A stretch of 64,000 bases of DNA from Atlantibacter subterraneus (GTDB lineage Bacteria > Pseudomonadota > Gammaproteobacteria > Enterobacterales > Enterobacteriaceae), in NCBI RefSeq assembly GCF_007570865.1, contig NZ_VLPS01000006.1, forward strand, positions 124,001-188,000, in the 5' to 3' direction. The notes beneath the pieces were generated by a model. The model was not told where the DNA came from. It ran no database searches and saw nothing but the letters and a program-made list of their open reading frames with translations. The position numbers were made by a program, and so were the translations under genes. Below, in pieces: positions 1-64,000 of this stretch. Positions within the stretch are counted from its first letter, which is position 1. Each line of letters begins with the position of its first letter.

Positions 1-879
1 AATCGCCCCCATGCTGAACACGCCCGCCAGCGAGCCGCCCTGCTGGCGGTTGCTGAGCAGCGTCAGGCGCGTTTGCAGTGAAGAGGGCAGTTGCAGCGTA
101 AACAGACCAAACATCGACAGCGCCAGGGCGATAAACACCACTGACAGGCTAATCAAAATATAAGGATGTTGCAGCGCAGCCTGGAACTGCATTCCGGCGG
201 CGGCCACAATCAGGCCCAGCGCCGTGTAGGTGAGCGCCATCCCCTGGACGTAGACAAATGACAGCCACAGCGCGCGCGCCGTCGACAGGCGCTGTTTGCC
301 TCCTAATACGATGCCGGAGATCAGCGGGTACATCGGCAGGACGCACGGCGTAAATGCAATACCAATACCAATCAACAGCGCCCACAGGGCGGAGAAGGGG
401 AGTTGAGTGGGTTTTTCTTCCGGGGCGGTAACCGGCGCGGGGGCAAATTCACCCGGCGCGACCGCATTGAGCGGAACGACTTTGGTTTCTGGCGGATAGC
501 AGAAGCCCGCTTCGGCGCAGCCCTGATAGGTGACGCGCAGCGTCGCGCCCTGCACCGCCTCGCTAATGGGGAGCGTGACGGAGAGCTGATGCTTATAAAT
601 TTCGGTTTTGCCGTAAAACTCATCTTCATGCCACTCGCCGGCAGGAAGATTTAACGCGCCGACCGTGGCCTGTGCTGGCGTCACGCTGATTTGCTGGCGG
701 TAGAGATAGTAGCCAGGTTTGATTTGCCAGTTCAGCCCCAGGCTGTTGCCCTGCTGCTGGAAATCAAAGGCGAAAGCGCTGTCCACCGGGACAAACTGGC
801 TTTTCTGAGAATCGAATAATCCGGCGTAAACCTGGGTGCTGCAAAACAGCAGAATTAGCGTAAGGATGCGTTGAGCCAT
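1..879 (-). CDS. dsbD: DsbD, thiol:disulfide interchange protein (C-terminal part cut by window edge)
   Basis: Inner-membrane reductant conduit that passes electrons from cytoplasmic thioredoxin to periplasmic DsbC, DsbG and CcmG. The first 293 codons are present. A signal peptide runs to about residue 19 (VYA-G), followed by the N-terminal alpha domain with its redox pair C121/C127 in [14 protein letters not shown]. The start of the transmembrane beta domain follows, with the [14 protein letters not shown] motif carrying a membrane-embedded cysteine. The start ATG at 879 lies inside the 3' end of cutA (25-nt overlap), the same arrangement as the E. coli cutA-dsbD pair, suggesting translational coupling. 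The rest of the beta domain and the gamma domain lie beyond base 1. Confidence 0.96.
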
Positions 880-1178
880 GAGAGGTAATCGCTATCTCCG
901 TGGAGCACTGGCAAAACCAGTAATTCAGGGGTTTGGTAAGGATGATGGGATCTCAGGCACGCCAGCAGCGCGTCCTGATGCTGGGTATCGCTTTTCAGCA
1001 GCATTTGTACTTCATACTCCTGTTCGAGCTTCCCTTCCCAGTAATAGAGCGACGAGGCGCCGGGCAACAGCGTGACGCAGGCGGCCAGTTTCTCACTTAA
1101 TGCTTTGGTCGCCAGTTCTTGCGCAGTGGCTTCATCCGGGGCGGTGCAGAGTACTACGACAGCGGTGGGCGTGGTCAT
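855..1178 (-). CDS. cutA: CutA, divalent-cation tolerance protein
   Basis: Small trimeric cytoplasmic protein of the CutA1 family (107 aa; E. coli has 112), linked to copper and divalent-cation tolerance, with unclear biochemistry. The family core is present: [14 protein letters not shown] at the N-terminus, [17 protein letters not shown] in the middle and the C-terminal [14 protein letters not shown] and DYLSWL. I chose the ATG at 1178 because a GAGG Shine-Dalgarno sits 6 nt upstream. The in-frame ATG at 1184 overlaps that site. The 3' end overlaps the dsbD start. Confidence 0.95.
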
Positions 1179-1239
1179 AATCATCCTCGTCTCAGTGAAA
1201 GCAGGCACTATATCACGGGCAAGGGGGCGGGATAATGAA

Positions 1240-1260
1240 ACGGGCCGCAATGCGGCCCGT
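1240..1260 (-). terminator. Intrinsic terminator after dcuA
   Basis: A perfect 9-bp GC-rich stem (1240-1248 / 1252-1260) with a 3-nt loop lies between the dcuA stop and cutA. T-rich tracts flank it (TTTTTA on the plus side, TTTCATT on the minus side). It most likely ends dcuA transcription; it may be bidirectional. Confidence 0.7.
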
Positions 1261-1287
1261 TTTTACTTTTGATGACAATGGCTGTGA

Positions 1288-2589
1288 TTACAGCACCATA
1301 CCGCCCACGATAAAGCCGAGGATCACGCACAGCGCGATAGCCACTACCCCCGGGATCAGGAAGGCGTGGTTAAACACGTATTTACCGATACGGGTCGAGC
1401 CGGTGTCGTCCATCTCTACTGCCGCCAGCAGCGTCGGGTAAGTCGGCAGCACGAACAGCGCGGAAACCGCAGCAAAAGAGGCCACGGCGGTCAGCGGGCT
1501 AACGCCCAGCATCAGCGCAGCCGGCATCAGGGCTTTGGTGGTCGCTGCCTGGGAGTAAAGCAGGGTAGCGGCAAAGAACAGCACCACAGCCAGCAGCCAC
1601 GGATAGCTGTTCAGCAGATCGCCCGCGACAGCCTGGATATCTTCGATGTGATGTTTTACGAAGGTATCGCCCAGCCACGCCACGCCCAGTACGCAAATAC
1701 AGGCGCTCATACCGGATTTAAAGGTACCCGCGTTGAGGATGTCGCCGGTGTTGATTTTACAGGTCAGGCAGATCAGGGTCGCCACGGTAAGCATGAATAC
1801 CACGATCGCTTCGTTACGCGGCAGCACCGGGTTCGCGATCAGACCCACGGTCGGGCTGATAGCGGTGGCGTACAGCATAACGGCCACAATACCGATCAGG
1901 AACAGCACCACGGCGCGCTTGGCGTGCGGTTTGATGACAAACGCCTGAGTGCCGCGCAGGCTCACTTCGCCACGGGCTAAACGCTCCTGATACACCGGAT
2001 CGTCTTTCAGTTCCGCGCCCAGGAAGTTACACAGCACGGCAGTCAGCATTACGGCAACCAGCGTTACCGGAATACAGATGCCCAGCAGCGTCAGGTAGCT
2101 TACGCCCAGCGGCTCAAGGATACCCGCGAAGAACACCACTGCCGCAGAGATCGGCGAGGCGGTAATCGCAATCTGCGAAGCGACAACGGCGATAGACAGC
2201 GGACGGGAAGGGCGGATGCCCTGTTCTTTCGCCACTTCGGTGATCACCGGCATGGTGGAGAACGCGGTGTGGCCCGTACCCGCCAGGATGGTCATAAACC
2301 AGGTGACCAGCGGGGCAAGGAAGGTAATGTATTTCGGGTGACGACGAAGCAGTTTTTCCGCAAGACTTACCAGGTAATCCATCCCGCCGGCAACCTGCAT
2401 AGCGGCGATAGCGGCGATAACCGCCATGATGATTTCGATAACGTCAAACGGGATCGCCCCGGGTTTAATTTGAAACATCAGGGTCAATACCAGAACGCCC
2501 AGACCGCCAGCAAAGCCAATGCCTATGCCGCCGAGCCGGGCACCGAGGTAGATCGCCAAAAGGACTATGACGAGTTCAGCACCAAACAT
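1288..2589 (-). CDS. dcuA: DcuA, anaerobic C4-dicarboxylate transporter
   Basis: Inner-membrane carrier of the Dcu family exchanging fumarate, malate, aspartate and succinate. The 433 residues are almost entirely hydrophobic helices (roughly 10-12 segments). Family stretches are visible: LGARLGGIGIGFAGG near the N-terminus, ITASPISAAVV in the middle, and LYSQAATTKALMP and FVLPTYPTLLAAVEMDDTG near the C-terminus. These match DcuA rather than DcuB. An AAGGA Shine-Dalgarno precedes the ATG. It lies downstream of aspA on the same strand, giving the classic fumarate-respiration pairing: aspartate enters, AspA makes fumarate and FrdABCD (also in this window) reduces it. Confidence 0.95.
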   Translation of the reverse strand: MFGAELVIVLLAIYLGARLGGIGIGFAGGLGVLVLTLMFQIKPGAIPFDVIEIIMAVIAAIAAMQVAGGMDYLVSLAEKLLRRHPKYITFLAPLVTWFMTILAGTGHTAFSTMPVITEVAKEQGIRPSRPLSIAVVASQIAITASPISAAVVFFAGILEPLGVSYLTLLGICIPVTLVAVMLTAVLCNFLGAELKDDPVYQERLARGEVSLRGTQAFVIKPHAKRAVVLFLIGIVAVMLYATAISPTVGLIANPVLPRNEAIVVFMLTVATLICLTCKINTGDILNAGTFKSGMSACICVLGVAWLGDTFVKHHIEDIQAVAGDLLNSYPWLLAVVLFFAATLLYSQAATTKALMPAALMLGVSPLTAVASFAAVSALFVLPTYPTLLAAVEMDDTGSTRIGKYVFNHAFLIPGVVAIALCVILGFIVGGMVL

Positions 2590-2657
2590 AATGCGCTTCC
2601 TTGTGTTTTAACGAGTTGATAATAAATTGTTGTATTTTAGTATCTGCCAGAAACGAA

Positions 2658-2685
2658 AAAGGCACGTCACAGGTGACGTGCCTTT
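2658..2685 (-). terminator. Hairpin between aspA and dcuA
   Basis: A perfect 13-bp inverted repeat (2658-2670 / 2673-2685) with a 2-nt loop is followed on the minus strand by a T-run (CTTTTTCGTTT). It lies just after the aspA stop and before dcuA. It probably acts as a partial terminator that sets aspA expression above dcuA. Confidence 0.75.
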
Positions 2686-2705
2686 CGCAGTATTATGAAG
2701 AACTG

Positions 2706-4142
2706 TTACTGTTCGCTTTCATCGGTATAACGTTTCGCTTTGTAAGCCGGGTGCATCAGGTTATTCACGGAAAAAATATCGTCAAGCTCTGCTTCAGTGA
2801 GCAGACCACGTTCAAGGACGACTTCGCGCACGCTCTTACCGGTTTCGGCACAGATTTTCCCGACGATATCGCCGTTGTGGTGGCCGATAAACGGGTTCAG
2901 GTAAGTGACGATACCGATGGAGTTATAAACGTAGCTTTCGCAGACTTCTTTATTCGCGGTGATACCGTTAACGCATTTTTCCAGCAGGTTGTAGCAGGCG
3001 TTGGTCAGGATATGAATCGATTCGAACATCGCTTCGCCAATCACCGGCTCCATCACGTTTAACTGCAGCTGACCGGCTTCAGAGGCCATGGTCACGCAGG
3101 TATCATTGCCGATAACTTTGAAGCACACCTGGTTAACCACTTCCGGCACAACCGGGTTCACTTTGGCTGGCATGATGGACGAGCCCGCCTGCAGTTCCGG
3201 GAGGTTGATTTCATTCAGGCCAGCACGCGGGCCGGAAGAGAGCAGACGCAGGTCATTACAAATTTTGGAGAGTTTCACCGCCAGGCGTTTCAGGGCGCTG
3301 TGTACCATCACGTAGGCACCGCAGTCAGAGGTGGCTTCAATCAGGTCTTCCGCCGGAACCACCGGCAGATTAGATACTTCAGCCAGCTTCTGTACCGCCA
3401 GGTGCTGATAGCCGTCCGGCGTGTTCAGGCGGGTACCGATGGCGGTCGCGCCGAGGTTCACTTCCAGCAGCAGTTCAGAGGTGCGCAGCAGGTTTTTGGT
3501 TTCTTCGTTCAGCAACACGTTAAACGCGTGGAATTCCTGGCCGAGGGTCATCGGCACCGCGTCCTGCAACTGAGTGCGGCCCATCTTCAGAATGGTTTCG
3601 AATTCAACGGCTTTGCGCTGGAAGCCTTCGCCCAGCTGGTTAATCGCGTCTACCAGTTTCACGATGGAGGCGTAAACCGCGATGCGGAAGCCGGTCGGGT
3701 AGGCATCGTTAGTGGACTGGCATTTGTTAACGTGGTCGTTCGGATTGAGGTACTGGTACTCGCCTTTCTGATGTCCCATCAGTTCCAGGCCGATGTTTGC
3801 CAGCACTTCGTTGGTATTCATGTTTACAGAGGTGCCTGCGCCGCCCTGGTAAACGTCTACCGGGAATTGATCCATGCATTTCCCGTTGTTCAGCACTTCA
3901 TCACAGGCAGCGATGATAGTGTTCGCAATACTTTTAGGAATGGTTTGCAACTCTTTGTTAGCCATCGCGGCGGCCTTTTTCACCATCACCATTCCGCGAA
4001 CGAATTCCGGTATGTCGCTGATTTTACTGTTGCTGATGTAAAAGTTTTCAATCGCTCTCAGAGTGTGTACGCCGTAATAGGCCTCCGCTGGAACTTCCCT
4101 GGTACCCAACAAGTCTTCTTCGATACGAATGTTGTTTAACAT
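2706..4142 (-). CDS. aspA: AspA, aspartate ammonia-lyase
   Basis: Cytoplasmic tetrameric enzyme converting L-aspartate to fumarate and ammonia; 478 aa, the same length as E. coli AspA. It has the fumarase/aspartase superfamily signature [15 protein letters not shown] containing the flexible-loop serine. Other motifs are [15 protein letters not shown] and the C-terminal [16 protein letters not shown]. The ATG at 4142 ([13 protein letters not shown]) fits the family N-terminus and follows an AGAAGG Shine-Dalgarno. It lies upstream of dcuA, and a good CRP-type site is found 187 bp upstream, consistent with catabolite-controlled, largely anaerobic expression. Confidence 0.97.
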
Positions 4143-4328
4143 GTGAACCTTCTTTCTCAAGCTGACGAATGTTTTACCAAACTCACAGAATATATGTGGT
4201 TATGGAGGATTAACGACCGACAAATATCTCCTTATTCGGTCTGATACCCATGATCATATGCTGTTATCCGCGAAAAGCCGTAATCTGGATCACTTATTAT
4301 GGGCGTTGTTGCATTACATTTATTAATC

Positions 4329-4344
4329 TGTGAAATAGGTCACC
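4329..4344. promoter_or_regulatory. Candidate CRP-binding site between aspA and fxsA
   Basis: TGTGA-6 nt-TCACC matches the CRP palindrome (TGTGAnnnnnnTCACA) at all but the last base. It sits in the 340-bp divergent region between aspA (4142) and fxsA (4483). It most plausibly serves aspA, which is known in E. coli to be under catabolite control. The assignment is by consensus only. Confidence 0.55.
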
Positions 4345-4482
4345 GGTTAACAATTTCTAAAAAAAATGTCTCGGCAATCCGATTGAAAAGTGGCTATGGC
4401 GTCGCCATTTCATGATGATGCGTGAGCAAATTTCTTCCTACAGGCGCGTCGGCGTCTGTTTTTTTATACACAGGAGAATACT

Positions 4483-5387
<905 letters not shown>

Positions 5388-5422
5388 TTACACGCGTTAA
5401 CTCACTGAACGAACGAATTTAA

Positions 5423-7081
<1,659 letters not shown>

Positions 7082-7095
7082 TTTAACCTTCCTTC

Positions 7096-7194
7096 TTAAA
7101 GCTACCGCTGCGTTGGCTGCGTTCGCTCGCCCCGGTCACTTACTAATGTAAGCTCCCGGGGACTCTCGAACTTGCCGCCTTGCCGTAGCTTTAA
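7096..7194. repeat. ERIC-type (intergenic repeat unit) element downstream of groEL
   Basis: A 99-bp imperfect palindrome bounded by perfect 10-bp terminal inverted repeats (TTAAAGCTAC at 7096-7105, GTAGCTTTAA at 7185-7194). The centre holds CACTTACTAATGTAAGCTCC with flanking CCCCGG/CCGGGG arms. These closely resemble the two conserved halves of enterobacterial repetitive intergenic consensus sequences, including the parts targeted by the classical ERIC primers. It is shorter than the usual ~127 bp. Such elements are dispersed, non-coding and transcribed into large hairpins; here it lies between groEL and its terminator. Confidence 0.8.
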
Positions 7195-7230
7195 TTAGTC
7201 GGTTAAATCAATCTGTCGCATAAAAATGTG

Positions 7231-7266
7231 AAACCCCCAGTCAGAAATGGCTGGGGGTTTTTCTTT
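7231..7266 (+). terminator. Intrinsic terminator of groESL
   Basis: AAACCCCCAG (7231-7240) pairs with CTGGGGGTTT (7251-7260), followed by TTCTTTT. A strong stem plus T-tract lies beyond the ERIC element and before yjeI. Confidence 0.85.
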
Positions 7267-7334
7267 TGGTCATGTTTTTAGTATAAGGTCTTACGGATAA
7301 AATTTGTTCCGGCCAATTAATAACGAGGAATGAC

Positions 7335-7688
7335 ATGCGCATTACAGTCTCAGCGGGAATGGTTGCGGCGGCGCTGCTGCTTGCGGGATGCAGCACGGGT
7401 AATCAATTATCGAGCGGTGGTCACAATGTTCGTTTTGTAGAAGATAAGCCGGGCGCGGAGTGCCAGCTATTGGGTACTGCTACGGGCGAGCAAAGCAACT
7501 GGCTATCTGGCCAGCATGGCGAAGAGGGCGGCTCTATGCGCGGCGCGGCAAATGAATTACGTAATAACGCGGCAGCGATGGGCGGCAACGTGCTGTATGG
7601 GGTAACCAGCCCGGGTCAAAATCTGCTTTCCAGCTTTGTGCCCACCGCCAGCAAAATGGTCGGCCAGGTTTATAAGTGCCCAAACTAA
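7335..7688 (+). CDS. yjeI: YjeI, outer-membrane-type lipoprotein (DUF4156)
   Basis: 117-aa predicted lipoprotein of unknown function. A type II signal peptide ends in the lipobox LLAG-C (Cys19). The mature region contains the DUF4156 pattern: AECQLLGTATGEQ, then MRGAANELRNNAAAMGGNVLYGV, with a late conserved Cys (VYKCPN). The residue after Cys is Ser, so outer-membrane sorting is expected. Position between groEL and yjeJ/epmB matches E. coli. An ATG with GAGGA upstream was used. Confidence 0.93.
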   Translation: MRITVSAGMVAAALLLAGCSTGNQLSSGGHNVRFVEDKPGAECQLLGTATGEQSNWLSGQHGEEGGSMRGAANELRNNAAAMGGNVLYGVTSPGQNLLSSFVPTASKMVGQVYKCPN

Positions 7689-7712
7689 TAAAATTAGCCC
7701 GGTCATAACGCA

Positions 7713-7742
7713 ATACAAAAGGGAATGTATTCCCTTTTGTAT
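7713..7742. terminator. Bidirectional terminator between yjeI and yjeJ
   Basis: A perfect 14-bp stem (7713-7726 / 7729-7742) with a 2-nt loop and A/T runs on both sides lies between two convergent genes. It fits a shared terminator. Confidence 0.8.
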
Positions 7743-7752
7743 GCCGGAGGCG

Positions 7753-8581
7753 TTAGTTTTTCGCCGGAGCCCGAAGTGCGGCGATACACAGGCGGTGTAG
7801 AGAATCAAGGCACTGCTGTTTAGTCAGTTCACTGCCCGACGGCGTAATTTCAGTACAAAAAATCTGACAGGGCCTCTCTACGATTTTCCTCAGCCGCCGA
7901 CTGAACTTCATCGCTCGCTGAGCTACGCCTTCCGCTTCCTGCGAACCTGACAGCGCATTGGTTTTCATCACGACGCCGCAATAAGCGTTATGTCCGGTAT
8001 CTTGCTGGTATTTATAGACTACCAATAAATAGCGGCTAAACAGCGATAATTTCCAGGGCTGTGGATTATAACTGTCATATTCCATTTTGCCATCGTTAAG
8101 TAAATCTATGTCATATAAGGGAATAAAATCGAGCATGGAAGAAACGGTTAATAAAATATCCTGAAAGCCTGCGTTCTTAATGGCAAAAATAATGGCGCGG
8201 ATAAACGTCTCTACCTGATTATCATTAATTAAAAAAATAGTTTTTTCAGCAGATCGGGAAACAATCTCCAGCTCGATGCCGGATATTTTCATCGCGGCGC
8301 TGATTTGTGCAACGTGGGCGGTATCGCCAGCAGCCTGGAGTTCTTGCTCATTAAGCGCGGGCGCATGGCGCAGCATTTCTGGCTGGCTGGCTGCTGTCCT
8401 GCGGTTGTGAAAAAGATTCAATGCGGCTTTCAAGCGCATGCAGTAAGTCCTGCAATTGCGGGAGAGAAAATAAGAAAAGATTCTCCTTATCGTTAATGTT
8501 GCGTATTTTTAACGCCAGAGAAACAAAATGTTTATTATGGCAAATAACACCTGAATTAATTCCTTTAACGATGGCTGGCAT
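7753..8581 (-). pseudogene. yjeJ: YjeJ-like protein, reading frame broken by a one-base shift
   Basis: Position and sequence fit the enterobacterial YjeJ family (about 289 aa in E. coli, function unknown). The 5' part, read from ATG 8581 (MPAIVKGINSGVICHNKHFVSLALKI...), stays open to 8351. The 3' part is open from 8439 to 7753 in another frame. Both frames overlap a run of five T (minus strand, 8410-8414). Removing one T would join ...ALESRIESF to HNRRTAASQ..., giving a continuous protein of about 275 aa. Either the gene is inactivated, or there is a sequencing error in the homopolymer, or the run is a slippage site. The C-terminal half alone (residues after the shift) still looks well conserved. 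Confidence 0.75.
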
Positions 8582-8597
8582 GTTGGCTCTCAAAATA

Positions 8598-8633
8598 ATC
8601 TCCCCTGCCGCTGTAAACAGCGGCAGGGGAGAT
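8598..8633 (-). promoter_or_regulatory. 16-bp perfect hairpin covering the yjeJ ribosome-binding site
   Basis: Left arm 8598-8613 and right arm 8618-8633 are perfectly complementary over 16 bp with a TAAA loop. On the minus strand the distal arm ends in GGGGAGAT, immediately followed by TATTTTGAGAGCC and the yjeJ start. The stem therefore both resembles an epmB terminator (followed by TTATTTT) and buries the likely Shine-Dalgarno of yjeJ. Confidence 0.65.
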
Positions 8634-8699
8634 AAGGTGAATAGTTTTAAGAAGCTAGCACATCGACGGATGTGGAAATAATCCGCTTTCGGACGGCGA

Positions 8700-9728
8700 T
8701 TACCGTTGCCTTAGCTGCAAATCCAGCGGCGTCTTACTGGGCTCGCCGCCAATTTCACGCGCCAGTTTTGGCACCATATAACCTGATACCAGCGTCAGCA
8801 GCTCGCGAATAATATTGCGGGCATCCTCATCGTCTACCAGGAAATGCGCCGCGCCCTGCACGTGATCCAGCACGTGAAGGTAATAGGGCATCACGCCCGC
8901 GTCGAACAGTGCATTGCTGAGCGCCGCCAGCGTTTGCGCATTATCATTCACGCCGCGTAATAACACGCTCTGATTGAGCAGCGTCACGCCTGCCCGACGC
9001 AGCTGTGCCATCGCCGCGCGAAACGCCTCGTCGATCTCTCTGGCGTGATTGATGTGATTGACCAGGATAATTTGCAGGCTGGATTGAGCAAACCGCGCCG
9101 TCAGCGCGTCGGTGATGCGCGCCGGGATAACAATCGGCAGGCGGCTATGAATACGCAGCCGCTTGATATGGGGAATGCCTTCAAGCTGGGTGATCAGCCA
9201 GTCGAGCTCGTGATCCTTCGCCATCAACGGGTCGCCGCCAGAAAAAATAATTTCATCCAGTTCAGGATGCGCGGTGATGTAGTCCAGCGCCGTCTGCCAG
9301 TTGCGTTTGTTCCCTTGATTATCGGCATACGGGAAATGGCGGCGGAAGCAGTAGCGGCAGTTAACCGCGCAGCCGCCCTTCACCAACAGCAGCGCGCGAT
9401 TACGGTACTTATGCAACAGGCCGGGTACCACACTGTGCTGTTCTTCAAGAGGATCGGTAGAAAAGCCGGGTGCCATCACGAACTCTTCACGGGAGGTTAA
9501 AACCTGCCGCAACAGCGGATCGTTGGGGTTTCCTTTTTCCATCCGCGCCACGAAGGCGCGCGGCACGCGCAGGGCAAAAAGCCGTCTCGCCTCACGCCCC
9601 GCGAGGAGATCTTTATCTGCTTCTATATTTAAAACATGCAGAAGCTCGTCAGGATCGGTTATAACATCGGCGAGTTGCGCTAACCAATCTTCTCTGGAAG
9701 AGGGGTTTAGGGTTACAATGTCTGCCAT
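8700..9728 (-). CDS. epmB: EpmB, EF-P (R)-beta-lysine pathway lysine 2,3-aminomutase
   Basis: Radical SAM/PLP enzyme that converts (S)-alpha-lysine to (R)-beta-lysine, which EpmA then attaches to EF-P. It is 342 aa. It has the radical SAM cluster motif [15 protein letters not shown] (CxxxCxxC), the SAM-binding GGDPLM and a PLP-lysine region near [10 protein letters not shown]. The C-terminus ends in [19 protein letters not shown] at 9728 ([16 protein letters not shown]) matches the family start. It is transcribed divergently from its target gene efp, 41 bp away; epmA is also in this window at 23.4 kb. Confidence 0.97.
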
Positions 9729-9769
9729 TTTTTTGGCTAAGCTACCAGTTAACATATTCAGAGGGCCTT

Positions 9770-10336
9770 ATGGCGACTTATTCTAGCAACGATTTTCGTG
9801 CCGGTCTTAAAATCATGATGGACGGCGAACCCTACGCCGTAGAATCCAGCGAATTCGTTAAACCGGGCAAAGGTCAGGCTTTCGCGCGCGTTAAGCTGCG
9901 CCGTCTGCTGACTGGCACCCGCGTAGAAAAAACCTTTAAATCTACTGACTCCGCTGAAGGCGCTGACGTTGTGGATATGAACCTGACTTACCTGTACAAC
10001 GACGGTGAGTTCTATCATTTCATGAATAACGAAACCTTCGAGCAGTTAGCGGCGGATGAGAAGGCAATCGGCGATAACGCGAAATGGCTGCTGGATCAGG
10101 CTGAGTGCATTGTTACGCTGTGGAACGGCCGTCCGATCGCCGTACAGCCGCCAAACTTTGTTGAGCTGGAAATCGTTGATACCGATCCGGGTCTGAAAGG
10201 CGATACCGCAGGTACTGGCGGCAAGCCGGCTACCCTGAGCACTGGCGCGGTGGTTAAAGTGCCGTTGTTTGTGCAGATTGGTGAAGTCATCAAAGTGGAT
10301 ACCCGCTCTGGCGAATACGTATCCCGCGTGAAATAA
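9770..10336 (+). CDS. efp: Elongation factor P
   Basis: 188-aa translation factor that rescues ribosomes stalled at consecutive prolines. The modification loop [10 protein letters not shown] presents Lys34, the residue beta-lysylated by EpmA. Three OB-like domains are expected, and the C-terminus GEYVSRVK is typical. A GAGGG Shine-Dalgarno precedes ATG 9770. Both modification enzymes are encoded in the window (epmB divergent, epmA at 23.4 kb), so the full EF-P pathway except the hydroxylase EpmC is local. Confidence 0.98.
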
Positions 10337-10352
10337 ATTTTACGTCTGGTTC

Positions 10353-10374
10353 GCGGCGTGGTTCTCCACGCCGC
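10353..10374 (+). terminator. Hairpin after efp
   Basis: A perfect 9-bp GC-rich stem (10353-10361 / 10366-10374, TTCT loop) lies 17 nt after the efp stop. No T-run follows, so it may be an attenuator or an mRNA 3'-end protector rather than a full terminator. Confidence 0.45.
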
Positions 10375-10396
10375 CGTATGCAGGAAGCTATTGAAC

Positions 10397-10528
10397 GTGA
10401 ACCGTATTGTGAAACCTCTGCTTGTGACCCTTCTTTTCTCGCTCTTGCTGAGCGGCTGTAATACCGTACGCGGTTTTGGCGATGACATTCAGCATCTTGG
10501 CGGCGCCATCGAGCGTGCGGCGAAGTAA
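10397..10528 (+). CDS. ecnA: Entericidin A-type lipoprotein
   Basis: 43-aa lipoprotein. It has a signal peptide with hydrophobic core LLVTLLFSLL and lipobox LLSG-C21, then NTVRGFGDDIQHLGGAIERAAK, the entericidin signature. In E. coli EcnA is the proposed antidote to the bacteriolytic EcnB. I chose GTG at 10397 because AGGAAG lies 9 nt upstream; the in-frame TTG at 10391 is too close to it. It is tandem with ecnB 102 nt downstream. Confidence 0.88.
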   Translation: MNRIVKPLLVTLLFSLLLSGCNTVRGFGDDIQHLGGAIERAAK

Positions 10529-10579
10529 TCTCTAATTCTCCTAAAAATCTTTACCTAACCTTTACTTCCCGAGTTTTTG

Positions 10580-10590
10580 TCTATGCTTAA
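10580..10590 (+). promoter_or_regulatory. Sigma-S-type -10 element upstream of ecnB
   Basis: TCTATGCTTAA matches the extended -10 pattern preferred by RpoS (KCTAYRCTTAA) at every position and lies 40 bp ahead of the ecnB start. E. coli ecnB is known to be stationary-phase, sigma-S-dependent, so the element fits. Confidence 0.7.
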
Positions 10591-10630
10591 GTAGCTATAC
10601 ACAAAACATTGGCTATTAAAGGATAAGATT

Positions 10631-10777
10631 ATGATCAAGAAAACAATTGCGGCGTTCTTTTCATTAGTGGTCCTTTCCTCACTGCTGACTGCCTGTAACA
10701 CCACCCGTGGCGTTGGTGAAGACATTCAGGACGGCGGTAGTGCCATTTCTGGCGCAGCAACCAAAGCACAGCAGTAA
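10631..10777 (+). CDS. ecnB: Entericidin B-type lipoprotein
   Basis: 48-aa lipoprotein with signal peptide [19 protein letters not shown], lipobox LLTA-C22 and the mature signature [26 protein letters not shown]. In E. coli EcnB is the bacteriolytic partner of the entericidin locus, induced in stationary phase. AAGGATAAG precedes the ATG as Shine-Dalgarno. Too short for ordinary ORF thresholds, but unmistakable by lipobox and tail. Confidence 0.93.
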
Positions 10778-10814
10778 GACCACGTGGCGGCGCGGCGCAT
10801 CAGCGGCCGTGCCG

Positions 10815-11408
10815 TTAAATTTGTGCCAGCTCAGTTCCCCGGCGGAAAAGCGTAAAGCGATTATTTGCGCCCAACTTCATTCTGATATTGCGTTTGTAGG
10901 TGTAGACCGTTTTCACCGTAATCTGCATGCATTCAGCAATACTCTCGTTACTGTCTCCTTTCTTCCACAACTGCAAAATTTGCTCTTCGCGTAACGTCAG
11001 CAGCGAAGCGATATGCCGGTTATCCACTTTGATATGCATTCGGGTAAGCGCATTTTGTAACGCTTCATCCACGGCTTCCAGCGAGCAGGATTTATCGGCG
11101 CTGAACCAGATGTCCTGAGTAGCACAATAATTTTCTAACTGCGCAGACCTGGCGGAAGGCAATAAAATAAAACGGGTTTTTGTAGAACTGGCGGCAAAAA
11201 TGGATGACAGCTGATCGATATGGTGCAGATCGTGTAAGAAGCCATAAAAATCGGCAATAACGATATCAGGTTTCCATTTCATGTACTCCCTGGCCCGCAA
11301 GAGATCGTCTGTCTGGACGACGTCTATGGATAACGCAGATTCACTAATGAGCTGGGCCAAACCTGTACGGCTGTAGTAACAACGGTCTATCACTAAAATT
11401 TTAGGCAT
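10815..11408 (-). CDS. LuxR-type transcriptional regulator with degenerate receiver-like domain
   Basis: 197 aa. Residues 1-120 resemble a receiver fold (MPKILVIDR; DIVIADF with D53 at the usual phospho-Asp place). The acidic pocket has only one Asp (D8-R9) and the switch residues are not obvious, so phosphorylation is doubtful. Residues about 135-192 form a LuxR/NarL helix-turn-helix (LTLREEQILQLWKKGDSNESIAECM, then TVYTYKRNIRMKLG). The overall type is like BglJ, RcsA or EcpR-class regulators. It sits between ecnB and gdx, where E. coli has no gene. Target unknown. Confidence 0.85.
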   Translation of the reverse strand: MPKILVIDRCYYSRTGLAQLISESALSIDVVQTDDLLRAREYMKWKPDIVIADFYGFLHDLHHIDQLSSIFAASSTKTRFILLPSARSAQLENYCATQDIWFSADKSCSLEAVDEALQNALTRMHIKVDNRHIASLLTLREEQILQLWKKGDSNESIAECMQITVKTVYTYKRNIRMKLGANNRFTLFRRGTELAQI

Positions 11409-11612
11409 ACATGATTTCTGAATACTCTGCGGCTATGTACTAGCCTCCTGGACGCGTTAGTGCATCATAAAGAATAATCCTAAAAATTAACCAGCGAGTT
11501 ACGCTGAGATATTCCGCTAATTCTGGCGTTAAATAGGGGGGTTAACGTAACTTAAAGTAAATTAGTTGATTTTGGCTGCAAGGATGAGGATGATATGCCA
11601 CTCTTACCGATA

Positions 11613-11669
11613 CCTGACGGGACGACCCGTTAGCGTTTGTTCATCAGGGGACGGCCCCGCACTATGGAG
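11613..11669 (+). promoter_or_regulatory. Guanidine-II (mini-ykkC) riboswitch upstream of gdx
   Basis: Two short hairpins each display an ACGR loop. P1 pairs 11617-11621 with 11626-11630 around ACGA (11622-11625). P2 pairs 11647-11650 with 11655-11658 around ACGG (11651-11654). The linker is 16 nt, and the Shine-Dalgarno GGAG (11666-11669) lies just after P2. This is the architecture of guanidine-II riboswitches, where ligand-bound loops kiss and free the ribosome-binding site. The downstream gene is a guanidinium exporter, which strongly supports the call. Confidence 0.92.
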
Positions 11670-11675
11670 ACCGTT

Positions 11676-11993
11676 ATGTCCTGGATTATTCTACTGATTG
11701 CTGGCCTGCTGGAAGTCGTGTGGGCGGTTGGCCTGAAGTACACCCACGGTTTTAGCCGATTAACCCCCAGTATCATTACCGTTACCGCGATGATCGTTAG
11801 CATCGTGCTGCTGTCATGGGCGATGAAAACGCTGCCGACCGGCACCGCGTATGCGGTGTGGACCGGCATTGGTGCCGTCGGGGCCGCCATTACCGGGATG
11901 GTGCTGTTAGGCGAATCCACCAGCCCTGCACGCATACTCAGCCTGGCGCTGATCGTGGCGGGCATTATCGGCCTTAAGCTCAGCACCCATTAA
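11676..11993 (+). CDS. gdx: Gdx (SugE), guanidinium/proton exporter of the SMR family
   Basis: 105-aa small multidrug resistance-type protein with four helices. It has [21 protein letters not shown] with the essential Glu in helix 1 (E13), then [18 protein letters not shown] and a final helix [11 protein letters not shown]. The Gdx subtype exports guanidinium rather than broad drugs. The ATG at 11676 is 6 nt after GGAG. The gene lies behind a guanidine-II riboswitch. Its TAA overlaps the stop of convergent blc within a TTAA palindrome. Confidence 0.96.
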
Positions 11994-12520
11994 GGCTTCT
12001 GTCTGACCCAAATCAGCTTTTCAACTTTAAAGCCCTGCCGGGTCGCGGCGCTTAACATCTGCTGTTTAACCTCGTCGCTGATGGTTGGCGTACGGGATAA
12101 GATCCACAGATAGTCGCGATCCGGCCCGCAAACCAGCGCGTGTTGATAATCTTTATCCAGCGCAATCACGTTATACCCGCCATAAAACGGCCCAAAGAAT
12201 GACACCTTAAGTGCAGCGCGATCCGGCGATCCGGTGAAGTACGCTTTGCCGATGCTCTGTTGCCACTTACCGCGATCGGGATTAAATCCACGGTTAATCA
12301 CCTGGATCCCGCCGTCATCCATGGTGCTGTACGTGGCGGTGACCTGATCTAAACCGCGTTCGAAGCTGTGGTCGAAGCGGGCGATTTCATACCATTTGCC
12401 CAGATAACGCTTCGCGTCGAAGTTCTCCACCACGGTGACGCCTTTCGGCGGGGTAGGGGAACTACAGGCAACAACCAGAAACGCGACGGCGACGGTAGTG
12501 ATGATCGGGAGAATGCGCAT
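11990..12520 (-). CDS. blc: Blc, outer-membrane lipocalin
   Basis: 176-aa bacterial lipocalin anchored to the outer membrane and thought to bind lysophospholipids. A type II signal peptide has lipobox LVVA-C19. The lipocalin motif [16 protein letters not shown] lies near the mature N-terminus, followed by the barrel strands [31 protein letters not shown] and [13 protein letters not shown]. It converges with gdx. In E. coli ampC and frdD follow; here the sulfatase island intervenes. Confidence 0.97.
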
Positions 12521-12587
12521 AGAGATTTCCTTAGACGTTTTTTTCTAAGTGTAGATTGCGTCACGGAAAACGCGCCCGTAAGGCGCG

Positions 12588-13802
12588 TTAAGATTTTTGT
12601 TGTGCGGCGAGGGTGGCGGCGACATCCATAATGGCGGCGGGAGGCTGCTGATGGCGGATCTGATTGGCCATAAAGCGCATATACGGATCCATATGGCTAA
12701 ACATCGCCTTATACCCCGCGCAAAGATGGTTATGCCAGCGATCGCCCACCTGGCGGATGCGGTGCTTCGGGCAGCCGCCGTGGCAGGCGAAGCGCCATTC
12801 ACACTTCTGGCATAGCGACGACACCTGCGCTTTCATCATCCCGAACTTACGCTGCTGCTTGCCGCCCGCCAGCGCCGCCAGATTATCGCTGCGCAGATTG
12901 CCCAGCCGGTGCTCCGGATAGACATAGTGGTCACAGCTGTAAATATCGCCGTTCTGCTCCACTACCAGCCCGAAACCGCAGGTCGACTGCATCACGCACA
13001 GCGACGGCTTTTCTCCAAGCCAGGCGGCCAGCGCGCTATCAAACAGTTGAACGTAGACGCGGCCAACGTCGCGGCGCACCCAGTAGTCAAAAACGGTATT
13101 GATAAACGCGCCCCACTGCTCGCCGCTGACTGACCACTCGGTCACCGCCCCGGTTTTTTGTGGGTACAGCAGCTCGCCGTACTTCTCATGAACCGGGCGT
13201 TGCTCCACCGCCGGGATAAACTGTATGTGTCTCGCACCCAGCTCTTCGGTGATAAACCGATAAATCTCCAGCGGCGCTTCGGCAGTGGCATTGTTCACCA
13301 CCGTCAGCACGTTCACCTCGACGCGGTGTTTTTGCATCACCGCCATAGCCTGCACCACCTTATCAAACACCGACTTTCCGCCGCGTGTTTTGCGATAGCG
13401 ATCGTGCAGCCAGGCGGGGCCATCGACCGATAACCCAACCAGAAACTGGTTACGTGCCAGAAATTCCGCCCATTGATCGTCAATCAGCACGCCGTTGGTT
13501 TGCATACTGTTGCGGATGGTTTTCCCGCCTGCGAACTCTTTCTGCCAGGCCAGCGCTTTTTGATAAAAATCCAGCCCGGCCAGCGTTGGTTCGCCGCCCT
13601 GCCAGGTAAATTCCACTTCCTGCGCCGGGTTGGCCTCAATGTACTGTTTAACGTAGCGGCGCAGGGTGTCGTCATCCATATGACGCGCGGGTTTTTTAGG
13701 CTTCAGCGTGCCCTGTTCTTTTTCCAGGTAGAAACAATAGTCGCAGGCGATATTGCACTGGTAGCTGACGGGTTTCGCCATAAGGTGGAATGCTTTTTTC
13801 AT
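12588..13802 (-). CDS. Anaerobic sulfatase-maturating enzyme (radical SAM, SPASM)
   Basis: 404-aa radical SAM enzyme of the anSME family (relatives in E. coli: AslB, YdeM, YidF). It oxidises the active-site Cys or Ser of sulfatases to formylglycine. CNIACDYCFYLEKE is the CxxxCxxC cluster motif near the N-terminus. The C-terminal SPASM region has Cys pairs in CGFGLVVEQNGDIYSCDHYVYPEHRLGN and CQKCEWRFACHGGCPKHR. ATG 13802 is chosen for the start MKKAFHLMAKPVSYQCN. It is divergent from the PTS-sulfatase operon whose CxPxR sulfatase is the probable client. The stop codon is embedded in a stem-loop (12569-12589). Confidence 0.94.
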   Translation of the reverse strand: MKKAFHLMAKPVSYQCNIACDYCFYLEKEQGTLKPKKPARHMDDDTLRRYVKQYIEANPAQEVEFTWQGGEPTLAGLDFYQKALAWQKEFAGGKTIRNSMQTNGVLIDDQWAEFLARNQFLVGLSVDGPAWLHDRYRKTRGGKSVFDKVVQAMAVMQKHRVEVNVLTVVNNATAEAPLEIYRFITEELGARHIQFIPAVEQRPVHEKYGELLYPQKTGAVTEWSVSGEQWGAFINTVFDYWVRRDVGRVYVQLFDSALAAWLGEKPSLCVMQSTCGFGLVVEQNGDIYSCDHYVYPEHRLGNLRSDNLAALAGGKQQRKFGMMKAQVSSLCQKCEWRFACHGGCPKHRIRQVGDRWHNHLCAGYKAMFSHMDPYMRFMANQIRHQQPPAAIMDVAATLAAQQKS

Positions 13803-13840
13803 ACTTGTCCCGTCCTGAAGTGGGTATGCCAACGCGCGAA

Positions 13841-13856
13841 AGTGATCTTAATCACC
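13841..13856. promoter_or_regulatory. CRP/FNR-like palindrome in the maturase/PTS divergent promoter
   Basis: AGTGA-TCTTAA-TCACC is palindromic with the CRP core GTGA-6 nt-TCAC. It lies 39 bp upstream of the maturase start and 117 bp upstream of the PTS gene. A TTGACA hexamer follows at 13873-13878. Catabolite control of a sugar-uptake island would be expected. Confidence 0.5.
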
Positions 13857-13894
13857 CTTTAGACATTAAGGATTGACAGTAGGTCGCGCCTGTA

Positions 13895-13931
13895 GAAATA
13901 ATAATTTCACAAAGGCAATCTTTCAATGAAA
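13895..13931. promoter_or_regulatory. Candidate RpiR-family operators upstream of the PTS gene
   Basis: Two palindromes of the GAAA/TTTC type typical for RpiR-family targets: GAAAT-AATA-ATTTC (13895-13908) and TTTCA-A-TGAAA (13921-13931). They flank the likely transcription start region of the PTS-sulfatase operon, which encodes an RpiR-type regulator. The assignment is inferred from pattern and context. Confidence 0.4.
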
Positions 13932-13976
13932 TTTAATATTCAAATTAACTATACCAACACCAGGGATACACCATGA
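13926..13976 (+). CDS. Possible 16-codon leader peptide overlapping the PTS start
   Basis: ATG 13926 opens a 16-codon frame (MKFNIQINYTNTRDTP) whose TGA at 13974-13976 overlaps the ATG of the PTS gene as ATGA. AAAGG lies about 10 nt upstream as a possible ribosome-binding site, while the PTS gene has its own AGGGA. This is typical geometry for translational coupling, but chance is not excluded in such a short frame. Confidence 0.3.
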   Translation: MKFNIQINYTNTRDTP

Positions 13977-15514
13977 GCAAACTTTTTGCTGGTGCACAAA
14001 ATCTGGGCAAGTCGTTTATGCTGCCCATTGCCGTGCTGCCCGCCGCGGGTCTCCTGCTGGGGATCGGCGGCGTTTTTTCTAATCCGATTACTATCGAAAC
14101 CTACTCTCTACTCGACAATGCCGTGCTGCAAGCCATTTTCACGCTGATGAAAATGTGCGGCAGCGTGGTGTTTGATAACCTGGCGCTGCTGTTTGCCGTG
14201 GGGATCGCCGTCGGGCTGGCACGCAGCGATAAAGGCACCGCCGGTTTAGCCGCCGTGCTGTGCTTTATCGTGATGAACAAAGCCATCAACGCCATGCTGT
14301 TTTTAACCGGCACCCTGGCAACGGAGAATTTTGCCGCCGCAGGGCAGGCGAGCGTGTTGGGCATCGTGACGCTTCAGACCGGCGTGATGGGCGGCATTAT
14401 CAGCGGCTTGCTGACCGCCTGGCTGCACGGGCGGTTCAGTAAAACCGAGCTGCCGAACCTGCTGGCGTTTTTCAGCGGTTCACGCTTCGTTCCCATCGTC
14501 ACCTCATTTTTCGCGATCCTGCTTGGCGTGCTGTTGTTCTGGATCTGGCCGCCGGTGCAGGCGGGCATTACCCACCTGGGCGGCCTGGTGGAGAAAACCG
14601 GTTATATCGGTACGCTGTTCTACGGCATGATCCTGAAATGCCTGATCCCGCTCGGGCTTCACCACCTGTTCTATTTGCCGTTCTGGATGACCAGCGTGGG
14701 TGGCGAAGTGATGGTCAACGGCCATGTAGTCCAGGGCACCCAAAAGATTTTCTTTGCCCAACTGGCCGATCCCAGCGTGACGCAATATTACATCGGCGTG
14801 TCGCGCTTCATGGCCGGGCGTTTTGCTGATTTTATGTTTGGCCTGCCGGGCGCGGCGCTGGCTATCTACCACTGTTCGAAGCGTGAAAATCGCACCAAAG
14901 TCGCCAGCCTGATGCTGTCGGCGGCGCTGACTTCGTTTGTTACCGGCATTACTGAACCGCTGGAATTTGCCTTTATGTTCTGCGCGCCGCTGCTGTATGT
15001 GGTGCATATCGTTTTGACCGGCGTGGCCTTTATGCTCACCCACGTGCTGGCGATTACCGTCGGGCAGACTTTCTCCGGCGGCCTGATCGATTTCTTGCTG
15101 TTCGGCGTTCTCCAGGGCAATGCCAAAACCAACTGGCTGCTGATGCTGCCGCTTGGCGCGGTGATGTTCTGCCTCTACTACTTCTCCTTCCGCTTTTTGA
15201 TTCAGTGGCGTCAGTTGAAAACGCCAGGCCGTGAAGACGAACCGGCTGATGAAGCCGCGGCGGAAGTCAGCGATAAAGCCGCCCGTCCGTCAATGATCGT
15301 TTCCGCACTGGGCGGCCGGGAAAATATTCTCGACGTGGATTGCTGCGCCACTCGCTTGCGGGTCACGGTGAAAGAGCCGGGTCGGGTCAAACTGGATGAC
15401 TTTAAGGCCTCCGGCAGCCGGGGCGCATTCCTGCGCGGTGAGGGCGTACAGGTGGTGTTTGGACCGCACGTCACGCTGATCAAAAACGAAGTCGAAGAGT
15501 ATTTAGGTCTGTAA
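13973..15514 (+). CDS. PTS EIICB component, glucose/maltose (Glc) superfamily
   Basis: 513-aa sugar permease with fused EIIB. Residues 1-400 are the EIIC membrane domain, with the family motifs MLPIAVLPAAGLLLGIG at the N-terminus, PLGLHHLFYLPFW and the sugar-site GITEPLEFAFMF. Residues about 438-513 are EIIB; NILDVDCCATRLRVTV carries the phosphorylated Cys (C458). No EIIA domain is fused and none is encoded nearby, so it probably borrows Crr (EIIA-Glc) or another EIIA. First gene of the island operon, 29 bp ahead of the sulfatase, so the substrate may be a sulfated sugar. Confidence 0.92.
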   Translation: MSKLFAGAQNLGKSFMLPIAVLPAAGLLLGIGGVFSNPITIETYSLLDNAVLQAIFTLMKMCGSVVFDNLALLFAVGIAVGLARSDKGTAGLAAVLCFIVMNKAINAMLFLTGTLATENFAAAGQASVLGIVTLQTGVMGGIISGLLTAWLHGRFSKTELPNLLAFFSGSRFVPIVTSFFAILLGVLLFWIWPPVQAGITHLGGLVEKTGYIGTLFYGMILKCLIPLGLHHLFYLPFWMTSVGGEVMVNGHVVQGTQKIFFAQLADPSVTQYYIGVSRFMAGRFADFMFGLPGAALAIYHCSKRENRTKVASLMLSAALTSFVTGITEPLEFAFMFCAPLLYVVHIVLTGVAFMLTHVLAITVGQTFSGGLIDFLLFGVLQGNAKTNWLLMLPLGAVMFCLYYFSFRFLIQWRQLKTPGREDEPADEAAAEVSDKAARPSMIVSALGGRENILDVDCCATRLRVTVKEPGRVKLDDFKASGSRGAFLRGEGVQVVFGPHVTLIKNEVEEYLGL

Positions 15515-15543
15515 CGGCGTCGCTCACGCGACGAGAGGAATGT

Positions 15544-17304
15544 ATGAAAGCTGTAATGTTGATGTTTGACACCCTGACCCGTCATCACCTGGCCCCGTAT
15601 GGCGGCACGGCGATCACCCCAAACTTTACCCGGCTCGCCCGCGAGTCGGTGCAGTTTGACAACTTCTTTGTGGGAAGTATGCCCTGCATGCCTGCGCGCC
15701 GGGAACTGCACACCGGGCGCTATAACTTCCTGCACCGCAGTTGGGGGCCGCTCGAACCCTTTGATTTTTCGATGCCGCAGGCGCTGCACAGGCAGGGTAT
15801 CCATACGCATATGGTGACCGACCATAAGCACTACTGGCGCGACGGCGGGGCGACGTATCACACCCGCTATTCCACCTTTGAGTTTATTCGCGGCCAGGAG
15901 GGCGACTGCTGGATTGGCCAGGTCGCAAAACCCACCATCGCCTGGCAGGGCATGGAAGACAAAGAAACCTTTAAGCGGCGCAGCGGGCGCATGACCCAGG
16001 ATCTGATCAACCGCGCGGCGATGCCGGGGATTGAACAACACTATACCCATCGCACCATCAAAGCCGGGTTAGATTTTATCGACACCAATAAAGATCAGGA
16101 TAACTGGTTCCTGCAAATCGAGTGTTTCGATCCTCATGAACCGTTTTTCGTGCCGGAGAAATATCTGGCCCAATACGGCTGCAAGCCCGGCGAATTTGAC
16201 GGCTGGGTGCCGTACTACTGCGGCAGCCCCGGTGGCGAAAACGATGAAAAGGTGCGCAAATTCTACCAGGCGCTGATCACCATGTGTGACGACTATCTCG
16301 GCCAGGTGATGGATAAGCTCAAGGCGAGCGGGCTGTGGGAAGATACGCTGTTTATCGTCTGTACCGACCATGGTTTCCTGCTGGGCGAGCATCAGTGGTG
16401 GGGCAAAAATATCATGCCGGTGTACAACGAAATCGCTAACACACCGTTCTTTATTCGCGATCCGCGCTGCAAAGTGCAGGGTGAGCGGCGCGGGGCGCTG
16501 GCGCAAACCATTGATATCCCGGCTACGTTGTTGGACTTCTTCGGCGTTGAAAAGCCCGCGTCGATGACCGGCCAGTCGCTGCTGCCCGTGGTGCGCAACG
16601 ATGAAAAAATCCGCGATTACGCGCTGTTTGGTTATTTTGGCGGGCATATCAACCTCACCGACGGCCAGTACGTTTATATGCGCGCGCCGCGTGAAGAGGG
16701 CAAGCGGCACCTGTTCGAATATACCCTGATGCCGACGCGTATCGATAGCCCGTTTAAAATCAGCGAACTGACCGATATCACCCTCCACCCTGGTTTTGAT
16801 TTCACCCAGGGCGCGCAGGTGATGAAAATCCCGGCAAGCTTCGGGTATCTCAATCCGTGGCGCTTCGGCGATAAGCTGTTCAATCTGCAAAGCGACCCGC
16901 ATCAGCAGCACAACATCAATAACGTGAGTTATGCGCTGCATTTCGCCAGGGCGATGATCCCGGTGTTGCAACAGCATGATGCGCCGGAGGAGCTGTATAC
17001 CCGCTTCCAGCTGGACGCGCCGACGGTGGAGCAGGAGCAGGCATTCCAGACGTTATGGCAAAGCGACGTGTGGCTGGCGCAGCGCGGCTATCGCGGCGAG
17101 CACCGTGGCGTAGCCGAAGCGTTGCAGTTTGTGGCGCGGGCGCTGGCGGAGCAGGGCAACACTGACGACGATCTGTTTGGCTGTTTTGACCCGGAAACGC
17201 TGTTGACGGAAGCCTCGGTGTTTACGGCCATCGACAGGTTATTTGCTGCTGAGAAGCAGGCCGCGCTGAATTATCAGGTACGGCTACTGTTGCGGATTGA
17301 CTGA
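15544..17304 (+). CDS. Cytoplasmic Cys-type sulfatase (formylglycine-dependent)
   Basis: 586-aa sulfatase/alkaline phosphatase superfamily hydrolase. The active-site motif is CMPARRELHTGR (CxPxR-x4-TGR). Cys48 would be oxidised to formylglycine by the divergent anaerobic maturase. A metal-binding Asp lies in MLMFDTLTRHHLAPYG, and a second metal/histidine region is VCTDHGFLLGEHQWWGKN. There is no signal peptide, so it acts in the cytoplasm, unlike most polysaccharide sulfatases. This fits desulfation of a PTS-imported, phosphorylated sugar. It resembles E. coli YidJ-type sulfatases. GAGAGGA precedes ATG 15544. Confidence 0.93.
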   Translation: MKAVMLMFDTLTRHHLAPYGGTAITPNFTRLARESVQFDNFFVGSMPCMPARRELHTGRYNFLHRSWGPLEPFDFSMPQALHRQGIHTHMVTDHKHYWRDGGATYHTRYSTFEFIRGQEGDCWIGQVAKPTIAWQGMEDKETFKRRSGRMTQDLINRAAMPGIEQHYTHRTIKAGLDFIDTNKDQDNWFLQIECFDPHEPFFVPEKYLAQYGCKPGEFDGWVPYYCGSPGGENDEKVRKFYQALITMCDDYLGQVMDKLKASGLWEDTLFIVCTDHGFLLGEHQWWGKNIMPVYNEIANTPFFIRDPRCKVQGERRGALAQTIDIPATLLDFFGVEKPASMTGQSLLPVVRNDEKIRDYALFGYFGGHINLTDGQYVYMRAPREEGKRHLFEYTLMPTRIDSPFKISELTDITLHPGFDFTQGAQVMKIPASFGYLNPWRFGDKLFNLQSDPHQQHNINNVSYALHFARAMIPVLQQHDAPEELYTRFQLDAPTVEQEQAFQTLWQSDVWLAQRGYRGEHRGVAEALQFVARALAEQGNTDDDLFGCFDPETLLTEASVFTAIDRLFAAEKQAALNYQVRLLLRID

Positions 17305-17310
17305 GGATTT

Positions 17311-18186
17311 ATGGCGCAAACCTGGACACTGGAAAATGCGCGCTGGCGGATGGCGGTCAGTGCGCGAGGCGCGGAAATGCGCCTGTTGACCGAGAAATCT
17401 GCTGGCCGGGAGTGGCTCTGGATGCCAGATGACAAAACGTGGAAAAGCACTGCGCCACTGCTTTTTCCGGTAGTAGGGCGGTTAATCCATAACGGGCTAT
17501 GGGATGACGAAAAATTTTACCCGCTGCCCGCCCATGGCTTTTTGCGTCATCAGGCGTTTTCATTGTTAAAGCATTCGCCCGGCACGCTAAGCCTGATTAG
17601 CCACGCGACGGATGAAACCTTAAATATCTGGCCGTTTCTGTTTTCGGTGCAGGTGGACTATCAACTACTGGATACGGGTGTGCGAATCGTCTGGCGGGTG
17701 ACCAACCAGGATCGCCAGCCGCTGTGCTTTTCGCTGGGTTACCATCCCGGTTTCGCCCTGCCTGTCGCGCAAGAGCACGGCTGGCGCGTCACGTTTGACG
17801 ACGCGATGGTTACCGGCCCGTTCTATACCCGCGACCGGACGCTAAGCCTGACGCAAAACGCTGGTACAGTGCGCGAATTTACGCTCACGCCGGACGCGTT
17901 TTGCCACGGAGCTGTTTATTTCGCCGGATGCCAGGGAAGCCGGGTTAACGTGATATCGCCAGAGGGGCGCAGGGTACTGCAATGCCGGTTAACTTATCAG
18001 CCCTGGGTGGCGTTATGGGGCGTGCCGGGGGCGGATTTGCTGTGTATCGAACTGCTGTCCGGCACGACCGACGCGCCGGACGCCTCCGGGCAGCAGCGCG
18101 AAAAGCGGGGGATGCAGTGGTTGGCGGCTGGCGCAGTTTATCAACAGCAGCTGGATATGGTATTCCCGGCAGACGGCGCGCGGTGA
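17311..18186 (+). CDS. Aldose 1-epimerase (galactose mutarotase)-like protein
   Basis: 291 aa of the galactose mutarotase fold. Motifs are FPVVGRLIHNGLWDDEKFYPLPAHGFLRHQAF, with a candidate catalytic His in AHGFLRH, and SLGYHPGFALP. This LacX-type subgroup is common in sugar operons and interconverts anomers of a sugar or sugar derivative. It starts 6 bp after the sulfatase stop, so it is translationally close to it. It plausibly prepares the desulfated sugar for catabolism; the actual substrate is unknown. Confidence 0.88.
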   Translation: MAQTWTLENARWRMAVSARGAEMRLLTEKSAGREWLWMPDDKTWKSTAPLLFPVVGRLIHNGLWDDEKFYPLPAHGFLRHQAFSLLKHSPGTLSLISHATDETLNIWPFLFSVQVDYQLLDTGVRIVWRVTNQDRQPLCFSLGYHPGFALPVAQEHGWRVTFDDAMVTGPFYTRDRTLSLTQNAGTVREFTLTPDAFCHGAVYFAGCQGSRVNVISPEGRRVLQCRLTYQPWVALWGVPGADLLCIELLSGTTDAPDASGQQREKRGMQWLAAGAVYQQQLDMVFPADGAR

Positions 18187-18229
18187 GATGGCTAAAATAG
18201 CGGGCAGTGAATCGTCCAGAGAGCCGTCT

Positions 18230-19111
18230 ATGAGCATCAACAGAGAAAACGTCAGGGTTTATATCGCCAATATTCTGGCCACGCTGGCGGATAAAGATCG
18301 CGCGATCGCGGAGTTTATTCTGCACAACGCCGGGCGCTTCGTGCAGCTGCCGGTCAAAAAGCTGTCGCAGGAGATTGCGGTCAGCGAGGCCACCATCGTG
18401 CGGTTTTGCAAAAAGATTGGCTATGGCGGGCTGCTTAACCTTAAAGCAGAGCTGCAACGCGAGCTGCTGGAGGAGAGCGATCTGACGCTGCCCTCATCGC
18501 CGGATATTTTTGTCGGGGATTCGCGTAACGATGTGGCGCAAAAAATCGCCATGACCATCGAAACCACGGTGCAGGATACTATCGACCTGGTGGACATGAA
18601 AAAGCTCAAAACTATCGTTGAGCGATTTATTGCCGCCCGCCGCGTGATGTTTGTTGGCTTTGGCGCGTCCGGCCTGGCGGCCATGGAAGCGCGGGACAAA
18701 ATGAACCGTATCGGCATCGATTCTGAAGCCTTTACCGATCGTTTTACCATGACCCTGAAGCTGGCGAACCTCAAGCCTGATGATCTGGTGGTGGCGTTTT
18801 CGCACTCCGGCGAAACCCCGGAAGTGGTCAACGCGTTTAAGTTGGCGCAAAAAGCCGGGGCGTTCCGTTTAGCCATTACCCATCGCACCGTTTCGCCGTT
18901 AAATGAACTGGCAGACGCCTTTTTACTGACCTGCGGTGAAAGCGCGCGCTATCAGGGAGATTCCATCGGCACCCGCGTATCGCAGCTGTTTATGATCGAG
19001 TTTTTGTGTACGGAGGTGACCCGGTACAATTTCAGGGATACGGATTCGCCCGGGTTATCGATTAAAGAAATACTGATAAAAGAACGGATTAAGCGTGAAT
19101 CAACAGGATAA
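18230..19111 (+). CDS. RpiR/MurR-family transcriptional regulator
   Basis: 293 aa. The N-terminal HTH_6 domain (AIAEFILHNAGRFVQLPVKKLSQEIAVSEATIVRFCKKIGYGG) is followed by a SIS sugar-isomerase-like domain (VMFVGFGASGLAAMEARDKMNRIGID; VVAFSHSGETPEVV). The SIS domain normally binds a phosphosugar effector. I chose ATG 18230 (MSINRENVRVYI), with GAGAG upstream; the frame extends to 18188. It is probably the local regulator of the PTS-sulfatase operon, sensing a phosphorylated intermediate. Its 3' end overlaps yidH by 17 nt. Confidence 0.92.
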   Translation: MSINRENVRVYIANILATLADKDRAIAEFILHNAGRFVQLPVKKLSQEIAVSEATIVRFCKKIGYGGLLNLKAELQRELLEESDLTLPSSPDIFVGDSRNDVAQKIAMTIETTVQDTIDLVDMKKLKTIVERFIAARRVMFVGFGASGLAAMEARDKMNRIGIDSEAFTDRFTMTLKLANLKPDDLVVAFSHSGETPEVVNAFKLAQKAGAFRLAITHRTVSPLNELADAFLLTCGESARYQGDSIGTRVSQLFMIEFLCTEVTRYNFRDTDSPGLSIKEILIKERIKRESTG

Positions 19112-19487
19112 TGCGCCTGCCCAGGCGACGGGAAAAGGGCAATGGTGGTTGTCGGGCAAAACCCCGGATTACCGGTTTACGTTAGCTAACGAACGCACTT
19201 TTCTGGCCTGGATCCGCACTGCTTTGGCGTTGCTGGCGGGGGCGGTCGGCATTGACCAGTTTTCACCCCATCTCGGCTCGCCGGATTTACGATTCGGCCT
19301 GGTGATGCTGCTGGTGATGGGCGGCATTGCGCTAAGCGTCACGTCCTGGCGCAGATGGCGGCGTAACGAGCACGCTATGCGCCTTGAGTGCGAGCTGCCC
19401 TACACGCGTTTTCTGTTGATGCTCAGCGGATTTATGACGCTGGTGGCGATACTGCTGGCAGTTCTGTTCTGGCAGAACGCGCCATGA
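19095..19487 (+). CDS. yidH: YidH-like inner-membrane protein (DUF202)
   Basis: 130-aa small membrane protein with the DUF202 signature DYRFTLANERTFLAWIRTALALLAGAVGIDQ and three hydrophobic segments. Its molecular function is unknown. In E. coli yidH also lies beside yidG, yidI and a sulfatase (yidJ), so the association with sulfatase islands is repeated here. It starts within the regulator's last codons and ends in an ATGA overlap with yidG. Confidence 0.88.
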   Translation: MNQQDNAPAQATGKGQWWLSGKTPDYRFTLANERTFLAWIRTALALLAGAVGIDQFSPHLGSPDLRFGLVMLLVMGGIALSVTSWRRWRRNEHAMRLECELPYTRFLLMLSGFMTLVAILLAVLFWQNAP

Positions 19488-19759
19488 TGGCCCGCGATCC
19501 GGGCTTGCAGCCGGAACGCACCCGGCTCGCCTGGTCACGTACCCGCTTCTCGCTGGCGCTGTTTGCGCTGCTCTGCTTTCGCGGCTGGTGCCGCGACGGC
19601 AATCTGTTTTACGGGGCGGCAACCCTGATGTGTGGCGTCGCGGCGGCGTCGATTTTGTTTAACGGGCATCAACGCGTCGGAAAACCGCTGATTTCGCTCA
19701 GCCTTTGCGCCGCCGGGCTGCTGCTGTTGTTAAATGCATTACGCCATCTGATGGCATAA
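19484..19759 (+). CDS. yidG: YidG-like inner-membrane protein
   Basis: 91-aa membrane protein beginning MMARDPGLQPERTRLAWSRTRF, the characteristic YidG/DUF202 opening, followed by three hydrophobic segments. It is shorter than E. coli YidG (120 aa). The ATG at 19484 overlaps the yidH TGA (ATGATG), giving coupled translation. Last gene of the island, ending just before the frd operon terminator. Function unknown. Confidence 0.85.
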   Translation: MMARDPGLQPERTRLAWSRTRFSLALFALLCFRGWCRDGNLFYGAATLMCGVAAASILFNGHQRVGKPLISLSLCAAGLLLLLNALRHLMA

Positions 19760-19788
19760 AAAAGGCCTGCGCATCGGCAGGCCTGTTT
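19758..19788 (-). terminator. Terminator of the frd operon
   Basis: AGGCCTGC (19763-19770) pairs with GCAGGCCT (19777-19784). On the minus strand it is followed by TTTTTTATG. It sits between convergent yidG and frdD and probably serves frdABCD. Confidence 0.8.
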
Positions 19789-19803
19789 CACAATGGGTTG
19801 TGC

Positions 19804-20163
19804 TTACAGCGTAATCACGCCAATCAGCGCCACGACAGTCAGGATCGCCGCCAGGCCGTAAAACACCCACTTGCCGCTCGGCACATGAATTTTCAGATCG
19901 TGCATGGCGTGGTGGATACGGTGAAGCCCGCACCACAGCGGCAGAACAATCATCAAAAACAGAAATACCCGGCCAATAAAGCTTTGGGAAAATGCCAGCA
20001 CGCGCTCATAACCCAGCGCGTCGCCCGGATAGAGACCCAGCGGCAGCATAATACCCACCAGCAGTACGATCACCGGCGCAATAATCGCGCCCCACATACC
20101 GCCAGCGCCAAACAAGCCCCAGAAAACCGGCTCATCGGAACGTTTTGGATTGGGATTAATCAC
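19804..20163 (-). CDS. frdD: Fumarate reductase membrane anchor subunit D
   Basis: 119-aa hydrophobic anchor with three transmembrane helices. With FrdC it holds FrdAB at the inner membrane and forms the menaquinol site. Recognisable from [37 protein letters not shown] and [15 protein letters not shown]. Last gene of frdABCD, separated from frdC by 9 bp. Confidence 0.97.
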
Positions 20164-20172
20164 AGGGCCTCC

Positions 20173-20568
20173 TTACCAGAACAATGCCACAAACAGAATC
20201 ACCACGGTCACCACGATGGTGACGCCCCAGAGCCCCTTGATAATCGGCTCCGCACCCAGTTTTTCATCCTTAACGATGATGTTGGCCGCTTTCGGTGCCA
20301 GCTCAAACCAGGTTTTGGTATGCAGCACGGCCGCCGCCAGGGTGATCAGGTTAAGGATCACCACGATTGGGTTTTGCAAAAAGCCAACAAAGCCCATCCA
20401 GCTTTCCGGGCCGCCTTTCAACGCGAACAGGCCGTAAATCAGCACGATGCTGAACCATACGGTCGGCACCGCCGTTCCTTCACGGATCATGTAAAAACGA
20501 TAAAAGCCGAGGTTGCGCCACCAGGTCGGACCCATCGTCCGTACATAAGGCTTACGTTTTGTTGTCAT
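20173..20568 (-). CDS. frdC: Fumarate reductase membrane anchor subunit C
   Basis: 131-aa anchor with three helices; [29 protein letters not shown] and [24 protein letters not shown] match FrdC. The second of two adjacent ATG codons (20568) is preferred because AAGGAG is then 6 nt away and the length equals the E. coli protein. It carries the quinol-site Glu in [10 protein letters not shown]. Between frdB and frdD. Confidence 0.97.
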
Positions 20569-20578
20569 CATGCACTCC

Positions 20579-21313
20579 TTAGCGAGGTTTCAGGGTGGCG
20601 ATTAAGAAGTCTTTCGAACTCTCCACCTTGCCCTGCTGAATGGCGGCTGCCGGATCGACATGTTTCGGGCACACTTCAGAGCAGAAGCCCACAAACGTAC
20701 AGCTCCAGACGCCATTCTGGCCGTTCAACTGCGCCATACGCTCTTTCTTGCCGTGGTCGCGGTTATCCAGGTTATAACGGTGCGCCAGCGTAATTGCCGC
20801 CGGGCCGATAAACTCCGGGTTCAAACCAAACTGCGGGCAGGCGGCATAGCACAGACCGCAGTTGATGCAGCCGGAGAACTGATGGTACTTCGCCATCTGC
20901 GCCGGGGTCTGGTTGTTCGGACCCTGATCCGGGGTGCGCGGATTGCCGATGATGTAAGGCTTAATCGCTTCCAGACTTTCAATAAAGTGGGTCATATCGA
21001 CCACCAGATCGCGCTCGATCGGGAAGTTCGCCAGCGCCTCGACCTTCATGCCTTTCTCGTAATCGCGCAGGAAGGTTTTACAGGCCAGCTTCGGCACTTT
21101 GTTGACCATCATCCCGCAGGAGCCGCAGATCGCCATACGGCATGACCAGCGATAGCTCAGGTCCGGTGCCAGATTGTCTTTGATGTAACCCAACGCATCC
21201 AGCAGCGAGGTTTGCTCGTCGTAAGGCACCTCATAGAACGTGCTGTGGGGCGCGTTATCCACTTCCGGGTTATAACGCACCACCTCAACTTTCAGGTTTT
21301 TCATCTCAGCCAT
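20579..21313 (-). CDS. frdB: Fumarate reductase iron-sulfur subunit B
   Basis: 244 aa. It carries three clusters: a [2Fe-2S] site in [21 protein letters not shown], plus [4Fe-4S] and [3Fe-4S] sites in [12 protein letters not shown] and [14 protein letters not shown]. It passes electrons from menaquinol at FrdCD to the FrdA flavin. ATG 21313 ([19 protein letters not shown]) matches the family; a longer frame upstream is out of the family range. It overlaps the frdA 3' end by 8 nt. Confidence 0.98.
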
Positions 21314-23096
21314 TCGCCGTCTCCTTCTTCTCGGCTGCTTCTGCTTCCGCACCGTAAACGCGTTTTGCTGGCGGCAGCGTGGTGATTTTCACGTCGCTGT
21401 ATTCCAGACGCGTCGCGCCGCTGGCGTCGCGGAAGGCGAGGGTGTGTTTCAGGAAGTTGACGTCATCACGCTCGGTGCAACCTTCATCCAGACGCTGATG
21501 CGCCCCGCGCGACTCTTTACGCGCCAGAGCGGAATGCGCCATACATTCGGCCACATTCAGACCGTGGCCCAGCTCGATAGTGTAGAGCAGGTCGGTGTTG
21601 AACACGCTGGAGTTGTCGGTGATACGCACGCGCTTAAAGCGTTCCTGAAGTTCGGCGAGTTTATCCACGGTTTTCTGCATCAGTTCCGGGGTACGGTAGA
21701 TACCGCAGCCTTCTTCCATCGACAGACCCATTTCATCGCGGATCTTCGCCCAGTTCTCGTTGCCTTCCTGATTCACCAGCGTTTTCAGACGTTGTTCGAC
21801 GTCCGCCGCCTGCGCGTTGAGCGCAGAATCATTGGCTTCGGAAGCGGTAGCAGAGCGCGCCATCGCCTGTTCGCCCGCCATGCGGCCAAACACCACCAGT
21901 TCCGCCAGCGAGTTAGAACCGAGGCGGTTTGCGCCGTGCAGACCCACGGAAGAACATTCGCCCACGGCGAACAGCCCCTGAATGCGGGTTTCACACTGCT
22001 GGTTAGTTTCGATGCCGCCCATGGTGTAGTGCGCGGTCGGACGTACCGGGATTGGCTCTTTAACTGGATCGACGCCCACATAGGCCTTCGCCAGTTCGCA
22101 GATAAACGGTAAGCGCTCAAGCAGTTTCTTCTCGCCCAGGTGACGCAGATCCAGATAGACCACATCGCCGCGCGGCGTCGGGATGGTGCGGCCAGCGCGC
22201 CATTCGTGCCAGAACGCCTGAGAAACTTTATCGCGCGGGCCAAGTTCCATGTACTTGTTCTTCGGTTCGCCCAACGGCGTTTCCGGGCCCATGCCGTAAT
22301 CCTGCAGATAACGGTAGCCGTCTTTGTTCACCAGAATACCGCCTTCGCCGCGGCAGCCTTCGGTCATCAGAATGCCGGAGCCCGGCAAGCCGGTCGGGTG
22401 ATACTGAACAAATTCCATATCGCGTAGCGGTACGCCGTGGCTTAGCGCCATGCCCATACCGTCGCCGGTGACAATCCCGCCGTTGGTGTTGTAACGGTAG
22501 ACGCGGCCTGCGCCGCCTGTCGCCATCACCACCGCATTGGCGCGGATTTGCACCAGGGTGCCTTCCATCATATTCATCGCCACCAGGCCGCGGGCGTGGC
22601 CATCGTCGACCAGAATGTCGAGTACGAAGTGCTCGTCGAAGCGTTGAATTTGCGGGAACTGAAGGGAGGTCTGGAACAGGGTATGCAGCATGTGGAAGCC
22701 GGTTTTATCCGCGGCGAACCAGGTGCGTTCGATTTTCATCCCGCCGAAACGACGCACGTTAACGGTGCCGTCCGGACGGCGGCTCCACGGGCATCCCCAT
22801 TGCTCAAGCTGTGTCATCTCTGTGGGGCAGTGATGCACGAAATAGTCCACCACATCTTGCTCACACAGCCAGTCGCCACCTGCCACGGTATCGTGGAAAT
22901 GGTAGTCAAAGCTGTCATGATCCTGCGCAACCGCTGCGGAACCGCCTTCGGCGGCAACGGTGTGGCTGCGCATAGGGTAGACTTTAGAAATCAGTGCGAT
23001 TTTGGCGTTAGGATTAGCTTGTGCTGCGGCGATGGCCGCTCGCAGTCCAGCTCCGCCAGCGCCAATGACGGCGAGATCGGCATAAAAGGTTTGCAC
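21306..23096 (-). CDS. frdA: Fumarate reductase flavoprotein subunit A
   Basis: 596-aa catalytic subunit reducing fumarate to succinate in anaerobic respiration. [17 protein letters not shown] is the FAD dinucleotide fold. [12 protein letters not shown] contains His45, the covalent flavin ligand. Active-site regions include [13 protein letters not shown] and PTAHYTMGG. The start is GTG at 23096, as in E. coli, 6 nt after GGAGG. The open frame runs upstream to 23297 but that extension is unlike any FrdA. It works with aspA and dcuA to the left. Confidence 0.97.
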
Positions 23097-23202
23097 GACA
23101 TTCCTCCAGATTATTGTAATTTCGCAAGCGCTATGACCAAACCAGAACAGACGCAAGGCACGTTTGCGAAAGCGAATTCCCCTGCTCCTTAATGGGTAGA
23201 AC

Positions 23203-23244
23203 AGTATAACGGGGTCAATCTTAAGGAAATTTGACGTGTTCGAT
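23203..23244 (-). promoter_or_regulatory. frdABCD promoter with FNR site
   Basis: On the minus strand a TATACT -10 (23203-23208) lies downstream of an FNR-type site (plus strand TTGAC-GTGT-TCGAT, 23231-23244). The site is centred roughly 41 bp before the expected start, the class II FNR spacing. The E. coli frd promoter has a site of the same imperfect form. This fits anaerobic induction. Confidence 0.7.
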
Positions 23245-23415
23245 TTTTTTGGCGGGTGCCCAGTGGCCTTTGTCACAATCATTGATGTCTGGCTCACGAA
23301 ACCGAAGATTCATGATTCATTAACCGTCAAAACCAAAAATTCGCTGCGCAAAAATTGTCTCCTCTGCGCGATGCGGGTAGACTTCGTGCCCTTATCTGAA
23401 GTCGGAGAATAAATT

Positions 23416-24393
23416 ATGAGCGATACGGCCTCCTGGCAGCCGAGCGCATCCATCCCCAATCTGTTAAAACGCGCAGCGCTGATGGCGGAGATTCGTCGCT
23501 TTTTTGCCGATCGCGGCGTGCTGGAGGTGGAAACCCCCTGCATGAGCCAGGCGACGGTTACGGATATTCATCTGGTCCCGTTTGAAACCCGTTTTGTTGG
23601 CCCCGGCCATTCACAAGGCATCAACCTTTATTTGATGACCAGCCCCGAATACCACATGAAGCGCCTGCTGGCGGCGGGTTGCGGCCCGGTCTACCAGCTG
23701 TGCCGCAGCTTCCGTAATGAAGAGATGGGGCGTCATCACAACCCGGAATTCACCATGCTGGAGTGGTACCGTCCGCATTACGACATGTACCGCCTGATGA
23801 ACGAAGTGGACGATTTGCTACAGCAGGTGCTGGAAACCAGCCCGGCGGAAACGATCTCTTATCAGCAGGCATTCCAGCGCTATCTGGAAATCGATCCGCT
23901 GTCCGCCGATAAAGCCCAGCTGCGTGAAGTCGCGGCCAGACTGGATTTGAGCAATATCGCCGATACCGAAGAGGATCGCGATACGCTGCTGCAACTGCTG
24001 TTCACCATGGGCGTTGAGCCGCAGATTGGCAAAGATCGTCCGACCTTTGTTTACCACTTCCCGGCGAGCCAGGCATCGTTAGCGCAGATCAGCACGGAAG
24101 ATCATCGCGTCGCCGAGCGTTTCGAGGTCTATTTCAAAGGCATCGAACTGGCGAACGGCTTCCACGAACTGACCGACGCTCGCGAGCAGCAGCAGCGTTT
24201 CGAGCAGGACAACCGTAAACGCGCCGCGCGTGGTTTGCCGCAGCAGCCGGTAGATGTGAATTTGCTGGATGCATTAAAAGCGGGCCTGCCGGACTGTTCC
24301 GGCGTGGCGTTAGGCGTGGATCGTTTGATTATGCTGGCGCTGGGCGCGGAACGGCTGTCTGACGTGCTGGCGTTTAGCGTGGATCGTGCGTGA
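23416..24393 (+). CDS. epmA: EpmA, EF-P lysine ligase (lysyl-tRNA synthetase-like)
   Basis: 325-aa class II synthetase paralogue lacking the tRNA-binding domain. It activates (R)-beta-lysine and ligates it to Lys34 of EF-P. Class II motif 2 is seen in [23 protein letters not shown] and motif 3 in [27 protein letters not shown] precedes ATG 23416. It is divergent from frdA and completes the EF-P pathway with epmB and efp at 8.7-10.3 kb. Confidence 0.97.
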
Positions 24394-24622
24394 TAGAAAA
24401 GCCCCTTATCTCAATTTATAAGGGGCATATTACAAGAAATATGCCTATTCCACTTTTCACAAGTTTTATTGAAGCTTAATCCTTCTGTAATATACTGAAA
24501 AAAGACATTTGTTTGTTTAATTACAACTTATTTCTGTTTATAAAAGTACATAATTTATCTTTTCTTTATAAAAAAGTCCTTTATTTTAAAGGATGTTTTT
24601 ATTTTATAGAGAGATTTATAAA

Positions 24623-25333
24623 ATGAATGAATCATTATTGTTTTGTGATGTTGATGAATATGGCTTCCCGCACTGGAATGGCTTTGATGCATTTCGTTGG
24701 TATGCATTGCCCACGAATTGGGGATTTATGACGGGGAATGCTTATTTATGGCTTTATAAAACTTCATGGTTAATCTATCACCGAAACATGATTAAGCAAT
24801 ATTCTAAAGAAGCTGAGATCCCAGCTTTTTTATTAGCGGGTGTCGCTGTGTCAGAAGTCGGTGGAATGCCTGAAAGGTTCAAAGGATTAGGCGTTTTGCA
24901 AGCCAGGCAAGTATTAGATGAATTGACAGGTGAGGAAAATCACTACTCTAACAAAACATCAGTAGGATCGATTGCAATTCAATTAGGCGTTGCTGCTGAA
25001 ACCCTAGGGATAGACCCTACAACCCTGGACCATTTTCAACAATTCCGACTTGCTAATTGTTTATTAGACAATAGCTTCAATATTCGAGTGGTCGCTTTTC
25101 ATTTGCGGGACTTAATTCTCTATGATAATCCTGGGATTAATACAGCTATGTTGACTGATGAACAAATTATCCTTGCAGGTTCACGTTATAATCGGGGAAC
25201 TCAAAGACTTGATAGTGATATTAAAAACTCGATTCACGATCCGATAGGTTCTCCAACCCGTGAATATAGCGAATACGGACGGCGTATTCTTCAAAAAAAA
25301 GAAGCCATAATGCGGATATTAGAGGGTAGATGA
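24623..25333 (+). CDS. Uncharacterised protein with lysozyme/lytic-transglycosylase-like features
   Basis: 236 aa, in visibly AT-rich sequence unlike its neighbours. I cannot assign a named family with certainty. FLLAGVAVSEVGG places Glu78 where a lysozyme-fold catalytic Glu would sit. SVGSIAIQLGVAAETLG resembles the Gly-rich LMQ motif, and AGSRYNRGT the RYN/AYN motif of lytic transglycosylases. There is no signal peptide. ATG 24623 (MNESLLFCDVDEYGF) is preferred over an upstream start because AGAGAG precedes it. The locus equals that of E. coli yjeN. The next gene, a membrane protein, abuts it directly (TGA-ATG), suggesting a toxin/immunity-type pair; this is inference. Confidence 0.8.
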   Translation: MNESLLFCDVDEYGFPHWNGFDAFRWYALPTNWGFMTGNAYLWLYKTSWLIYHRNMIKQYSKEAEIPAFLLAGVAVSEVGGMPERFKGLGVLQARQVLDELTGEENHYSNKTSVGSIAIQLGVAAETLGIDPTTLDHFQQFRLANCLLDNSFNIRVVAFHLRDLILYDNPGINTAMLTDEQIILAGSRYNRGTQRLDSDIKNSIHDPIGSPTREYSEYGRRILQKKEAIMRILEGR

Positions 25334-25651
25334 ATGAACTATAAAATTTACGCCCTGGGGATAATTTGGTTTTTTGTTGCGTTATTTTGGATTATTGTAT
25401 TTTCTCTCCAGGATAAAGAGTGGATGATAGGCTCAGAAGAAATTAAAAACATCTGCGATCTGGTTTATTTGATTGAAAACGACGATGCTCGCGATGTAGG
25501 TATTATCGTAACGCTTCCCGTTTTCTTTCCTGCAATTTATGCTCTTATTATCAAAAAAAAGCATCACTGGTTTATCTGGTTAATAACCTTATGTCTTACA
25601 GGTTATTGGCTATGGCAATTTTTTATCCGCTATCAGCTTTGCCTCTGGTAA
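25334..25651 (+). CDS. yjeO: YjeO-type inner-membrane protein
   Basis: 105-aa protein with three hydrophobic helices (about residues 4-24, 56-74 and 78-98) and a short loop with charged residues (KEWMIGSEEIKNICDLVYLIENDDARD). It lies between epmA and mscM as yjeO does in E. coli. It starts immediately after the previous stop, so the two are surely co-translated. It could be an immunity protein or membrane partner for the upstream lysozyme-like protein. No experimental function is known to me. Confidence 0.7.
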   Translation: MNYKIYALGIIWFFVALFWIIVFSLQDKEWMIGSEEIKNICDLVYLIENDDARDVGIIVTLPVFFPAIYALIIKKKHHWFIWLITLCLTGYWLWQFFIRYQLCLW

Positions 25652-25680
25652 AAAAGCCGGTCACCCGAAGTAACCGGCTC
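25651..25680 (-). terminator. Terminator of the psd-mscM operon
   Basis: AGCCGGT (25655-25661) pairs with ACCGGCT (25673-25679). On the minus strand the stem is followed by TTTTTTACC. It lies between convergent yjeO and mscM. Confidence 0.75.
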
Positions 25681-25685
25681 TCTGA

Positions 25686-28600
25686 TTACAAACTTCCCGC
25701 CGGGCGCGAGCTTTTCCCTGTCGACGTTAACGTCCGCGCGGTACGCTTGCCGTCCAGGCTTTCCAGACGCATCTGGAACGGCGGGAACGGCAGGTCGATA
25801 CCGTGTTCGCGGAAGCCGTGCAGGATCAGCTGGTGGATCTCATGGCGCAACGGCATCCGGTGACCCATCTCAGCGGCGTAGATACGCAGCTCAAACAGTT
25901 GCAGACCCTGCTGTAAATCCACCAGAAACACTTCCGGCGCCGGGTTATCGATCACCAGCGAACAGCGCTTCGCGGCGGTATACAGGATTTGCGTTACCTC
26001 TTCGCTATCGGCATCTCCCGGCGCAGGCACGGTCAGCACCACGCGGGTGACCGAGTCGGACAGCGACCAGTTAATAAACTGCTCGGTGATAAACGCCTTG
26101 TTCGGCACGATTATCTCTTTGCGGTCCCAGTCGCTAATGGTGGTGGCGCGGGTATTAATGCGCGTCACGCTGCCGGTCAAATCGCGAATAGTCACGGTAT
26201 CGCCGATGCGGATCGGTTTCTCAAACAGGATAATCAGGCCAGAAATAAAGTTGGCGAAAATTTCCTGTAAACCAAAACCCAGCCCCACACCGAGTGCGGC
26301 CACCAGCCATTGCAGTTTCGACCACTCAATCCCGATCATTGAGAACCCGGTCAGGCCGCCAATCAGCATCAACAGGTATTTGGTGATGGTGGTGATGGCG
26401 TAACCGGTGCCTGGCGTTAAATCCAGATGCTGCAACAGCGCCAGCTCCAGCAGGGCCGGCAGGTTTCGCACCAGCTGGGTGGTGATAATAAATACCAGTA
26501 TCGCGATCAGCACCGCCCCGAGGGTTATCGGCTCGATGCTTTCCACGCCCTGCACCGTCGAGGTGACATCCCACAGGGAGATGTTCTCCAGGAAGCCGAA
26601 CGCCGAATGGATTTCCGACCACAGCACAATCACCGACAGCAGGGCGATCAGCATCAGTATTGACCGCACCAGCCGGAGCGACTGGGCGCTGATGGTATCG
26701 AGATCCACTTCCGGCTCTTCGATGATCTCGTTGCTGCCTTCGGTGCTGTGGTTATGGGCCGGCTCCTCTTCGCCGCGCGCGCGCTGGGCGAGAATTTCCG
26801 CACGGCGGTGTTTAGCGCGGTCAAACGCCAGGCGGCGGCGCTGAATAAACATCCAACGGCGGATCACGTGATATACCACCAGCAGCAGGAACCAGATGGC
26901 GACCGAGGTTTCGAGACGCGCCAGCAGCGCCTGGGCGGTGGCCAGATACCCCACGGCGGATGCCAGAATCGCCAGCAGCGGCGCGCTGAGCATCAGGTTC
27001 CACAGCATCTTGTTCACCATGTTGTCGCCGCTGCCTTCTTTATCCAGCCACAGCGGAATTCCGGCGCGCTTCAGGCTTAACGTCACGATAGCCAGCGCGC
27101 CGCAAATCAGGATAAAGCACAGGCGGCCCAGCGAGCCGGAGAACTCCCGATCGTTAAGATTATCGAACATGATCAGCGCCATGATCAGCGGCACCACAAA
27201 TCCGATGGTCATCAGGTAGTAACGCATCGCGCGGGCGACCTGGCGGCGCGGCCAGCCGAAGTGGGCGATAAACAGCCCGTTCGGGCGGGCGAAAGCGGCG
27301 CAAATCATCACCACCCACAGCAGCGGCACGGTGGCCGTCACGCCATCACCAATCGCCACGGCAATAGGGTAGGGCCAGGCCTCGCGCAGCCCGTAACCGA
27401 GCGTTGCCCACAGTACCGGCAGCGGCGAGGCCACCAGAATCGACCAGAACAATGTGCGTAGCGTCAGCCTGAAGTGATCCTGGGTAACTTTGCCGATGCG
27501 GGCGCTGGAGCGCTCCAGAAACGCCGTAAAGTGCCGCCGCGAACTGAGGCTGAAGCCCACCAGGATCAGCGCGCCAAACAGCGGCAGCAGCGTCTCTTTA
27601 CTGGTAAGCATCATCAGCGTGGCGTTGCCCATCTGGCTGGCGGTGTCGAGCGATACCAGGCGGCGTAAATCCTGCACGATTTCAAGCGGCCAGGCGATGG
27701 TCATTGGGCTGACGTCCGCCGTCCAGAACAGATAGCGGTGGGTCGCCTCGTTAACCTCTTTTAGCGCGTCCTCCAGCTGGCTGTTGGCGACTTTCAGCTT
27801 GGTTAATTCCAGGATCAGCGTATCGCCGCCCTGTAACAGCGAATTGAGCAGCTCGCGCTGGGTGCGCAGTTGCGCTTCCAGAATGCGGTTTTGCTCCGCC
27901 GTGAGCGGCGCGCCGTCGGCCTGGCGAAGCTGACGCAGCTGCGGCTGCTTGTTCAGCAAATCCTCATAGCGCATACGGTGGACGCGCAGCTGCGCCATTT
28001 CGGTATCCAGCTGTTGCGGCTTGGGCATTTCCGGCAAACGGGCGACCTGCGCACGTAACGCTTCGCCGAGCATATTCGACACGCCCAGCCACTGGGACTG
28101 CTCGCGCAGGGTATTCAGCGCCTGGCGCACCTGCAGCGTCTGGCCAGAAGCCTGGCGCTGCTGCGATGCCACCAGATCCATGCGCTGCGCCTGCTGATTG
28201 AGCGCCTGCGACAGTTCGCGGTTGATTTTGAACTGCTCTTCGATAGACGGCGGCAGGCCCGCGCTGTTTTCTGCTAACAGTTCGGTGCTCTCCAGGGCGC
28301 GCTCAGCCTCTTTTTGCCGCTGGCTATTGAGCTGATTGCGCAGGGCTTGTAGATAAGCATCCAGCTGCTGGCTCTGTTTTTGCGCCAGCTCGCTGCGCAT
28401 CCGCGACAGCTCCTGGCGGTTGCTGGCGGAAAGCTGCGCCAGTTCAAGCTCATCCACCAACGCTTTAAGACGTGCGGATTCCGCCTGGGCATTAAGCTGC
28501 TGGGCCTGGGTTAAGGCGTTGCTTGCCCCGGTCTGCGCGCCCGCCCGCCGTTCTACTTCATTCAGCTGACGGCGCGCATCGGTTTGCTGTTGCGGAAGCT

Positions 28601-29024
28601 GGCTGAGCGAGTCGGCGATTTCCCGGGTGCGCTCCTGCTCCTGCTGGGCCAGACGGCTTTTTTCCAGCAGTTGACTGCTGACTTGCAGGATTTCCTGGCT
28701 CAGGGCGTCAGAGGTGAGGCCTTCCGGGACTTTTTGCGGCTCGTCGCGCAGGTTATTCAACTGCTGGCGCAGGGTCTCGGAAAGCTTGGGGTAGTTATCA
28801 ATAACTTGCTGGTATTGCGTTGCGCGCTCCAGCGAGGCTTTGCGCTCTTCAAGCGCGTTCAACGCGGCCTGAAGAGCCTCCACGGTTTCCGCCTGGTTAG
28901 GCAGATTTTTCGCCGCTTTGGCTTGCTCCAGTTCCTGGGAGATTTGTTTTGCGTCGGGGGCCGTCGCAGCGTACGCCCCCATGCTGAGGCACCAGGCCAT
29001 CAGGATTGTGATAATCAGGCGCAC
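25686..29024 (-). CDS. mscM: MscM, miniconductance mechanosensitive channel
   Basis: 1112-aa MscK/MscM-type channel that opens on hypo-osmotic shock. A signal peptide is at the N-terminus (SMGAYA-A). A long Gln/Leu-rich periplasmic coiled-coil region spans about residues 25-480. Many transmembrane helices follow, then the MscS-like pore and cytoplasmic domain (GVGLGFGLQEIFANFISGLIILFEKPIRIGDTVTI; IIVPNKAFITEQFINWSL). It is 24 bp downstream of psd, as in E. coli, where the pair is an envelope-stress-regulated operon. Confidence 0.96.
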   Translation of the reverse strand: MRLIITILMAWCLSMGAYAATAPDAKQISQELEQAKAAKNLPNQAETVEALQAALNALEERKASLERATQYQQVIDNYPKLSETLRQQLNNLRDEPQKVPEGLTSDALSQEILQVSSQLLEKSRLAQQEQERTREIADSLSQLPQQQTDARRQLNEVERRAGAQTGASNALTQAQQLNAQAESARLKALVDELELAQLSASNRQELSRMRSELAQKQSQQLDAYLQALRNQLNSQRQKEAERALESTELLAENSAGLPPSIEEQFKINRELSQALNQQAQRMDLVASQQRQASGQTLQVRQALNTLREQSQWLGVSNMLGEALRAQVARLPEMPKPQQLDTEMAQLRVHRMRYEDLLNKQPQLRQLRQADGAPLTAEQNRILEAQLRTQRELLNSLLQGGDTLILELTKLKVANSQLEDALKEVNEATHRYLFWTADVSPMTIAWPLEIVQDLRRLVSLDTASQMGNATLMMLTSKETLLPLFGALILVGFSLSSRRHFTAFLERSSARIGKVTQDHFRLTLRTLFWSILVASPLPVLWATLGYGLREAWPYPIAVAIGDGVTATVPLLWVVMICAAFARPNGLFIAHFGWPRRQVARAMRYYLMTIGFVVPLIMALIMFDNLNDREFSGSLGRLCFILICGALAIVTLSLKRAGIPLWLDKEGSGDNMVNKMLWNLMLSAPLLAILASAVGYLATAQALLARLETSVAIWFLLLVVYHVIRRWMFIQRRRLAFDRAKHRRAEILAQRARGEEEPAHNHSTEGSNEIIEEPEVDLDTISAQSLRLVRSILMLIALLSVIVLWSEIHSAFGFLENISLWDVTSTVQGVESIEPITLGAVLIAILVFIITTQLVRNLPALLELALLQHLDLTPGTGYAITTITKYLLMLIGGLTGFSMIGIEWSKLQWLVAALGVGLGFGLQEIFANFISGLIILFEKPIRIGDTVTIRDLTGSVTRINTRATTISDWDRKEIIVPNKAFITEQFINWSLSDSVTRVVLTVPAPGDADSEEVTQILYTAAKRCSLVIDNPAPEVFLVDLQQGLQLFELRIYAAEMGHRMPLRHEIHQLILHGFREHGIDLPFPPFQMRLESLDGKRTARTLTSTGKSSRPAGSL

Positions 29025-29048
29025 GTCAGTCTACCTTTACGTAAAAAA

Positions 29049-30020
29049 TTAACCCTGATCTTTCGGGGAGCCTTCAACCAACGGGCTGGCCGCCAGTTCA
29101 GCGTTGATTTCCTCATCCGACAGCGGCGCAGGGGTGGTATCCGGCGTCTCGAACGTTTCGGTGGAAACCGCCAGCGCTTCGCCAAGGCGGGTCACCGACA
29201 GGCTTTGCAGCCCCTCGACCAGATTCACTTTGCCCGGCGCGAACAGGTTGATCACCGTGGAGCCGAGCTTGAAGCGGCCCATTTCCTGGCCTTTAAGCAG
29301 CGCGACTGCGTTTTCGCTCTCGCCCGCCGGCCACGTCCAGCGCTTGATCACGCCTTCGCGCGGCGGCGTAACCGTACCGGACCACACCGTTTCGATGCTG
29401 CCGACAATGGTTGCACCGACCAGAATCTGGGCCATCGGACCAAATTCAGTATCGAACAGGCAGATCACGCGCTCGTTACGGGCGAACAGGTTCGGCACGT
29501 TCTGGGCGGTTAAATGGTTTACCGAGAACAGATCGCCCGGCACGTAGATCATCTCACGCAAGATACCGTTGCACGGCATATGTACGCGGTGATAGTCACG
29601 CGGCGACAGATAGGTGGTGGCGAAGGTCCCGTTGCGGAATTTATCCGCCATCAGGTAGTTACCGGCCAGCAGCGCTTCCAGGCTGTAGTTATGGCCTTTG
29701 GCCTGCAGAATTTTGTCTTCTTCAATGCGGCCCAACTGGCTGATGACGCCATCGGCGGGCATTACCAGCACGTTTGGATCGGTATTCACCGGGCGCACGT
29801 CATCGCGCAGCGGGCGAACAAAGAAATCGTTAAAGGTGCGGTAGCTGGCGGTATCCGGCTTCTGCGCCTCGTTCATGTTGACCTTGTAGGCTTTGACGAA
29901 CAGGTCGATCACCAGTTTGGTCAGCCAGCCAGCACGTTTACTTGCGCCCCAGCCCGCCAGGCGAGTGAGCCACAGTTTCGGGAGAATGTATTGAAGCGAA
30001 AGTTTAAAGTTGTTTAACAA
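29049..30020 (-). CDS. psd: Phosphatidylserine decarboxylase proenzyme
   Basis: 323-aa membrane-associated enzyme making phosphatidylethanolamine. It self-cleaves within the LGST motif (residues 252-255, between G253 and S254) to create a pyruvoyl prosthetic group on the alpha chain. [14 protein letters not shown] holds the conserved His residues for processing and catalysis. First gene of the psd-mscM operon, downstream of rsgA. Confidence 0.98.
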
Positions 30021-30120
30021 GATAGCCTCCAGGCTAATGTTTTTATGCTGTTCCTGGCCTGGTTTTTAAAACCAGGCAACACCCAAAGGGGGGCGATTCT
30101 AGCGACGCCCAGATTAAATG

Positions 30121-31173
30121 TCAGTCATCAGATTCAGAAAAGCTTTTACGCGTTTTTACCTGGCTCATGCTTTCCAGGATGCGGTGATAATTATCGAAAC
30201 GGCTTTCCGCAATTTTTCCCTGCTCGACCGCTTCACGAATGGCGCAGCCAGGGTCGGTGTCATGCTTGCAGTCGCGGTATTTGCAGTGGCCCAGATAGTC
30301 GTGGAATTCGACAAAGCCCTGGGTGATTTGTTCCGGTTCAAGATGCCACAGACCAAATTCACGTACCCCTGGGGAATCAATCACATCGCCGCCGTGCGGG
30401 AAGTGATACAGCCGTGCGGCGGTTGTGGTGTGTTGTCCCAGCCCTGATACGTCAGAAACGTCGTTGGTGAGAATACTGTCGTCGGTCAGTCCCAGCAGGG
30501 CGTTCAGCAGGCTCGATTTACCAACGCCTGATTGCCCGGCGAAGATACTGATCCGGTCGGTGAGGGCAGTTTGCAGTTGCTGTAAGCCGTTCTGCTGATG
30601 GCTGGAGACCATCAGGACGCGATAGCCGATCCCGCGATAGATATCCATCTGCTCATTCACAAAAGCCATGCCCGCGTCGTCCAGCAGGTCGATCTTGTTC
30701 AGTACGATCAGTGGCTCGACGTTCAGGGTTTCGCAGGCCACCAGATAGCGATCGATAATATTAAGTGACAACTCGGGGAGGATCGCGGAAACAATCACGA
30801 TCTGGTCGATATTGGCGGCGATAGGTTTTACCCCATCATAAAAATCAGGGCGGGTCAGCACCGAGGTGCGCTCATGTACGGCTTCGACGATGCCTTTCAC
30901 CGCCATGCCTTCCGCCGCACTTTTACCCGGACGCCAGACAACGCGGTCGCCGGTCACCAGCGAACGAATGGTACGGCGAATGTTACAGCGGTGCACTGAA
31001 CCGTCTGGTGCCTCGACATCGGCATGCATACCAAAACGGCTGATCACCACGCCTTCGCCCGGCTCGCCAAACAGGTTATCGTCGTAATCCACCTTCTCCG
31101 GCGTCTTTAACCGACGCTGGTGGTTCGCTTTCACACGGCGCTGTTGCCCTTTGGAGAGTTTATTTTTGCTCAA
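30121..31173 (-). CDS. rsgA: RsgA, small ribosomal subunit maturation GTPase
   Basis: 350-aa circularly permuted GTPase that checks late 30S assembly. An N-terminal OB domain binds rRNA. GTPase motifs occur in permuted order: NKID (G4), then [16 protein letters not shown] (G1) and DSPGVREFG (G3). A zinc motif [14 protein letters not shown] follows. The start is TTG at 31173 ([17 protein letters not shown]), which gives the E. coli length. It is divergent from orn. Confidence 0.96.
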
Positions 31174-31283
31174 TCGTGCTGGCTCCTGGTCGCCCGGAAT
31201 GGGCAAAACCTCTATGATACACACTAATTTTATATGAATTAACCGATCGTCACATTGAAGACGCCAGAAGGGTGGAAAATAGC

Positions 31284-31829
31284 ATGAGTGGAAATGAAAA
31301 TAATCTGATTTGGATCGATCTGGAGATGACGGGGCTGGATCCCGAGCGCGACCGCATTATCGAAATCGCCACTCTGGTTACCGATGCGAATCTGAATATC
31401 CTGGCGGAAGGGCCGGTGATCGCGGTGCATCAGTCGGACGAACAGCTGGCGCTGATGGATGACTGGAACGTGCGTACCCATACCGGCAGCGGCCTGGTGG
31501 ATCGCGTGAAGGCCAGTACTCTGGACGACCGCGCGGCAGAACTGGCGACCATCGAGTTCCTGAAACAGTGGGTGCCAGCTAATACCTCGCCAATCTGCGG
31601 CAACAGCATCGGCCAGGATCGCCGCTTCCTGTTTAAGTACATGCCGGAACTGGAAGCCTATTTCCACTATCGCTATCTGGACGTCAGCACGCTGAAAGAG
31701 CTGGCGCGCCGCTGGAAGCCGGAAATTTTAGTGGGTCTGAAAAAAGAAGGGTCGCACCAGGCGCTGGATGATATCCGTGAGTCGGTGGCGGAGCTGGCGT
31801 ATTACCGCGAGCACTTTATCAAGCTGTAA
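31284..31829 (+). CDS. orn: Oligoribonuclease
   Basis: 181-aa DEDDh 3'-5' exonuclease that degrades 2-5-nt RNAs and pGpG. Exo motifs are [11 protein letters not shown] (D,E), [12 protein letters not shown] (D) and [10 protein letters not shown] (H,D). ATG 31284 ([12 protein letters not shown]) gives the E. coli length. Essential in enteric bacteria. A terminator follows at once. Confidence 0.98.
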
Positions 31830-31830
31830 T

Positions 31831-31879
31831 AAAAAGGGGATGCCAGAATTTGTGATTAATTGCATGACATCCCCTTTTT
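31831..31879 (+). terminator. Terminator after orn
   Basis: AAAAAGGGGATG (31831-31842) pairs perfectly with CATCCCCTTTTT (31868-31879). The 25-nt loop is long, but the stem ends in a T-run. Confidence 0.75.
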
Positions 31880-32011
31880 GAACAAAAATTCGCGCTTTTT
31901 ACCTTGATAACAGCGCCTTTTTGCCTAAAAGAGGGCATAAGCGGTAAAACTCGTCAATTTATGATTTCCGGTTTTCAGGCGACACTTTGTACAGATTACG
32001 AGGAGGTCGCC

Positions 32012-32140
32012 ATGAGAAACTTTTATCTTAACTACTTTATCGCCACATCCGCCGTGTGCCATCGTTGGTTCCGCTTTATCACCCCACAGCAAAAAAGCGA
32101 GATGCTGGAATGGTTGGTACAAAGCAAACTGGTGCGTTGA
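32012..32140 (+). CDS. 42-aa small protein, unknown
   Basis: ATG 32012 is preceded by the near-perfect Shine-Dalgarno GAGGAGG, 5 nt away. The product reads MRNFYLNYFIATSAVCHRW then FRFITPQQKSEMLEWLVQS, ending KLVR. A short hydrophobic/aromatic N-terminal stretch and a basic C-terminal helix suggest a small membrane-associated protein. It stops just before a clean terminator. I recognise no family. The ribosome site and terminator make it a likely real gene. The longer frame from 31904 lacks such a signal. Confidence 0.65.
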   Translation: MRNFYLNYFIATSAVCHRWFRFITPQQKSEMLEWLVQSKLVR

Positions 32141-32142
32141 TC

Positions 32143-32175
32143 TTCAGGCCGCTTTCGCGGCCTGAATTGTTTTTA
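32143..32175. terminator. Bidirectional terminator between the 42-aa gene and fsa
   Basis: TTCAGGCCGC (32143-32152) and GCGGCCTGAA (32157-32166) form a perfect 10-bp stem with a TTTC loop, followed by TTGTTTTTAG. It separates two convergent genes. Confidence 0.85.
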
Positions 32176-32838
32176 GTTCAGCCCCAGCGTGCCGAATGCG
32201 TTTTGCCAGTCCTGCTCGAACTTCGCTACCGCCGCCGTGACCGCAGGCGCATTGATAAACTGCTCCGCCACGTCCAGTGGCAGAGTGATGGCTTCACAGC
32301 CCGCCAACAGGCAGTCCAGCGCCTGACGCGGTGTTTTAAAGCTCGCAGCCAGCACTTTCGAACCCGGCGCATGCAGCGTTAACAACTGCTGGAGCTCGGT
32401 AACGGTTTTGATCCCGTCGCCGCCCTGGGCATCAACGCGGTTCACATACGGCGCGACGTATTCCGCGCCCGCCAGCGCGCTTAACAAGCCTTGAGCAGCA
32501 CCGTAAACCGCCGTACCCAGCGTGGGAACGCCTTTGGTTTTCAGGATCTTGATTGCCGCCAGGCCTTCCGGCGTCACCGGCACTTTGACCACCAGATCGG
32601 GAATGATTTCCCGCAGCGCCAGCGCTTCGTCCACCATCTTTTCCGCCTGAGCAGCCATCACCTGCGCGAATAAACGCCCTTTACCGCCCAGCGCCTCCTG
32701 TAATTCCGGCAGCACCACGCTCACGGGTTTTTTCCCGCTGGCGACAATGCTGGGGTTGGTGGTAATGCCCGCCAAAGGGAAGATCCGCGCCAGGCGGGCC
32801 ACCGCCGCAACGTCGGCAGTATCAAGATAAAGTTCCAT
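32173..32838 (-). CDS. fsaA: Fructose-6-phosphate aldolase (FSA)
   Basis: 221-aa member of the small transaldolase/FSA family. It cleaves fructose 6-phosphate to dihydroxyacetone and glyceraldehyde 3-phosphate. The Schiff-base lysine is K85 in DLVVKVPVT. Other family motifs are [17 protein letters not shown] and [29 protein letters not shown]. It is divergent from the glycyl-radical pair ybiY-pflF. In E. coli the same three genes lie together at a different chromosomal position, so the group has moved as a unit. Confidence 0.95.
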
Positions 32839-32904
32839 CGTTTCGTCCTCAAAATGTGAAATGCAGCAACTTAGCGCAGTATATCTTCGCCCTTCACCGA
32901 CTGA

Positions 32905-32918
32905 TTGATCGAAATCAA
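32905..32918. promoter_or_regulatory. Perfect FNR box between fsa and ybiY
   Basis: TTGAT-CGAA-ATCAA matches the FNR consensus (TTGATnnnnATCAA) at all ten conserved positions. A TTTAAT -10-like hexamer (32941-32946) lies downstream, so the box is centred near -41 for rightward transcription (class II activation). Its target would be the oxygen-sensitive glycyl-radical operon. Confidence 0.8.
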
Positions 32919-32922
32919 TGTT

Positions 32923-32938
32923 ACTTTCTTTCGAAAGT
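32923..32938. promoter_or_regulatory. Palindromic operator candidate in the ybiY promoter
   Basis: ACTTTC-TTTC-GAAAGT is a perfect 6-4-6 palindrome placed between the FNR box and the -10-like hexamer. That position suits a repressor, and a DeoR-family regulator gene ends this operon. The link is inferred. Confidence 0.5.
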
Positions 32939-32975
32939 CATTTAATTTTCATACGCAACATACACGGTGAATTTT

Positions 32976-33875
32976 ATGATTTTCAATATCCAGCGCTACT
33001 CGACCCACGACGGCCCCGGCATTCGTACCGTGGTGTTTCTGAAAGGGTGCTCTCTCGGGTGCCGCTGGTGCCAGAATCCGGAAAGCCGTTCACGCGAACG
33101 CGACGTGCTGTTTGAGCCCCGCCTGTGCCTTGAAGGCTGCGATCTTTGCCAGCAGGCGCTGCCGGACATCATCCAACGTAGCCTGACCGGGCTGATTATT
33201 CACCGTGAAAAGCTGGAAACTGCACATCTCGACCGTTTACAGGACTGCTGCCCTACTCAGGCGCTGACGGTTTACGGCGAAGAGAAAAGCGTTGAGCAGA
33301 TTATGGCGACGGTGCTGCGCGATAAGCCATTTTATGACCGCAGCGGCGGCGGGCTGACCCTGTCGGGCGGCGAACCCTTTATGAACCCCGAGATGGCGCT
33401 GGCGCTGCTAAAAGCCAGCCATGAGCAGGGCATTCATACCGCCGTAGAAACCTGCCTGCACGTGCCCTGGCACTATGTTGAGCCCTCGCTTCCGTATACC
33501 GACCTGTTTCTCGCCGATCTTAAGCACGTGGATGACGCAGCGTTTAAAACATGGACCGACGGCTCAGCCCGGCGCGTAATGAAGAATCTGGAAAACGTGG
33601 CGGCAGCTGGCAAGCAAATGATTATCCGCGTCCCGCTGATCCCCGGTTTTAACGCCGACGAAGCGTCAATCCAGGCGATTACTGACTTCGCCGCAGAAAA
33701 GCTCAACGTCAAAGAGATTCATTTTTTGCCCTATCACACTCTGGGCATCAACAAATATCACCTGTTAAACCAACCCTACCTGGCGCCGGACAAACCGCTC
33801 GATGCGCCGGAATTGCTTGATTTTGCCCAGTCCTGCGCCCGTGAGAAGGGCCTGACGGCTACCTTGAGAGGATAA
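32976..33875 (+). CDS. ybiY: Glycyl-radical enzyme activase (YbiY/PflE)
   Basis: 299-aa radical SAM activating enzyme that installs the glycyl radical on PflF. The cluster motif is [13 protein letters not shown] (CxxxCxxC) near the N-terminus. A ferredoxin-like Cys insert (CLEGCDLC, then DCCPTQA) follows, and [16 protein letters not shown] is the SAM-binding region. I use ATG 32976 ([15 protein letters not shown]) with GGTGA upstream. It lies 4 nt before pflF, so the two are certainly co-translated. Oxygen-sensitive, matching the FNR box upstream. Confidence 0.95.
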
Positions 33876-33879
33876 TGTC

Positions 33880-36312
33880 ATGACCACCCTGAAACTGGAT
33901 GTGCTGAGCGACCGTATTAAGGCGCACAAAAACGCCCTGGTGCATATTGTTAAGCCGCCGGTCTGTACCGAGCGCGCCCGGCATTACACCGCGGTTTATC
34001 AACAAAATATGGATAAGCCGATTCCGGTACGCCGCGCGCTGGCGCTGGCCCATCACCTGGCGGAACGCACCATCTGGATCAAACACGACGAGCTGATTAT
34101 CGGCAACCAGGCGAGCGAAGTGCGCGCCGCGCCGATTTTCCCGGAATACACCGTATCGTGGATCGAAAAAGAGATCGACGATCTGGCCGAACGTCCGGGC
34201 GCAGGGTTTGCGGTGAGCGAAGAGAATAAACGCGTGCTGCATGAGATTTGCCCGTGGTGGCGCGGGCAAACGGTGCAGGATCGCTGCTACGGCATGTTTA
34301 CCAGCGAGCAAAAGGCGCTGTTGGATACCGGCATCATCAAAGCCGAAGGCAATATGACCTCCGGCGACGCCCATCTGGCGGTGAATTTCCCGCTGCTGCT
34401 GGAGCTGGGTATGGACGGAATGCGCGCCAAAGTGGCCGAGCGCCGCTCGCGCATCAATCTGACCGTGCTGGACGATTTGCACGGCGAACAGTTCCTGAAA
34501 GCCATTGATATAACCCTTGAAGCCGTCAGCCATCATATTCTGCGTTTTGCTGCGCTGGCGCAGCAGATGGCGCAGCAGGAAACTCGCGAAACGCGTAAAG
34601 CCGAGCTGCTTGCTATTGCTGAAAACTGTGAAGTCATCGCCCACGAGCCGCCAAAAACCTTCTGGCAGGCGTTGCAGCTGTGCTACTTCATCCAGCTGAT
34701 TTTGCAGATCGAGTCTAACGGACACTCGGTGTCGTTTGGCCGCATGGATCAGTATCTCTACCCGTGGTATCGCCGCGATGTGGAGCTGGAGCAGTCGCTG
34801 ACTCGCGAACAGGCCATCGAAATGCTGCACAGCTGCTGGCTGAAGCTACTGGAAGTGAACAAAATCCGCTCCGGCTCACATTCAAAAGCCTCGGCGGGCA
34901 GCCCGCTGTACCAGAACGTGACCATCGGCGGCCAGAATCTGGTGAACGGCGTGGCAACGGATGCGGTCAACCCGCTGTCTTACGCCATCCTGGAATCCTG
35001 CGGACGCCTGCGCTCTACCCAACCGAACCTCAGCGTGCGCTATCACGCTGGTATCAGCGACGACTTTCTGGACGCCTGCGTACAGGTGATTCGCTGCGGC
35101 TTTGGGATGCCGGCATTCAACAACGATGAAATTGTGATCCCGGAATTCATCAAGCTTGGCGTGGAGCCGGAAGACGCGTATCAATATGCCGCCATTGGCT
35201 GCATCGAAACCGCCGTGGGCGGCAAATGGGGTTACCGCTGCACCGGCATGAGCTTTATCAACTTCGCACGCGTGATGCTGGCGGCGCTGGAAGGGGGCAA
35301 AGACGCCACCAGCGGTAAAGTCTTCCTGCCGCAGGAACTGGCGCTTTCAAAGGGTAATTTCAGTCAGTTTGACGAAGTGATGGCGGCCTGGGATAACCAA
35401 ATCCGCTACTACACCCGTAAATCTATCGAAATCGAATACGTGGTGGACACCATGCTGGAGGAGAACGTCCACGATATTCTCTGTTCGGCGCTGGTGGATG
35501 ACTGCATCGAGCGCGCGAAGAGCATCAAGCAGGGCGGCGCGAAATATGACTGGGTATCCGGTTTGCAGGTGGGGATCGCGAACCTGGGCAACAGCCTGGC
35601 GGCGGTGAAAAAGCTGGTGTTCGAGCAGGGCGCTATTGGTCAGCAGCAGCTGGCGCAGGCGCTGGCAGAGGATTTCGACGGGCTGACCCATGAGCAACTG
35701 CGTCAGCGCCTGATCAACAGCGCGCCGAAGTACGGCAACGATGACGACAGCGTGGACGAACTGCTGGCGCGGGCTTATCAGACCTACATCGACGAGATTA
35801 AGCAGTACCACAACCCGCGTTACGGCAGGGGGCCAATTGGCGGTAACTACTACGCGGGCACGTCGTCTATCTCTGCTAACGTGCCGTTTGGCGCAGCAAC
35901 CATGGCAACGCCGGACGGTCGTAAAGCGAAAACGCCGCTGGCGGAAGGGGCCAGCCCGGCGTCCGGGACCGACCACCTGGGGCCAACGGCGGTCATCAGT
36001 TCAGTAGGCAAATTGCCGACCGGATCGATTCTTGGGGGCGTATTGCTTAATCAGAAACTGAACCCGGCTACGCTGGAAAATACCAGCGACCGTATCAAGC
36101 TGATGATGATGCTGAGAACCTTCTTTGAAGTGCATAAGGGCTGGCATATTCAGTACAACATCGTGTCGCGGGAAACGCTGCTGGAAGCGAAGAAACATCC
36201 TGACCAGTATCGCGACCTGGTGGTGCGCGTTGCAGGCTATTCCGCGTTCTTTACCGCGCTGTCGCCGGATGCCCAGGACGATATCATCGCCCGTACCGAG
36301 CACACCCTGTAA
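33880..36312 (+). CDS. pflF: PflF, glycyl-radical enzyme (YbiW)
   Basis: 810-aa glycyl-radical enzyme, the same length as E. coli PflF. The active-site Cys is C441 in IGCIETAVGG and the radical Gly is G786 in RVAGYSAFF. The single Cys with Glu after it (CIE) is the pattern of the dehydratase/lyase branch rather than pyruvate formate-lyase, which has Cys-Cys. So the PFL name is probably misleading; a diol- or glycerol-type dehydratase is more likely. The physiological substrate is unknown. It is paired with its activase and an FSA gene. Confidence 0.95.
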   Translation: MTTLKLDVLSDRIKAHKNALVHIVKPPVCTERARHYTAVYQQNMDKPIPVRRALALAHHLAERTIWIKHDELIIGNQASEVRAAPIFPEYTVSWIEKEIDDLAERPGAGFAVSEENKRVLHEICPWWRGQTVQDRCYGMFTSEQKALLDTGIIKAEGNMTSGDAHLAVNFPLLLELGMDGMRAKVAERRSRINLTVLDDLHGEQFLKAIDITLEAVSHHILRFAALAQQMAQQETRETRKAELLAIAENCEVIAHEPPKTFWQALQLCYFIQLILQIESNGHSVSFGRMDQYLYPWYRRDVELEQSLTREQAIEMLHSCWLKLLEVNKIRSGSHSKASAGSPLYQNVTIGGQNLVNGVATDAVNPLSYAILESCGRLRSTQPNLSVRYHAGISDDFLDACVQVIRCGFGMPAFNNDEIVIPEFIKLGVEPEDAYQYAAIGCIETAVGGKWGYRCTGMSFINFARVMLAALEGGKDATSGKVFLPQELALSKGNFSQFDEVMAAWDNQIRYYTRKSIEIEYVVDTMLEENVHDILCSALVDDCIERAKSIKQGGAKYDWVSGLQVGIANLGNSLAAVKKLVFEQGAIGQQQLAQALAEDFDGLTHEQLRQRLINSAPKYGNDDDSVDELLARAYQTYIDEIKQYHNPRYGRGPIGGNYYAGTSSISANVPFGAATMATPDGRKAKTPLAEGASPASGTDHLGPTAVISSVGKLPTGSILGGVLLNQKLNPATLENTSDRIKLMMMLRTFFEVHKGWHIQYNIVSRETLLEAKKHPDQYRDLVVRVAGYSAFFTALSPDAQDDIIARTEHTL

Positions 36313-36362
36313 TCCACCTCGCGCAGCGGCAACGCCGCTGCGCTTCCTGACGTTATGAGCTT

Positions 36363-37112
36363 ATGAACGATCGCCAACAGCATATCCTGCAATATGTCAC
36401 CGACAATAAACGCGTACCGGTTGTGGAACTGGCAGATGTGACAGGCGTGTCGGTAGTCACCGTGCGCCACGATCTTAATTATCTGGAGCAGGGCGCTTAT
36501 TTAAAGCGCGAGCACGGGTTCGCGGTCGTCGCAGATAACGACAGCGTGGATTCGCGGATGCTGAGCAATTTCCCGGCCAAAAAAGCGCTGGCGGAGTATG
36601 CCGCTTCGCTGATTGACGATGGCGAAACGGTATTTATTGAGAACGGCAGTACCAATGCCATTCTGGCGCGCGTGCTGGCGAAAGAGCGCCAGGTGACGGT
36701 TATCACCGCCAGCGTGCATATCGCTAATTTGCTGCGTGACAGCCGCTGTGAGGTGATCCTGCTGGGCGGCGTACTGCAAAAGCGCAGCGAGAGCATGGTA
36801 GGGCCGCTGGCGCGGCTGGCGTTGGAGCATGTCCATTTTGCGAAGGCGTTTATCGGCATTGACGGCTTTCATTCTGAAACCGGCTTTACCGGCCGCGATA
36901 TGCTGCGCGCCGATATCGTTGTCACTGCACTGCATAAGTGCGCCAGTAATTACGTATTGACCGACAGCTCCAAATTTGGGGAGATCCATCCCCACGCGCT
37001 GGGCCCGCTGTCGCTGGTGCATGAAGTGATTACCGATAGCCACTTACCGGCTATTTTTCGCCAGCAGCTTGATACTGCCGGACTACGCTGTACGCTTATC
37101 ACAGCAGCGTAA
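36363..37112 (+). CDS. DeoR-family transcriptional regulator
   Basis: 249 aa. The N-terminal DeoR-type winged HTH (NDRQQHILQYVTDNKRVPVVELADVTGVSVVTVRHDLNYLEQGAYLKREHGFAV) is followed by a DeoRC sensor domain (IDDGETVFIENGSTNAILAR; FIGIDGFHSETGFTG). DeoRC domains bind phosphosugars. It lies 50 bp after pflF on the same strand, so it probably controls the fsa/ybiY-pflF locus through the palindrome at 32923-32938. Confidence 0.93.
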   Translation: MNDRQQHILQYVTDNKRVPVVELADVTGVSVVTVRHDLNYLEQGAYLKREHGFAVVADNDSVDSRMLSNFPAKKALAEYAASLIDDGETVFIENGSTNAILARVLAKERQVTVITASVHIANLLRDSRCEVILLGGVLQKRSESMVGPLARLALEHVHFAKAFIGIDGFHSETGFTGRDMLRADIVVTALHKCASNYVLTDSSKFGEIHPHALGPLSLVHEVITDSHLPAIFRQQLDTAGLRCTLITAA

Positions 37113-37216
37113 ATTTTTTTTGATAACCGTTTTGTAACAACGCTGTTTTTAATTTCGCCATCTTGCTGATAAAATCAGCATTCAGATAAAAATCACAAAA
37201 AAACGCTTTGAAAGTA

Positions 37217-37244
37217 TTGCGACAGCGATGATTTCTCGTATAAT
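37217..37244 (+). promoter_or_regulatory. Promoter of the tRNA-Gly cluster
   Basis: TTGCGA (37217-37222), a 16-bp spacer and a consensus TATAAT (37239-37244), then a GC-rich discriminator (GCGCCTCCC). This is typical of stringently controlled stable-RNA promoters. The first tRNA starts 39 nt beyond the -10. Confidence 0.75.
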
Positions 37245-37283
37245 GCGCCTCCCGTGACAGAGCAGAAATGCAGTTCACGTCGG

Positions 37284-37359
<76 letters not shown>

Positions 37360-37430
37360 AAATTTGATTCAGCACCACCCAATCGCAGGATTTCGAGTTG
37401 CAGCTAAGCAGCGCGAAAGACGAAGATTAA

Positions 37431-37506
<76 letters not shown>

Positions 37507-37577
37507 AAATTTGATTCAGCACCATCCAATCGCAGAATTTCGAGTTGCAGCTAAGCAGCGCGAAAGACGAAGATTAA

Positions 37578-37653
<76 letters not shown>

Positions 37654-37922
37654 AATTTCTCACCGATTAAAAATTATCCACAGCAAGTCAACTTGTCTGT
37701 AAGCCTTTTTCACGACTTTGAAACAGGGCTTTCAACAGACTTATCCACAGGTTATTTCTTGCCGCTCCGCCGTAGACTACAAGTCACATTTTGACATCTT
37801 TTCGCCAGTCTGTTGTTTATTAATAAGATTTTTAAACGGCTAAAATTGTTAATTCGATCACTGACGTATTTTTTACGATTGAATGACAAGGCCTTTTAAA
37901 TTTTATTCACAGTAGAATTTTC
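37654..37922. other. datA-type DnaA titration locus (three DnaA boxes)
   Basis: The 269-bp gap between tRNA-Gly and queG contains two perfect DnaA boxes TTATCCACA (37674-37682 and 37741-37749) and one TTATTCACA (37903-37911), all in the same direction. In E. coli the datA locus, which titrates DnaA and promotes DnaA-ATP hydrolysis with IHF, is at this same place next to the glycine tRNAs. A full datA has five boxes and an IHF site; I did not resolve the others with confidence. No gene is visible here. Confidence 0.8.
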
Positions 37923-39062
37923 TTAAGCGTCACGCGTTAAACCTTTTTCTATCACCCGCACCAACCGCTGTTTTTGCGGCAGTTGCACCTCGACTGCATC
38001 GGCGTTTCGCCTGGTTAATTGTTGCGCAATCGCCCAATCTATATGCTCATCAAGAAGTGGGTGCTCACCTTTTCTTTTTGTTAGCGCGGCGATATTGGCT
38101 TCATCCCAGGCCGCGTTACCTAACGCGACGGCGATGTTACGCAGAAAACGCACATGCCCAATGCGGCGGATCGCGGAACCCTCAGTCATTTTCAGGAAAT
38201 GCGCTTCGCTCCAGCCAAACAGCTCAATCAGCTTAGGGCTGTGTAACGCCTGGCGCGGCGAAAAGTCGGCTTCAACGGTGAGCTGAGAAAAACGGTTCCA
38301 CGGGCAAATCAGCTGGCAGTCATCGCAGCCGTAGATGCGGTTACCGATGAGCGGACGGAATTCTTCCGGGATAGCGCCTTCCAGTTCAATGGTCAGATAA
38401 GAAATGCAGCGACGCGCGTCAACGGTGTAAGGCTCAACAATCGCGCCGGTAGGGCAGATGGTCATACACGCCACACAGCGGCCACAGCCTTCTTCCACAG
38501 GTTGATCTACCGGCAGCGGAATATCTACCAGTAATTCGCCAAGGAAAAAGAACGAACCGGCGTTGCGATCGAGAATAAGTGAGTGCTTACCTGTCCAGCC
38601 CAGGCCCGCCTTTGCGGCTAACGGGCGCTCAAGCACGGGCGCAGAATCGACAAAGGGTCTAAAATTCAGCGACGCGTACTGCTGCTGAATAGTTTCCCCC
38701 AGTTTCTTTAGCCGGTTTCGCATCAGCTTGTGATAATCGCGGCCCAGCGCATAGCGGCTGATATAACCCAGCGAGGGATCTTTTAAAGTGCGCGCAAACG
38801 CGGCGTTGGTGGGCAGATAGTTCATCCTGACGCTGATTACGCGCAGGGTGCCGGGCAACAGCTCATGCGGGCGGGCGCGCATCATACCGTGGCGCGCCAT
38901 CCACTCCATCTCGCCGTGATATTGTTTGTCCAGCCACGCCTGGAGCGCCGGTTCATGGGGGCTTAAATCGGTGTCGGTAATACCGACATGCTGAAAGCCG
39001 AGTTCGGCACCCCATTGTTTTATATTTTGCGCGAGAAGATTGAGATCAAGGGGTTCAGACAT
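37923..39062 (-). CDS. queG: QueG, epoxyqueuosine reductase
   Basis: 379-aa cobalamin-dependent enzyme performing the last step of queuosine tRNA modification. Two [4Fe-4S] ferredoxin motifs are CGRCVACMTICPTGAI and CDDCQLICPWN. The conserved stretch RPFVDSAPVLERPLAAKAGLGWTGKHS lies before them. ATG 39062 ([18 protein letters not shown]) fits the family. This start codon overlaps that of nnr on the other strand. Confidence 0.97.
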   Translation of the reverse strand: MSEPLDLNLLAQNIKQWGAELGFQHVGITDTDLSPHEPALQAWLDKQYHGEMEWMARHGMMRARPHELLPGTLRVISVRMNYLPTNAAFARTLKDPSLGYISRYALGRDYHKLMRNRLKKLGETIQQQYASLNFRPFVDSAPVLERPLAAKAGLGWTGKHSLILDRNAGSFFFLGELLVDIPLPVDQPVEEGCGRCVACMTICPTGAIVEPYTVDARRCISYLTIELEGAIPEEFRPLIGNRIYGCDDCQLICPWNRFSQLTVEADFSPRQALHSPKLIELFGWSEAHFLKMTEGSAIRRIGHVRFLRNIAVALGNAAWDEANIAALTKRKGEHPLLDEHIDWAIAQQLTRRNADAVEVQLPQKQRLVRVIEKGLTRDA

Positions 39063-40587
39063 GACGGACCATCGGCTTACCAATAACCGTAGCAGTATAC
39101 CACACTCGGTATGGCCGGCTGAGTGGGTGAGAAAGGCGGAGAAAGAGGCGGCGGATAGCCTCGGCATCACCCTGTACGAATTGATGCTGCGCGCCGGGGA
39201 CGCCGCGTTTCGGCTGGCGCGCGCGACATGGCCCGAGGCGCAGCACTGGCTGGTGCTGTGCGGTCACGGCAATAACGGCGGCGACGGTTACGTCGTCGCG
39301 CGGCTGGCGAAGGCTGAAGGCATCGACGTGACGCTGCTGGCGCTGGAAAGCGAGAAACCGCTTCCTGAAGAGGCGGCTTGCGCCCGCGAGGCCTGGCTGA
39401 ACGCGGGCGGGGAAATCCACGCCCCGGACGCGCCCTGGCCGCAGGGCGTGTCGCTGATCGTTGATGGCCTGCTGGGAACCGGCCTTGCCAGCGCGCCGCG
39501 TCCTGCGGTCAGCGCGCTGATCGATCGCGCCAATGCCGATCCCGCGCCGATTCTGGCGTTAGATATCCCCTCCGGATTATTGGCCGAAACCGGCGCAACC
39601 CCCGGCAGTGTGATTATCGCGCAGCAAACGTTAACTTTTATCGCCCTGAAGCCCGGCCTGCTAACCGGGAAAGCCCGCGATGTGGTGGGCGAGCTTCAGG
39701 TGAACGCGCTCGGGCTGGAAAGCTGGCTGGCGGATAAGCCTGCGGCAATCCAGCGTTACGATGCCGCAACGCTGGTACGCTGGCTAACACCGCGCCGCGC
39801 TACGTCGCATAAAGGCGATAACGGACGCTTGCTGGTGATTGGCGGCGACCACGGCACCGCCGGGGCGATACGTCTGGCGGGCGAAGCGGCGCTGCGTACC
39901 GGTGCCGGGTTGGTCCGCGTATTGACGCGCCAGGAGAATATCGCCGCGCTGCTCACCGCCCGCCCCGAACTGATGGTGCAGGAATTAACCGATGAATCGC
40001 TCGCCAAAGGCCTTGGATGGGCGGACGTGGTGATTATCGGCCCTGGCCTGGGCCAGGAGAAATGGGGCAAACGGGCACTGCAAAAAGTCGAGAATTCGCA
40101 AAAACCGATGCTGTGGGATGCGGATGCGCTCAACCTTCTGGCATTCAATCCCGATAAACGTCAGAATCGGGTTATTACGCCGCACCCCGGCGAAGCGGCG
40201 CGCCTGCTCAACTGTGACGTCGCGCAAATTGAAAGCGATCGCTTACTCGCAGCCCACCGCCTGGCGAAACGTTATGGCGGCGTTGTGGTCTTAAAGGGGG
40301 CGGGTACGCTGGTCGCCAGCGAAAACGGTGAACTCGCGATTGTCGATGCCGGAAATCCCGGTATGGCGACAGGCGGAATGGGCGATGTGTTGTCCGGTGT
40401 CATCGGCGCGTTATTAGGTCAAAAACTCGATCTTTATGATGCCGCCTGCGCGGGTTGCGTGGCGCATGCCGCCGCCGCTGACGCCGTCGCCCGCCGTTCT
40501 GGTACGCGTGGAATGCTCGCAAGCGATCTGTTTACGACGCTGCACTTGGTTGTTAACCCTGAACTGAATGATGTAAACCATGATTGA
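39061..40587 (+). CDS. nnr: Nnr, bifunctional NAD(P)H-hydrate repair enzyme
   Basis: 508-aa fusion. The N-terminal YjeF_N epimerase interconverts NAD(P)HX epimers ([27 protein letters not shown]). The C-terminal ADP-dependent dehydratase ([34 protein letters not shown]) restores NAD(P)H. ATG 39061 (MTDHRLTNN) is the family start. First gene of the long run nnr-tsaE-amiB-mutL-miaA-hfq; the 3' end overlaps tsaE by 8 nt. Confidence 0.96.
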
Positions 40588-41062
40588 ACGTGTTATCCCT
40601 CTCGCCGATGAACAGGCAACGTTAGATTTCGGCAAGGCCGTGGCGCAGGCCTGTAATGGCGCAACGGTGATTTGGCTGGTGGGTGATTTAGGGGCGGGTA
40701 AAACCACCTTTAGTCGTGGTTTCTTGCAGGCGCTGGGCCATAAGGGCAATGTGAAAAGCCCCACCTATACCCTGGTCGAACCGTACGAGCTTGAAGATTT
40801 GACCGTGTACCACTTCGATTTATATCGACTGGCGGACCCTGAGGAACTGGAGTTTATGGGGATCCGCGATTATTTCGCCGACAACGCCATTTGCCTGGTG
40901 GAGTGGCCGCAACAAGGTGCGGGTGTGCTGCCTGACCCGGATGTCGAAATTCATCTTACTTATCGCGATCGCGGGCGTTCGGCACAGATCAAAGCCGTAT
41001 CTGCAGCGGGTAACACGTTATTGGCACGTTTAGATCCCAACACCGATCGGGTTGTGGTGTGA
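40580..41062 (+). CDS. tsaE: TsaE, tRNA t6A biosynthesis ATPase
   Basis: 160-aa P-loop ATPase that drives the TsaBD complex in N6-threonylcarbamoyladenosine synthesis; essential in E. coli. Walker A is [13 protein letters not shown]; the switch region [11 protein letters not shown] and HFDLYRL, EWPQQG complete the pattern. It overlaps nnr by 8 nt and is 30 bp upstream of amiB. Confidence 0.97.
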
Positions 41063-41092
41063 CACGTCCAGCCATTTAACAAGGATGACGGG

Positions 41093-42433
41093 ATGATACC
41101 TTTCATGAAAAAGTGGTTGATTATCGCTTTGCTGGCGCTGTGCGCGCCTGCGTGGGCGGCAAGCTTATCCGATATCCAGGTCTCCAATGGCGATGACCAG
41201 GCGCGAATTACGTTCAGCTTTTTTGGCGAGCCTGATTACGCGTTTTCCCACGACGGCCAGCGCAGCGTCGCGCTGGATATTAAACAGACCGGCGTGATCC
41301 AGGGGCTGCCGCTGATTTTCAGCGGTAATAATCTGGTGAAAAGCATCCGCTCAGGAACACCGAAAGACACGGGCTCGCTACGCCTGGTGGTCGACCTGAC
41401 TAAAAACGGCAAAACCCGCGCGGTGAAGCAGCAAAACGGAGCCAATTATACCGTGGTGTTCACCATCGATGCCGATGCGCCGCCTCCACCTCCACCGCCG
41501 CCCGTGGTAGCAAAACGGGAAATCACGCCGCCGCCGCGTGCTGTAGAGCCTGCGCGTAACCCGTTTAAAGCGGAATCCGATCGCGTGACCTCAGTGGTGA
41601 GCAGCAACACCGTGACGCGGCCAGCCAACGCGCGCAAAGTCTCCGCCAGCGGCGACCGTATTGTGGTCGCGATTGACGCCGGACACGGCGGTCAGGATCC
41701 GGGCGCAATCGGCCCTGGCGGCGTGAAAGAGAAAAACGTCACTATCGCCATCGCCCGCAAGCTGCGCACTCTGTTAAACGACGATCCGCTGTTTAAAGGC
41801 GTACTGACCCGCGACGGCGATTATTTTATTTCGGTCATGGGCCGTTCCGATGTGGCGCGTAAACAGAACGCCAACGTGCTGGTGTCGATTCACGCTGACG
41901 CCGCGCCGAACCGCGACGCCACGGGCGCGTCGGTTTGGGTACTGTCGAATCGCCGCGCCAACAGCGAAATGGCGGGCTGGCTTGAACAGCACGAGAAGCA
42001 ATCCGAACTGCTGGGCGGGGCGGGCGACGTGCTGGCGAACAGCCAGGCGGACCCGTATCTGAGCCAGGCGGTACTGGATTTGCAGTTCGGCCACTCCCAG
42101 CGTGTAGGCTATGACGTGGCGACTAACGTACTGTCGCAGCTGGCGCGGGTCGGTGATTTACACAAGCGCCGCCCGGAACACGCCAGCCTGGGCGTACTGC
42201 GCTCGCCGGATATTCCATCCCTGCTGGTGGAGACCGGGTTTATCAGCAATAGCGGCGAAGAGCGCCTGTTAGCGAGCGACGATTACCAGCAGCAGATCGC
42301 CGATGCGCTTTATAAGGGCTTGCGTAACTATTTCCTGTCGCATCCGTTACAATCGGCGCCCGGAGAGGGCGGAACCGGCAAAACGGTTAACGCTGGTTCA
42401 ACGACCACGGGCCAGTTCGCCGTGACGCAATAA
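41093..42433 (+). CDS. amiB: AmiB, N-acetylmuramoyl-L-alanine amidase
   Basis: 446-aa periplasmic zinc amidase that splits septal peptidoglycan during daughter-cell separation under EnvC control. It has a signal peptide (ALCAPAWA-A) and an AMIN domain ([18 protein letters not shown]...). A polyproline linker ([13 protein letters not shown]) precedes the Amidase_3 domain, with zinc ligands in [21 protein letters not shown] and the catalytic-end ETGFISN. A start at 41105 is also possible; 41093 has GGATGACGGG upstream. Confidence 0.96.
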
Positions 42434-42442
42434 GGAGCATTC

Positions 42443-44290
42443 ATGCCGATTCAGGTTCTGCCACCACAGCTTGCGAATCAGATCGCTGCGGGCGAAGTGG
42501 TGGAGCGCCCCGCATCCGTCGTCAAAGAGCTGGTGGAAAACAGCCTTGACGCCGGGGCGACGCGGATTGATATCGATATTGAGCGCGGTGGCGCGAAGCT
42601 GATCCGCATCCGCGATAACGGCTGCGGCATCAACAAAGATGAACTGGCGCTGGCGCTGGCGCGCCATGCCACCAGTAAAATTGCCTCGCTCGACGATCTG
42701 GAGGCCATCATCAGCCTCGGGTTTCGCGGCGAAGCGCTGGCCAGTATCAGTTCGGTATCGCGTCTGACCCTGACCTCGCGCACCGCAGAACAGAGTGAAG
42801 CGTGGCAAGCCTATGCCGAAGGGCGTGATATGGATGTGACGGTGAAACCCGCCGCGCATCCTGTCGGCACCACGCTGGAAGTGCTGGATCTGTTTTACAA
42901 CACCCCGGCGCGGCGCAAATTTATGCGCACCGAGAAAACCGAATTTAACCATATCGACGAAATCATCCGCCGCATTGCGCTGGCGCGCTTCGATGTGACC
43001 ATCAATCTGAGCCATAACGGCAAGTTAATCCGCCAGTATCGCGGCGTGCAGCCCAACGCGCCGAAAGAGCGCCGCCTTGGCGCGATTTGCGGCACCGCGT
43101 TCCTTGAACAGGCGCTGACGATAGAGTGGCAGCATGGCGATCTCGCGCTGCGCGGCTGGGTGGCGGAACCGAAAGCCAGCGCCGCACTGAGCGAAATCCA
43201 GTATTGCTACGTCAATGGCCGCATGATGCGCGATCGCCTGATAAATCACGCTATCCGCCAGGCCTGCGAAGATAAGCTCGGCGTCGATCAGCAGCCTGCC
43301 TACGTGCTTTATCTGGAGATCGATCCTCATCAGGTGGATGTGAATGTGCATCCAGCCAAGCATGAGGTGCGGTTCCATCAATCGCGGCTGGTGCATGATT
43401 TTATCTATCAGGGCGTGCTGAGCGTGCTGCAACAGCAGCAGGCGGAGCCGACGCTGCCGCTGGGGCAGGCCGAAGAAGAGCCGCCTCGCTGGCAGCCGGA
43501 AAACCGCGTGGCGGCGGGCAAGAATCATTTCTCCCAGCCTGCGGTGGAAAACCCTGCGCCTGCGCCGCGTCAGGCCAGCGCCTCTTCCGGCGGCGGTCGC
43601 GCTGCACCAGGCGGCGCATGGCCTCATGCCCAGGCGGATTACAGTAAGCAGCAGGGTGCGCTTTACCGTAAATTGCTGGAGACACCGGAAACGCCGCGGG
43701 AGCGCAAACCTGCGCCGCCCGCGCTGGAAGGGCACAGCCATAGCTTTGGCCGCGTTCTTACGGTAATCAGCAATGCTTACGCGTTACTGGAGCGCGACGA
43801 ACGCGTAATGCTGCTGGATCTTACCGTGGCGGAACGCTGGCTACGCCAGGGGCAACTGACGCCCGGCGCGGAAACCCTGTGCGCCCAGCCGTTGCTGATC
43901 CCGGTGCGTATTAAAGTGGATGCGCAAGAACAGACGGTGATGCGCAACGCCTCGGCGTTATTAGAGGGAATGGGTATCCAAACCGTGCTGGATCATCAGC
44001 ATGTTACGATCCGCACCGTGCCTTTACCCTTACGCCAACAAAATTTACAAATCTTGATTCCTGAACTGATAGGCTACCTGGCGGCAAACGAGAAAGCCGA
44101 TTCCGTACAACTCGCCAGCTGGCTTGCCCGCCAACTGGCGACCGAGCACGAACAGTGGAGCGTGGCGCAGGCCATCACGCTGTTAACGGATGTGGAACGG
44201 CTTTGTCCAAACCTGGTGAAGTCACCGCCTGGTGGTTTATTACAACCTGTCGATCTGCAACCGGCGATGAATGCCCTGAAACATGACTGA
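42443..44290 (+). CDS. mutL: MutL, DNA mismatch repair protein
   Basis: 615-aa GHKL ATPase linking MutS to MutH and UvrD. N-terminal ATPase motifs are [18 protein letters not shown] and [12 protein letters not shown] proline/alanine-rich linker (about residues 335-415) is followed by a C-terminal dimerisation domain. The metal-dependent endonuclease motif of MutH-less bacteria is absent, as expected in enterics. It ends with an 8-nt overlap into miaA. Confidence 0.97.
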
Positions 44291-45233
44291 AGTAAGTAAG
44301 GCGAGCCTGCCTAAGGCGATTTTTTTAATGGGGCCAACGGCCTCGGGCAAAACGGCGCTGGCAATTAATCTGCGTAAAACGCTCCCGGTTGAGTTGATAA
44401 GTGTCGATTCCGCCCTCATCTATCGAGGAATGGATGTCGGAACGGCGAAGCCGAGCGCAGAGGAGCTGGAGCAAGCGCCGCACCGTTTGCTGGATATTCT
44501 GGACCCGGCTGAAGCGTATTCCGCGGCGGATTTTCGTCGCGATGCCCTGAAGGAGATGGCGGAGATCACTGCCAGCGGGCGTATTCCGCTGCTCGTGGGC
44601 GGAACCATGCTTTACTTCAAGGCGTTACTGGAGGGGTTATCCCCGTTGCCGTCGGCAAATCCGGAAATCAGGGCGCGTATTGAACAACAGGCGGCAGAGC
44701 AGGGGTGGGACGCCTTGCATCGCGAACTCCAGGAAATCGACCCTGTCGCGGCAAGACGGATTCATCCAAATGATCCGCAAAGACTTTCCCGGGCACTGGA
44801 AGTTTTTTTCATTTCGGGTAAAACTTTAACGGAACTGACGCAAACGTCAGGAGACGCTCTGCCGTACCAGGTGCACCAGTTCGCCATCGCCCCGGCGAGC
44901 CGTGAACTGCTCCATCAGCGAATTGAGCAGCGTTTTCATCAGATGTTGGCTTCAGGTTTTGAAGCAGAAGTACGGGCGCTTTTCGCCCGTGGAGATTTGC
45001 ATACGGATATGCCTTCCATTCGTTGTGTCGGTTACCGCCAGATGTGGTCTTATCTGGCCGGTGAAGTGCCGTATGACGACATGGTTTATCGCGGTATTTG
45101 CGCTACGAGGCAGTTGGCGAAACGCCAGATGACCTGGCTGCGGGGTTGGCAAGGCGTTCACTGGTTAGACAGTGAAAAGCCCGAGTCGGCCTTACAGGAA
45201 GTGTTACAGGTTGTTGGTGCTAACCGTCAATGA
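44283..45233 (+). CDS. miaA: MiaA, tRNA dimethylallyltransferase
   Basis: 316-aa enzyme adding the isopentenyl group to A37 of tRNAs reading UNN codons. Walker [12 protein letters not shown], the substrate motifs [19 protein letters not shown] and [16 protein letters not shown], and RCVGYRQMW are visible. It overlaps mutL by 8 nt and is 100 bp upstream of hfq, where E. coli has several hfq promoters. Confidence 0.97.
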
Positions 45234-45321
45234 ATGTGTACAATTGAACCGTATCGTGCGCGAATTTTTTTAGGTAGTTTTTCAGAGCCCAAGGGTTCTT
45301 AAGTACAAAACAAGCATATAA

Positions 45322-45642
<321 letters not shown>

Positions 45643-45716
45643 GGTTGGTGGCTGTTTCCATGACGGGGAACCAGTCTGGCTGTGTTCCCCGCTGGTCTTT
45701 TTGAGAGGTTATACGC

Positions 45717-46997
45717 TTGTTTGACCGTTATGACGCCGGTGAGCAGGCGGTGCTGGTACACATCTATTTTTCGCAAGACAAAGATATGGAAGATCTCCAG
45801 GAGTTTGATTCTCTGGTCTCTTCCGCCGGTGTCGAAGCATTACAGGTGATTACCGGTAGCCGTAAAGCCCCGCACCCAAAGTATTTTGTTGGTGAAGGTA
45901 AGGCCGTCGAAATAGCTGATGCCGTTAAAGCCACGGGCGCATCAGTTGTTTTATTTGATCATGCATTAACGCCCGCCCAGGAACGAAACCTGGAACGCCT
46001 GTGCGAATGTCGCGTAATCGACCGCACCGGCTTGATTTTAGACATTTTTGCCCAGCGTGCACGCACCCATGAAGGGAAGCTGCAGGTTGAGCTTGCCCAG
46101 TTGCGGCATCTGGCGACGCGCCTGGTGCGCGGATGGACCCACCTTGAGCGCCAGAAAGGCGGGATAGGCTTACGTGGACCGGGTGAAACTCAGCTCGAAA
46201 CAGACCGTCGTTTGCTGCGTAACCGGATTATGCAAATTCTCTCGCGCCTTGAGAAAGTAGAAAAACAACGTGAACAAGGGCGTCGGTCGAGAAGCAAAGC
46301 GGATGTACCAACCGTTTCACTGGTGGGCTACACCAACGCCGGTAAATCCACCTTGTTTAACCAGATTACCGAAGCGCAGGTTTATGCGGCGGATCAGCTG
46401 TTCGCCACGCTGGACCCTACGCTTCGCCGGATTGATGTGGCCGATGTCGGCGAAACCGTTCTGGCGGATACCGTCGGATTCATTCGCCATCTGCCCCACG
46501 ATTTGGTCGCCGCGTTTAAAGCCACGTTGCAGGAAACGCGCCAGGCCACCCTGCTGCTTCATGTGATTGATGCAGCGGATGTACGCATGCAGGACAACAT
46601 CGACGCCGTTAATACGGTGCTCGAAGAGATCGAGGCCGACGAGATCCCAACCCTGCTGGTGATGAACAAAATCGATGCGCTGGATGATTTCCAACCGCGT
46701 ATCGATCGTGATGATGAAAACAGGCCGATACGGGTGTGGCTTTCTGCCCAGACCGGTGACGGCGTACCACTGCTTTTCCAGGCTCTGACGGAGCGTTTGT
46801 CGGGAGAGATAGCGCAGCACACGTTGCGTTTGCCTCCAGAGGCAGGGCGACTGCGGAGCCGGTTTTACCAGCTTCAGGCGATAGAAAAAGAGTGGATGGA
46901 GGAGGACGGCAGCGTGGGGGTGGAAGTACGTATGCCCATCGTTGACTGGCGTCGCCTCTGTAAACAAGAACCGACTCTGGTTGACTATGTTGTCTAA
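45717..46997 (+). CDS. hflX: HflX, ribosome-splitting GTPase
   Basis: 426-aa heat-shock-associated GTPase that dissociates stalled 70S ribosomes. An N-terminal HflX domain ([33 protein letters not shown]) precedes the GTPase domain: [13 protein letters not shown] (G1), [14 protein letters not shown] (G3) and NKID (G4). The start is TTG at 45717, matching the E. coli N-terminus, with GAGAGG upstream. Follows hfq by 74 bp. Confidence 0.97.
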
Positions 46998-47189
46998 CCG
47001 GTCTGAGGTTGCCTGAAGAACTTTCCCCTTTGGGGGGTACCTGAAATAGTCTGGGTTGTCTCGTAGCGCGAACGGAGCAACTTCCCGGCGGCATTAAGCG
47101 CGATGCGGTGGGAAACGTGAAGACAGCAATAAAGAGACAGTGCGGAGCAGGACAGGTATATCACCGCATAACAAATATGGAGCACAAAC

Positions 47190-48440
47190 ATGGCGTGGAA
47201 TCAGCCCGGTAATAACGGACAGGACCGCGACCCGTGGGGAAGCAGCAAGCCTGGCGGCGACTCTGGGGGAAATGGAAATAAAGGCGGTCGCGAGCAGGGG
47301 CCGCCCGATCTGGATGATATCTTCCGTAAACTGAGTAAAAAACTCGGTGGATTTGGTGGTAGAAGCGGTGGAAGTTCAACCCCGGGCCCCCGTAACCCGA
47401 TCGGTGGCCGAGTGGTGGTGATTGTCGCGGCGGCGGCAGTGATCATTTGGGCTGCCAGTGGTTTCTATACCATCAAAGAAGCGGAGCGCGGTGTGGTTAC
47501 GCGTTTCGGCAAATTCAGTCACCTGGTTGAACCGGGTCTGAACTGGAAGCCGACGTTTATCGATAGCGTCCAGCCTGTTAACGTTGAATCGGTGCGTGAA
47601 CTCGCGGCGTCCGGCGTGATGCTGACCTCAGATGAAAACGTGGTGCGCGTTGAGATGAACGTGCAGTACCGCGTCACCGATCCTGAGCGTTATCTGTTTA
47701 GCGTGACCAGCGCCGACGACAGTCTGCGTCAGGCCACCGACAGCGCCCTGCGCGGCGTGATCGGCAAGTACACCATGGACCGTATCCTGACCGAAGGCCG
47801 TACGGTGATCCGTAGCGATACCCAGCGCGAACTGGAAGAGACGATCCGTCCTTACAACATGGGTATCACGCTGCTGGACGTCAACTTCCAGGCCGCACGT
47901 CCGCCGGAAGAAGTTAAAGCCGCGTTTGACGATGCGATTGCCGCACGTGAAAACGAACAGCAATACATCCGTGAGGCGGAAGCCTACACCAACGAAGTGC
48001 AGCCGCGCGCTAACGGTTCTGCGCAGCGTATCATCGAAGATGCCCGTGCGTATAAGACCCAGACTATCCTGGAAGCCCAGGGTGAAGTGGCACGCTTTGC
48101 GAAAATCCTCCCGGAATATAAAGCCGCGCCGGAAATTACCCGCGAGCGTCTGTATATCGAGACCATGGAAAAAGTTCTTAGCCACACCCGTAAAGTGCTG
48201 GTCAATGACAAGGGCGGAAACCTGATGGTGCTGCCGCTGGATCAGATGCTGAAAGGCAATAATGCCCCGGCATCAAAGAGCGATAGCAGTGGCGCGGATT
48301 CCTTACTGCGCCTGCCGCCTGCGTCCTCATCCAGCAACAGCGGCGCTAACCGGCCTGCCTCATCCAGCGCTGGCGACATCATGGATCAGCGCCGTGCGAA
48401 TGCGCAGCGTAACGATTACCAGCGCGAAGGGAGTGAATAA
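47190..48440 (+). CDS. hflK: HflK, FtsH-modulating membrane protein
   Basis: 416-aa SPFH/band-7 protein. With HflC it forms a large periplasmic cage around FtsH protease. A Gly-rich cytoplasmic N-terminus (GNNGQDRDPWGSSKPGG) is followed by one transmembrane helix (about residues 72-92). The band-7 domain (EAERGVVTRFGKFSHLVEPGLNWK) and a helical region, then a Ser/Ala-rich tail complete it. The 192-bp gap before it shows no gene. It is 2 bp from hflC. Confidence 0.97.
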   Translation: MAWNQPGNNGQDRDPWGSSKPGGDSGGNGNKGGREQGPPDLDDIFRKLSKKLGGFGGRSGGSSTPGPRNPIGGRVVVIVAAAAVIIWAASGFYTIKEAERGVVTRFGKFSHLVEPGLNWKPTFIDSVQPVNVESVRELAASGVMLTSDENVVRVEMNVQYRVTDPERYLFSVTSADDSLRQATDSALRGVIGKYTMDRILTEGRTVIRSDTQRELEETIRPYNMGITLLDVNFQAARPPEEVKAAFDDAIAARENEQQYIREAEAYTNEVQPRANGSAQRIIEDARAYKTQTILEAQGEVARFAKILPEYKAAPEITRERLYIETMEKVLSHTRKVLVNDKGGNLMVLPLDQMLKGNNAPASKSDSSGADSLLRLPPASSSSNSGANRPASSSAGDIMDQRRANAQRNDYQREGSE

Positions 48441-48442
48441 CA

Positions 48443-49447
48443 ATGCGTAAGTCAGTGATTGCAGTCATCATCATCGTGCTGGTGGTGCTCTACACCTCGG
48501 TATTCGTGGTGAAAGAAGGTGAGCGTGGAATTACGCTGCGTTTCGGTAAAGTTTTGCGTGATGATGAAAACAAGCCGGTGGTCTTTGAGCCAGGCCTGCA
48601 TTTCAAAATCCCGTTTATCGAATCGGTGAAAACCCTTGATGCGCGTATCCAGACCATGGATAACCAGGCGGACCGCTTCGTCACCAAAGAGAAGAAAGAC
48701 CTGATCGTCGACTCCTATATCAAATGGCGTATCAGCGACTTTAGCCGTTACTACCTGGCGACAGGCGGCGGCGATGTTTCTCAGGCCGAAGTACTGCTGA
48801 AACGTAAGTTCTCGGACCGTCTGCGTTCGGAAATTGGTCGTCTGGATGTAAAAGACATCGTGACCGACTCCCGTGGCCGTCTGACCCTCGAAGTGCGCGA
48901 TGCCCTGAACTCCGGTTCTGCGGGCACCGAAGATGAAGTCACTACCCCGGCAGCGGATGATGCGATTGCCAAAGCGGCGGAGCGTGTAGCGGCGGAAACC
49001 AACGGCAAAGTGCCGGTCGTGAACCCGAACAGTATGGCCGCGCTGGGTATCGAAGTGGTGGATGTGCGCATCAAGCAGATCAACCTGCCGACCGAAGTGT
49101 CTGAAGCGATCTTCAACCGTATGCGTGCAGAACGTGAAGCGGTAGCGCGTCGCCACCGTTCACAGGGCCAGGAAGAAGCGGAAAAACTGCGTGCCGCAGC
49201 GGATTACGAAGTAACCCGTACCCTGGCGGAATCTGAGCGTCAGGCGCGTATCCTGCGCGGTGAAGGCGATGCGGAAGCGGCGAAACTGTTTGCCGACGCG
49301 TTTAGCCAGGACCCGGATTTCTATGCGTTTATCCGTAGCTTGCGCGCCTATGAGAGCAGCTTCAGCTCTAATCAGGACGTGATGGTGTTGAGCCCGGACA
49401 GCGACTTCTTCCGTTATATGAAGACGCCAGCCAACAGCGCGCGCTAA
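48443..49447 (+). CDS. hflC: HflC, FtsH-modulating membrane protein
   Basis: 334-aa partner of HflK. An N-terminal transmembrane helix (SVIAVIIIVLVVLYTSVFVV) precedes the SPFH domain (EGERGITLRFGKVLRDDENKPVVFEPGLHFKIPF) and a charged coiled-coil (RMRAEREAVARRHRSQGQEEAEKLRAAADYE). Translationally coupled to hflK and ended by a strong terminator. Confidence 0.98.
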   Translation: MRKSVIAVIIIVLVVLYTSVFVVKEGERGITLRFGKVLRDDENKPVVFEPGLHFKIPFIESVKTLDARIQTMDNQADRFVTKEKKDLIVDSYIKWRISDFSRYYLATGGGDVSQAEVLLKRKFSDRLRSEIGRLDVKDIVTDSRGRLTLEVRDALNSGSAGTEDEVTTPAADDAIAKAAERVAAETNGKVPVVNPNSMAALGIEVVDVRIKQINLPTEVSEAIFNRMRAEREAVARRHRSQGQEEAEKLRAAADYEVTRTLAESERQARILRGEGDAEAAKLFADAFSQDPDFYAFIRSLRAYESSFSSNQDVMVLSPDSDFFRYMKTPANSAR

Positions 49448-49466
49448 ATTACGCGAACCCCTGATG

Positions 49467-49495
49467 AAGAGCCGGTGAATACCGGCTCTTTTTTA
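49467..49495 (+). terminator. Terminator after hflC
   Basis: AAGAGCCGGT (49467-49476) pairs with ACCGGCTCTT (49481-49490), GAAT loop, followed by TTTTATT. It ends the hfq-hflXKC transcript. Confidence 0.9.
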
Positions 49496-49509
49496 TTGGA
49501 CAGAGAAAA

Positions 49510-49707
49510 ATGAATTCAACAATCTGGTTAGCGCTGGCGTTAGTGTTAGTGCTTGAAGGTCTCGGGCCGATGTTATTTCCGCGTCTCTGGCGGCGGATGG
49601 TGTTAAGTATGACACAATTACCTGAAACGATTTTACGCCGCTTTGGCGGCGGTCTAGTGGTTGCCGGCTGCGTTATCTACTACATGTTGAGGAAAACGAT
49701 TGGCTGA
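49510..49707 (+). CDS. yjeT: YjeT, small inner-membrane protein (DUF2065)
   Basis: 65-aa protein with two hydrophobic helices (TIWLALALVLVLEGLGPMLFP and GGLVVAGCVIYYMLRK) around a basic loop (RLWRRMVLSMTQLPETILRRFG), the DUF2065 pattern. Between hflC and purA as in E. coli. Function unknown. Confidence 0.93.
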   Translation: MNSTIWLALALVLVLEGLGPMLFPRLWRRMVLSMTQLPETILRRFGGGLVVAGCVIYYMLRKTIG

Positions 49708-49806
49708 GTGAATTCTGCTCAAGTTCGATGAATTTTGAATACAAAAAGGGCTGATCATCCACAAAACCGATGGTAGAATCCATTTTTAAGCAAACGGTGA
49801 TTTTGA

Positions 49807-51108
<1,302 letters not shown>

Positions 51109-51114
51109 TGATGA

Positions 51115-51148
51115 AAAGGGGCGTTTTCGACGCCCCTTTCTTGTTTTT
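51115..51148 (+). terminator. Terminator of purA
   Basis: AAAGGGGCG (51115-51123) pairs with CGCCCCTTT (51131-51139), followed by CTTGTTTTTT. Confidence 0.9.
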
Positions 51149-51260
51149 TCCGCTTTTTCCCCAACCTTATTTAAATAAATTAGCCGCCTTTGTGCTGGCT
51201 GGTTTATCATCACTCTATGCCCCCAGGCAAATCGCGTTCCCCCCTTATTCAGAGGTTGAT

Positions 51261-51686
51261 GTGCAGTTAACGAGTTTTACCGATTACGGATTACGTGCTT
51301 TGATTTATATGGCGTCATTGCCTGAAGGTCGTATGACGAGCATTTCCGAAGTGACCGAGGTTTATGGCGTGTCCCGTAATCATATGGTTAAAATTATCAA
51401 CCAACTGAGTCGCGCTGGTTATGTCATGGCTGTACGCGGGAAAAACGGCGGCATCCGTTTAGGCAGACCGGCACCCTTAATCCGCATCGGTGACGTGGTT
51501 CGCGAGCTGGAACCGCTCTCGCTGGTTAACTGTAGCAGCGAATTTTGCCATATCACCCCTGCCTGTCGTTTAAAACAGGCGCTATCCAAAGCGGTGAATA
51601 GTTTTCTGACTGAGCTTGATAACTACACGCTTGCCGACTTAGTTGAAGAGAATACGCCGCTGTATAAATTACTGCTGGTGGAATAA
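51261..51686 (+). CDS. nsrR: NsrR, nitric-oxide-sensing repressor
   Basis: 141-aa Rrf2-family repressor with a nitric-oxide-sensitive [Fe-S] cluster that controls hmp, ytfE and others. N-terminal winged HTH ([43 protein letters not shown]). The cluster cysteines are in [13 protein letters not shown], the C-x4-C-x5-C pattern. The start is GTG 51261 with AGAGG upstream; the frame open back to 51108 is not part of the protein. Upstream of rnr. Confidence 0.97.
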
Positions 51687-51796
51687 GTAAACCTTACGGG
51701 TAGCAGGCTTTTCTTTGCGCACCACTTAGCGCAGCGCGGGATCGCATAGCCTGACCCCCGAGGATTTCCGCCAGAGATGACAACGGAGGAATCGAA

Positions 51797-54241
51797 ATGT
51801 CACAAGATCCTTTTCAGGAACGAGAAGCAGAGAAGTACACCAATCCTATCCCGAGCCGGGAATTTATCCTCGATCACTTAACCAAACGCGAAAAGCCCGC
51901 CAGCCGGGAAGAGTTAGCGATCGAACTGAATATTGAAGGCGAAGAGCAGCAGGAAGCCCTGCGTCGCCGCCTGCGCGCCATGGAGCGCGACGGACAGCTG
52001 GTCTTCACCCGCCGCCAGTGCTACGCCTTGCCGGAGCGTCTGGACCTGTTAAAAGGCACCGTTATTGGCCATCGCGATGGCTACGGTTTCCTGCGCGTGG
52101 AAGGCCGCAAAGACGACCTGTATCTGTCGTCTGAACAGATGAAAACCTGCATCCATGGCGATCAGGTGCTGGCGCAGCCGCTGGGCGCGGACCGTAAAGG
52201 ACGCCGCGAAGCGCGTATCGTCCGCGTGCTGGTGCCGAAAACCGGCCAGATCGTCGGGCGCTATTTCACCGATGCGGGCGTCGGCTTTGTGGTGCCGGAC
52301 GACAGCCGCTTAAGCTTTGATATCCTGATCCCGCCAGAAGAGATCATGGGCGCGCGCATGGGCTATGTGGTGGTAGTGGAGTTGACCCAGCGTCCGACCC
52401 GCCGTACCAAAGCGATTGGTAAAATCGTCGAAGTACTGGGCGATAACATGGGCACCGGCATGGCCGTCGATATGGCGCTGCGCACCCATGAAATCCCCTA
52501 CGTCTGGCCGAAAGCGGTTGAGAAAGAGGTTGCCGGATTAACCGAAGAGGTGCCGGAAGAGGCCATCGCCGGACGCGTGGATTTACGCGATCTGCCGCTG
52601 GTCACCATCGATGGCGAAGATGCCCGCGACTTTGATGATGCGGTTTTCTGCGAGAAAAAACGCGGCGGCGGCTGGCGTCTGTGGGTAGCGATTGCCGACG
52701 TGAGCTATTACGTGCGTCCGCAAACCGCGCTGGATACCGAAGCGCACAACCGCGGCACCTCGGTCTACTTCCCGTCGCAAGTGGTGCCGATGCTGCCGGA
52801 AGTGCTGTCCAACGGCCTGTGCTCGCTTAATCCGCAGGTTAACCGCCTGTGTATGGTCTGCGAGATGACCGTTTCCGCCAGCGGTAAGCTGACCGGCTAC
52901 AAATTCTATGAAGCGGTGATGCGCTCCCATGCACGCCTGACCTACACCAAGGTCTGGCACATCCTGCAGGGCGACCAGGATCTCCGCGAGCAGTATCAGC
53001 CGCTGGTTAAGCACATCGAAGAGCTGCATAACCTGTATAAAGCGCTGGACGTTGCGCGCAGCGAGCGCGGCGGCATCTCGTTCGAAAGCGAAGAGGCGAA
53101 GTTTATTTTTAACGTCGAGCGCCGTATTGAACGCATCGAACAAACCCAGCGCAACGACGCCCATAAACTGATTGAAGAGTGCATGATCCTGGCGAACATC
53201 TCGGCGGCGCGTTTCGTTGAGAAACACCAGGAGCCGGCGCTGTTCCGTATTCACGATCGCCCGAGCACCGAGGCGATCACCTCGTTCCGCTCAGTGCTGG
53301 CAGAGCTCGGCCTGGAGCTGCCGGGCCGCGATAAACCTGAGCCGCGCGATTACGCCGAACTGCTGGAGTCTATCGCCGATCGTCCGGATCACGAGATGCT
53401 GCAAACCATGCTGCTGCGCTCAATGAAACAGGCGATCTACGATCCGGAAAACCGTGGTCACTTTGGTCTGGCACTCCAGTCCTATGCGCACTTCACCTCG
53501 CCGATCCGTCGTTATCCGGACCTGTCGCTGCACCGCGCCATTAAATATCTGCTGGCGAAGCAGGAAGGGCACGTTGGCAACAGTACGCCGACCGGCGGCT
53601 GGCACTATTCCGTGGAAGCGATGCTGCAACTGGGTCAGCACTGCTCCATGACCGAACGCCGCGCCGATGAAGCCACCCGCGAAGTTGCGGACTGGCTGAA
53701 GTGCGACTTTATGCAGGATCAGGTAGGGCAGACGTTCTCTGGCGTTATCGCCAGCGTCACCGGCTTCGGCTTCTTTGTCCGCCTCAACGATCTGTTTATC
53801 GACGGCCTGGTGCACGTTTCTTCACTGGACAACGACTACTACCGCTTCGACCAGGTGGGCCAGCGCTTGATCGGCGAGTCCGGCGGCCAAACCTACCGTC
53901 TGGGCGACCGTGTGGAAGTGAAAGTGGAAGCGGTCAACATGGACGAGCGTAAGATCGACTTCTCGCTGATCTCCAGCGAGCGCGGCCCGCGCAACGTCGG
54001 CAAAACGGCGCGTGAAAAAGCCCGCAAGGGCGGCGCGGCGAAACCCTCCGGCAAACGCCGTCAGGCAGGTAAGCGGACCAACTTCGAGCCGGACAGCGAA
54101 TTCCGTGGCGAAAAGCGCAAGCCGCAAGCCAAAAAAGAGCAGGCCGACAAAAAAGTGAAAAAACCGTCGTCGAAAACCCAAAAAATCGCGGCGGCCACCA
54201 AAGCGAAACGGGCGGCGAAAAAGAAAACCCACGACGCGTAA
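51797..54241 (+). CDS. rnr: RNase R, 3'-5' exoribonuclease
   Basis: 814-aa processive RNase that degrades structured RNA, tmRNA-tagged messages and defective rRNA. It has an N-terminal HTH ([20 protein letters not shown]), two cold-shock domains and the RNB catalytic domain with metal-binding [13 protein letters not shown]. An S1 domain ([29 protein letters not shown]) is followed by a Lys-rich tail ([12 protein letters not shown]). AACGGAGGAA Shine-Dalgarno. Confidence 0.98.
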
Positions 54242-54248
54242 CCCCCGG

Positions 54249-54275
54249 CTGGCCTTATTGTTGCGATAAGGCCAG
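54249..54275 (+). other. Hairpin between rnr and rlmB
   Basis: CTGGCCTTAT (54249-54258) and ATAAGGCCAG (54266-54275) form a perfect 10-bp stem with a 7-nt loop. No T-run follows, so this looks like an mRNA-stabilising or partial-termination hairpin. Confidence 0.5.
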
Positions 54276-54324
54276 CGGCAACGTATTAAACCAGGCGCGA
54301 TAACGCCTCAAATGAGTACTTTTC

Positions 54325-55056
54325 ATGAGTGAAATGATTTACGGCATCCACGCGGTTCAGGCTTTACTGGAACGCGCGCCTGAGCGCTTTCAGGAAGTCT
54401 TTGTGCTGAAAGGCCGCGAAGATAAGCGGCTGCTGCCTTTACTGCACGCGCTGGAAGCCCAGGGCGTGGTGATTCAGGTGGCGAACCGCCAGTTCCTGGA
54501 TGAAAAAAGCGATGGCGCGGTCCATCAGGGTATTATCGCGCGGGTAAAACCAGGGCGTCAGTATCAGGAAAACGATCTGCCGGATCTGCTGGCCCAGTTT
54601 GAATCGCCGTTCCTGCTGATCCTCGACGGTGTGACCGACCCCCATAACCTGGGCGCGTGCCTGCGCAGCGCCGATGCGGCGGGCGTTCATGCGGTGATCG
54701 TACCGAAAGACCGTTCCGCGCAGCTCAACGCCACCGCCAAAAAAGTGGCCTGCGGCGCGGCGGAAAACGTGCCGTTGATTCGCGTCACCAACCTGGCGCG
54801 CACCATGCGTCTGCTTCAGGAAGAGAATGTCTGGATTGTCGGCACCGCTGGCGAAGCGGACCACACTGTCTACCAGAGCAAAATGACCGGCCGTCTGGCG
54901 CTGGTGATGGGTGCAGAAGGCGAGGGTATGCGCCGCCTGACCCGTGAGCACTGCGACGAGCTGATCAGCATCCCGATGGCGGGCAGCGTCTCGTCGTTGA
55001 ACGTTTCCGTTGCGACGGGCATTTGCCTGTTTGAGGCGGTGAGACAACGCAGCTAA
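54325..55056 (+). CDS. rlmB: RlmB, 23S rRNA Gm2251 methyltransferase
   Basis: 243-aa SPOUT methyltransferase that methylates the ribose of G2251 in the peptidyl-transferase P loop. An N-terminal L30e-like substrate domain ([29 protein letters not shown]) precedes the knotted SAM domain: [29 protein letters not shown] and [15 protein letters not shown]. Confidence 0.98.
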
Positions 55057-55070
55057 TTTCTGATTATTCA

Positions 55071-55098
55071 AACCATCCTCCGGGATGGTTTTTTTTTA
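55071..55098 (+). terminator. Terminator after rlmB
   Basis: AACCATCC (55071-55078) pairs with GGATGGTT (55083-55090), followed by a run of T. Confidence 0.9.
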
Positions 55099-55145
55099 AT
55101 TATTTTTTATTGCATAATTTGAAATCAATAAGGGGATTGTCGTAG

Positions 55146-55161
55146 GGGTATATTCATACCC
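55146..55161. promoter_or_regulatory. Palindrome upstream of yjfI
   Basis: GGGTAT-ATTC-ATACCC, a perfect 6-4-6 palindrome, sits 25 bp before the yjfI start and just ahead of an AT-rich stretch. It could be an operator for the yjf cluster. No regulator gene is adjacent. Confidence 0.4.
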
Positions 55162-55185
55162 AAAATATATCGGGAGGATTTATAT

Positions 55186-55581
55186 ATGACATGGACAATC
55201 GTCGCGCTGGAGGCAGCACTTAAGCAGGATAACTATTGCAATTATTCTGTTTCTCACATACAAAACGCATTAAAACTGACATTGAAGCAACACGGCGATC
55301 TTGTTGTTCATATTTCAATGACATCAAAGCAAATTTTCATTGAAACGGTGATTTGCCCCGTTGAAAATATTCAGGATGTGAATAAATTAAATTATCGTTT
55401 ATTACGCATTCAGAAGTTATTACCTCTTTCCTCAGTCGGTATTTCTATTATCAATCACAAAGATTATTACCTGGCGTTTGGTGCGCTTTCGCTTGCGTCC
55501 TCCCTCGCTGATATTGTCCTTGAGATTGAAACGCTGGCTGAAAACGCGTTGGAACTCGCTGAAATTATTGCTGAATCATAA
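55186..55581 (+). CDS. yjfI: YjfI (DUF2170)
   Basis: 131-aa small cytoplasmic protein without signal peptide or membrane segments, of the DUF2170 family. Conserved stretches: CNYSVSHIQNALKLTLKQHGDLVV, ICPVENIQDVNKLNYRLLRIQKLLPLSSVGI and YYLAFGALSLASSLADIVLEIETL. GGGAGGA precedes the ATG. First gene of the yjf cluster; probably a partner of the PspA-like YjfJ. Function unknown. Confidence 0.9.
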   Translation: MTWTIVALEAALKQDNYCNYSVSHIQNALKLTLKQHGDLVVHISMTSKQIFIETVICPVENIQDVNKLNYRLLRIQKLLPLSSVGISIINHKDYYLAFGALSLASSLADIVLEIETLAENALELAEIIAES

Positions 55582-55619
55582 GACGAAAGGCATCGTCAAT
55601 CTATTTACGAGGGAATGCG

Positions 55620-56318
55620 ATGAGTATTTTAAAAAAATTATTCACTCTGGGGAGATCGTTAGTTAATGAGACCGAAACCCTGATAGAAGAAACCCAGGGC
55701 ATACGTCTACTTGAACAACACATTCGGGATGCGCGAGCCGAGCTTGATAAAGCCGGTGAATCACGCGTCGATCTGCTGGCGCGTGTTAAATTGAGCAGAG
55801 ACAAACTGCAGGAATTAAATGCGCGTAAAGCAACACTGGAATGCCGGGCCGTAGAAGCGATGCAAAAACAAGTCGATGAAAGCCTGTTGCTTGAGGTTGC
55901 TGAGGAAATCTCACGGCTTGAAACGGTAATCGCGTCAGAAGAAAGCGTGCTACATAATTTTGAGCATTCCCGGGATGCTATTGAAAAAGCCGTTGCGGCG
56001 ACCAGCCAGCGAATTGCCCAGTTTGAACATCAGCTTGAAGTCGTAAAAGCCACTGAAGCGATGCAACGCGCTCAACAAGTGGTAACAACCTCTACAGTAG
56101 GGGCAAGCAGCAGCGTAGCGACTGCAGCCGACTCGCTTAAACGCCTGCAGGCGCGGCAAACAGAGCGCCAGGCGAGACTGGAGGCAGCAGAATCGCTGGA
56201 GAAAATAGCCAACGGGTGCGACCTGGATGAAAAGTTATCGCAGGCAGGCGTTGGCGGCGTTAATAAAAGTAATGCGCAGGACGTTCTCGCTCGTCTTAAA
56301 AATCAGCGTAACGGCTAA
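55620..56318 (+). CDS. yjfJ: YjfJ, PspA/IM30-family protein
   Basis: 232-aa, almost wholly alpha-helical coiled-coil protein of the PspA/Vipp1 family, which assembles on stressed inner membranes. The N-terminus SILKKLFTLGRSLVNETETLIEE has the amphipathic helix, followed by long heptad-rich stretches (LEQHIRDARAELDKAGESRVDLLARVKLSRDKLQEL). Its stop overlaps the next start (TAATG). Likely the membrane-coating component of the yjf system. Confidence 0.93.
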   Translation: MSILKKLFTLGRSLVNETETLIEETQGIRLLEQHIRDARAELDKAGESRVDLLARVKLSRDKLQELNARKATLECRAVEAMQKQVDESLLLEVAEEISRLETVIASEESVLHNFEHSRDAIEKAVAATSQRIAQFEHQLEVVKATEAMQRAQQVVTTSTVGASSSVATAADSLKRLQARQTERQARLEAAESLEKIANGCDLDEKLSQAGVGGVNKSNAQDVLARLKNQRNG

Positions 56319-57394
56319 TGTTGCTTTCTCGCATCATTCAGCTTTGCCAGCTTCACCTGGCCAGATTAACCTGGCCGGGGTTACTGATTTTATTTTTGAC
56401 TCATTATTGCATTTGTTACATCGCGCTACGCTTAGCTGGTGAAGCGCATCTCACTGCGAAATTAGGTGATTTTATCTATTACTGCTCGGTAGTGGGCTCA
56501 ACATTAGGTTTTGGTGATCTCAGCCCGCAAAATCAGCCGGGACGCTGGTTTACGGGCCTCTGGCATATTCCAGTCAGCGTTGCATTATTTGGCGCATTAA
56601 TGGGAAAAATGATCTCGGTAGCTCAGCAAGCTTTAACAAAAGGAATTCGCGGTTTGTCCAACTTTAACCACCTTTCCGGTCACCTAATTATTGTTGGCTG
56701 GCGTGGACAGCAGACGGAAAAGATGATCAATTTGCTGCTTTACGATCAAAGCAAAACGTTTTCGCAAATACTGATCTGCGAGTCAGGGGCACAATTACAA
56801 CATCATCCAATGCAAGGGCATGCACAGGTCTTTTTCGCCAGCGTCAGTAACTTCAATGCCCCCGAGGAACAGCAACGTATCGGCCTGGCGAATTGCAATA
56901 GCGTTATCATTTTTGCGCAAAACGACGAGCAGACATTTACGGTTGCGCTGTCTATCGCGGGACAGGTTAGCGATTCCAGCCACATCGTGGCGTATCTAGA
57001 AGACGAGCGTTATGCCCGGTTGTTAGAACAGCATTGCCACCAAATTGAAGTTGTCCGTAATTTGTCCGCTGAGCAGTTATTACGTTCAGTACAGGATCCC
57101 GGTTCCTCACAATCTGTCGCGTCGATTATGAACCCCATGCTGGGAGACACGGGTTATGTGCTTGAGATCCCCCATCACGTCAACGAATTTTGCTACGGGG
57201 GGCTAATGCGGTATATGAAACAGCATCATGACGCCACTGTTCTGGGGATTAGCCATTGCAAAAATGGCCGGGGAATGGAATTGAATCCCATTGTTTCTAC
57301 CGTAATTCGCGGAGGTATGTGGTTGCACTTGATAGGCAATCAACGAATCACCGCAGATGAAGTGCAATGGCATACTATAGGGAAAGAATTATGA
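56318..57394 (+). CDS. Two-helix potassium channel with RCK/TrkA-N domain
   Basis: 358 aa. TM1 (about residues 20-38), a pore helix and the selectivity filter TLGFGD (T62-D67), close to canonical TVGYGD, then TM2 (about 78-98). From residue 121 (HLIIVGWRGQQTEK) a Rossmann RCK/TrkA-N-like domain with a second lobe follows; the Gly pattern GxxGxx is altered (GWRGQQ). This organisation is that of MthK/Kch-type K+ channels. E. coli K-12 has no such gene in its yjf cluster. It is overlapped at both ends (TAATG with yjfJ, ATGA with yjfK), so it is embedded in the operon. Confidence 0.9.
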   Translation: MLLSRIIQLCQLHLARLTWPGLLILFLTHYCICYIALRLAGEAHLTAKLGDFIYYCSVVGSTLGFGDLSPQNQPGRWFTGLWHIPVSVALFGALMGKMISVAQQALTKGIRGLSNFNHLSGHLIIVGWRGQQTEKMINLLLYDQSKTFSQILICESGAQLQHHPMQGHAQVFFASVSNFNAPEEQQRIGLANCNSVIIFAQNDEQTFTVALSIAGQVSDSSHIVAYLEDERYARLLEQHCHQIEVVRNLSAEQLLRSVQDPGSSQSVASIMNPMLGDTGYVLEIPHHVNEFCYGGLMRYMKQHHDATVLGISHCKNGRGMELNPIVSTVIRGGMWLHLIGNQRITADEVQWHTIGKEL

Positions 57395-58059
57395 CTTCAC
57401 TATTCAGCCGAGTACGTCATTTTTTTCACAATGACACTAGCTCTGCCTGTGAAAAAGGGCCACTTGGATTACACCTTCACGCAGGATTTGAAATCGATAC
57501 GGTTGATTTTCGTCTTTTAGGTAATAACTATCTTATTGAAATACCCGCTGAAGACTATACCATCGCGGCGACTGGCATAATTGATATGGGCGCTGGGTGT
57601 AATATTTATCGCTATTACACCTCCGGGGATGAATTTTTACAAATAAATACTACCGGGGGGATAGATGATTTATGTATCGAAGATATAAAATTTTTTATTT
57701 ATTCAGAAAGTGCAGGCATTTCTACACGCGAAGCCTGGCATAATTCCATTGATGCTAGAGCCATAGGAAAACCTGATTTAAACTGGAAAGGGAAAACATG
57801 GCGACGCGTATTTAATCCGCTTGAAAATAGAGAAGTAGAGCCGATTTATTTGCTGGAAAATGTTGAAAATAGCGACCGGGAAACGTGGGAGCTCAACAAC
57901 TTCTGCATGCTTTATCAACGAAATGTTAACGCCGATTGCTTTGAATATTTACTTATTTCAGGCGAAGAGACATTTAACGAACAACAGGAACCTGAATGGC
58001 TAATTTCCTGGTCATTAGGTGTAGATATATCACGCAGTGGACTGCAGGTCATAGGTTGA
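57391..58059 (+). CDS. yjfK: YjfK (DUF2491)
   Basis: 222-aa cytoplasmic protein of the DUF2491 family. Characteristic stretches: GPLGLHLHAGFEIDTVDFRLL, DMGAGCNIYRYYTSGDEFLQINTTGG and PEWLISWSLGVDI. The start at 57391 overlaps the channel stop as ATGA. Function unknown; always found in this cluster type. Confidence 0.92.
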   Translation: MTSLFSRVRHFFHNDTSSACEKGPLGLHLHAGFEIDTVDFRLLGNNYLIEIPAEDYTIAATGIIDMGAGCNIYRYYTSGDEFLQINTTGGIDDLCIEDIKFFIYSESAGISTREAWHNSIDARAIGKPDLNWKGKTWRRVFNPLENREVEPIYLLENVENSDRETWELNNFCMLYQRNVNADCFEYLLISGEETFNEQQEPEWLISWSLGVDISRSGLQVIG

Positions 58060-58063
58060 AACG

Positions 58064-58462
58064 ATGCAAGTATTTATAGGTTTATCAGCATTCTGTACAT
58101 ATTTTTTTACTGGCGTACCTATGGTCGCGATATTTTTATTTATCTACACCAGAATTACTCCGCATAACGAATGGCAATTAATTAAGAATGATAACCTTGC
58201 GGCGGCCCTGGCCTTTAGTGGCTCGATCCTTGGCTATATAATTCCGCTTTCCAGCGCAGCGATTAATGCAGTGAGCGTGCCGGATTATTTAATTTGGGGT
58301 GTGATTGCCCTCGTTGTACAACTCCTTGTTTACGGCAGCGTAAGATTGTATATGCCGAAGCTCAGCGAAAAGATCATTAATCGTAACCTTGCGGCAGGAT
58401 TATTTATGGGAACTTCGGCTTTAGCCGGCGGGATCTTTAATGCAGCATGCATGACCTGGTAG
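58064..58462 (+). CDS. yjfL: YjfL, membrane protein (DUF350)
   Basis: 132-aa protein with four hydrophobic helices in two related halves (FIGLSAFCTYFFTGVPMVAIFLFIY; ALVVQLLVYGSVRLYMP; and NRNLAAGLFMGTSALAGGIFNAACM), the DUF350 pattern. Conserved LAAALAFSGSILGYIIPLSSA. It starts 4 bp after yjfK. Function unknown; the membrane partner of the cluster. Confidence 0.92.
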   Translation: MQVFIGLSAFCTYFFTGVPMVAIFLFIYTRITPHNEWQLIKNDNLAAALAFSGSILGYIIPLSSAAINAVSVPDYLIWGVIALVVQLLVYGSVRLYMPKLSEKIINRNLAAGLFMGTSALAGGIFNAACMTW

Positions 58463-58471
58463 GATAATATT

Positions 58472-59068
58472 ATGAGCCGGAAAAAAAAGAACCAATCAGG
58501 AAGCTCAAGTCGGCCTAGTGACGCCGCCATGTTGACGCATTTGCCACAAAGAAAAAGCTCAAAGGTATTAAGGTTAGTATTCATGGGAGGTGTGGCGTTA
58601 ATTGCGCTTAACGGCTGCGACGAAGAGGATAAACCAGATGATGGGGTATTCTATTCATCGCCGCTTGAATGTATCAACGCCGGGAACTCTGCCCAGGTTT
58701 GCAATGACGCCTGGAACACTGCAAAAGAAAATTTCGCTAAAGAAGTTCCAACCAACCTGACGCGTGAAGCGTGTGAAAAATCATATGGCAACTGTTATCT
58801 GGATAATATAACGGGTAATTGGTCTCCAATAATGATGGGCTTTTTGCTGGCTTCAGCGCTTCAGCAAAACCGTGACAATTATTATGTTAGCAGCGGCGGC
58901 GGCTATATTTCACGTCCTGTCTGGTCTAACAACCATGGCGATTATACCTGGCGAACCGGCACCTCCAGGTCATCGGGTTCTGGCAAGGTTACATCAAAAA
59001 GCGCAGCCACCGTTTCACGTGGCGGCTTTGGTCATTCTTCCAGCGCACGCGGAAGTTGGGGAGGTTAA
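58472..59068 (+). CDS. yjfM: YjfM (DUF1190)
   Basis: 198 aa. A basic N-terminus (MSRKKKNQ) precedes a hydrophobic segment ending LIALNGC, which could be a lipobox-like or membrane anchor. The DUF1190 core follows: YSSPLECINAGNSAQVCNDAWNTAKENFAKE and TREACEKSYGNCYL with four conserved cysteines. A Gly/Ser-rich tail (SRGGFGHSSSARGSWGG) suggests a surface or envelope location and resembles a modification substrate. yjfC starts 2 bp later. Confidence 0.9.
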   Translation: MSRKKKNQSGSSSRPSDAAMLTHLPQRKSSKVLRLVFMGGVALIALNGCDEEDKPDDGVFYSSPLECINAGNSAQVCNDAWNTAKENFAKEVPTNLTREACEKSYGNCYLDNITGNWSPIMMGFLLASALQQNRDNYYVSSGGGYISRPVWSNNHGDYTWRTGTSRSSGSGKVTSKSAATVSRGGFGHSSSARGSWGG

Positions 59069-59069
59069 T

Positions 59070-60233
59070 ATGCTGCGTCATAATGTCCCTGTACGGCCAA
59101 ATTTAGATCGTATCGCTAAGGAACATGGTTTTAATTTCCACATTATCGATAACGAGATCTATTGGGATGAAAGCCGCGCATATCGATTCACATTGCGACA
59201 GATAGAAGAGCAGATCGAAAAGCCCACGGCCGAATTGCATCAGATGTGCCTTGAGGTTGTCGATCGGGCGTTAAAAAGCGAATCCGTCATGAAGCAGTTG
59301 GCTATTCCACCGCTTTACTGGGATGCAATAGCCGAAAGCTGGCGAAATAATGATCCTTCGTTATATGGGCGTATGGATTTTGTCTGGACGGGAAAAGGTC
59401 CGGTTAAATTACTGGAATACAATGCCGATACGCCGACTTCGCTATACGAGTCTGCCTATTTTCAATGGGTATGGATGGAGGATGCGCGTCAACAAGGCCT
59501 TATACCGCGTGGAGCCGATCAGTACAATGCTATTCAGGATAGGTTGATTGCGCGCCTTGGTGAACTGAACAACGGCGGACCGCTGTATTTATGTTGCTGT
59601 AAAGATACTGAAGAAGATCGAGGAACGGTTCTGTATCTTGAGGATTGTGCACAGCAGGCTGGGCTGCAAACGCGTTTTATCTATATCGAAGATATCGGAT
59701 TGGGCGTTGGCGGCAGCCTGACCGATTTACAAGACAATGTGATTCAGCAGGCTTTCAAACTCTATCCGCTGGAATGGATGATGCGTGATGAAAATGGTCC
59801 GCTGTTGTGTAAAAGACGTGAACAATGGATCGAGCCTTTATGGAAAAGCATCCTTAGTAATAAAGGGCTAATGCCGTTGTTATGGCGTTATTTTCCTGAG
59901 CATCCAAATCTGTTACCTGCCTGGTTTGATAATGAAAAGCCGTTAATTAAAGCGGGAGATAGCTACGTGAAAAAACCGCTTTTTTCGCGTGAAGGTGGAA
60001 ACATCACGATATATGACGGCCAGCAAAATGTAATAGATAGCGCGGAGGGAGATTACGCGGATGAACCGGTTATTTTTCAGGCATTTCAGCCGTTGCCGCG
60101 CTTCGGTGATAGCTACACACTTATCGGTAGCTGGGTTATTGATGACGAAGCGGTAGGTATGGGGATTCGTGAAGATAACACGCTCATTACCAAAGATACC
60201 TCTCGCTTTATACCTCATTACATTGCGGGTTAA
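59070..60233 (+). CDS. yjfC: YjfC, glutathionylspermidine-synthase-like ATP-grasp ligase
   Basis: 387-aa ATP-grasp enzyme of the glutathionylspermidine synthase C-terminal family, but without the amidase domain of Gss. Core stretches: LLEYNADTPTSLYESAYFQW (substrate loop), YVKKPLFSREGGNITIYDG (ATP-binding Lys and Gly-rich loop) and GSWVIDDEAVGMGIREDNTLITKDTSRFIPHYI at the C-terminus. ATG 59070 with GGGGAGG upstream; a longer frame back to 58872 is a shadow of yjfM. Likely a peptide/amide ligase acting on a cluster protein such as YjfM. Confidence 0.94.
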   Translation: MLRHNVPVRPNLDRIAKEHGFNFHIIDNEIYWDESRAYRFTLRQIEEQIEKPTAELHQMCLEVVDRALKSESVMKQLAIPPLYWDAIAESWRNNDPSLYGRMDFVWTGKGPVKLLEYNADTPTSLYESAYFQWVWMEDARQQGLIPRGADQYNAIQDRLIARLGELNNGGPLYLCCCKDTEEDRGTVLYLEDCAQQAGLQTRFIYIEDIGLGVGGSLTDLQDNVIQQAFKLYPLEWMMRDENGPLLCKRREQWIEPLWKSILSNKGLMPLLWRYFPEHPNLLPAWFDNEKPLIKAGDSYVKKPLFSREGGNITIYDGQQNVIDSAEGDYADEPVIFQAFQPLPRFGDSYTLIGSWVIDDEAVGMGIREDNTLITKDTSRFIPHYIAG

Positions 60234-60701
60234 GTGATTAATTGGAAAAACAGACGACTAAGAATTAATGCTATGTTTCGTGTAGTGATATTAATTATTT
60301 TCTCTGCTTTGTTTGTGCAACCTGTGTTCGCGGATAACGCGAGGCCTGAAACGGCAAAACATGTTAAGGGCTATATCGGCCTGGAGGGGGTTAAACTATG
60401 CACCTTACGTATCGGGCCAAGATCGGAAAATGAAGCTTTGCTGCAAATTTCAAACATCGATCATGAACTTGACATGAAGATATTGCGCTGCAAGGTTCAA
60501 CCCATCAGCGATGGCGGTAAAGGCTATTCGACTGAGATTGACGGGAAGCAGTTTATGGTGCTGAGGCTTAATAATGGTGTAGGCGAACTTTATCTGCCCG
60601 GTGAAACACCGATTTCAGTAGCATATAACGACGATCTGTCCCGCCAGGGGGATGCAGAATACTTTTTGACGGATTATCTTGAGCGGAAAGCAAAGAAATA
60701 G
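60234..60701 (+). CDS. Small exported protein of unknown function
   Basis: 155 aa from GTG 60234 (directly after the yjfC TAA) or 142 aa from ATG 60273. Residues 14-33 form a signal peptide ending PVFA-D. The mature part has two cysteines (KLCTLRIG and ILRCKV), likely a disulfide, and beta-rich sequence (KGYSTEIDGKQFMVLRLNNGVGELYLPGETPI). I recognise no family. It continues the yjf operon and is absent at this spot in E. coli K-12, which has aidB next. Probably a periplasmic addition to the cluster. Confidence 0.75.
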   Translation: MINWKNRRLRINAMFRVVILIIFSALFVQPVFADNARPETAKHVKGYIGLEGVKLCTLRIGPRSENEALLQISNIDHELDMKILRCKVQPISDGGKGYSTEIDGKQFMVLRLNNGVGELYLPGETPISVAYNDDLSRQGDAEYFLTDYLERKAKK

Positions 60702-60859
60702 CGCAGCCTACCAGGCCGGTATCACAATGGAAAGGCGGTGTTTCTGTCTTTCCATAACATCATAAACTATCGGCACGCCCCGCTTTGTGATCCCTTTCCC
60801 TGCATAACTTTTCCTGCCGTCCATACTAAAGGCGTTGCCGATTTATGGAGGGAAACAGG

Positions 60860-62494
60860 ATGCAATGGCAAACTCATACCGTTTTCAACCAACCGATCCC
60901 GTTAAACAACAGTAATCTCTTTTTATCTGACACCGCGCTACGCGAAGCCGTCCAGCGTGAAGACGCCGCCTGGGATGCGGAGCTTCTGGCCAGCATCGGC
61001 CAGCAACTGGGTACCGCCGAATCCCTGGAGTTGGGCCGCCTGGCGAATGCCAATCCCCCTGAGTTACTACGCTACGACGCCAGTGGCGAGCGGCTCGACG
61101 ACGTGCGCTTTCATCCGGCGTGGCATCTGCTGATGCAGGGACTGTTCGCCAATCGGGTGCACAATTTGCCGTGGCAGGAGGATCGGCGGCGCGGTTCCTT
61201 CGTGGCCCGCGCCGCGCGCTTTATTCTTCATGCTCAGGTGGAAGCGGGCACGCTGTGCCCGGTGACTATGACTTTTGCCGCCACGCCGCTGCTGCTTCAG
61301 TCACTGCCCTCAGCGTTCAGCGACTGGACTAAACCGTTGCTCAGCGATCGCTATGACGCCCATTTACAGCCCGCCGGACAAAAGCGCGGATTGCTGATTG
61401 GCATGGGGATGACCGAAAAGCAGGGCGGTTCGGACGTACTTACTAATACTACTCGCGCGGAGCCGGTGGGTAGCCCCGGCCCCGGCGAAGCCTATCGGCT
61501 GGTGGGCCATAAGTGGTTTTACTCCGTGCCGCAAAGCGACGGACATCTGGTGCTGGCGCAGGCGAAAGGCGGGCTGTCCTGCTTCCTGGTGCCGCGCTTT
61601 TTACCTGACGGCCAGCGCAACGCGGTGCGCCTTGAACGGCTGAAAGACAAGCTGGGCAACCGCTCTAACGCCAGCAGCGAAGCGGAATTTTGCGATGCGC
61701 TGGGCTGGCTGCTGGGCGATGAAGGCGAAGGCGTGCGCCAGATTTTGAAAATGGGCGCGATGACCCGCTTCGACTGCGCGCTGGGCAGCCACGGCCTGAT
61801 GCGCCGTGCGCTGTCGGTAGCGCTGTATCACGCCCATCAGCGCCAGGCGTTCGGCAAGAACCTGATCGATCAGCCGCTGATGCGCCAGGTTTTAGGACGG
61901 ATGGCGCTGCAACTGGAGGGGCAAACCGCGCTACTGTTCCGTCTGGCCCGCGCCTGGGAAGCGCAGGGGGATGAGCGCGAGCGGGCGTTTTGCCGCCTGA
62001 TGACGCCTGCCGCGAAGTTTAACGTCTGCAAAGCGGGGATCCCGTTTGTGGCGGAAGCGATGGAGGTGCTGGGCGGTATCGGCTATTGCGAAGAGAGCGA
62101 GCTGCCGCGTCTGTATCGTGAAATGCCGGTCAACAGCATCTGGGAAGGGTCCGGCAATATCATGTGCCTCGACGTGCTGCGGGTTCTGGCCAAACAGCCT
62201 GGCGTGATGGAGATGCTGAGCGGCGAGTTCGAGGAAGTTAAAGGCCAGAATCGTCATTTTGACCGGGCCTGGCGACAGTTGGCCCAGCGGTTACGCAAAC
62301 CCCACGAGGCCGACGGACGCGCCATAACCCGCCAGCTTTACCGGCTGGCGACCGGGGCGCAGCTGTTACGCCACGCCTCGGTGCCCACGGCGGAAGCCTG
62401 GTGCCAGATGATGCTCGACCCGCGAGGCGACGCCCAGGTGGCGGAGAACTGCCTCTCCGACGTCCTGCTGCGCGCCACGGGTGGCATCGGTTAA
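60860..62494 (+). CDS. aidB: AidB, adaptive-response acyl-CoA-dehydrogenase-like flavoprotein
   Basis: 544-aa flavoprotein of the Ada alkylation response. It binds DNA and is thought to protect it from alkylating agents. Acyl-CoA dehydrogenase-fold motifs are [37 protein letters not shown], and [48 protein letters not shown] 60860 ([21 protein letters not shown]) with GGAGGG 7 nt upstream. Its stop overlaps the convergent MCP stop (TTAA). Confidence 0.97.
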
Positions 62495-64000
62495 CTGTTG
62501 CGTAAGCGGAACACGCTCACCAGCGTATTCAGATGGTGGCCCTTATCGCGCAGCGTGTGCGCTGTTTGCTCGCTGCGCGATACCCGCTCGGCGTTGATAT
62601 GGGTTGCTTCGCCGATATGGTTCATCGCCAGATTCACCTGCTGAATGCCCGCAGACTGCTCATGGGAGGCCTGGCTGCTGTGCGTCACCAGCAAGTTCAC
62701 CTGATCGATATGCTGGATAATTTGCTCCATTGCCTGGCGGGTGCGCTCGGAAAGCTGGTGCCCTTCGGTGACTTTATGCAGCGTGTCCTCAATTAACGCA
62801 TCAATCTCTTTCACCGCGTTGGCGCTGCGCGCCGCCAGCGCCCGTACTTCCTGCGCCACAACCGCGAATCCTTTGCCATGCTCCCCGGCGCGGGCGGCTT
62901 CTACTGCCGCGTTCAGCGCCAGTATATTGGTCTGGAACGCGATAGATTCAATCACGTGGGTGATATCGGCGATACGCCGCGACGCATCGCGGATCGCATT
63001 CATCGTCGATACCGCGTTGGTCACGGTATCGCCGCCGATATGCACCGCGTGGGAGGCCTGCTGCATATAATTTTGCGTCTGCACCATGTTTTCGGCGTTC
63101 TGCTCAACCGTTGCTGTCAGTTGCTCCATGCTGGCGGACGTCTCCTCCACGCTGCTGGCCTGCTTGTTGATCTGCTCGCTGATGTCGTGGCTGTCCGCCG
63201 CCAGTTCATCGGTGCCGTGGCTGATGTCGGCGGCGGCATCGCGTACCTGAATCACAATCTGCTGCAAGCCGTTGCCCATGCTGTTGATGGCGGCGATCAG
63301 TTCGCCCACTTCATCCTGACGGCGCGTGGTGATGCTGGATCGCAAGTCGCCTGCACCATACTGCTGCGCCAGGCCAATGACATTGCGCAGCGGCGCGGTA
63401 AGCAGACGGCGGGTAGTGAAATCAAACAGAATGGCGAACAGCAGGCTGATGACCAGGCCTGCCAGTAAAAACTGGTTACGCAGCCGATCGATGTTTGCCA
63501 GCAGGGTGCCCCGGTCCACTTCGCCTACCACCACCCAGTTCCATCCCGGTACGTGAGTGAAGGTCATGAGCGACGTGCCGCCCGTGTCGCGCTGCCAGGC
63601 CAGTTCACCTTCGCTATCGGCCAGCAGGTGCTGACGGACATCTTCAGGCAGCAGCGGCTTTTGCCCTTCGGCATCGCGATGGAACAGGTACTGGCCGAAC
63701 GGTTCACCCGGCTGGCGGTTGATCACGTAAAAGTGGCCGCTGTCGCCCAGCTTGCGGCTGAGGATTTTTTCACGCATCAGCTGCCATGAGGAGGAGATAT
63801 CCACGCCGACAAACAGCACCGCAATGACGTTCCCTTGCTCATCCTTTACCGGCTGATACTGAGTAATGTAGCGCTTGCCAAAAAGCTGCGTCAGCCCGCG
63901 ATAGATTTCACCTTTACTCATCGGTAGCCAGGCGGGGCTGGCGCGATCGAGCTGCGTGCCCACCGCGCGAGTGCCGTCCTCTTTACGCAACGATGTCGCC
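62491..64000 (-). CDS. Methyl-accepting chemotaxis protein, Cache-type (5' end beyond window)
   Basis: About 502 codons of a chemoreceptor, open to the window edge. A periplasmic Cache/single-Cache-like sensor ([31 protein letters not shown]) is followed by a transmembrane helix ([18 protein letters not shown]) and HAMP ([37 protein letters not shown]). The MCP signalling hairpin tip ([40 protein letters not shown]) is present. The C-terminus (VSVFRLRNS) lacks the CheR-binding NWETF pentapeptide. The window starts within the sensor, so the first TM and ligand cap are missing. Confidence 0.93.

Follow-up and report, generated by a model that had tools for sequence, protein, structure and literature searches.

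Related systems

The closest described system is the "third group" of operons reported by Ravi et al. in 2024 (PMC11237479), which joins a CesT/Tir-PspA dyad to an ATP-grasp enzyme and also includes DUF350, DUF1190, DUF2491, and a K+ channel that senses a ligand on the intracellular side. In the accessible part of that paper's main text, DUF1190 appears once, as a metal-chelating lipoprotein, and its tail is not presented as a ligase substrate.

Structures are available for two ATP-grasp proteins of this kind, E. coli YjfC (PDB 7uk6 and 7uk7) and YgiC (7uk8 and 7uka). According to the accessible portions of the sources, these enzymes were published as peptide-spermidine ligases (Pederick et al. 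2023) and have been termed peptidylpolyamine synthetases (PMC12568646). The accessible literature does not name their natural substrate, and we found no established function there for DUF1190/YgiB/YjfM. GspSA (PDB 2io7 and others) shares the preATP-grasp/ATP-grasp synthetase domain with YjfC, but it also has a fused N-terminal amidase (617–655 amino acids in total in the proteins that we examined), which YjfC lacks.

Ubiquitin-like modifiers (UBLs) offer a looser parallel: spermidine is linked to the C-terminal carboxylate of SUMO in an ATP-dependent reaction (PMC12270671, accessible part). However, the conjugation of SUMO or ubiquitin to spermidine uses E1/E2 enzymes and folded UBLs, with no homology to YjfC or YjfM, and we treat it as an analogy only. 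Pup and the ubiquitin-like modifiers resemble the YjfM tail in the Gly-Gly end alone.

The yjf operon of Atlantibacter

We analyzed a 64,000-nucleotide stretch of the Atlantibacter subterraneus genome (the window). Between rlmB and aidB, on the + strand, lies an operon with the order DUF2170-PspA-K+ channel-DUF2491-DUF350-DUF1190-ATP-grasp (Table 1). The successive gaps or overlaps from yjfI to yjfC are +38, -1, -4, +4, +9, and +1 bases, so the first-pass annotation was right that the spacings are all under 40 bp, and the seven genes that it named lie where it placed them. The terminator-like hairpin downstream of rlmB sets the operon apart from the upstream gene.

Table 1. Features of the yjf operon and its immediate surroundings, as positions in the window
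Feature	Positions	Strand	Basis or remark
Terminator-like hairpin 3' of rlmB	55070..55091	+	9 pairs then T run; pattern match only
yjfI, DUF2170 (CesT/Tir-like)	55186..55581	+	Pfam PF09938, E 5.1e-38
yjfJ, PspA/IM30 family	55620..56318	+	Pfam PF04012 (PspA_IM30), E 9.3e-45
Two-TM K+ channel, RCK-like cytoplasmic domain	56318..57394	+	Ion_trans_2 E 5.7e-10; filter TLGFGD
yjfK, DUF2491	57391..58059	+	Pfam PF10679, E 3.4e-52
yjfL, DUF350 membrane protein	58064..58462	+	Pfam PF03994, E 2.5e-35
yjfM, DUF1190	58472..59068	+	Pfam PF06693, E 3.8e-20
Tail of YjfM, SRGGFGHSSSARGSWGG, residues 182-198	59015..59065	+	Proposed recognition element RGGFG, proposed acceptor terminal Gly
yjfC, stand-alone GspS-like ATP-grasp ligase	59070..60233	+	Pfam PF03738 (GSP_synth), E 1.7e-147
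155-aa exported protein, adjacent bystander outside the system	60234..60701	+	ORF; start likelier ATG 60273

The operon has the gene set of the third group: a 5' dyad of DUF2170 (CesT/Tir-type) and PspA, together with a GspS-like ATP-grasp, a K+ channel, DUF350, DUF1190, and DUF2491. In contrast to the classical Psp system (pspABC-F), in which PspB, PspC, and PspF are neighbors of PspA, none of the nine ORFs that we scanned, from yjfI to aidB, matched PspB-, PspC-, or PspF-type families. A second PspA gene is located elsewhere (G000:C7).

The ligase and the tail of YjfM

YjfC has 387 amino acids, and GSP_synth covers residues 14-385 only, with no amidase half. Its residues 1-387 align with the E. 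coli YjfC of known structure. The lack of an amidase and the full-length alignments with 7uk6 and 7uk8 make it a stand-alone enzyme of the ~390-aa type. By eye, it has no export signal.

YjfM scores 73.2 bits against PF06693 (cut-off 22) and consists of a membrane anchor (by eye), a core with four cysteines that are invariant in the alignment, and a flexible C-terminal tail. In the AlphaFold prediction, core residues 61-130 have a pLDDT of about 77-87, the last 17 residues are below 50, and the tail is modeled as unstructured.

The typical C-terminus of a DUF1190 protein is RGG[F/Y/W]G, then a variable Ser-rich stretch, and then, in most of the proteins, Gly-Gly. RGG[FYWL] lies within the last 60 residues of 108 of 118 distinct DUF1190 proteins (shuffled mean 1.7, maximum 7 in 1,000), and G[GS] forms the last two residues in 112 of the 118 (with shuffled tails, 7.6 on average and at most 17 in 2,000); the DUF1190 model was seeded with proteins picked by their tails, and these counts include related, hence non-independent, sequences. 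After clustering at 50% (n = 42), glycine was at position -2 in 38 clusters, versus a background of 15%. The stretch from the motif to the end ranges from 2 to 64 residues. The codons for the two terminal glycines vary freely (GGC/GGT/GGA/GGG = 60/30/8/2 and 49/27/15/9 of 100).

Within the window, just one of 249 ORFs has such a tail, and that is YjfM. Elsewhere, such tails also occur on proteins without a Pfam match to DUF1190, from Deinococcus (L157), Bacillus (L167), and Rossellomorea (L169). The motif is looser outside the Pseudomonadota, Actinomycetota, and Deinococcota, and the tail proteins of Geobacillus, Bacillus, and two cyanobacteria lack RGG.

Tailed proteins adjoin stand-alone ligases

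Of 199 distinct stand-alone GspS-like ATP-grasps from phages and five phyla of bacteria, 184 have a neighboring ORF with such a tail, as compared to 5 tails among 3,596 opposite-strand ORFs; these counts use a relaxed tail pattern that was fixed after inspecting the misses, and they exclude 47 enzymes with short flanks. By source, the tail ORF was found for 100 of 113 chromosomal enzymes (a set drawn partly by DUF1190 itself) and for all 21 plasmid enzymes and 63 of the 65 from viruses (both sets drawn by ATP-grasp alone). With a stricter pattern, 52 of 77 viral loci matched, near-duplicates retained. One Azospirillum plasmid locus has no convincing tail by eye, yet it was counted under the relaxed pattern. 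Unlike the stand-alone ligases, the fused GspSA never has a tailed neighbor (0/18).

Because the ligase gene almost always adjoins a tailed membrane protein, the tail is indicated as the ligase's target. The first-pass annotation had named co-occurrence no better than chance as a refuting outcome, and this is not what we observe for the ATP-grasp and the tail protein. The annotation's suggestion of a YjfC-made conjugate on YjfM gains support from the tail of YjfM and from its coupling to stand-alone ATP-grasps across phyla and phages, which lend it far more weight than gene order would by itself, and from the published ligase activity. We consider it probable, on sequence evidence, that at its core the operon encodes a module for ligating polyamines to a protein tail, with YjfC capping the tail of YjfM with an amine.

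Which group is added, and where?

The same coupling would be expected if the ATP-grasp recognized the tail but added an amino acid, a peptide, or another protein or membrane amine, as in a tagging or tethering system. GspS-like enzymes are, in general, acid-amine ligases. Furthermore, among 205 distinct motif-bearing neighbors, five have tails that end in GE, which resembles the C-terminus of Pup. We also had to reject polyamine genes as regular neighbors: polyamine-synthesis-type domains (saccharopine-dehydrogenase-type, homospermidine-synthase-like) were present in just 2 of 105 neighboring ORFs, which were hand-picked from 361 non-redundant ones (about 235 amino acids or more, from viral and some chromosomal loci). 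Other domains among these 105 included Ion_trans_2 (3 ORFs) and Band_7 (2 ORFs). On the other hand, one of the two hits is from phage Motura, whose tail lipoprotein lies in a row between the ATP-grasp and a gene that is annotated as homospermidine synthase and has saccharopine-dehydrogenase-type domains. Also, AdoMet decarboxylase and polyamine oxidase occur in variant operons (accessible part of Ravi et al. 2024, PMC11237479). Given these genes and the peptide-spermidine activity published for YgiC and YjfC, as described in the accessible text, we view a non-polyamine addition as unlikely.

Alternatively, the tail might be a docking or assembly element that unites the lipoprotein, DUF350, and the ATP-grasp, while the enzyme's substrate is a metabolite or a small free peptide. 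RGGFG is present in 168 of the 205 motif-bearing neighbors, although this set was itself selected by the RGG element, and the last residue varies more (G in 150, S in 36, A in 10, E in 5, and others in 4, which include two chance ORFs). But the last residue is tiny (G, S, or A) in 196 of the 205, despite the variable sequence before it, and the end residue was not a condition for selection. Docking does not require a constant tiny residue at the extreme C-terminus, so this counts against a docking tail. Also, after export, the tail protein and the enzyme would probably be on opposite sides of the membrane. A docking role therefore seems quite improbable.

Returning to the capping of the tail by an amine, the last residue is not always glycine, which counts against the terminal glycine as the acceptor. 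For instance, the tails from sphingomonads end in SIHA, and YjfM from Citrobacter sedlakii extends to ...SWGANHAAT.

The K+ channel and other accessory genes

Residues 6-271 of the channel align with the pore and RCK domain of MthK (phmmer, E = 1e-5); the match to Pfam's TrkA_N is below the threshold (18 bits, cut-off 23.8). The selectivity filter, TLGFGD, sits between two transmembrane helices and fits TxGxGD, a motif that is kept in 29 of 29 homologous stretches.

The channel's linkage to the operon is real but patchy: it was present in 16 of 119 loci (those with 2.5-kb flanks). It is in the identical slot in Citrobacter, Buttiauxella, Enterobacter ENT03, Serratia microhaemolytica, and E. 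coli 2013C-4282, which is the one channel-bearing E. coli that we opened, and on a Rhizobium plasmid it is accompanied by the same partners. These observations led us to reject a recent insertion. Among complete E. coli genomes, 13 of 5,426 have the channel gene. It is absent from E. coli E2348/69, where the gap at the channel's slot contains an inverted repeat (GCCAGCC...GGCTGGC) and, by eye, no recognizable remnant of the channel. So, the channel that had stood out at first as an unusual insertion is a known, optional member of the operon in several taxa, and the channel-bearing layout, described by Ravi et al. in 2024, is not new.

The annotation had also listed a secreted 155-aa protein as an added part. 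The ORF does adjoin yjfC, and its N-terminus looks signal-like by eye, but its relatives begin at an internal methionine (ATG 60273). It had no Pfam or NCBIfam match at E = 0.01 and no PDB match at E = 10, and AlphaFold, given the single sequence, produced a low-quality model (mean pLDDT 52.8). The gene was in none of the 28 named loci (one stretch stops 250 bases after yjfC). Within Atlantibacter, it is retained where the operon is deleted and absent where the operon is whole, so it is uncoupled from the operon in this genus. This distribution led us to reject the protein as a component of the system; it adjoins the operon without being conserved in it.

DUF350 is the commonest membrane partner of the ligase module. 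It is very unlikely that PspA, DUF350, the channel, and the 155-aa protein form a single membrane-potential response unit with YjfC and YjfM: the tight operon, the channel-containing gene order common to several Enterobacteriaceae and E. coli 2013C-4282, the shared partners on the Rhizobium plasmid, and the raised expression of yjfIJKL in heat-evolved E. coli (PMC12492005, accessible part) would fit, but yjfL-M-C stand alone within the stretch examined in 7 of the 28 named loci, the channel is missing while the other operon genes are kept in 9 of them, and the 155-aa gene is distributed as described above.

A proposed mechanism

We propose that YjfC recognizes the flexible tail of YjfM via the RGGFG element, uses ATP to activate the carboxylate of the C-terminal glycine, and links this carboxylate with an amine, of which spermidine is the likeliest. 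Glycine is also where GspS joins spermidine to glutathione. With an exported substrate and a non-exported enzyme, an ordering step is needed: since YjfC shows no export signal and the Cys-rich core of YjfM sits behind its membrane anchor, modification of the tail would come before export or while it is under way. The product would be an envelope protein that is anchored in the membrane and carries a polycationic end. DUF2170-PspA, DUF2491, and the K+ channel may be an accessory envelope-stress layer that is frequently missing. The gene content, the conserved tails, their coupling to the enzyme, and their absence beside GspSA are observed; the tail as substrate, the attachment site, the amine used in Atlantibacter, the timing with respect to export, and the purpose we infer.

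More broadly, and tentatively, a dedicated protein-polyaminylation system might exist in bacteria from five phyla or more and in many phages, in which each stand-alone ligase puts a polyamine on the Gly, Ser, or Ala at the very end of its own membrane lipoprotein, one that has an RGGFG-type tail; we put this at somewhat below an even chance. Pederick et al. (2023) may already propose part of the tail-substrate reading. Among the matches listed, we found no open-access paper on the tail, judging by titles, hit counts, and the starts of abstracts, and the terms spermidine and glutathionylspermidine/YgiC are absent from the papers on graspetides, jumbo phages, and CDC123.

The tail-ligase signature merges the substrate of YgiC/YjfC and the function of DUF1190 into one question for mass spectrometry, and it lets annotators locate the partner proteins of these ligases, including mis-annotated or hypothetical genes. 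If our proposal is correct, this system, which would yield a tethered polycation at the envelope, would be a prokaryotic counterpart of UBL-spermidine conjugation that enterobacteria have combined with a ligand-gated K+ channel and PspA, and a widespread, largely unrecognized kind of bacterial protein modification would be defined.

The operon and its potassium channel

The first-pass annotation described a yjfIJKLMC cluster with an embedded K+ channel, which is borne out by Pfam matches and tight spacing. From rlmB to aidB, the genes are yjfI (DUF2170), yjfJ (PspA), the channel, yjfK (DUF2491), yjfL (DUF350), yjfM (DUF1190), and yjfC (a GspS-like ATP-grasp ligase). All seven exceed the Pfam cut-offs for their families; only the RCK domain falls below its cut-off. 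Consecutive genes are spaced by +38, -1, -4, +4, +9, and +1 bases (negative values are overlaps). The operon as such is already known.

The channel had seemed unusual, but the available text of Ravi et al. 2024 (PMC11237479) describes the same operon with the channel included, and it recurs across genera. It is present in 9 of 28 named YjfC loci. Another nine, one with broken frames, keep DUF2170-PspA-DUF2491 without it; seven have yjfL-M-C alone within the fetched stretch, two are cut by a contig end, and one (Providencia) has yjfL and yjfC only. In E. coli, 13 of 5426 genomes encode the channel, and in the one inspected it occupies the same slot as in the window. The same partners accompany it on a Rhizobium plasmid, and a channel gene is also close to the ligase in Deinococcus and, divergently oriented, in Rossellomorea. 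We searched 119 stand-alone ligase loci, each with 2.5-kb flanks, using an iterated model of the window's channel, and found matches in 16. The simplest history is that the channel is an old optional component that was repeatedly lost.

The adjacent 155-aa protein

The exported-type 155-aa protein directly 3' of yjfC was initially viewed as an added operon component. Its distribution is uncoupled from the operon, and we consider it a bystander. The window genome has both. Of four same-genus genomes, G003 (Atlantibacter RC6) has the operon at the same place and lacks the protein, G002 and G004 have the protein and remnants of the operon, and in G001 we found neither the protein nor a YjfC of this kind. 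None of the 28 named YjfC loci contains the protein; the sequence of L185 stops ~250 bases past yjfC. Within the family, 17 of 246 genomes encode relatives, which adjoin other genes in the three flanks inspected outside the genus. They form an unnamed exported family; by eye, those in L354, L355, and L356 (other genera) lie between PTS-permease-like and TonB-receptor-like ORFs or beside an asparagine-synthetase-like ORF. Operon loss is under way in the genus, as two of its genomes retain scraps only.

Locations of features discussed in the text
Feature	Location	Observation
Window	G000:C12:124001-188000	4.6-Mb genome
Hairpin	window 55070-55091	terminator-like; between rlmB and first operon gene
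Atlantibacter RC6 yjfI	L040:7752-8140	match in two pieces, different frames (frameshift or sequencing error); rest of operon in single-piece matches, yjfC with one internal TAG (genome search)
Same-genus remnant	L052:4082-4517	only yjfC scraps between rlmB and aidB
Same-genus remnant	L053:4155-4477	as above, plus yjfI scrap
E. coli E2348/69	L009:4219-4275	no channel; inverted repeat GCCAGCC...GGCTGGC between yjfJ and yjfK
Second pair, window genome	G000:C13:162412-164112 (L054)	ygiB-ygiC type; DUF1190 protein ends ...SNRSMGG
Arthrobacter plasmid	L158:5196-5774	tailed partner of nearby ATP-grasp, ends ...SRGGFGSGAKGGSVGG; annotated tRNA-dihydrouridine synthase, likely wrongly
Achromobacter phage Motura	L200:1168-3993	homospermidine-synthase-annotated gene, tailed lipoprotein, ATP-grasp, consecutively
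Acinetobacter phage Acj9	L201:1188-2082	SMR-type transporter gene directly precedes tailed lipoprotein gene
Acinetobacter plasmid	L166:3823-4924	as for Acj9

A conserved tail on DUF1190 proteins

YjfM ends in SRGGFGHSSSARGSWGG. DUF1190 tails mostly consist of an RGG[F/Y/W]G motif, a variable Ser-rich part, and Gly-Gly, and YjfM is the only one of 249 ORFs in the 64-kb window to fit the relaxed form of the tail pattern used below. We collected 118 distinct DUF1190 proteins (119 matches minus one chance ORF) with a model that omits the last 60 residues, although its seeds were picked by their tails. Of these, 112 end in G[GS] (shuffled tails average 7.6) and 108 have RGG[FYWL] within the last 60 residues (shuffled, 1.7). 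The G[GS] end persists in 38 of the 42 sequences that remain at 50% clustering, with Gly making up 10-26% of the residues at positions -3 to -11. Motif-to-end spacing ranges from 2 to 64 residues, and the terminal Gly codons vary freely. Variable spacing, free codon use, and a conserved end would be expected if the tail combines a recognition element with a chemically fixed end. Both DUF1190/ligase pairs in the window genome obey the tail rule.

The tail accompanies stand-alone ligases

YjfC aligns along its length with the solved structures of E. coli YjfC and YgiC, which the title of Pederick 2023 calls peptide-spermidine ligases; YgiC is cited (Sui et al. 2012, in PMC12506659) as lacking GspS activity. 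Fused GspSA shares YjfC's catalytic domain but its family's substrate is glutathione, so it is a natural control for the tail.

We selected plasmid and viral loci by the ATP-grasp alone; chromosomal loci were selected partly by ligase and partly by DUF1190, which biases them for coupling. By eye, 20 of 21 plasmids (from 163 records, spread over taxa) had a tail neighbour. Of these 20 tails, the one from Sphingomonas has no terminal Gly. In four others (Geobacillus, Bacillus, and two cyanobacterial plasmids), RGG is absent and the tail retains only [S]G[F/I/L/M]G with a Gly/Ser end. Pfam does not detect DUF1190 in three of the plasmid partners and scores a fourth below the cut-off. Such a ligase is encoded in 76 phage records, and all three inspected have the tail. 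Among viral loci (the best 80 of 98, near-duplicates kept), the strict pattern found a tail at 52 of 77 intact ligase ORFs and in 0 of 1282 opposite-strand ORFs.

We then used a relaxed pattern, defined after looking at the strict pattern's misses, and limited the count to distinct enzymes flanked by 1 kb or more both upstream and downstream (47 with shorter flanks were left out). Tail ORFs were at 100/113 chromosomal, 21/21 plasmid (versus 20 by eye), and 63/65 viral stand-alone enzymes; the viral set is from IMG/VR, whose contigs possibly include bacterial DNA. Over-long ORFs in L147 and L155 were counted as stand-alone, as we judged the extra length to be an early start call. The pattern was found beside 0 of 18 fused GspSA and in 5 of 3596 opposite-strand ORFs. 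A stricter pattern in 1.4-kb windows gave 121/141 cellular and 42/62 viral stand-alone enzymes. Among the open-literature matches listed, we found no description of this proposed substrate signature, of the tail's absence next to GspSA, or of its spread to other phyla and phages; Pederick 2023 and Iyer 2009 may contain part of this.

The terminal Gly is not obligatory, and a tiny terminal residue nearly is, because 205 distinct RGG-bearing neighbours (end unconstrained) finish with G (150), S (36), A (10), E (5), T (2), R (1), or C (1); the R- and C-ending ones are chance ORFs. Sphingomonad tails end in SIHA, and C. sedlakii YjfM extends beyond Gly-Gly. In five tails (L215, L228, L244, L259, L339), GE, usually as GGE, replaces the final GG; these may be a sub-type with another acceptor. 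"Lipoprotein" does not fit all tailed proteins, since a lipobox-like site is present in 137/205 of these neighbours and several enterobacterial YjfM lack the lipobox Cys. SMR proteins, encoded beside two of the tails (see table), can move polyamines.

Proposed role of the ligase

We propose that YjfC would join the tail's terminal carboxylate to a polyamine, much as GspS does with glutathione. A polyamine is suggested by the title of Pederick 2023, by variant operons that include AdoMet decarboxylase and polyamine oxidase (Ravi et al. 2024), and by the annotation of the Motura gene directly upstream of the tail and ligase. SUMO-spermidine conjugation, as described in excerpts of PMC12270671, is a chemical precedent that we count as support.

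By eye, YjfM has a basic N-terminus followed by a membrane-spanning stretch. Its core has four cysteines that are invariant in 20 aligned sequences, which would suit the periplasm; in the predicted model, pLDDT is about 77-87 at residues 61-130, and residues 1-55 and 182-198 are unstructured. By eye, we saw no export signal in YjfC. Because the YjfM core suits the periplasm and YjfC has no visible export signal, capping would probably occur before or during YjfM export.

DUF350 is the commonest other neighbour among those tested (56/119 ligase loci), so we place it in the core. In excerpts of PMC12492005, yjfIJKL are up in heat-evolved E. coli strains. The tail protein, DUF350, and the ligase look like the core of the system, with PspA, DUF2170, DUF2491, and the channel as an added stress layer.
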